Assembly: GCF_030867095.1 (NCBI RefSeq)
Contig: NC_081828.1
Coordinates: 3,549,001-3,613,000 of the forward strand
Direction of reading: 5' to 3'
Origin: Alligator mississippiensis
Lineage: Eukaryota; Chordata; Crocodylia; Alligatoridae
Length of the DNA: 64,000 nt
The first letter of the stretch is position 1. The number at the start of each line of letters is the position of its first letter. Below the pieces are notes generated by a model, which saw only the letters and a program-made list of their open reading frames with translations, made no database searches and was not told where the DNA came from. The position numbers and the translations under genes were made by a program. Below are positions 1-64,000 of this stretch, piece after piece.

Positions 1-797
1 AGGATGCAGTTCAACAAGGAGAAATGCAAAGTGCTGCACCTAGGGAGGAAAAATGTCCAGCACACCTACAGCCTAGGGAATGACCTGCTGGGTGGCACAG
101 AGGTGGAAAGGGATCTGGGAGTCCTAGTGGACTCCAAGATGAACATGAGCCGGCAGTGTGACGAAGCCATCAGAAAAGCCAATGGCACTTTATCGTGCAT
201 CAGCAGATGCATGATGAATAGGTCCAAGGAGGTGATACTTCCCCTCTATCGGGCGCTGGTCAGACCGCAGTTGGAGTACTGCGTGCAATTCTGGGCGCCG
301 CACTTCAAGAAGGATGCGGATAACCTGGAGAGGGTCCAGAGAAGGGCCACTCGTATGGTCAAGGGCCTGCAGACCAAGCCCTACGAGGAGAGACTAGAGA
401 AACTGGACCTTTTCAGCCTCCGCAAGAGAAGGTTGAGAGGCGACCTTGTGGCTGCCTATAAGTTCATCACGGGGGCACAGAAGGGAATTGGTGAGGATTT
501 ATTCACCAAGGCGCCCCCGGGGGTTACAAGAAACAATGGCCACAAGCTAGCAGAGAGCAGATTTAGACTGGACATTAGGAAGAACTTCTTCACAGTTCGA
601 GTGGCCAAGGTCTGGAACGGGCTCCTAAGGGAGGTGGTGCTCTCCCCTACCCTGGGGGTCTTCAAGAGGAGGTTAGATGAGTATCTGGCTGGGGTCATCT
701 AGACCCAGCACTCTTTCCTGCTTATGCAGGGGGTCAGACTCGATGATCTATTGAGGTCCCTTCCGACCCTAACATCTATGAATCTATGAATCTATGA
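1..797 (+). mobile_element. CR1 LINE, 3' part (left end cut by window)
   Basis: An open frame at 4-702 encodes the C-terminal part of a CR1 reverse transcriptase. It shows [31 protein letters not shown] and the terminal RNFFTVRVAKVWN block. After the stop comes the short CR1 3' UTR (GGTCAGACTCGATGATCT, CCCTTCCGACCC) and a tail of ATCTATGA repeats at 774-797, which is the diagnostic CR1 3' end. The frame is uninterrupted over 232 codons, so this copy is fairly young. The 5' part lies outside the window. Confidence 0.93.
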
Positions 798-1905
798 CCA
801 TGGGGTAAAATTCCTTCCTGACCCCAAATCTGGCATCAGCCTGACCCTGAGCGGAGAAGCAAGGCTGTCTAGCCAGGACCCTCTGGCTTTGGTCTCAGAA
901 GGAGCATTGGCACAGCCCAGTCAAGGTCCCCAGCCTAGGCTGTAGCCAACATCCAGTGCCCCCGAGGAAGACATAAAAACACCCTGACACATGTAGCAGA
1001 ATCGGGGAGGAAGGCACCCAGCAAATCCCCATAGCAGAGCACAAGCATTGCTACACCTAGATCATCCTCAATGAGTGGCTGTCCAACTTCTCCTTGGATC
1101 CCTCCAGTGATGGAGAGTCCACAGCATCCCTGGGCGTCTATTCACCGATTCTAACAATTAAGAAGTTTTTTTTCTGGATATCCAATCTAAACTAACTTTG
1201 TTGCAACCTCAAGCCATTGGTCCATGTCCTTCTTTGCAGCAAGAGAGAAAAGGTGCTTTCCCTCTTCTCTATGAGGGAGATAGATATTTCAGATATTTGA
1301 TATTTGAAGACTGCTATCATGTCCCCTCTTACACACCTCTTCCACAAACTGAACGTGCCCAGCTCCTTTAGCCTATCCTCATATGACTTGTCTTCCAAGC
1401 CCACCTCTGGACCCTCTCTATCTTCTCCATGTCCTTTTTATAATGTGGAGCCCAGAGCCGCACACAGTACTCCAGATGAGGCCTAACCAATGTCGAGTAG
1501 AGGCACTATCACCTCCCCATGTCTTGCACCTAGTGCTTCTGTTGGTGCATCCCAAAACCTCATTTACCTTTTGTGCGGCTGCATCACACTGCAGACTCAT
1601 ATCGAGTCTGTGATCTGCCAAGACTCCCGAGTCCTTTTCCAAAGAGCTGCCACCCAACTGGGGTTCCTTCATTTTGTCTTGTGTTTTCGATTATTCCTCC
1701 CGAGGTGCAGTGCCTTGCATTTTTCCATACTGAACTTCATCCTGTTAGCTCTGGCCCAACTTCCCAATCTGTCAAGATCCTTCTGAATTGCACTCACGTC
1801 CTCCAACATGCTTGCAGTCCTTCCCAGTTGTGTGTCATCTGCAAACTCGTTCAAGAAGCTTTTTGTGCCAACATCCAAATCCAAATGTTAATGCATGCTC
1901 CTTTT
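798..1905 (-). mobile_element. CR1 LINE fragment, antisense
   Basis: Read on the minus strand, 1669-1884 gives the RT active-site block with FADDTQL followed by MKFSMEKCKALHLGRN. Bases 1192-1672 continue the C-terminal RT region with frame breaks. Bases 798-1070 are the 3' UTR of the subfamily seen again at 22325-22925 and 63697-64000. The 3' terminus itself is missing at 798, exactly where the plus-strand CR1 tail ends, so the younger copy appears to have landed inside this older one. Confidence 0.85.
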
Positions 1906-2139
1906 TCCTCCTAGAAAAGATGTGAACAGTTTGGTGGATGGGGTGGGTTGAACAGTCCCGAATGCTGGAGTTTCTTCTTTCACTGGAGTTTTCTTCCAGG
2001 AGTTTTTCCTCGCCTACCACTCTGACCGAACCAGCCCCTTCTTTTTACACACACCCATGGAGTATAAAGCTGGAAGGTACATTGGGAAGCTACTTTGTCC
2101 AGTGGCGCTCCACCTTTTGGCCCCGGAGGCTGGGTGGGT
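1906..2139. other. Unassigned intergenic DNA
   Basis: No gene, RNA or repeat family was recognised here. Confidence 0.4.
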
Positions 2140-2380
2140 GGCACAGCGTCAGTCCACAGGCCAGATCAGACCCCGCACACCCAGATTGGGCTCCATGGTG
2201 TTGTGGCCCTGTGCACCTGGACCAGCCCTTGTGTGCCTGGATCAGGCCCTGTGCCACCTCCCATGCCCGGATCAAGCCCCACGCAGCCTCGGTCTAGCCC
2301 TGCACTTCTGGGTCAGTCCCTGTGCCACTGCCTCCACTTAGCCCCATGCTCCTGGATCAGGCCCCACACCACCAGCAATT
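2140..2380. repeat. Decayed tandem repeat
   Basis: Imperfect units recur, each carrying GATCAGGCCC/GATCAAGCCCC next to CTGTGCCAC or CTCCTGGATC (about five units). The array is too degenerate to fix a single period by eye. Short open frames through it are by-products of the repeat. Confidence 0.5.
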
Positions 2381-2570
2381 AATGTTGCCACTACTCCCCC
2401 ACTGCCAAATTTGCAGCTTCGAGGGTATCTCCATGGTCCAGATGACGTGGCTCCAGAGGCCAGATCTGGACCACAGGCTGGGGGTTGAGCTTCCTGGCTC
2501 TAGTCCATTCTCCTACCCATCATCAGGGTCAGCTTTACCTACCAGTCCTGATAGGAGGTTGTCTAACCCA

Positions 2571-2800
2571 GTGGGTTTTAACTTGTTGTCCACAAACCCC
2601 TGGGGGTCCACAGACTCTGTCAAAGGGGTCCGTGAAAAATGACTATGGTCAATCCAAAGTATGTGAATACCCGTGTTTACAGTCCGAAGGGGTTTGCACA
2701 CCTCCATTCGACATTTCCAAAACAGTCTGCACCTCCACTCAAAATTTTTTAGGGGTCCACAAAGGGTCGAACCTGTTCTTAAAAAGCCATGAGACAGCTA
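2571..2800. mobile_element. hAT-like non-autonomous DNA transposon remnant
   Basis: The left side begins CAGTGGGTTTTAACTTG and continues with GGGGGTCCACAGACTCTG and GGGGTCCGTGAA. This matches the CAGTGGTTCTCAACC-type ends and 'ggggtccac' interiors of Charlie-like hAT elements. The right terminus was not found clearly and no transposase is coded. Family assignment is by resemblance only. Confidence 0.5.
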
Positions 2801-3654
2801 CAGCTTCTGCATTTGTTAGCACAAGTAACCCCTGTATTCTTGAAAACCCACCCTGCCCGGCAGCAGCTGTACAGCTGTGCTTCCCTCTCTCCAGAGGCTC
2901 TGCTTAACATTCAGTGTGCAGCTTCCCCGGGTGTTGAGTGACAGTCGACCCTGTTAAAGTAAAGTGTTTTTCTTTTTTTAACTTAAAATGCCAGCTTTTT
3001 TTTTTCAGCAGCTAATGATTTATCTCTCCCTATAAGTGGCTTCAATGGAAGGGCATTTAAGCCCTCTCTGACAGCGATGAAAGGGTATTAGCACTCTGGC
3101 TGACACCAGTGCAATGTGATTGTACTTAGATTCCCTCTTGCGGTTTGCAAAGGAATTAACTAGTAAGGATAGATGTGTAATTACTTCAGTCTCTGAATAC
3201 ATCTGAGCTGTCCTCCTGCTTAGGCCTGGGTCCTGCAGTCACCGTCCTCACAGAGATTTGCTGGGATGGCTTCAATGACAAGATTGGCGCATCAGAAGAA
3301 AGAATATATTTGTTTAAATATATACGTCTCCATTGTTTGGGGGTTTTTTTTGACTACAGAAAAATAGAGCTATTGCTCTGTTGCAAAGAACTCCGAAAGA
3401 CCCCAGCAAGGCAGAATGGCTTGCATCCTGTGGATTCCTACTTGAAATCTCCGGGTTTATCTTGTGAATCGCATGCAGGTGTTTGCGCACCTAGCATTGC
3501 GTGGCACCTTCCTTCCTTTGGAAGGAACTCACCGCATCCCAGCTTGCAAATCACTCTGTGTGTATGTATTTCTGTAGTTGCTATATTTTTTGTAGTTAAA
3601 AAGAGAGTGAAAGAGCTGGGATTTTTCATTGCAAATTTGAATTTTGAGTCCAAA
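2801..3654. other. Unassigned intergenic DNA
   Basis: Nothing recognisable was seen: no conserved coding blocks, CR1 or SINE. Short open frames here have no familiar protein motifs. Confidence 0.4.
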
Positions 3655-3862
3655 AATGGTTGAGGACCACTGATACACACAGACGTGCACATGCGCACGT
3701 GCACGCACACACACGCACACACACACGCACAATAATGATTGAAGACCACTGGTGCACACACAGAGACACTATAATGCCTAAGGACCACTGATACACATGC
3801 ACGCATGCACACGCACACACACTATAATGGTTGAGAACCACTGATACACACACATGGAACTG
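3655..3862. repeat. Tandem array of hAT-like end plus CA microsatellite
   Basis: Four units each begin with a variant of (A)ATGGTTGAGRACCACTG, at about 3656, 3732, 3772 and 3828. Each is followed by a TACACACA-type tract. The core is the reverse complement of the hAT Charlie-type terminus CAGTGGTTCTCAACC. Unit spacing varies (about 76, 40 and 56 bp) because the CA tracts differ in length. Confidence 0.75.
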
Positions 3863-3919
3863 ATAATACTGTTAAGCGAGTTGCAGGTCCAGCACAGACT
3901 CCCAGACAAGCACAGCTGA

Positions 3920-4010
3920 AAGGGCTCGCTCTCAGGAGGTTACTTCTGCTCCAACCCCCCTGCTCAAGGCCAATCATCTCTGTCTACATCATCCCAGACA
4001 AGTATCAAGA
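3920..4010 (-). mobile_element. CR1 3' end fragment, antisense
   Basis: CTCAGGAGGTTACTTCTGCTC, then CCCCCCTGCTC and ACATCATCCCAGACAAG, match the antisense 3' end of the CR1 copies elsewhere in the window. The remainder of the element is absent. Confidence 0.6.
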
Positions 4011-5016
4011 GGCCTCTTGCATCAAGGGGCACGGATGGGCAGGGGGTTACGCTGCGGGCCAGCTTGATACCTGCATGGCACGCTCTCTAGAACAGCGCTG
4101 GGACCTCATTACTTGTCTGCATGGATTGAGTTCAATGGGGTCCTGAACCATCCTGACCTGTAGCTGCTGGAAGCCATCGTGTCAGCAGCTATAACAAGCA
4201 GCAAGCCCCTAACTTCCCCGGGGCAGCGCCTCTATCTGCCGCCCTAATGGAGCTGAGGATGCTGAGGCTCTGAAGGACGTGCCTGCATGAGGCCTCCTAG
4301 ACCCACCGCCCCACAAACCAGGGCATTCAGATTTTTTTTTGAGCCATCAAAGTGCCTGACATCTAGATCGCGGAGGTGGCAGGGAGCCCATATGCTGCTA
4401 TATCCTGAGCGAGAAAATGACAGAAAGAGCATTTCCCCCCATGCCCTTTCCTGGGGGGGCATGCTTATCTGGGCCTGCTGGACCGCAGGACACAGGCGTT
4501 CAAAAAGACCTCAAGCAAATTACCCTCAGTGGTGTGTAACCTATTAATGTGAATGTTATTCAAGCCAGGAAAAATAGCCAATTATCTTCACAGAGAGCCA
4601 CTTTCTGCCTGTTGTGCCAGTAATTGCAACAACTAACATTCATCGCTGGGCTCTGGAAGCACTTCTGAAATAATATGCTGAAAAATAAGTTCAGACTTAA
4701 ATACACCATCGGAAGGGGGTAAGACCTCCGTGGGTGTAAATGGACATAGCTTATAAATGAACCTAGTCCAATTTAGACCCTACATTTCCTTCAGTTGTGT
4801 GCATTTGGCTTGATCCTGTTACGGCACGTACTTAAGAGTGGAGTATTTGTTTGTAGACTCCTCAGGCGTAGATTTAACAAGAAAAAGACTAATGGAAAAC
4901 GGTGCCAATAGCAAAAGCTGGCAAATACGTGTTGCTAAAGGGATTTTCATTGTTTGTCTCCTGATGATTTAAAAATGTTGACTCTGCAACTGTAATGATT
5001 TCTTTTTGTATTCCTA
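4011..5016. other. Unassigned intergenic DNA
   Basis: No coding potential, RNA gene or known repeat was recognised. The last 450 bp are rather AT-rich. Confidence 0.4.
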
Positions 5017-5772
5017 GGGTTGAGAAAGGCCAATCAAAGTGAAAAAAAGGTGATTAGGAACAATCAGTGTGGGTTCACCAGGGGCAAGTCATGCCTGACC
5101 AACCTGATTGCCCCCTATGACAATGTGACCGGCTCTGTGGATGCGGGGAGACCCGTGGATGCAGTGTACCTTGATTTTAGCAAAGCTTTTGATACAGTCT
5201 CCCACAATGTTCTCGCAGGCAAGCTAAGGAAGTACGGGCTGGATAAATGGGCTGTAAGGTGGATAGAAAACTGGCTGGAGCATCAGGCTTAGAGAGCAGC
5301 AATCAATGGCTCAATGTCTAGTTGGCAGCTGGTATCAAGTGCAGTGCCCCAGGGGTTAGTCCTGGGGCTGGTTTTGTTCAACGTCTTCATCAGTGACCTG
5401 GAAGATGGGATGGAGCACACCCTCAGCAAGTCTGCAGATGACACCAAGCTGGGGGGAGTAGTAGATACACTGGAGGGTAGGGCTAGGATTCAGAGAGGCC
5501 TCGACACATTGGAGTATTGGGCCAAAAGCAATCTCATGAGGTTCAACAAGGACAAGTGCAAAGTCCTGCACTTAGGAGGGAGCAATCCCCTGCACCGGTG
5601 CAGGCTGGGGCCGACTGGCTGGGCAACAGCTCTGCAGAAAAGGACCTGGGGGGGACAGGGGACAAGGAGCTGGGATGATGTAGTTGGGGCTGGTCCTGCT
5701 TGGAGAAGGGGGTTGGACTAGATGTGACCCCCTGAGGTCCCTTCAACCCTCATTGTCTGTGATTCTGTGAAA
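5017..5772 (+). mobile_element. CR1 LINE with internal deletion
   Basis: Bases 5020-5292 and 5314-5610 encode consecutive RT blocks: [65 protein letters not shown] and [13 protein letters not shown] stop separates the two frames, and the active site reads SADD instead of the usual YADD/FADD. After about 5650 the sequence jumps from the KDLG.. region straight to the 3' end (TTGGACTAGATGTGACC, CCTTCAACCCTCATTGTCTG), so roughly 500 bp of ORF2 are deleted. The 5' end is truncated at about 5017. Confidence 0.93.
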
Positions 5773-6612
5773 GGAGGAAGCAAAGGAGAATCCCCCTCAA
5801 TTGCCTCTATAGAAAGCTTCTTAAAAGCACAAACCAGTTATTATGACACAAATGGTGGCTTACAAGAAACTTTGCACTTTGGGGGCTGGGGAGTTGCTAG
5901 CAGTCCACTCTTCGGGTAAGACAGCAGCACTCGCAAGAATCACGGCGCTTCTCCCTTCAAAAGCACTGTGGGGTACCAAAACAACGGAAGCCGACTACCT
6001 GAAGAGTGTCATAGAAAAACACGGCTGTGATAGCTGCGAGGGCTTGACAAGGGTTGGAAGACTTCGTGTTGAAAGGCTGCAGCCAAATAAAGCTGGCCTG
6101 GTGGCTTGTAAACTGTACATAAAAGGATGCCCTCCTTGATCCATTCACACAGGGGCTGAATTTTGCTCCTGTTTCACTAGTAAAAATAACTCTGCTCTGT
6201 TAGCATTTCTCCAGGGTAGACAGGAGTGGAATTTTCTGGTAGCTCAGAGATGCTGCAGTTTTGCAAGGAAGTCTGCAATGGCTCAGTGTAGCATTTAGCA
6301 GTTATAATTTATCACTTGAAGTCTGTGATCCATGGGATGAGTACAACATTGTCTTGCTTTCCTGAGGAATAGCCAGACCACTGCTTGCAAGTGAATGCAT
6401 CTACTCCTGAATTGCTAATGCTATCAGGATTTTTTTTCTATCCAAGAAATGCCCTTGAGAAGGTACAAAGGTGGATCCAGGGAGGGCACAGTGGTACAGT
6501 TGCATCCCCTCCTTTGATTCCTGACCTCTCTGAAGTTTAAAACCAACTGCCTGGCAGTGGCAGCAGCATTTCTATTCAGGCAGCAATGAGGGAGTCACTT
6601 TACTTCAGTCAT
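5773..6612. other. Unassigned intergenic DNA
   Basis: An open stretch of 98 codons at 5843-6139 has no recognisable domain, and the opposite strand is equally open there, so I do not call a gene. No repeat family was identified. Confidence 0.35.
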
Positions 6613-7328
6613 AAATCATAGACAACGAGGACGGGAAGGGAGCTCAGGAGGTCACACCTAGTCCAATCCCCTGCTCCAAGCAGGACCAGCCCCAGCTACA
6701 TCATCCCAGCCAAGGCTTTGTCTAGGCATGTCTTCAAAACCTCCAAGGATGGAGAACCCACAACCTCTCTGGGTAAACTGTTCCAGTGTTTCACTACCCT
6801 CCCAGTGAGAAAGCTTTTCCTAATACCCAACCTCAACTTCCCTTGCTGCAGCTTGAGCCCATTGCTCCTTGTCCTGTTGTCTGCCCCCACTGAGAACAGC
6901 CCAGCTCCATCCTCTTTGCAGCCCCCCTGCAGGGAGGTGAAGGCTGCTATTCGATCCCCCTCGGTCTTCTCTTCTCTGGACTAAATCAGCCCAGTTCCCT
7001 CAGCCCCTCCTCACCAGTCCTGTCCCCCAGCCCTGAACCATTTTTGTTGCCCTCCGCTGGACTCTGTCCAATGTGCCCACATCCTTTCTGTAGTGGGGGC
7101 CCACAGCTGGACACCGGACTCCAGATGTGGCCTCCCCAGTGCCGAATAGAGGGGAAGGATCACTGCCCTCAGTCTGCTGGCAGCGCTCCTCCCAATGCAG
7201 CCCAGGATGCTGTTAGCCTTCCTGGCAAGGGCACACTGCTGGCTCCTATCCAGCTTCTTGTCCCTTGTCACCCCCAGGTCTTTGCAGAGCTGCTGCCCAG
7301 GCAGTCACCCCCAGCCTGCACCGGAAGC
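6613..7328 (-). mobile_element. CR1 LINE 3' part, antisense
   Basis: The minus strand encodes MTRDKKLDRSQQCALARKAN then [15 protein letters not shown] (7011-7271), followed by [20 protein letters not shown] and VVKHWNSLPREVV (6696-6890), with a frame change between. On the plus strand it begins GGGAGCTCAGGAGGTCACAC, the antisense CR1 3' end. It is 5'-truncated near 7328. Confidence 0.92.
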
Positions 7329-7334
7329 ACAGCT

Positions 7335-7426
7335 CTGGTATTTTTCTGCGGCTAAAACACGAGCGAAAACTAGAAGCTGACATTTTGCAGGGGGGCCTTG
7401 TGCCTGTCCAGGTTGAGAACCACTGG
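7335..7426. mobile_element. hAT-like terminus fragment
   Basis: GGTTGAGAACCACTG at 7411-7425 is an exact reverse complement of the hAT Charlie-type end. About 80 bp to its left carries a 'ggggggcctt' interior typical of such elements. The other end is missing. Confidence 0.5.
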
Positions 7427-8002
7427 CTTAACGGATTACATGGCCCCGCAGACCTAATGAACTTGTATTCGTGGGTTTGAGTGGGAAGCTCCAGGCTGCA
7501 TGGCTGGCCACATCACATTGATTTGCCTGCTGGCACCTGCTTCTAGGTTTTGACAGAGCTTTACAAGTCGCACGTAATTACATATGACACAGCACATTAA
7601 GGTGGCTCTTTAGATTGATGAGTCTCTCTGGCTGCTGCTTCAGCAGAGAGAGGTGCTTTTTTTTGGTTGGTGCGTGCAGGAAATCAGATAGGAAACCAGA
7701 TGAGGAGTCTGCCTGTCGACTTGGGAAGAGGTATACAAAATCCTGGTTACAAGGCGCTGCAGTGCAAGAAAAGGCAAAAAGCGTAGCGTGTACAAAGGCC
7801 CCAAAGGTGCTGTTTTTGAGGACTGCTGTGGTGAAGGCTGCCAGCATCTTCGAAGAGCTTGTGAGGATCCAAGATCTATCTTGCTATTAGCCACGTCAGT
7901 GCACTTAGGCACCTAAATGTGATTCAATTCCACCCTGAAGAACAAACAATTATGTATACATTTTTGTGCATTTTAAGATATGAACTGAATCTATAATCTA
8001 AT
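7427..8002. other. Unassigned intergenic DNA
   Basis: Open stretches of about 90 codons exist on both strands at 7578-7912, without recognisable motifs. I see no supported gene or repeat. Confidence 0.35.
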
Positions 8003-8062
8003 ATCAGTTGGACTAGATGGCTTCCTGAAGTCCCTTCCAACCCTACTTTTTCTATGATTGTA
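8003..8062 (+). mobile_element. CR1 3' end fragment
   Basis: TTGGACTAGATGGCTTCCTG, CCCTTCCAACCCTA and TTCTATGATTGTAA are the plus-strand CR1 3' terminus. Only about 60 bp remain, immediately before the large minisatellite. Confidence 0.8.
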
Positions 8063-8079
8063 ATATATTTATACATAAA

Positions 8080-11000
8080 CATGAATGACGCGTGCCCCCA
8101 GCGGCTGGAGGGGTACGGTGGCAGTGGGAGTATGATGGTGGCAGGAGCGTGGTGGTGTGGTGGTGGCGGGAGTGGCAGGAGTGGAGCGTGGTGGTGGCGG
8201 GAGGAGCGCGGCAGCACGGCGGTGGCAGGAGTGGAGTGTGGTAGTAGCGGAGTGCAGTGGTGGTGGAAGTGCAGTGGTGGCAGGAGCACAGTGGCATGGT
8301 GGTGGCGGGAGTGGAGCATGGTGGCAGCGGGAGCGCGGTGCCAGTGGGAGCGGAGTGTGGCGGTGGCAGGAGTGAAGTGTGGTGGTGGCGGGAGTGCAGT
8401 GGAAGTGCAATGGTGGCGGGATCACAGTGGCACAGTGGTGGTGCAGTGGTGGTGGAAGTGCAGTGGTGGCAGGAGCACAGTGGCATGGTGGTGGCGGGAG
8501 TGGAGCATGGTGGCAGCGGGAGCGCGGTGCCAGTGGGAGCGGAGTGTGGCGGTGGCAGGAGTGAAGTGTGGTGGTGGCGGGAGTGCAGTGGAAGTGCAAT
8601 GGTGGCGGGATCACAGTGGCACAGTGGTGGTGGGAGTGGAGCATGGTGGCAGTGGGAGTGCAGCAGCAGTGGGAGTGGAGTGCAGTGGCGGCGGAAGAGC
8701 GGTGGTGGCGGGAGTGGATCGCAGTGGCAGCAGGAGTACGGCGGTGCGATGGTGGTGGGAGCGGAGTGTGGTGGCAGCAGGAGTGCGGTGGGAGTACAGC
8801 AGCATGGCGGTGGCGGGAGCGGAGCGTGGTGGTGGCGGGAGCGGAGTGTGGTGGTGGTGGGAGCACAATGGCATGGTGGTGGCGGGAGTGGAGCGTGGTG
8901 GTGGTGGGAGCACAGTGGCATGGTGGTGGTGGGAGTGGAGCGTGGCGGTGGCGGGAGCGGAGTGTGGTGGTGGTGGGAGCACAGTGGCATGGTGGTGGCG
9001 GGAGTGGAGCGTGGTGGTGGTGGGAGCACAGTGGCATGGTGGTGGTGGGAGTGGAGCGTGGCGGTGGCGGGAGCGGAGTGTGGTGGTGGTGGGAGCACAG
9101 TGGCATGGTGGTGGCGGGAGTGGAGCGTGGTGGTGGTGGGAGCACAGTGGCATGGTGGTGGCGGGAGTGGAGCGTGGTGGTGGTGGGAGCACAGTGGCAT
9201 GGTGGTGGCGGGAATGGAGCGTGGTGGTGGTGGGAGCACAGTGGCATGGTGGTGGTGGGAGTGGAGCGTGGCGGTGGCGGGAGCGGAGTGTGGTGGTGGT
9301 GGGAGCACAGTGGCATGGTGGTGGCGGGAGTGGAGCGTGGTGGTGGTGGGAGCACAGTGGCATGGTGGTGGCGGGAGTGGAGCGTGGTGGTGGTGGGAGC
9401 ACAGTGGCATGGTGGTGGCGGGAATGGAGCGTGGTGGTGGTGGGAGCACAGTGGCATGGTGGTGGCGGGAGTGGAGTGTGGCGGTGGCAGGAGCGGAGTG
9501 TGGTGGTGGTGGGAGCACAGTGGCATGGTGGTGGCGGGAGTGGAGCGTGGTGGTGGTGGGAGCACAGTGGCATGGTGGTGGTGGGAGTGGAGCGTGGCGG
9601 TGGCGGGAGCGGAGTGTGGTGGTGGTGGGAGCACAGTGGCATGGTGGTGGCGGGAGTGGAGCGTGGTGGTGGTGGGAGCACAGTGGCATGGTGGTGGCGG
9701 GAGTGGAGTGTGGTGGTGGTGGGAGCACAGTGGCATGGTGGTGGCGGGAATGGAGCGTGGTGGTGGTGGGAGCACAGTGGCATGGTGGTGGCGGGAGTGG
9801 AGCGTGGTGGTGGTGGGAGCACAGTGGCATGGTGGTGGCGGGAGTGGAGTGTGGTGGTGGTGGGAGCACAGTGGCATGGTGGTGGCGGGAGTGGAGTGTG
9901 GCGGTGGCAGGAGCGGAGTGTGGTGGTGGTGGGAGCACAGTGGCATGGTGGTGGCGGGAGTGGAGCGTGGTGGTGGTGGGAGCACAGTGGCATGGTGGTG
10001 GCTGGAGTGGAGCGTGGTGGTGGTGGGAGCACAGTGGCATGGTGGTGGCGGGAATGGAGCGTGGTGGTGGTGGGAGCACAGTGGCATGGTGGTGGCGGGA
10101 GTGGAGTGTGGCGGTGGCAGGAGCGGAGTGTGGTGGTGGTGGGAGCACAGTGGCATGGTGGTGGCGGGAGTGGAGCGTGGTGGTGGTGGGAGCACAGTGG
10201 CATGGTGGTGGTGGGAGTGGAGCGTGGCGGTGGCGGGAGCGGAGTGTGGTGGTGGTGGGAGCACAGTGGCATGGTGGTGGCGGGAGTGGAGCGTGGTGGT
10301 GGTGGGAGCACAGTGGCATGGTGGTGGCGGGAATGGAGCGTGGTGGTGGTGGGAGCACAGTGGCATGGTGGTGGCGGGAGTGGAGCGTGGTGGTGGTGGG
10401 AGCACAGTGGCATGGTGGTGGCGGGAGTGGAGTGTGGTGGTGGTGGGAGCACAGTGGCATGGTGGTGGCGGGAGTGGAGTGTGGTGGTGGTGGGAGCACA
10501 GTGGCATGGTGGTGGCGGGAGTGGAGCGTGGTGGTGGTGGGAGCACAGTGGCATGGTGGTGGCGGGAGTGGAGCGTGGTGGTGGTGGGAGCACAGTGGCA
10601 TGGTGGTGGCGGGAATGGAGCGTGGTGGTGGTGGGAGCACAGTGGCATGGTGGTGGCGGGAGTGGAGCGTGGTGGTGGTGGGAGCACAGTGGCATGGTGG
10701 TGGCGGGAGTGGAGTGTGGCGGTGGCAGGAGCGGAGTGTGGTGGTGGTGGGAGCACAGTGGCATGGTGGTGGCGGGAGTGGAGCGTGGTGGTGGTGGGAG
10801 CACAGTGGCATGGTGGTGGTGGGAGTGGAGCGTGGCGGTGGCGGGAGCGGAGTGTGGTGGTGGTGGGAGCACAGTGGCATGGTGGTGGCGGGAGTGGAGC
10901 GTGGTGGTGGTGGGAGCACAGTGGCATGGTGGTGGCGGGAGTGGAGTGTGGCGGTGGCAGGAGCGGAGTGTGGTGGTGGTGGGAGCACAGTGGCATGGTG

Positions 11001-12966
11001 GTGGCGGGAGTGGAGCGTGGTGGTGGTGGGAGCACAGTGGCATGGTGGTGGTGGGAGTGGAGCGTGGCGGTGGCGGGAGCGGAGTGTGGTGGTGGTGGGA
11101 GCACAGTGGCATGGTGGTGGCGGGAGTGGAGCGTGGTGGTGGTGGGAGCACAGTGGCATGGTGGTGGCGGGAATGGAGCGTGGTGGTGGTGGGAGCACAG
11201 TGGCATGGTGGTGGCGGGAGTGGAGCGTGGTGGTGGTGGGAGCACAGTGGCATGGTGGTGGCGGGAGTGGAGCGTGGTGGTGGTGGGAGCACAGTGGCAT
11301 GGTGGTGGTGGGAGTGGAGCGTGGCGGTGGCGGGAGCGGAGTGTGGTGGTGGTGGGAGCACAGTGGCATGGTGGTGGCGGGAGTGGAGCGTGGTGGTGGT
11401 GGGAGCACAGTGGCATGGTGGTGGCGGGAGTGGAGCGTGGTGGTGGTGGGAGCACAGTGGCATGGTGGTGGCGGGAGTGGAGCGTGGTGGTGGTGGGAGC
11501 ACAGTGGCATGGTGGTGGCGGGAGTGGAGTGTGGTGGTGGTGGGAGCACAGTGGCATGGTGGTGGCGGGAGTGGAGCGTGGTGGTGGTGGGAGCACAGTG
11601 GCATGGTGGTGGTGGGAGTGGAGCGTGGCGGTGGCGGGAGCGGAGTGTGGTGGTGGTGGGAGCACAGTGGCATGGTGGTGGTGGGAGTGGAGCGTGGCGG
11701 TGGCGGGAGCGGAGTGTGGTGGTGGTGGGAGCACAGTGGCATGGTGGTGGCGGGAGTGGAGCGTGGTGGTGGTGGGAGCACAGTGGCATGGTGGTGGCGG
11801 GAGTGGAGTGTGGTGGTGGTGGGAGCACAGTGGCATGGTGGTGGCGGGAGTGGAGCGTGGTGGTGGTGGGAGCACAGTGGCATGGTGGTGGTGGGAGTGG
11901 AGCGTGGCGGTGGCGGGAGCGGAGTGTGGTGGTGGTGGGAGCACAGTGGCATGGTGGTGGTGGGAGTGGAGCGTGGCGGTGGCGGGAGCGGAGTGTGGTG
12001 GTGGTGGGAGCACAGTGGCATGGTGGTGGCGGGAGTGGAGTGTGGTGGTGGTGGGAGCACAGTGGCATGGTGGTGGCGGGAGTGGAGCGTGGTGGTGGTG
12101 GGAGCACAGTGGCATGGTGGTGGCGGGAGTGGAGCGTGGTGGTGGTGGGAGCACAGTGGCATGGTGGTGGCGGGAGTGGAGTGTGGTGGTGGTGGGAGCA
12201 CAGTGGCATGGTGGTGGCGGGAGTGGAGCGTGGTGGTGGTGGGAGCACAGTGGCATGGTGGTGGCGGGAGTGGAGTGTGGTGGTGGTGGGAGCACAGTGG
12301 CATGGTGGTGGCGGGAGTGGAGTGTGGTGGTGGTGGGAGCACAGTGGCATGGTGGTGGTGGGAGTGGAGTGTGGTGGTGGTGGGAGCACAGTGGCATGGT
12401 GGTGGCGGGAGTGGAGTGTGGTGGTGGTGGGAGCACAGTGGCATGGTGGTGGCGGGAGTGGAGTGTGGTGGTGGTGGGAGCACAGTGGCATGGTGGTGGC
12501 GGGAGTGGAGCGTGGTGGTGGTGGGAGCACAGTGGCATGGTGGTGGCGGGAGTGGAGCGTGGTGGTGGTGGGAGCACAGTGGCATGGTGGTGGCGGGAGT
12601 GGAGTGTGGTGGTGGTGGGAGCACAGTGGCATGGTGGTGGCGGGAGTGGAGCGTGGTGGTGGTGGGAGCACAGTGGCATGGTGGTGGTGGGAGTGGAGCG
12701 TGGCGGTGGCGGGAGCGGAGTGTGGTGGTGGTGGGAGCACAGTGGCATGGTGGTGGCGGGAGTGGAGCATGGTGGCAGCAACAGTGGGAGCGGAGTGCGG
12801 TGGCGGTGGGAGCGGAGTGCGATGGTGGTGGGAGCGCGGTCGTGTTGAGAGTGGAGCGCAGCGGCGGCGGGAGCGGAGCATGGTGATGGTGCAAGTGAAG
12901 CGCGGTGGCAGTCATTGTGCAGCGACGGTAAGCACAGAGCTCCTGCCGACGCCGCCAGCACTGTGA
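8080..12966. repeat. 4.9-kb G/T-rich minisatellite, 47-bp core unit
   Basis: The regular part (about 8860-12765) is built from two blocks: a 22-bp block beginning GGGAGTGGAGC and a 25-bp block beginning GGGAGCACAGTGGCATGG. Together they make a 47-bp unit. A 69-bp variant has two extra 22-bp-type blocks in place of one. The flanks (8080-8860, 12765-12966) are degenerate. There are on the order of 75 units. The plus strand has almost no C outside fixed positions and is full of GGTGGTGG/GGTGGGAG tracts. The unit contains no stop triplet on either strand, and 47 is not a multiple of 3. All six frames therefore stay open for 1400-1630 codons, giving Gly/Trp/Val-rich peptides one way and His/Pro/Thr-rich peptides the other. 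I treat this as non-coding. Confidence 0.97.
8252..8629. repeat. 189-bp tandem duplication inside the minisatellite
   Basis: The block beginning GTGCAGTGGTGGTGGAAG at 8252 recurs at 8441 with essentially the same order of variant sub-units (GCGGTGCCAGTGGGAGCGG, GTGAAGTGTGG, GCGGGATCACAG). It is a recent higher-order duplication in the otherwise divergent left flank of the array. Confidence 0.85.
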
Positions 12967-13184
12967 GCAGCGCGGTGATCTTTTTGTAGGGGGTGCACTG
13001 CCACGCTCAGGGGATGCGTGTGCACCCGTGTGCACCCCCCGTGCGTCGCCCATGCGTGTAAGGAAGAAATCCTTTACGGTGGGGACGGGCTCTGCGGGGC
13101 GGCGGTGCTGTCGCCTGCCCCGGCTGGCAGTGTTCGCGAGGTGATGGGACAGGCGTCAGGCCGGGTTACGCGACCCCAGCGCTC

Positions 13185-13245
13185 TTCGCTGCCCGGAGCG
13201 GGGGTCGGACCCGATGACCGACCAGGTCTCTTCCGACTCTAGAAA
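13185..13245 (+). mobile_element. CR1 3' end fragment, GC-shifted
   Basis: GGGGGTCGGACCCGATGACC followed by CAGGTCTCTTCCGACTCTAG matches the CR1 3' end seen at 720-775. It differs mainly by A/T to G/C changes, as expected of a repeat sitting inside a CpG island. Confidence 0.7.
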
Positions 13246-13978
13246 GGTGTGAAAAGCGAGCGGCTCCTCGTGCTGGTTTTGTGCGGCCCAGGCGCGGGCC
13301 AGCAGTCGGGGCAGTGGCAGGTGTTTGGGGCGCAGCAACATCCGCACCCCTCGTCGGGACACGGCGCAGGCGGAGCAGCCTCGAGCCCTGCGAGCGCGGC
13401 GGCGGTGGGTGCGAGCGAGCGGGACGGGGACAGGCACACGAGGGGCTTTGGGGAGACGACAGCTCGCAGAAAAAGATCTTTTTTCTTTGTTTGTGGTGTT
13501 TTCTCAGCGGGTCCCATCACAGGCGTCGCCCACCCACACGGGTCCAGCCTGGCAAAACGAGGAGCGGGCGTCTGCGGCCCTGCGCCGCCTGCCCCCCGGC
13601 CGGAGCGCCGAGCGCATCGATGGGTGGGGCGGGGCGGGGCGGGCGAGCGCTCGGTGCTCGCTTGGTCGCGCCTGCGCGCCGGGGGCGGGGCTATAGGAGC
13701 CCGCGAGCCCAGGCCCCGCCCCCAGCCCGCCGGCGCGTAGGAGCACCGGGATCGGGGCCGTCTGCCGGCCCTGCCTGCCCCGGCACCCCGCGCCCCTCCC
13801 CCTCCTCCAGGAATCCCTCTGCCCCTCCCCCAACCCCCTGTGCCCCTCCTCCACACCCCCCAACCCTTCTCCCCCCTGCTCCCCCAAACCCTGGCCATTG
13901 CCCCTCATTGTCAGCGCCCCCACCTGAGGCCCCGCTGCAGCCCGGCGCCCCGCATGGGGCCGCGTCCCCCGGGAGGAG
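13246..13978 (+). promoter_or_regulatory. RAD54L: RAD54L CpG-rich promoter and 5' UTR
   Basis: This is a GC- and CpG-dense segment upstream of the RAD54L start codon. Visible elements are a run of overlapping GC boxes at 13626-13645 (GGGGCGGGGCGGGGC), another GC box near 13682, and a TCGCGCC E2F-like site near 13666. E2F control would fit a recombination gene expressed in S phase, but that is inference. The transcription start cannot be placed from sequence alone. Open frames through this island are GC-driven and not coding. Confidence 0.7.
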
Positions 13979-34411
<20,433 letters not shown>

Positions 34412-34810
34412 CAGGCCGCCTGCCCTAGGGAGGAGGGAAGGCTCCTATGGAAGTCAAGCCCGTTTCAGCAGCTTTCTGAGAGACCCCCATGGCAGCATAC
34501 GCTGCATCTATAATGGGACCACACTGGTCTGGTTTCTCTGAGCAGGAAGAGCTTTCTAGCCTGCCTGGAGCAGCGGGAAGCACCTGGCAGTATTTGTGGC
34601 GTCGCTCTTTGACTTGGCTATGGTGCACTTCATTCACTCGGGACATTTGAACAGCGTCAGATCCTGCCTCTATGATAGCAGGCAAGCAGGATGCTGGTAC
34701 CACACAGTTGGCACAGGTGCCTTTTATCCAGGAGAACCCCATTGCAGGCAGCAAAGCGCCCTCTTCTGATTGATGGTAATAGCTAGTTGCCACTACTACG
34801 TGCATTAGAT

Positions 34811-35022
34811 CTGGGGTGTCAAACGTATGCCCCTGTGGGTCAGATCCAGCCTGCAGAGCCATGCCACAAGGCTGCGGGGCTGGGGCTCACTGCCGAGACT
34901 TGGGGTATGTTGCTCCATGCTGTATTAACCTCTATAGCTCCCTGACACTGCTTGCCCTACTGCCAGAGGTGGATCCAGATCCAGCCTGAGGCCAAACCTG
35001 CTTGACCTCCCACCCCTGCTCT
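34811..35022. mobile_element. hAT-like element in the RAD54L 3' UTR
   Basis: CTGGGGTGTCAAACGTATG, GTGGGTCAGATCCAGCCTG at the left, and CTTGACCTCCCACCCCTGC at the right. These are the inverted 'GGGGTGTCAAACTCATG...' ends and 'gatccagcc' interior common to a reptile hAT family. It is diverged and has no coding sequence. Confidence 0.45.
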
Positions 35023-35381
35023 AGAGGCCATAACTAGTGGCTGATAAGGTGCAGGTGTGTTATGAAACCTGAGTCTTGCAGGTTATTCTAAAAATAAGAT
35101 CTCCACCCAAGATCAGTCCAGGTGATGAAGTCATTTAAACCATGACTTTCCCAAACAGCTGGTCAATTGGGCATCCACTTCGAGACACTTTAGCTTGTTT
35201 TTTGTTTTAAACTTGGAATACACGGTTTAATGTAACTACAGAAAACGTTGGTCTTCATTTTATTTTTAGGAGGAAAAATCCACCTGATCTGATTTGCAGC
35301 AGCAGGCTTTTTAGTGAGATTTTCCCTTATTGTACAGTCGAAAGAGTTCGTAGCAATGCAACGATTCCACTCAACTGCCTT

Positions 35382-35397
35382 TTTATTATAAAATAAA
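35382..35397. terminator. Back-to-back poly(A) signals for RAD54L and LRRC41
   Basis: TTTATT at 35382-35387 reads AATAAA on the minus strand, and AATAAA at 35392-35397 serves the plus strand. The two hexamers are separated by 4 bp, between the convergent stop codons at 34411 and 36056. They could end both transcripts, with 3' UTRs of about 1.0 and 0.7 kb. Confidence 0.5.
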
Positions 35398-35415
35398 GTT
35401 GCTGAAGGATAATGA

Positions 35416-36055
35416 AAACTCACTTTTGTTTAAAACCTCTTTGTAAAATAAGCATGTACGACAGTTGGCAGGATGCATACAAACTTGGGGAGGAGAAATT
35501 CCTGCCACAGGTGTTGGTAAGAGTTTGTGAGCAAGGCTGAGGCTGCTTTTTATTCTGCTAATGGGCATTTATAAGACCATCTCATTCTGCTGAGGAAAGG
35601 GGCTTTGATTATTTTTAATTGCAAATTTGACAGAGGGATGTTATGTTTCAAACTACCACAAGGAAATGAAAGTGTGTCGGGGCACTAATTGACCATTCAG
35701 TAACAGCTCAGAGCCTCAGACTCCTGCTGGAGGTTAGCTCAAATGTATCTGGCAGAAGCACCTTATTTCTGTCCCGAATCCTCAGGTCCCCTCTGCTCTG
35801 ATCGGTTCTCTACTGCTGAGTTTCTACCCCGGTCCCCTAATCACACTTCTGCCTCTCCAGCTGCACCATGAGTTACTTGATCAATTCTGTGCACAGTGCA
35901 AGAAAGATCCCCTTGCTTTTTCCCTCAGCCCAGTGTCAGCTGAGCCTGCCTAACGCTTCCCTCCCCTCTGAAATACAATGGAAAAGGAGCCCTGGGGGCA
36001 ATGTCCCTGTGGAATTTGAAATCAAGGTAGGAGGCTGCGTGGCAGGTCCTGCCCA
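35416..36055 (-). other. LRRC41: LRRC41 3' UTR (probable)
   Basis: Sequence downstream of the LRRC41 stop (complement of 36056-36058) as far as the minus-strand AATAAA at 35387-35382. No repeats were recognised. Other TTTATT hexamers near 35548 and 35258 could be used instead. Confidence 0.4.
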
Positions 36056-39000
36056 TCACATCACGCTGATGTAGTCAGCAAAGGCCTGGGAGGAGTCCCA
36101 CGTGTCGCTGACCACGCTGCACACAGCTCTGAGGCGCTGGAGCGCCTCCTGTGCTGTTGCAACGTCCTGGTCCAGCCAGTTCTGGAAGAGGCGAAGATGG
36201 GTGAATTTGGCCTGCTCGCCTCGCTGCAGCAGGTGGCTCTCCAGCTTCTTGGTGAACTCCAGGAGTCCGTCAGGCTTAATGCAGTTGGAGCTGTTGGAGG
36301 GGAAGAAAATTCAGGGTGAAATATCTGCCTGCAAATTGGGAGTTGCTTGAGATCAGGCAAGTGCTTGCCCTTTTGCATCTATTATTTGCTGCCTACGTTG
36401 GGTTATTAACATCTGTGTGTGTATTCAGTGGATACAGGCCACTTTTATTTAGCTGAGCCCTTGCAAACAGTTGAGCCGTCTCTGTTCTCCCACCAGCTCT
36501 CACTTAAGCAGTGGTCCTGTTGCCCTCTAGAGCCGGTCCCTCTGGTTCATTCTTTGTGCCTGTTCGGATAATCTGCAGAGGCACCTCAGGAAGAAATTTA
36601 AATCTTGGGCATCTCCAGGAAGCGACAACAGCCACGCGTTCTCTCCAAGTCTTTCTCTGTTCGTCCTGGGAGAAAGCCTTTTGCCTTAGGATCATAAAAG
36701 GGCACTCACACACATGCGGGGAGGTCTGCTCGAGCACATAAATCCATACTAGCTGGCAGCATTGCATGTCGTATGCATCAGTGGCACGGCAAGTGTCAGT
36801 GCTGAGAAAGTGGCAGTGGTGCGCTTTTAACTAAAACCCGTTCGATGTGCTTTAGTTCAAAGCTTGCCGCCACCATTTTCTCAACGCCGCCTGCTTCCGA
36901 CGCAGCGCTGGGCACATGTAAAAATGCTCAGACATCCACCATAAGTCTTTATGATGTACACTGGGTAAACTGCAACCCCCAGACTCCCTCCCAGGTGCCA
37001 CTCCTCCCACTTCCAGCTGCTGCCAAAGGTGGGCTTCCCTTCCCACCTCTGGCTTGCACTTGTTCCTGCCTCCAGAGGTAGGAGAGCACACCTGTTGGGA
37101 GCCAGGGGCTCTGGCATCCAGGTGACCCTGTGAGGGAGAGCTCCAAGTGTATTGAGCATGGGGAGGAGGTGCAGCTAAGACCCACACACAGCAGGGGAGA
37201 TGCATGGGGTGACTACAGGAACCCAAGCGCTGTGCAGAGCAGGGGGCCTGTGGCCCCTACACATATAGTTCCTGGCTGCTGAGAAGCTGGACAGCTCTCT
37301 ACTAACATTTTGCCCTAGTGACACTGCTGTATGTTTGTGCAGTTCACGCCCCGGACAAGCCTGTCAGGCCGCGTCCACTTGCTGGCTGAGCAGCAGCAAT
37401 GCAGCTAGAAAGGATGACACCCGATACAACTGATCCATATCAAACCTCAGGACAACTAGCCCCAACGGAGCGGGGAGGGTAACTGAAGGGATAGGATTAA
37501 AGGCAACAGAATACCTGACATCCAGCTGGCAGATAGAAGAGGATGAATCTTCAGAGAAAATATCTGCTAAAGCAACCAGCCGGTGATTGCCTAACAATAG
37601 AGAAACAGAGTGACGTGAGCGGTGAACACTTGCAGCAGGCATCCAGGGAGGGAGGAAGGTGTGCCTGCTGCAGCACGGAGGCAGCTTAAACACTCTCACT
37701 GCTGGCAAACTGCTGTGGAAACTAGCCTAAGAGCGCACAGAAAAAGGAAAGAGTTGTGAATCCCTGAATTTTGGGCTCCTTCAGACTGGAGGCCAACAGG
37801 TTCTGTGGCCAGCTGGACCAGGGTTTTTCAGCAAATAAGTCTGCTTGCCAAAAACATCATTTGGCAGAACTAAGTGTTTGTCAATTTGACATCATTTTTC
37901 ATCCAAGAAAAGTCGAATGCAAAACTGGAAAGACATCTTTTTTGTTTGCTGCCTTTACTGAGCAAAAGGTTTTGTTTTCAATACCGCCAACGGTCAAGGT
38001 GAATCCAGGAAAGAAAATATTTCAGTTGACCCAAAACCACACCTTTGTTTTGGACTGACAGGAGTTCCTGTCCATGTCTCTCCCCTTGAGTTTGCCTAGG
38101 AAACTGAAGACCTTGTTTAAGCTAGTCCAGGCCCATAAGATTTCTTGTGCCATCCAAGTCTTTATCTCCCCTGCACCTTTACCTGCTCCCAAAACAATGG
38201 TCAAAGCATAAGCAGAGCCAGGTGCCAGAACAAACTTGTTAGGAATCATAACCCCAGAAAGGTCTTTTAAGAGCCAAGTCCTGCTGGTTAAGTTGGTGCA
38301 GAAGCAAAGGGTCCCTACGGTTCACTTGCCTAAAAGCGAATGGTTTCAGCTTCATTTCTCCCCAGTGTCCACCAGACAACCGTTCAGTCACGTCTGGCCT
38401 CCTGCCCGTGTCAGTTGTCAATAGCAGCATTTTCAGAGACTACACGCAGGAGTTTTATTGACTGAAGAGCTGCTGCACTAGGCTGAAATTACCCACCTAC
38501 TTCCCTAGCCCACAGAAAACAGAAGTCATCAGACAGTGGTTATCGTGCTTCCTCACCCCAGTATGTGTTGAGCAATGGTTTTGAGCCATCCTGGAAGGCA
38601 GCTAGCAGGGAGCTTGTCTAATGTAGCCACCCGTTTCATTGCACTCTCGGTACGTACCAAGTCTGTTTCCAGGTAGTTTGAGGCTCTTCAGAGATGAATT
38701 TCTCTTCACTACATTGATTATTTCAGAGAGAAACTCAGCGGTGGAGCTTTCAAACAGCCGGCAAAAGGAGAATGTGATTTCTGCCAAAAAACACAGACCG
38801 GTCAATACCTTTGTGCTATACGTGTAGTTATGGGACATTATTTAATACTTCAGTTACTACTGCAGACATCTTTAAGTACCCTATTTAATGTAGAAGAACA
38901 AAAAATCCTGGCTGGGTGCCCAGGGACAAGTTTAAAGGGGATGCTGTAGGTCGGGCTACAGAACACAAAGTCCTGGAAAAGCAGATCTGAATTAGGTCAC

Positions 39001-42000
39001 ATGATTTTGTTACACGGCTGATGTACTAATGTGCGTAGCAGCAAAAGCAAGACACCGTTGTCTCCGTTATATGAACTGGCTATGGACCCAGCCCTTGCAT
39101 TAGCTGAGAACATCAAAGCTTGTGCTTTCTCATTCCTCTGAAAATTACAATTTCTTTTCCCCACCTTAGACACAAAGAAAACTGGGGCTCTCTCTTGGAT
39201 AAATCTCAGGAAGCCACACCATCAACCTCTGCATTCAAAGTAGTCTTTCCAGACAAGAGTTTACCTTGGAGGATGGGGTCCTGAAGCAGAAGAAGGACTT
39301 CTTCCTGATGGTCAGCCAGGTTGACATCATGGAAGCTCAGCTTCTTCAGGTCTGGGTTGCGCTCTGCCAGGAGGAGTGGATCAGTAAAGGATCCTATGCC
39401 CGTGTTAAAAAAGCCTGGGGCTGCCTAATGCTCGCTCAGCCGGATGTCGTGGGGAGTACGGGGGCACTTCTCAGTGACAAATTCTGCTGTCAGGTTCATG
39501 CAGGGCAGCAACACGTCCCCATCACTTTTGGCTATACCAAGACAGGGAAGAAAATCCCTACTGGTTTTGTGATTCTGCATTGCTGTGGGACCAGGCGTGT
39601 GCACGACCCAGAGGAAAACCCGGAAATCAAGTTTTCAGCCCCCTAAACTAAGCGCCAAAGTGAGGCACTTGTGAAAGCTGAACCCAAAGCTTGCAGCTCC
39701 AGGCCACAGAAAAGCACACACTAGGACTGTAAGGGGAGGGAAGGAACTGATGGGAGCATGCACAAGAAGTTGCTTGTGGAAGACTATTGTACTTTCGGCA
39801 TGAGATGCTCCTTTGATGGTTTTTAGCAGGGTACCTTTGAGTGCCTGCAGAAGCAGCCTGAACTCCTGGGGACATGGCAGTGCTGCGCTATCTAGGGACA
39901 GCTGCTGGAGAGACCTCGAGGCTTTCAACACAGGCAGCAGGAGCGCAGTCTGCAGCGGCTCTCTGGGGAACCGGATCTCCAGCTGTTCCAGGCAGCTCTC
40001 TGCGGAGCAGGGAGAAAAAGGTTCTGCTTGTCAACACATTCCTGCAAAATGCACCTGAATCCCAGAGAAGCTGTCCTCTGCCAGCACGGGCCTGTCATTC
40101 GGATGTGCAGGCTATGCCGATTGCCAGGCATCTAGGCCTACAGGACCGTGATGAGTATAAGCATCCCAGGAGGAAAATCTGAAGTCCCATTCCAAAAGTG
40201 CTTGGAGGTCCACGTACCAGCCATTTCAATCAGACACAAAAGCCTGATGCTACGTCTACGCTGTGGCTGAAGGAACAACCCCCACCCGCCTTCTCCCTTG
40301 GTGTGCAGAAGCAACGTGGCAGGGACACCTCAGGTTGTCACTCACCAGTATGGTACTGGGGGCCACCCCTCAGGGTGTCCTCCCTACCTTTCTGCCAGGG
40401 TTTATGGTCTGGGAGCAGGAGTGGAAGGCTGGGGCTTATTCCCTCAATGGAGCATCCAAACCTTCTACTGCCTGCCGTAGACATGCTTCGTAAGTGCCCA
40501 ACTCCCACTTTGAACAATAACCTCTTAGTCTCCGCTACCATGGCAGCAAGTGGAGTTTTCCCTCTGCTCCCCAGGGTTTGATAGATCAGTCGATAACATC
40601 CGCCAAAGCGGGTGTGAAGAGAAAGTGCCAGCCTTGGTGATCCTGTGTAACACGCTGCTCATGCAACGCGCTGGGAAGTGGGATGGCAGGCACTTTCTAC
40701 ACCCGCTGCAGGCTCTGTCTGGCCTTGCAAACGCTGCCATTGTGCTCTGTTGATATTTTACGTGTCAAATACAGACACTTCTTGGGAATGATATTTAAAT
40801 CAGACATATTCACCTCCCAGCCCATGGGCCAGGTCTGGCTCAGAGCCACGTCATCCAGCCCACTAGGCTCTCCAAGGGTCCAGACATTTGATGCGGGGGG
40901 AGGTGGAGAGTGGTGGCAGCATTAATCACTATTTCCCTGGTGCCAAGTATCCAGACCCATGGGGAGCCCTGTAGGCCGGTTAACGTGGCCCTGTGCACCT
41001 GATCGCAACAGTGTGCATCCAGACCTAGTGCCGGACGCCACCCATGGATTGACCTCGCATGCTGGCCGTGTGCAGATGGACTCCACACTATTCATCTAGC
41101 CCATGGGGCCAGAAAATCGGGTGCCACCGGTTTAGACAGGGCTGATCCTAAGATTTCCTAACAGCTTTTCTAGCTCTGCTTTTCTATGATTCAAAAGGAG
41201 ACTGGATACACGCCTTGCTGGGGTTATTTGACCCAGTCTTTCCTGCCCAGAGCAGCAGGGCTGGACCTGACGATCTCATGAGGTCCCTTCCAGCCCCAAA
41301 CTTCTGTGAATCTGTGATTCTATGACTGAATTTTGTGCCCTGTGATAGGGACCTACATTGGAAAGCAACAGTCACCACTAGCTAAATGCAAGAGGAGCCA
41401 GCAGCTGGACACCTTGCTGTATGCACAGGAAGTGGAGTCTCTCCCGCTTTCTATACAGAACAAAACCTCTGTTATTTGGAGCCAGTTCTCTACCTGGGAT
41501 CTCCTCCAAGGAGCTCAGACTGCCTTCTGGCCTACTCCCCTCGAGGTGGTGTTTGAGGTCGAAGCTGACAGAGAGCGTGCGGAGCCAGGGGAAAGCACTC
41601 AGGATGCAGTGAACAAGCTCCACCGAAGGGACGTGCGAGAAGACATCGCTCACACGCACCACGTGAAGGCGGCGGTCGTTGTGGCGAGACAGGGCCCGGA
41701 GCCCAGACAGGATGCAGAAGATATTAGCACCTAGGCCTGAAACCAACAATTCAAGAGAAAGCAAGAGGAGCATCAGATGCACGTGTGTAGATTCAGTACG
41801 GCCAACACCGATGCATGACAGAGGCTATGCAAGTCACTGATGTTTGGTTTGGTTTGGCTGCTCAGCTGAGCAACTGGGGGAAAAGGGCTTAATTCACAAA
41901 CCAGGACATGTAAGATAGGTTCAACCCCTTCCTCTGACTTGATACATATCCCACCTCCCGGGAATGTACCCCATCCATGAGGCTGTTGGCTCTTCTGGGA

Positions 42001-45000
42001 TGGGACAGGTCCTCTCTCATCATTCTACTTTGTATAAGCAAACTTTCCCTGGAGTAAGACGGGGAGTCCTCTGGCAAGCTGGGCACGCTCGCCACTAGGC
42101 CAGGGATTCACAGCATTTCTTTGGCCAGGTCAGGGCTGATCAGACTTTGCAAACAGGAAAGCTGACTCAATGCTCAGCCTAACTGTCCTCTTCTGTTTCA
42201 TTTATGCCACTTCTAGGTGTACTGAATTGTTCTGTAAGCCAGTGGGTTTATACAGTCTGGTTCCTTCCTCAAAATAGAAGCTACCATGGGATATTTTTAA
42301 TGTGCTGTAAGCAATTCTCACTGTTGAAAATCAGACCCTTTTCTTCCCAATTATGTACTGGCATCTTGGCATCTTTTTCCTCCAACATGCCCAGTTCAGG
42401 GTTCCCCACTCCTCTTACATATCCTGATGCTACTGACCACGGTTTCTCTGCTGTGTTTCCTACTTAAGCAAGTTCTTGCTGGTTTGAAATACCTTTGATA
42501 ATGCTTTCTTTAGGGTGAGGTTAATTAAGAGTGCCAGCAATGCCTGTTGCAGCCAACCATCATTTTAGCGCAGATGCCAGCAGCTGTTAGAACTTTTCTT
42601 AGGTTGAAAACCAAATTGTTGTACACCTGGAATTAAACACTCTGCTTTTACTAACCATTGTAGGAGAGAACTAGGCTTTCTAAAGAGGTCCAAGAGCTCA
42701 GCAGGTTACCCAGAGTCCGACATGCGTCTCCGGTCAGAGGGACGGAGAACAACTCCAACGTGGCTATGCTTCGGAAGGGAGCTGCAGCTTTCAGAGAGAG
42801 AATCCCAGAAGAGCCTCCTCTTCCCATGCAGCCCAAACTCTCACAGCTAAGATGGTCTGCTGGGGTACTGGCTAAATTATCAAGGTTTTCTCTTTCGTGG
42901 ACACTTTCATTGAGTGTCTCTCTTGTTGCCTCTCTAGCAACAGTGAAGACAAAGTCATAAAGGTCTTCTGGATCTGTGCACGATCCCCAGTTTCTCCTGG
43001 GGCTGCGGCGCTTCCTCCTTGATGAACACTTAAGCTTTCTGCGAGGCACTCGGAGAGCAGGGCCAGCTGAAGACCTTTCTGATGGGGAAGACGACTCCCT
43101 TTCAGCATTGTAATGCTCGGGGGGCATCGTGCAGCTCACATCATGACACACTCGGTTCCGCAAAGGATGGTTCCTCAAGCCATAAAGCATCGGGATTTTA
43201 GAGCCACTGCTTCCTTTGAGCTCTGTTGAAGCTTTTGGGTCTGGATCGGCTTCCACAGAGACTTTGGTCGAAGCATTTTGGATCTTTATGCTACTGGACT
43301 CATGACTACCATGTTGGCCCATCTCTAGTTTCTCAGTATGTCCATGGCACAGATGCTTTGAGTCTACCACGTCATCTTGAGTTGACTTTTGGGTCTGGGA
43401 ATCAGGTTCCTTTCTGCAAAGACTGCATGGGCCGCAATGGTGCATAAGTGTCTTACTTGGATGCCAAAACCCAGCGCTCATGCTCAGAATGAGGACCAAG
43501 AGTACCGTGTCAGGAACAGGCCAGGAATACAGGGACACCTGGTCGACAGCCCCGTGGTGGATCAGGCGATGAAGCAGCAAGCTCAGCGAGTGTCTAATGG
43601 ACAAGTCGGAGGACAGCAGGTGACGAAACTTCAAGGTTTTCAAGCAGCCGGCCAAGTTTTCTACAACTCTCTGGTTGCGCTCAGCAGTGAGCTCCGTCAC
43701 CCCCTGCAGCATGTTGAGGATGGTGAGCTGGGTCACGTGTTGCGAGCTGTGGAGCAAGGGTGAAAAACGATCGTCGTTCAGCCGCTGATCTGAAGAAACA
43801 TCCAAGACTCCATGAAGGATGTTCGAGAAGAAAGTTTCAAGGAACTTCTTCCTCCAACAGGTTATGTGCTGCAATAAAAGTATCACAGTTCATTGATCTC
43901 CATTTAAAGAAGGGCACAGAACGTATCAAGTGTAGGAGCCCTTCTTGATGGAAGAGGCTGGATAAATACAACATAAGTGATTTCCAGCGAGTCTTGAAGA
44001 CATAATACTCTAGTTCTTCACCTTGCAAACACTTATGCACATCAAAAGTCCCAGGAACAACTTTATGCATAATCTCATTAAGCAAGTGAGGTATCTATGA
44101 AATTGGGGTGTCAGCTTTGTGTCCTAACACAGCTCGTCAACAGATTTCCAACTCACCTCCGACTTGGGCGGCCTGGTTTTCATTACGTCGTTCCAGAGTT
44201 TGCGCCATATTGGCTGAGTCGAGAGTCCTGGAAAACAAACCAAATCCTCCATTTCTAAAGCTCCCTTTTCAGGTTTCACAACCATGTTGTACCAAATGAG
44301 ATTCAAAAGCAGAGCCATGAAATGTTACCTCTTTAGGGGGATAAAATTCAGAGCACTAAATTCTGCCTTTGTTAAAAGGGGCATGAAAAAGGTACATGTC
44401 TTTTAAAGAATGTTTCCCATCAAACATTTTCGGATGTTACCTGTATATATCATATCCTAGCAAAACTAAAACCAACAATGATCTAATGCGTTTCTCGGCA
44501 GTAACGCCACCTTTATCCTCTTAGCTTTAAAAAAAAAAAATTATTCTGGACAACATTTGTTTTCACCGTTAGATTCTCATATACTAGGAAAAGGCAAAAT
44601 TTGCCTCCACAGCCCCTTCAAAACACGCTTGGGGCACAAGTCCTGTTCCTCTGTGAGCACAACCAACTCACTCCCCCCACATTATACTCTGCTGTCCTTT
44701 CACAGCACCCGATTTAGTGAATGTGGGTTCAGAAAAAACTTATGTTCTCTCTCCTGCTCTTATAGTTAGCATATAAAAAGCTGCACATCTGTTCTGTCTC
44801 GCCACGTCACCTGCTATGCTATTTGCAGACTTCTGAGCTCTTATTTAAAAAGAGAAAAGATGCACAAAATACTTTGGGCTCTTTAGTCCTGGCTACTTGT
44901 GACACACATTACATAATTAACTGGTGAATCGTGCAATAAATATAGACCGGCTACATATTCAAAATAACTATTACATGATAAAAATGACTATCCTGCTATT

Positions 45001-46490
45001 AAAAAGGAGCCAACAGCTATAAAGTCAGTGCTTTAAAATGTGTAACAGCTCTATAGCTCCAGAATAGGGATGCTCAACCTGTTTTCGATATTAATTTTCT
45101 ACATTTTTTAGGGGCCCCATGGGTCAGATAGAATGGCCTGGCACGCCACCTCCGACCTGCCCCTGCCATGGACAGACCAGGCACCGGCCCACCAGGCAAG
45201 GAGTCTGAGCGCCACCGCTCGAGAGCAAACTAGATTCTCTAGCTTTAATCTGAACTCATAATCCTACACGTCCTACCACAGATTCAGATAATTGAAACTG
45301 GAGAGAAACCAGCTACAGGCTCGTTACACGTTTTCAAGCACCGGTCTGCTCTTTTCCTAGCCGGATGGTCATTTTTAGGCGGGTGCAATCATTACTTTTT
45401 GTACCCAAATCGATTGTGCAAGCATGACTTGGTCTACGGCCGATCACATGATCCATTCACATGTGGTGCGCTCGGGACTTCGCACACGTAGGGTTGCCGA
45501 CTCCGAATCAATCCTGGGAGGTTTCCACAACGCCAACGTGCCCATGACGCAAGACGAACGTGCAAGAGTATACCTGTTCTCGATTACGGCGCGTAGACGT
45601 GACATCAGGAAGGCCAATGCCCACGATTTGGACATTTTAAAAACCTGCTGTATGAATCAGATTCGACATGTCACGTTTCTTTTAACGAATACCCTCTCAT
45701 TTATCTCCCTGGTGACTCTCCTGGGGGTTTATACCTAATTCCTGGAGTGTCGGCAACCCTACGTGCAGCCGGTCTACATTTATTGCGTGGTGTAACACCT
45801 AATGGGGTGGGAGCTGAGACACAAACATCCTCCTGTTAGGTGGCGCCTGTTTAAGAAGCCACCCTCTGGCGGGCAAATGCCAGCACCTGTTACATATATC
45901 GTGCCACTCGGTGCCAAAATGGTGTGATCCCCGTGCAAAGCCACGGGTGCACGGGACTTGTGCGGGCAGCCACAAAAATGGCTGAGCAGCCATGAAAATG
46001 GGTAAAAAATGGCCGAGCAGCCACGAAAATGGGTAAAAAATGGCCGAGCAGCCACGAAAATGGCCGAGCAGCCACGAAAGAGGCCCGAACATGGCCGAGC
46101 AGCCACGAAAATGGCCCGAACATGGCCGAGCAGCCACGAAAATGGCCCGAACATGGCCGAGCAGCCACGAAAATGGCTGAGCAGCCACGAAGGCTCCGTG
46201 ATGTGCTGACCTTTGCTTGCGGCGGCGTCCTCAGCGCGCTCCAGGTAGTAGATGTTGAGCAGGGGCAGGAGGCCGTGCAGGATGTGGGCGGGCAGCGCTG
46301 GGGGGAGAAACAGGCGTGAGGCGCGGTCGGGACAAGGGGGCTAATCTGGAGCGGGGAGGCCCCATGTAAACGCGTCCCCCGGGGACCCCCCCTTACCCCA
46401 GACCTCGCTCTCCAGGGCCCCCATGCTGGAGCTCACCGCCGCCCCGCTCAGCGCGAAGAGGCTGGGGGGGCCGCCCCCCGGCTCCTCCAT
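36056..46490 (-). CDS. LRRC41: Leucine-rich repeat protein 41 / MUF1 (10 exons, 801 aa)
   Basis: Predicted substrate receptor of Elongin BC-Cullin ubiquitin ligases. Exons in transcript order: 46490-46397, 46297-46211, 44227-44157, 43868-42656, 41736-41494, 39999-39835, 39363-39265, 38780-38658, 37590-37515, 36290-36056, with matching phase throughout and 801 residues (human 812). The start is firm: the context is GCCGCCATGG and an in-frame TAG lies eight codons upstream (46514-46512). Residues 11-19 (LFALSGAAV) align with the BC box, followed by [11 protein letters not shown]. Exon 4 encodes a large N-terminal region, a low-complexity basic stretch (359-377, [14 protein letters not shown]) and the first LRRs. 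LRRs continue to [16 protein letters not shown], and the C-terminus is [11 protein letters not shown]-like ([15 protein letters not shown]). The BC-box Cys is Ser here (Ser15). Confidence 0.96.
41135..41330 (+). mobile_element. CR1 3' end, LRRC41 intron 5
   Basis: AAAAGGAGACTGGATACACG, GGGCTGGACCTGACGATCTC, ATGAGGTCCCTTCCAGCCCC and GTGATTCTATGACTG form the CR1 3' terminus with its octamer tail. Confidence 0.8.
44240..45480. other. LRRC41 intron 2, distal part
   Basis: No exon was recognised. There is a 12-bp A tract near 44529, and the sequence is AT-rich to about 45060. Bases 45065-45220 have a GC-rich, repeat-like look (GGGGCCCCATGGGTCAG) that I could not classify. Confidence 0.4.
45485..45768. 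mobile_element. Short DNA transposon (MITE-like) with inverted ends
   Basis: The left end GTAGGGTTGCCGACTCCG and right end GGAGTGTCGGCAACCCTAC are inverted copies of each other. The outer bases CACGTA/TACGTG suggest either longer arms or a TA target duplication. Length is about 275 bp with no transposase. A relative of its inner right half (GACATTTTAAAAACCTGCTG ... TAATTCCTGGAGT) occurs at 51850-52075. The 104-codon open frame inside it is incidental. Confidence 0.7.
45965..46192. repeat. 31/20-bp minisatellite with ATGGC cores
   Basis: Units end in GCCGAGCAGCCACG and begin AAAATGG. The main unit is 31 bp (AAAATGGCCCGAACATGG + GCCGAGCAGCCACG-type or AAAATGGGTAAAAAATGG + same) and a short unit is 20 bp. 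Seven AAAATGGC cores can be counted. The array ends 19 bp before the splice donor side of LRRC41 exon 2 (exon lower edge 46211). Confidence 0.9.
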
Positions 46491-47221
46491 GGCGGCGCCT
46501 CGGAGATGGGACTAGGCCGGGCGGAGAGGAACCAGCAGCACCGCCATCTTGGACAGGGGTAGGAAGTGACGTAATAGCCGCCATCTTGGGAGGGTTGGGG
46601 CAGCCTATAAGCGGCCGGTTTGGGGAGCCGCCATTTTGGGAGAGGCGGGGCAGCTTATGAGTGGCCGTTTGGTGGGGGTGCCATCTTGGGAGGGTTGATG
46701 GCAGCTTATGCGCGAGCGTCTGGGGCAGACGCCATCTTGGGAGGGTCAAAGTGCGGCCTAGAGCAACCGCCATCTTGGGCAGGTCAGGGGTGCAGTTTAT
46801 AGGCGCTACCAGGTTAGGGAGCAGTTTAAGGGAGTCATTGTTTTTGGGCAGGTCTCGGGCTCGGTTTAGGAGAGGCATCCTCTTGTGGAGGTCAGAAGCC
46901 GTTTTAGGCAAGTCAGGAATACAGCTTTTACGAAGCCGCCATCTTGGACAGCTGAGGGGCGCGGCCAATGCGAACCGCCATTTTGAGAAGGTCAGAGAAC
47001 ACCTATATGGGCGCCATCTTGAGAAGGTTCGAAGCGCCGCTTATTACTGGCCGCCATCTTGGGCAGGTCAAGAGTCCGGCCTCTGCGAGCCGCTATCTTG
47101 GTCGCGTCATAAAAAGGCGCCATCTTGACCCCGCCTTAGCGTGGCTGGGTTTCCGCTTCCGGGTGGAGGGGAGAGTGGCTTCTTCCGGCGGCTGACCCTG
47201 CCGAGTCCTTCTGGGGTGGAC
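46491..47221. promoter_or_regulatory. LRRC41/UQCRH bidirectional promoter with YY1-site tandem array
   Basis: 731 bp separate the two start codons. Eleven exact GCCAT(C/T)TTG cores begin at 46543, 46580, 46630, 46680, 46731, 46769, 46938, 46977, 47013, 47053 and 47119. A near match GCTATCTTGG is at 47092, and two decayed units lie near 46834 and 46874. All point the same way. The intervening sequence also repeats: (A/G)GGTC..GGGGCGCAGCTTATAAG-like, with TATA-like or TTTAG variants. Thus the promoter is a degenerate tandem repeat of about 40-55 bp per unit. CCGCCATNTTG is the YY1 binding motif. Also visible are an ETS/CRE composite GGAAGTGACGTAAT (46562-46575), a CCAAT box (about 46965) and TTCCGG ETS/GABP sites near 47155 and 47184. 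Confidence 0.85.
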
Positions 47222-49263
47222 ATGGGGCTGCGCGACGAGGAGGAGCTCGAGGGGCGCCGCGGGGACCCACAGGTAACGTCCCCCCCCTTCCTCCTTCTCC
47301 ACCCTCCACCTGGGCGCTGCGGGCTGACCCCTGCCGCCCCCCGTACCGCCCCCCCCTTGCGGCGCACTTCTAGCGCCCCCTGCCGGCGCCGCGCGAATCG
47401 CTCCTATTTAACGCGATACATGTCACGTGTGTCAGGGGGGTGTCAGCTGGAGGATTTATTCACTGATGGATTTAATTGTCGTGATGATAACTGACATTTT
47501 AAGGGTGAGACTATAAAAGCGGTGCTGGCCGGGGCGTGCGGGCAACTGGTTCATCCCGAAGGGGGTCCGCAAAATTTGGGCAGACCCTCTTGTGGCGTCC
47601 CTTCCGACCCCTGACGTCATCTACGACATCGAAACGGGCAGGAGGATTTACATAACTCGTATCGTTTCCCGTCTTCCCCCAGGAGGAGGAAGAGGAGGAG
47701 GAGGAGGAGGAGGAAGAGCTAGAGGTAAGAAATAAATGCTTGGAAATCCCCATCCTTGGGCGGAGGGGTTGCAAGAAGAGGAGTTGGCCCTGTTCCCATC
47801 ATGCTTTGCTTTGTCACGGTCTCCTTTGAAGGTTGTAATTCTGACTTAAATATGCAGCGCCTATCGCAAATAGGAAATTAAGTGGAAATGCAAAAATCTA
47901 GGCCTGGTGCTTCGGAGAGAGGATGCCTTTTTATTTAAGAAATTGCAAAAAAAAAAAAAAAAAAAAAAGTTTCTGCAAACTTTTGGGCTCACGTGACCTG
48001 TATCTGGCTCTGGGAAAATTTTTAAAGATGGTAAAAAGTCCCCCTAGGTAGGAAATAAACTTTTATTTTTTGCACAGAGAGTGGATGTCTGGTCCCTCTG
48101 GGTCCGTGCCGGTGTCTCTAAATTTAAAGTGCATTTAAATTTGTGCTCTCACCTTATCTCAGATGATGACTGGTTTTTTGTCTTAATTGGCAGCTTGCTT
48201 TAAACCAATACTGAGCTAAAAGCAAGGTGCGTGGGAGGGGAAAAGGGTATTGAGGGAGCTAATATTTGCTGCAGTAAGAGAGATTTTGGCCATGAGTTGA
48301 ATGTAACCTGGTCTTCGGTAACTCGGTAGGCGCGTGCTTGCAGGTGCAACTTTCTGGCCCTATTTGATGGGTGGGTAACCCTGGACATCTGCTGGGGAAT
48401 GAGATCAGGATTCCCATGGCCGGTTCTTCATTTGACTCTGTAAAATACTCTGCAAGAGATGTGAGAGAACCTGTTTTTAATTTTGCCTTCAGGACCCCTT
48501 GACTAAGGTACGGGAGCAGTGCGAGAAGCTGGAGAAATGCATGAAGACCAAGGAGATCCTGGATCAGTGCAACTCTCGGGTATCCTCAAGGACTCGCACG
48601 CTAGAGGAGTGCTCGGAGGAGCTCTTCGACTTCCTGCATGCTAGGGACCACTGCGTAAGGCCCAAGTTGTACTCGGGGGGGGGGGGGGGGGGGGTGTTGC
48701 TGCCCCTTACAGTTATCTGTTGAAGAGATCGTTTCATTGACCGATCGGGGTCTGTAGGAAAATTAGGCTTTTAAAAATATACAATGAAGTCTTGTTAGTC
48801 TGTTTGCCTGCCGCGACTTGTTTGAAACACCGTTGACTCCTCGTTACCTTCACGTTTCCTCACGCATATTATTTTAATATTAATATCATATAATATATAT
48901 ATATATTGATATGGAGATAGATATATTGGTGTGTGCGTGCATGTATATACACACCAATGTAAATAAATAAATAAAATTTTATATATATATTTTAGAGCTG
49001 GAAGGGACCTCGCAAGATCATCAGGTCCAGCCCCCTGCCCAAATTATACTGGGAAACTTATTTAAGGCCAAGAGACCATTGTGGTTACGGTTCTGATTTC
49101 CCCGCTTCAATCCAGGGGTCCAAAACCACAAAAGCAAGATTGTGGTGTTTGTCTAGTTCTTGAAAGTTTTTCTGTGTGGTGAGCATCTGTTTTTGTTACT
49201 GAATACTTTCTTCACCGATGTCTCTTCCAGGTGGCTCACAAACTCTTCACCAGTCTGAAGTAA
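47222..49263 (+). CDS. UQCRH: Cytochrome bc1 complex hinge protein (4 exons, 95 aa)
   Basis: Acidic hinge subunit of respiratory complex III, in the intermembrane space, where it assists the cytochrome c1 / cytochrome c interaction. Exons: 47222-47272, 47683-47724, 48493-48654 and 49231-49263, all phase 0. [17 protein letters not shown] is followed by a 12-Glu run encoded by exon 2, which is almost pure GAG. Exon 3 gives [20 protein letters not shown] and [14 protein letters not shown], and exon 4 [10 protein letters not shown]. Five cysteines (41, 47, 57, 71, 85) match the human pattern that forms disulfides. The 95 residues compare with 91 in human; the difference lies in the N-terminus and the Glu run. 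A (G)20 tract starts 21 nt after exon 3. Confidence 0.96.
47947..47968. repeat. (A)22 tract, UQCRH intron 2
   Basis: An uninterrupted run of 22 A. The sequence to its left does not match a SINE or retrocopy I can name. Confidence 0.9.
48675..48694. repeat. (G)20 tract, UQCRH intron 3
   Basis: Twenty consecutive G on the coding strand, 20 nt past the exon 3 donor GTAAGG. Its length is probably unstable in the population and in sequencing. Confidence 0.9.
48870..48985. repeat. AT / GT / AAAT microsatellite cluster
   Basis: Alternating ATATAT tracts, GTGTGTGCGTGCATGTAT and (AAAT)n, directly followed by an antisense CR1 3' end. Confidence 0.8.
48986..49100 (-). mobile_element. CR1 3' end, antisense, UQCRH intron 3
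   Basis: TAGAGCTGGAAGGGACCTCG and CAAGATCATCAGGTCCAGCC are the antisense CR1 terminus. The rest decays quickly. Confidence 0.8.
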
Positions 49264-49474
49264 ATGTTGGGAGCACGTCTCGCTATCCGCCTTGGCAGCT
49301 CAGCTGAAAATCTGCAGGTTTCGTTTGGATTCGAGGTGCTGCTTGCTGCCCGTCAGCGTGGACGTGTGATGTGCGTGTGAAACGGCACTCCGACACTTGT
49401 GCACTGATCTTGATGCTTCATCTGTATCTGACTGTACAGCTCTAGTGACACCGATTTGTTCTGTGGTTTGCCAT

Positions 49475-49480
49475 AATAAA
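49475..49480 (+). terminator. UQCRH: UQCRH poly(A) signal
   Basis: AATAAA 212 nt after the UQCRH stop codon. It is the first canonical hexamer downstream. Confidence 0.75.
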
Positions 49481-49499
49481 CATTCAAGGTTCCTGTAGA

Positions 49500-50811
49500 A
49501 GCATCTTTAATTTCATGATTTATGGTAGAGGAACTTTTTATCTTTAGACTGATTCTTAACTGATTATTTTTGAGGGAAGCTGGGAGTTCTCTGCGTCGCA
49601 GAGCTATCTCCCCTGGTGCGAATTTCCTTGTACACACTTGCTTAACAGCTGGCCAGAATCATATGGTCATACATCCTTTGTGTCCATTGCAGCTGTGAAG
49701 ATATTTCTAGGTCCTGTCACGTAGTTTCCATTCTTTGAGTAACTTGGGGCCAGATGGGGCTCCGTTCTTAACCTGCTGCTGTCTGTTAATCAGCAGGAAG
49801 ACCCAAGGTAGCTTTTAAAAAAGTCCCTTCTCCTTTACCAAAGATGCTTATGCTACCTCCATAACCTACTTGAGTAAAGGACTAGAACGTTTTTGTTTGG
49901 GGTTTTTTTTGCGCATAATGAGCCTTTAGCTTGTAAGCAAAGGGTAGCACAGCCCCACACCAAAGCTGTAGCCAAGAGTGCATATTTTATGAGAAATGAT
50001 TCTAGCCCAGCTTTGCTGCTAGAATTCACTGCAACTTCCCCAGCAAAACCTTGTTGGCTTTGCAAAAATGTACAGGCAGTTGTGCTGTAGGGAAAGATCG
50101 TGGCGGCTATATATTGGATCAGCAGGTAATGCAAGGGGCTGTAACAGTTTTGTACGCTGCAGCGCAAATCTGGCTGTAATGTGCAGAATGATGCCTTTTT
50201 TTAATTGGGGGGGTGTCTTTTTTCTTTTTTTAAAGACCAGTTGCTGCAATCCAAGACCTCTCTGCGTTGTTCCCACTTACCAGTTATGATCTGACCATTG
50301 TCCTGGTGCCCTGCTTGCAAACAGGGTTAAGATACTACCTTATTTTGGATGCACACTTTGATGCCTGGGGAGGGAGGGAGGGAGGTGGCGTTTTATCTGA
50401 AGGCTGATGTTCAACACTTCTGGAAAAGCTGGGATGTCTCTAGGGTGTCAGGCCAGGGTACCCAGAATCACTGACTGTTTCTAGACACTTGGGAATCTAT
50501 GCTGAGGAAGCTGTTTGGCTTCATTTCCCCAGTACCTGTGGTTTCAGTTTTAAACTGCAGGAGTGAGGATTTTTTTTTTTTGTGTGTGTGTGTTTAACAT
50601 CCAGGTAATCTCATATTGATGTTGTCAGGAATCCACTGGGACTTAATAACTCATTCAGTATTTTTGGCTGCTCTGCAACTTCAAAGCAGCTGCAATTGGA
50701 CATATCCCACGTTAAGGCGTAACTGTTACAGTCAGTCTATCGCCATTGTATTCCCTAAATCTATCCGTAATAGCAGAGAAGATGTATTAAATAAGTGAAA
50801 CCTCACTTGTA
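49500..50811. other. UQCRH-NSUN4 intergenic DNA
   Basis: No gene or named repeat was recognised. There is a short T/GT run near 50570-50590. Open frames on both strands are under 105 codons and featureless. Confidence 0.45.
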
Positions 50812-51185
50812 ACCTTGGCAGACAAGGCTTGTTGGGTAAACCTGATATCTTTTATTAGACCAACTCAAATAGTTGGAAAAAATTTATTTGCAAGCTTTTG
50901 GGCACAAATTCCCTTCCTCGGGGTGTTAAGTCCCTATTTGCTTTCTCTTTGCCATTCAGTATTTTGTAAACCCTTCGCACGTCTCTGCCTCAAGCATCTC
51001 TCTTCTAAATTGACCAGGCCTTTGTCAGGGTGCTTGTGCCCAAAAGCTTGCGAAGAACAATTTTTTTTCCAACTATTGAAAAATTGATTGATTATCATTT
51101 CCAGTTGATTTGGTCTAATAAAAGATTGCAGATTTACCTAAAGAACCTGGTCTGTCGACGGCCTTAGACCAATGCAGCGGCAACC
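50812..51185. repeat. Inverted pair of the 33357-type repeat around a CR1 piece
   Basis: The left arm (50812-50930) reads ATCTTTTATTAGACCAACTC, TTTGCAAGCTTTTGGGCAC, CCCTTCCTCGG. The right arm (51017-51185) is its reverse complement: TTTGTCAGGG, GTGCCCAAAAGCTTGCG, TTTGGTCTAATAAAAGAT. Between them lies an antisense CR1 C-terminal fragment (50931-51016) whose sense copies occur at 51452-51503 and 55355-55405. Confidence 0.75.
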
Positions 51186-51329
51186 TTACAGCCCTGACTC
51201 ATAACCCTGGCATTCATGTAGCATTTGAGGGAGGCAGCCTCATTTGAGAAGGAAGGTGTGAATAGTAAAAGGCAAACACTGAGGGTGTGAGAATGAAATG
51301 TGTTGAGACTGGTCTTCCTGCCTCCAAAA

Positions 51330-51600
51330 GGATATAGAGAAGGGCAGCAAGGATGATGAGCGGTATGGAGGGGCTTCCCCGGGAGGAGAGACTAGAGGCC
51401 AGGCCTGGTCAAGTTAGAAAAGAGATGCTTGAGGGGTGGTGGGGATGTGAGAAGGGTTTACAAAATACTGAATGGCAAAAAGAAAGCAAATAGGGATTTA
51501 TTATTTGCTGTTTCTCACCAGACAGAACTGAGGCTTCACAAAATAAAACTAGTATAAAGTCTAAAATAAAAACTCCCCGCTCTGTTTCCACCCAGCATGT
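51330..51600 (+). mobile_element. Older CR1-type LINE C-terminal fragment
   Basis: In one frame GTGAGAAGGGTTTACAAAAT begins the block RRVYKILNGKKKANRDLLF, a CR1 C-terminal motif. Upstream is a GLPREERL-like block. It continues past the RT with TTCACAAAATAAAACTAG and CCACCCAGCATG. This copy is uninterrupted, unlike its twin at 55310-56100. Confidence 0.75.
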
Positions 51601-51849
51601 CATTCAAGGGTGTGGGGAGACAGGATGACTTTGTTTGCACCAGATGTGTAAGCTGGGTTCGGAAAGGGATCGGACGTGTGCTCGGAGGATAGGGGCATTG
51701 CTCATTACTGAGCGCAGGAGTGAGGGGCGTTAGAAATTCCTCCTTCTTCAATGCTGGAGGCCGCAAGCGGGAGAGGAACAAGGGAAGAAAACTCATGCCC
51801 TATTCACTCTTGCTTTCAGCATCCGCTCTCTGCCCTGTGTGACGGTTGT

Positions 51850-52075
51850 TTTCCAGGGTCTCGGTCCTGTGAGTTTAGCCACCAAACCCGCCCGAGGCGC
51901 GACCCTGGTGCTTCGGACGTTTTAAAAACCCGCTGGACTCTTGCATGAATCCGATTCAACATTGAATGTTTATTTTAATGAATGCCCGATCATTTTTCTC
52001 CTGAGTGACACTCAGCAGTCCCCTGGAGACTTATCTCTAATTCCTGCAGACTCCTGGAGGGTGGGCGACACTAGC
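51850..52075. mobile_element. Relative of the 45485 MITE-like element
   Basis: GACGTTTTAAAAACCCGCTG, ATGAATCCGATTCAACATTG, TTTATTTTAATGAATGCCC and CTAATTCCTGCAGACTCCTG parallel 45636-45760 in order. The ends are more eroded: only GGGTGGGCGACACTAG remains at the right. Confidence 0.6.
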
Positions 52076-52205
52076 GGCATCAGGGAAACACCTGAGCTTT
52101 GGCTTTGATAAACTTAAGACTTGAAAGGCGGCATCAGGGCACAGCTGAGCTCTGGTTTTCATCTTCTTAATGCTCGAAAGGCGGCATCGGGGCACAACTG
52201 AGCTC
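52076..52205. repeat. Short tandem repeat, about 58-bp unit
   Basis: GGCGGCATCAGGGCACAGC, GGCGGCATCGGGGCACAAC and a decayed first copy are each followed by TGAGCT(C)TGG and a CTT..A(A)TGCTCGAAA segment. There are about two and a half units. Confidence 0.75.
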
Positions 52206-52274
52206 TGGGCTTCCCAGCTGTCTTGGAGTAAATTGCCAAACCCGACCAAACGCCAGCTGATGCCTCCAAGAGAC

Positions 52275-53965
52275 ATGTAGGTAGATATTTATTATAATAT
52301 GCATTATATTTAAATATGTAATATAAACATATATTAGGTTATAATATAAATATAATAAAAAATTTATACAATATAATACATATATATATACCTTAAATAT
52401 AATCACATATCTAAAATATTTATATTGGGCAGATGGGATATCTTTATATAATCTATAATATATTTATTATGATATATCTAGGAGTCTAGAAGTATATAGC
52501 TAGAAATCTATCATATATGTATTTATATTGGGTAGAGGTGTATCTTGATATAATCTATCATATATTTATTACTATATATCTAGAAATCTAGAAATATATA
52601 TATCTACAAATCTATAATATATGTATATTGGGGAAGATGTGATATCTTTATATAATCTATAATATGTTTATTATGATATATCTATATATCTCGAAGTATA
52701 TATGTAGAAATCTCATTTATTTCTATTGGGGAAGATGTGATATCTTTATATAATCTATCATTTATCATGCTATATCTAGAAATACATCTATATAGCTAGA
52801 AATCTATCATATATGTATTTATATTGGGTAGAGGGGTATCTTTATATAATCTATAATATATTTATTATATATCTAGAAGTCTAGAAGTATATAGTTAGAA
52901 ATCTATCATACATGTATTTATATTGGGTAGAGGTGTATCTTGATATAATCTATCATATATTATGCTATATCTAGAAATACATCTATATATCTAGAAATCT
53001 ATCATACGTATTTATAGTGGGTAGATGTGTATCTTTATATAATCTATGTCTATCATGTATTTATTACTATATATCTAGAAATCTATCTACAAAATATGTA
53101 TGTATATTGGGGAAGATGCTATATATCTACAAATCTACAATATATGTATGTATATTGGGGAAGATGTGAAATCTTTATAAAGTCTATAATATGTTTATTA
53201 TGCTATATCGATATCTTTATATAGTCTGTTTATTATGCTGTACCTATATACCTAGAAACCTATCCTGTATTTATTTCTATTGGGGAAGACGCGATACCTT
53301 TATATAATCTATCATATATTTATTACGCTCCATCTAGAAATATAGCGATCTAGCTACAAATCTATCATATATTGATTTATACTGGGTAGTTGCGTCTCTT
53401 TTATAGAATCGATCATATATTTATTACGATACATCTCGACATCTAGAAATATATCAATATAGATGTACACATCTATATACATATATACACCCTATATACA
53501 TCTATATACATATAACACATATACACATATATATACATCTATATACAATATATATAGATGTACACATCTATATATCGGATGGATGTACACATCTATATAC
53601 CGATAGATGTACAAATCTATATATCCATAGATGTACACATCTATATATCGGATGGATGTACACATCTATATACATATATACACCCTATATACATCTATAT
53701 ACATATAACACATATATTGTAGATTTGTAGGTATATAGATATACACATATATATACATCTATATACAATATAGATGTACACACCTATATATTGGATAGAT
53801 GTACACCTATATATTGGATGGATGTACACATCTGTAAGATGTGTATGTATATTGGGGAAGATGGGATGCAGTCCCTAACATAGTTATGAGGATATCTCTA
53901 GACACCTAGAAGTATACATTTAGAAATCTATCCTCTATGTCTTTATATCGGGTATATAATCTACA
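52275..53965. repeat. AT-rich minisatellite, about 95-105-bp unit, plus hairpin array
   Basis: From 52400 to 53420 each unit carries an ATTGGGKARATGTG anchor (about 52421, 52527, 52630, 52727, 52822, 52920, 53013, 53105, 53155) followed by ATCTTTATATAATCTAT and ATCTAGAAATCTA. From about 53455 to 53840 the pattern shifts to repeated ATAGATGT AC ACATCTAT, which can fold into an 8-bp-stem hairpin, interleaved with ACATATATACACC. The array ends roughly 270 bp before the NSUN4 start codon. Confidence 0.92.
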
Positions 53966-53989
53966 ATCTAATCTATGCTGTAGGTGGGA

Positions 53990-59924
<5,935 letters not shown>

Positions 59925-60267
59925 GCATGACAGCTCCTCCCAGGGGGAGTTAAGATCGGGGCATTGGTTCACCTAGTGACATCTGAGTAGAGATGGAAAG
60001 AGGAACTGCTATGTAACCTCCTGAAGGAAGTCGGCCACTCATCCCCAGTCACTGAGACTAAATGATGCAGATGTAGTCTTTGAGAAATGTATTGTGCCTC
60101 TTTCTGGGCACTGGACTCTGGTATCTCGCTGCAGTTTGTAACTCCTTCTCTTTCCTCAACCTGCTGCTGGTTTAAAAAGCAGCTATGACTGAAGAAAGAG
60201 AGTGGGGACTTGTGTTTTTGACTAGGAAACCAGTAATTTGGTCTCTCCAAATGCTCTGAATTCATCG
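59925..60267 (+). other. NSUN4: NSUN4 3' flank
   Basis: Probable 3' UTR. I found no canonical AATAAA close to the stop codon, so the transcript end is not placed. Confidence 0.35.
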
Positions 60268-60335
60268 ATTTCATAGACATTAGGGCCGGAAGGGACCTCG
60301 CAAGATCATCGGGTCCAGCCTCCTGCCCATTCAGA
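60268..60335 (-). mobile_element. CR1 3' tip, antisense
   Basis: TTTCATAGACATTAGGGCCG, GAAGGGACCTCGCAAGATC and ATCGGGTCCAGCCTCC. Confidence 0.8.
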
Positions 60336-60369
60336 TTCTTCAGAGGATTTGCTGAGTGCTAACAATGCT

Positions 60370-60585
60370 CAACTCTTACCAGGCACTGCTTAGCCAGAAA
60401 TCCCCAAGGGTCTCACAGATGAGGGCTACATCCTCAGCCCTGTTTTTACAGGGAGGAAACCTGAGTCACAGAGCACACACCAGTGACATGCCTCAGCTCA
60501 CACAGCAGGTCACCGGAGGAGCTGGGGATAGAACCAAGGTCTCCTGAGTCCCAGCTCAGTGCCCTGCCAGCTGGTCCTTCAGGAG
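60370..60585 (-). repeat. MIR-type SINE, antisense
   Basis: AAGGGTCTCACAGATGAGGG, GGAGGAAACCTGAGTCACAG, CTCAGCTCACACAGCAGG, GGGGATAGAACCAAGGTCTC and CTGAGTCCCAGCTCAGTGCC are the antisense MIR blocks in order. Confidence 0.75.
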
Positions 60586-61163
60586 AGCTGCCTTACAAAT
60601 ACAGGGTTTTGAAGCAGCTTATTGCTGTCATTGTCTCTCTTCTCACTAAGGAACCTGGTTCTCCAGCTGTTCAGAGGATGATCTGAGCTTGGATGAAAGC
60701 ATTTCCTGTCTCTGCTTTCATCTTCTTGGATGTAACCTTGCACATGCGAACAAACACCTCCCCACATCCATCTTTCTGGGCTTGGCTCATGCTCAAGCCT
60801 TTAACCAGTGTTTAGAGGAATTGGGCTGCTTCCTTTATCTCAGGCAGGTGGTCTTTTAGACTGACTGATCTCTAGATTTTGGTGTAAAGCGTTTGTGCTG
60901 GTGTGTGCTAGGGGAATGGATTATTTTTGCTCGCTTGGTTTTTGCCAGGACTATTCCAGATAGGTTAGTGGCTGGGCTCCATTGATTCGTTCACTTTTAC
61001 TCCACACGTCCAACACGGACAGTCGCAACAGAGATGTGTGTGAAGGTGTTGGAACAATTTGAATGCTCCCGTGAAGGCAAAGAAAGGCGGGTGTGCTTTG
61101 TAATTCTTTTATTGACCATTGAGGAACCCAGCTGGCTTTCTTGCAGTCACAGACCCCAAGAAG
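60586..61163. other. NSUN4-FAAH convergent intergenic DNA
   Basis: No gene was recognised. TTTATT at 61108-61113 is a minus-strand AATAAA about 50 nt beyond the FAAH stop, giving FAAH a very short predicted 3' UTR. Confidence 0.5.
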
Positions 61164-62485
61164 TCACACGCATTTCTTCCTCTCACAGGCCAGCGTCTCC
61201 ACCTCCTTCATGAAGCGGAGGCACAGCTCCTCTTGCCACGGCAGGGCCACGCACTGCACGGCCACGGGCAGCCCCACGGCTCCTTCCACGGCCTGCAGTG
61301 GAGACAGGAGCAGTGTGATGTTATCCAGGGGCACCTCCCATCTAATAAGTTCTTCAGCTGCAGGAGTGGACCCTCGTGTGTCCTCAGCCCCCACCCCACA
61401 TCCCGCTTGCTGGCTGACCTTTCTCAGCCTCCTGTCCCATGCATCTTCGTAGTGCCCTCTGTGATGTAGCAGCTCTTCTTCATCAGCCTCCGTAACTGTG
61501 GTGACTGGCACAACCCCAGCGGGGAAGTCTAAGGTGTTATACAACATGGTGGAGGAGACAGCCGCTGGGAGGAGCAATGTGCAGAAGATCAGTCACAGGG
61601 AGGCCAGCAAGGCAGTGCAGGGGTTTGGACCCAACAGTGCACAAAGGCTGCTGAGTACGTCTCCTTCAAACACATGCCATGTGTCACCCTAGCGGGAAAC
61701 CTGCCATAGCTCAACCCCTCTCCAAGCAGGTCACGGATGGTCACTATGGACCCTCCTAGCACAGCACGCGTGCAACATGATGGTGTCAGCAAAAAGTGCC
61801 TTCAGCCATATGGGTAGAGAGCATGCTCGTGTCCTGCAGACTGGATGGGAATTCATGGGTGCTAATCCCACCTCTGACACTGACTCCCTCAAAGGCCCTG
61901 GGCAAAGCATTTAACTTTTGTGCCTAGGTTTCTTCCTGTGTCAAATGAAGCATTATATCTGCCTAATACCACTGAAGTGCGCAGGAGAGCGTCTTTTTCC
62001 AGTGAATGTTCAACTCTGCTGTGCTGCACAAAGCAGCGCGGTGTCAGCGCCGGGTGAAACAGCTACGTTATTAAGAAGCAGTAGTTTTGCTACTCAGGGC
62101 ATAGGGTGGTGTCTGTAGGTCTCGCCCACATCTAGTCTCTGCCCCAAGGACCTTACGGGGCAGAGAGGTGAGGTTGCGAGATGCCAAGTGGTACATCCAG
62201 ATTCATACACAGGGTTAATAGCTGAACCTGGACCAGGCCTCTGGCTTCCTATCCCCTTGCCTGGGGTCCTACCCACTAGACCTGGAGGTGGTCATCGCAC
62301 TGGTGGCCAACAACCCTCTTTGGCAGGATGACTCCCACAGCCTCCCATATCCTAGAAACACCCTTTGCCACCTTACCCAGGAGCTTCCCTGGATAGCCAA
62401 GGGTGAAGGCTGGCCCCAGGACCGGACACAGCACCACGTCCAGCTGGAGTTTCTTCCATTTGGCAATGAACTCCGTGCGATAGGC
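61164..62485 (-). CDS. FAAH: Fatty acid amide hydrolase, last three coding exons (partial)
   Basis: Membrane-bound amidase-signature serine hydrolase that cleaves anandamide and other fatty acid amides. Exons in transcript order: 62485-62377 (AYRTEFIAKWKKLQLDVVL, CPVLGPAF), 61564-61419 (AAVSSTMLYNTLDFPAGVVP, VTTVTEADEEE) and 61292-61164 (AVEGAVGLPVAVQCVALPWQ, EELCLRFMKEVETLA...). The stop is TGA at 61166-61164. Phases agree (0/1/0) and borders are AG/GT. The MLYN.LDFPAGVVPVTTVT and GLPVAVQCVALPWQEELCLR blocks are nearly identical to mammalian FAAH. The Lys-Ser-Ser catalytic triad and the N-terminal membrane segment are coded by exons beyond the right edge. No upstream exon was found in 62486-64000, so the next intron exceeds 1.5 kb. 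Confidence 0.93.
61830..61990 (+). repeat. MIR-type SINE, FAAH intron
   Basis: CTGCAGACTGGATGGGAATT, GCTAATCCCACCTCTGACAC, CTGGGCAAAGCATTTAAC, TGTGCCTAGGTTTCTTCC and TGTCAAATGAAGCATTATA match MIR/CORE-SINE order. Confidence 0.7.
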
Positions 62486-63117
62486 CTGGGGGGAGAGTGC
62501 GGGAAGGGAGCCATAAAATACCTGGAGCTGCCCAGCTGTGGTGTGGGGGTGATACTATGGCATAGGGCCATTTGGAGCGCAGCGGGGAGATACGCCTGCC
62601 CTACAGAGCCCCGGGGATGAGACTGAACCACACTGACAACTGCGACGTGCTGAGCAATGTGTCCCCGGCTCAGGCTGGGAGCAGCTCAGTGCATAGGGAA
62701 GCTCAGCAGCCTTAAGCCCAGGTGTCTTCAGCCCCTTCCCGGGTATGGGAAAATTAACTCGGGGGTCAGTGCCCAGAGACAGCATGACTGAGTCCAGGGC
62801 AGCTCAGAGGCTCCAGATGCCAAAGGCCAATAAAACAGAGCCCAACACTTCTACAGCAGGACAAATCAGGATTTCTAGGGTCCGACTCGTGCTTTTGGGG
62901 CCTCCGGGGCTGGCCACGGCGAGTGCCGGTGCATCCCGACCGCGCTTCGTTGGCAGGGCTCGCGCTTTGTGTTCTGCGCGTGCGGAGCCTCGTATTTACC
63001 AGCACGCAGGCTTGGTGCTGCCACATCGCCTTGGCTGACCTGGAATTCGAAGCAGAGGGATGTAGATGAGGTTCAAGCAGCCGGAAAGGCAGCGCAGCTG
63101 GAGGTGGGAGCAGCGCC
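62486..63117. other. FAAH intron, unassigned
   Basis: A GC-rich patch (62880-63020) is present, but no FAAH exon, splice-flanked reading frame or named repeat was recognised. Confidence 0.4.
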
Positions 63118-63199
63118 GTCCGTTTGGGATCAGAGAATCGTTGACTGGCAGGGCCCTGGGGTTCACATCTGCTCCAGGCAGGATCAGACCTGTCTAGAC

Positions 63200-63560
63200 C
63201 AGTGCGGACCAACCTTTTTGGCTGGTGTGCTGTGAATTAGCCCCATACGCTCCCCAAGAGCCACTTTGATTCCCCTTTCCCCTGCCCCATCTGCTGCTCT
63301 GGCTTCTGCTGTCTGCCCTATCTGCTGCTCTGCTGTCTGCTCCCGCCCCGGTCTGCCCCGGTCTTGAACTGTGCCAGCCAAGCATCCATCTTCCCTTGCT
63401 CTTAAACACTTTGTTAGCAACCCTCTCAAAGAAACCCTGGGCATTGCGCCCGAAACATCAAAACCGCCCTTGAACTGCTCACAGGTGATGCAGGGGCACT
63501 GCCCATGTGCTGCCACTGCGTGCTGGTAAGCGCATCCTTGTAATTCAATGGTGGCAATTT
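63200..63560. mobile_element. hAT-like non-autonomous DNA transposon
   Basis: Begins CAGTGCGGACCAACCTTTTT then GGCTGGTGTGCTGTGAATTA and CCAAGAGCCACTTTG. This start is typical of a reptile hAT family (CAGTGGTGGCCAACCTTTTT). Internal TCTGCTGTCTGCCC... short repeats follow. The right end is approximate. Confidence 0.5.
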
Positions 63561-63696
63561 AATCTTCAAATTCCCATCAGTTGTTTCTGTCTGAATGGCC
63601 CAAACATGCAAATGAGACAGTCTCTAAGAGAGTCAGAGAGAGAAAGGACCATCCGGGGCGGAGGTATGAGGTTAAGATTTAGGGAATCTGGGTTAA

Positions 63697-64000
63697 TCAG
63701 ACTGCTAGAGCCACGGGGCTGGACGGGACCCCCAGAGGTCACATCTAGTCCAACCCCCTGCCTGAGCCAGGATCAGCCCTGTGCAAACCAGCTCAGCTTT
63801 GTAAAACTACCGTCAACTGATGCAATGCAAGCCATTACACCCCACCCTGCTACGGGGAAAGCAGGGGGATCACGGCAGTCCGTGAGCTGCTGCTTCAAAC
63901 GTTAATATACATTCAAGCAATCCCATAGAGGCCATGCCCCCTCTACAGAGAAAGGCAGCCCTCCTCCCCCAGTCTGTGCCAGTCTGATCATGGCATAAAA
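63697..64000 (-). mobile_element. CR1 3' UTR copy, antisense (cut by window)
   Basis: AGAGCCACGGGGCTGGACGG, CAGAGGTCACATCTAGTCC, GTGCAAACCAGCTCAG, CTACGGGGAAAGCAGGGG and CTGATCATGGCATAAAA parallel 22325-22665. It continues past the right edge. Confidence 0.8.

Follow-up and report, generated by a model that had tools for sequence, protein, structure and literature searches.

A tandem array of YY1/TISU-type cores between LRRC41 and UQCRH of Alligator mississippiensis, with further arrays of this kind elsewhere in the genome

The stretch of DNA analysed here (64 kb of the Alligator mississippiensis genome, hereafter the window) contains two genes standing head to head, LRRC41 on the minus strand and UQCRH on the plus strand, with a spacer of 732 bp between their start codons. 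UQCRH was identified by its match to complex III subunit 6 and by the family PF02320. A Pfam search of the LRRC41 exon returned no family, and its identity was therefore taken from the comparison with turtle LRRC41 (69% identity, 99% of the exon covered); against Alligator LRRC41, 138 of 147 positions were identical, with about a third of the exon aligned. Among the neighbours, an SNF2-domain exon (21373-21645) presumably belongs to RAD54L, and we read the right-hand gene as NSUN4, a short piece of which had no Pfam match. Two candidate core promoters lie in the spacer (Table 1): AGGAAGTGACGT, which we take to be an ETS-like plus a CRE-like motif, would serve LRRC41, and three hexamers, which we likewise assume to be ETS-like, would serve UQCRH. 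Judged by the head-to-head layout and these motifs, the spacer would be a bidirectional promoter. A bacterial promoter and terminator scan, which is not suited to this genome, gave nothing useful.

Most of this spacer is occupied by a tandem array. Searching both strands of the window for GCCATYTTG yielded 11 matches, all of them on the plus strand at 46543-47127 (585 bp), compared with a mean of 2.0 and a maximum of 5 in 100 dinucleotide shuffles of the whole 64 kb. The array is real and non-random, and with several full consensus sites per few hundred base pairs, beyond chance, it is by sequence a homotypic YY1-site cluster. A first-pass annotation of this DNA had described 11 exact GCCAT(C/T)TTG cores in a single orientation between the divergent start codons (46490, minus strand; 47222, plus strand), and this is what we found. 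Its proposal that the promoter had grown as a tandem repeat was likewise borne out by 15 tandem units and by an ungapped repeat search that registered a 33-nt reference unit 10 times, the other nine copies being 61-79% identical to the reference. The estimate of about 14 units came close: 15 are in register, three of them (U7, U8, U9) decayed, and a possible core-less remnant, judged by eye at ~46806-46835, may be held in U6. Tandem Repeats Finder, suggested as a check, did detect a repeat, but only a 50-bp part of the array at 46579-46746 (3.3 copies, 76% matches). Unit lengths are mostly 36-40 bp, with 50-51 bp in U2-U4 and irregular lengths in U6, U8, U14 and U15; apart from U6 with its 69 bp, these are the head-to-tail units of 10-60 bp that characterize minisatellites. 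Although 11 cores are intact, all 11 linkers behind them are distinct.

Table 1. Features of the LRRC41-UQCRH spacer (window coordinates) and arrays at other identified genes; for the latter, the third column gives the orientation of the CAARATGGC strand relative to the gene
Feature	Position	Strand or orientation	Basis
LRRC41 start codon	46488-46490	-	N-terminus resembles Crocodylus porosus LRRC41 (16 residues compared)
Whole array, 15 units U1-U15 (21-69 bp), consensus about CCGCCATCTTGGGCAGGTCAGGGGTGCAGCTTATAAGCG	46541-47144	+	own cutting
Core U1, LRRC41-proximal	46543-46551	+	exact match
AGGAAGTGACGT between U1 and U2, putative LRRC41 core promoter	46561-46572	+	
Core U2, minus strand = CAAGATGGCGGC	46580-46588	+	exact match
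Core U3 (GCCATTTTG)	46630-46638	+	exact match
Core U4, sole exact core without preceding CpG (TGCCAT)	46680-46688	+	exact match
Core U5	46731-46739	+	exact match
Core U6	46769-46777	+	exact match
Decayed U7 (46836), U8 (46875), U9 (46896)	46836-46935	+	unit alignment
Core U9 GCCGTTTTA, two mismatches	46898-46906	+	mismatch search
Core U10, minus strand = CAAGATGGCGGC	46938-46946	+	exact match
Core U11 (GCCATTTTG)	46977-46985	+	exact match
Core U12	47013-47021	+	exact match
Core U13, minus strand = CAAGATGGCGGC	47053-47061	+	exact match
Core U14 GCTATCTTG, one mismatch	47092-47100	+	mismatch search
Core U15, UQCRH-proximal	47119-47127	+	exact match
Three hexamers (47150, 47156, 47182), putative UQCRH core promoter	47150-47187	-	
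UQCRH start codon	47222-47224	+	reading frame, complex III subunit 6 match
GFER array, 9 cores mostly 51-52 bp apart, CpG o/e 0.56	L060:2250-2770	sense	PF04777
ELOB array, 3 cores		sense	protein match
PSMD7 array, 5 cores		sense	protein match
PTH2-domain gene, read as PTRHD1, 4 cores		sense	PF01981
LEM-domain gene, read as LEMD2, 5 cores		sense	PF03020
Galactosyltransferase gene, read as B3GALT6, 3 cores		sense	PF01762
PLOD3 array, 4 cores		antisense	protein match + Pfam

Two other readings of the array were discarded. Helical phasing of the sites at 10.5 bp gave a vector length of 0.10; the best of all periods scanned (12.8 bp, 0.77) was taken as a chance result among the many tried. The long open frames at 46396-47040 (minus strand) and 46661-47125 (plus strand) look like by-products of few stop codons rather than a gene inside the array.

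The single orientation of the cores is expected from tandem duplication alone. The divergence of cores and linkers was compared over 21 ungapped columns of all 15 units, decayed units included, setting eight core columns against the ten linker columns that follow. Mean pairwise identity was 0.84 in the former and 0.51 in the latter. On a tree built from linkers only, 10 changes fell on the core columns, where the linker rate predicts 27.2 (P 1.4e-4); they thus changed about one-third as often as the linker columns next to them. Of the 15 cores, 11 were intact versus 0.7 expected. These figures are biased towards core conservation, since the cores served as anchors for the alignment. Corrected for choosing the best of 13 windows, P was 5e-6 by resampling of linker columns and 0.0015 in the Poisson version, the latter being only moderately strong. 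A linker-only matrix trained on intact units found 9 places in the array, of which 7 immediately follow an intact core; of its 63 other places on the plus strand of the window, none follows a core. The differential divergence is thus directly seen, and selection would be the agent that keeps the cores. The decay of three middle units shows that some copies are dispensable.

A neutral minisatellite that happened to grow out of a promoter containing a single YY1 site, its core conservation only apparent as the units were found by their cores, is an unlikely origin of this pattern, though several observations agree with it. The spacing of the tandem units is variable and middle units have decayed; moreover, about 350 bp away, in intron 2 of LRRC41 by our own exon reading, lies a 31-bp minisatellite (45966-46191) with 96% matching units. 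Its 10 GCCATNTT sites are all minus-strand sites, i.e., in the orientation opposite to the main array, and their flanks differ from those of the array, which makes YY1 binding there doubtful. This wider core occurs 23 times in the window: 11 times in the array, 10 times on the minus strand of this minisatellite (45975-46177) and twice elsewhere. A common origin of array and minisatellite was considered and is not supported, the longest shared match being 8 bp. As to a unit dispersed over many sites in the manner of an L1 Tf monomer, the window gave a single 17-nt match outside the array (E 0.47). Another minisatellite, 4 kb in length, occupies 8787-12835, with a 47-bp unit (84.6 copies according to Tandem Repeats Finder) that keeps several reading frames open over very long distances. 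Against neutrality stand the rate of core changes, which is about one-third that of the adjacent linker with the decayed units included, also when window choice is allowed for, and the retention of the CpG in 10 of the 11 exact cores. The CpG observed/expected ratio (o/e) is 0.75 for the spacer and 0.73 for the core cluster versus 0.44 for the window.

Further evidence came from a search of the whole genome (2.35 Gb, 195 contigs; repeat counts are lower bounds). GCCGCCATCTTGG occurred at least 284 times, versus once for the reversed control. Triples of same-strand cores spaced by 24-54 bp were found at least 60 times and never with the reversed control; the pattern itself required one strand, and an alternating arrangement of the same triple had no match genome-wide. 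Grouped by eye, the 60 matches fall into 34 places with three or more same-strand cores at this spacing, the window included. The idea of a singular oddity is thus not supported: the array belongs to a class with other members in the same genome. We examined 35 regions, namely the window, the other 33 places (as 32 stretches) and two clusters from the GCCGCCATCTTGG search. CpG o/e is at least 0.6 in 15 of the 35, and among these the window has the most cores (11). By core number alone it ranks sixth, behind five CpG-poor arrays with 19, 15, 15, 13 and 12 cores (CpG o/e 0.10-0.41). The core is common to the other arrays while most of the linker is specific to each locus, which again argues against neutral origin; the existence of several CpG-poor GCCATCTTG arrays speaks for it. 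Such arrays, with up to 19 cores and often GCA before the core, are L046, L047, L048, L050, L051 and L057, of which L047, L048, L050 and L051 are grouped in 0.37 Mb close to the beginning of contig C7. Two of the five CpG-poor arrays that exceed the window in core number, L046 and L066, were inspected in full and look like ordinary minisatellites.

Coding exons were sought in 14 fetched loci, and reading frames were followed from each core in 19 fetched loci plus the window. Seven loci could be assigned to genes (Table 1), and in six of them the CAARATGGC strand is the sense strand, PLOD3 being the exception. At GFER the last core is the apparent start codon of a frame MAAPSESRS..KKPCRACTDFKSWIREQ, which we take to be GFER-like; a family search with the 74 residues from this start found none. 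The last core also provides the apparent start codon of the PTRHD1-like gene, whose protein had no match in the PDB. In the LEM-domain gene the frame is open from the last core, with a second ATG just ahead of the domain. We read L062 as CAPZA and L071 as HACD2, both presumptive names; a family search found nothing for either, nor did a further search for L062. Pfam returned nothing for four further array-locus frames, and the remaining loci gave no identification.

An additional regularity concerns the sequence GGTCA, which may be a nuclear-receptor half-site. It stands exactly four bases after the core at 46781, 46889, 46989 and 47065 of the window and also in L055, L056, L061 and others. 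In the fetched loci, 7 of 95 CGCCAT cores have GGTCA at this offset, where the other offsets average 0.07, and none of 160 other cores has it; GGGCA was found 12 times at another offset versus 3 times at four. Of 8 genome-wide occurrences of GCCATCTTGGGNNGGTCA, 3 lie in the window. GGTCA at four bases after the core recurs in several independent arrays and may mark a composite site.

Read in the sense of LRRC41, all 11 intact cores are CAARATGGC, the core shared by YY1 sites and the translation-start element TISU, and thus contain the TISU core AAGATGGC with its ATG in gene sense. For the full element we scored against SAASATGGCGGC, which we take to be the consensus; it is exact in three units (U2, U10 and U13 = CAAGATGGCGGC). 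None of the array ATGs opens the LRRC41 frame, as those in frame run into a stop before 46490. A TISU whose ATG starts the main frame is therefore absent from the LRRC41 array, and apparently present, by sequence, at GFER and the PTRHD1-like gene. TISU is reported for ~4% of human genes, at +5 to +30; it binds YY1 and has one orientation, and in 64% of TISU genes the start codon lies within it (PMC2518114). The cores described here resemble it in the motif with its ATG, the single orientation, the YY1-type sequence and the link to mitochondrial and other basic cellular genes, which are enriched in the reported TISU set (PMC2518114). They differ in that one element at +5 to +30 is described for TISU (PMC2518114), whereas 11 intact tandem copies are present here and none is the LRRC41 start codon.

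That these upstream start codons form a translational device, restraining or diversifying the LRRC41 protein, seems very improbable to us. On the LRRC41 strand all 11 ATGs do have CAARATGGC around them, the frames opened in U2 and U6 pass over the LRRC41 start without matching its frame, and some birds have in-frame ATGs that gene models use. Yet no core ATG gives an in-frame LRRC41 extension, UQCRH would not be affected, and such a device requires transcription from within the array. Because the core ATGs are in strong context and two of them overlap the start out of frame, LRRC41 transcription is instead predicted to begin downstream of U2.

Bird LRRC41 proteins appear to preserve traces of similar DNA. 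Our collection comprised 222 proteins including the window's own exon, and one LRRC41 search contributed 120 of 138 matches; the LRRC41 set consisted of the 122 proteins in which the exon-1 anchor was present, and their N-terminal parts were of 91 different kinds. Signatures were the residues encoded by CAAGATGGCGG or a near variant in three frames (Q[DN]GG, KM[AT]., [PA]RWR). Among the matches listed, and with codons deduced from the residues, 17 of the 91 N-terminal parts, from 17 bird species, carried them. Their density was 33 in 1955 aa of N-terminal parts versus 0 in 65813 aa of the remaining parts of these listed matches; 2000 shuffles of the N-terminal parts had a mean of 0.2 and a maximum of 3, and signatures of the opposite strand numbered 0. 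In the cuckoo Cuculus canorus (P0197, residues 1-71) there are five, three of them in a VPPKM pattern, and this predicted N-terminus looks as if a tandem start-codon array had been translated from end to end. In databases, the annotated N-termini of some bird LRRC41 proteins may accordingly be promoter repeats. Also among the matches listed, 74 of the 91 N-terminal parts lacked signatures, including those of Crocodylus porosus, a turtle, palaeognaths, lizards and mammals, which says little since many gene models may start downstream of such DNA.

Several known systems share features with the array. At the imprinted Peg3/Usp29 locus, a same-oriented YY1 cluster is reported to act as an activator in reporter assays, depending on orientation and site number (PMC2615030). 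Mutation of seven of these sites on the mouse paternal allele lowered Peg3 and Usp29 by 10-51% with a sex bias, and survival was not affected to any major degree (PMC5526879). YY1 knockdown and half dosage point to repression at Peg3 (PMC2615030, PMC4361396), and YY1 sites over translation starts are said to tend towards repression (PMC3491394). In mouse L1 Tf, synergy between tandem promoter monomers is attributed to YY1 motifs, with CpG methylation lowering binding (PMC11602158). Ordinary promoters are described as having far fewer sites than imprinting control regions (ICRs; PMC5526879): of 98 tested YY1 promoters, 88 had one site, 6 two and 4 three at the threshold of that study (PMC3491394), and in mouse Parp1 seven positions carry short YY1 core motifs (PMC3429435).

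With the CSE2 region of Peg3/Usp29 the alligator array shares many one-orientation YY1-type sites in a CpG-rich region of divergent genes (PMC2615030, PMC5526879), i.e., the sequence features of an ICR-type YY1 cluster. CSE2 differs in being imprinted and, in the published accounts, in having copies without fixed spacing over a 2.5-kb first intron, whereas tandem units of mostly 36-51 bp fill the spacer of a housekeeping pair here. Like the mouse LINE-1 Tf promoter, the array consists of tandem units each with a YY1 site (GTCGCCATCTTG in L1), synergy being a feature reported for L1 (PMC11602158); unlike that promoter of a retrotransposon family, it has short units at one locus. It shares several YY1 sites with homotypic ordinary promoters, which the cited descriptions do not present as tandem repeats (PMC3491394, PMC3429435). 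Among the best matches in the open-access literature (titles and abstract openings, with most subscription papers outside), we found no YY1 array at LRRC41-UQCRH and no tandem YY1/TISU arrays in reptiles or birds; none of the papers found there joined LRRC41, UQCRH and bidirectional.

Same-oriented clusters of 4-10 CTCF or YY1 sites at ICRs (PMC5526879), one of them adjoining the Peg3/Usp29 bidirectional promoter (PMC2615030), would also fit the array as the signature of a YY1 looping anchor, an insulator or an imprinting-type control region. We consider this improbable, as the arrays found here stand at ordinary housekeeping genes; clusters of this form are probably not confined to imprinted genes. 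Moreover, crocodilians are not known to imprint. Looping and dosage switching, both raised in the first-pass annotation, are speculative, and so is insulation.

The explanation we favour, and consider fairly probable, is repeated duplication of a YY1/TISU promoter element that has been kept as a multi-site YY1 platform. The ancestral element would have been a YY1 site and TISU-type translation-start element at once (CAAGATGGCGGC in LRRC41 sense), which tandem duplication within the head-to-head spacer presumably multiplied to about 15 units; the linkers would then have diverged while selection retained the cores. Several YY1 molecules on the same-oriented sites may form a homotypic platform, jointly activate the putative core promoters at both ends (46561-46572 and 47150-47187) and protect the CpG-rich spacer from closure and methylation, with LRRC41 transcripts predicted to start downstream of U2 at ~46500-46575. 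A multi-site activator is the likeliest function given the Peg3/Usp29 and L1 Tf precedents; YY1 also represses, with signs of this at Peg3 itself, which leaves the sign of the effect uncertain.

More tentatively, and with somewhat less than even confidence, we propose an archosaur class of tandem start-codon arrays, in which the YY1/TISU element of housekeeping genes has repeatedly been copied to positions upstream of itself, giving 3-15 copies in one orientation, with LRRC41 as a hotspot in crocodilians and birds. The arrays suggest a route from a start-codon element to a promoter array; at GFER and the PTRHD1-like gene, the repeated unit is the apparent start-codon element. If this is true, arrays at housekeeping genes would be multi-site YY1 promoters and at the same time a supply of alternative start codons, and same-oriented YY1 clusters, hitherto treated as a hallmark of imprinting regions, would represent a general type of promoter that does not depend on imprinting. 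Arrays of 3-11 sites at ordinary housekeeping genes would decouple the form of the array from imprinting and offer a natural copy-number series for relating the number of YY1 sites to promoter output.
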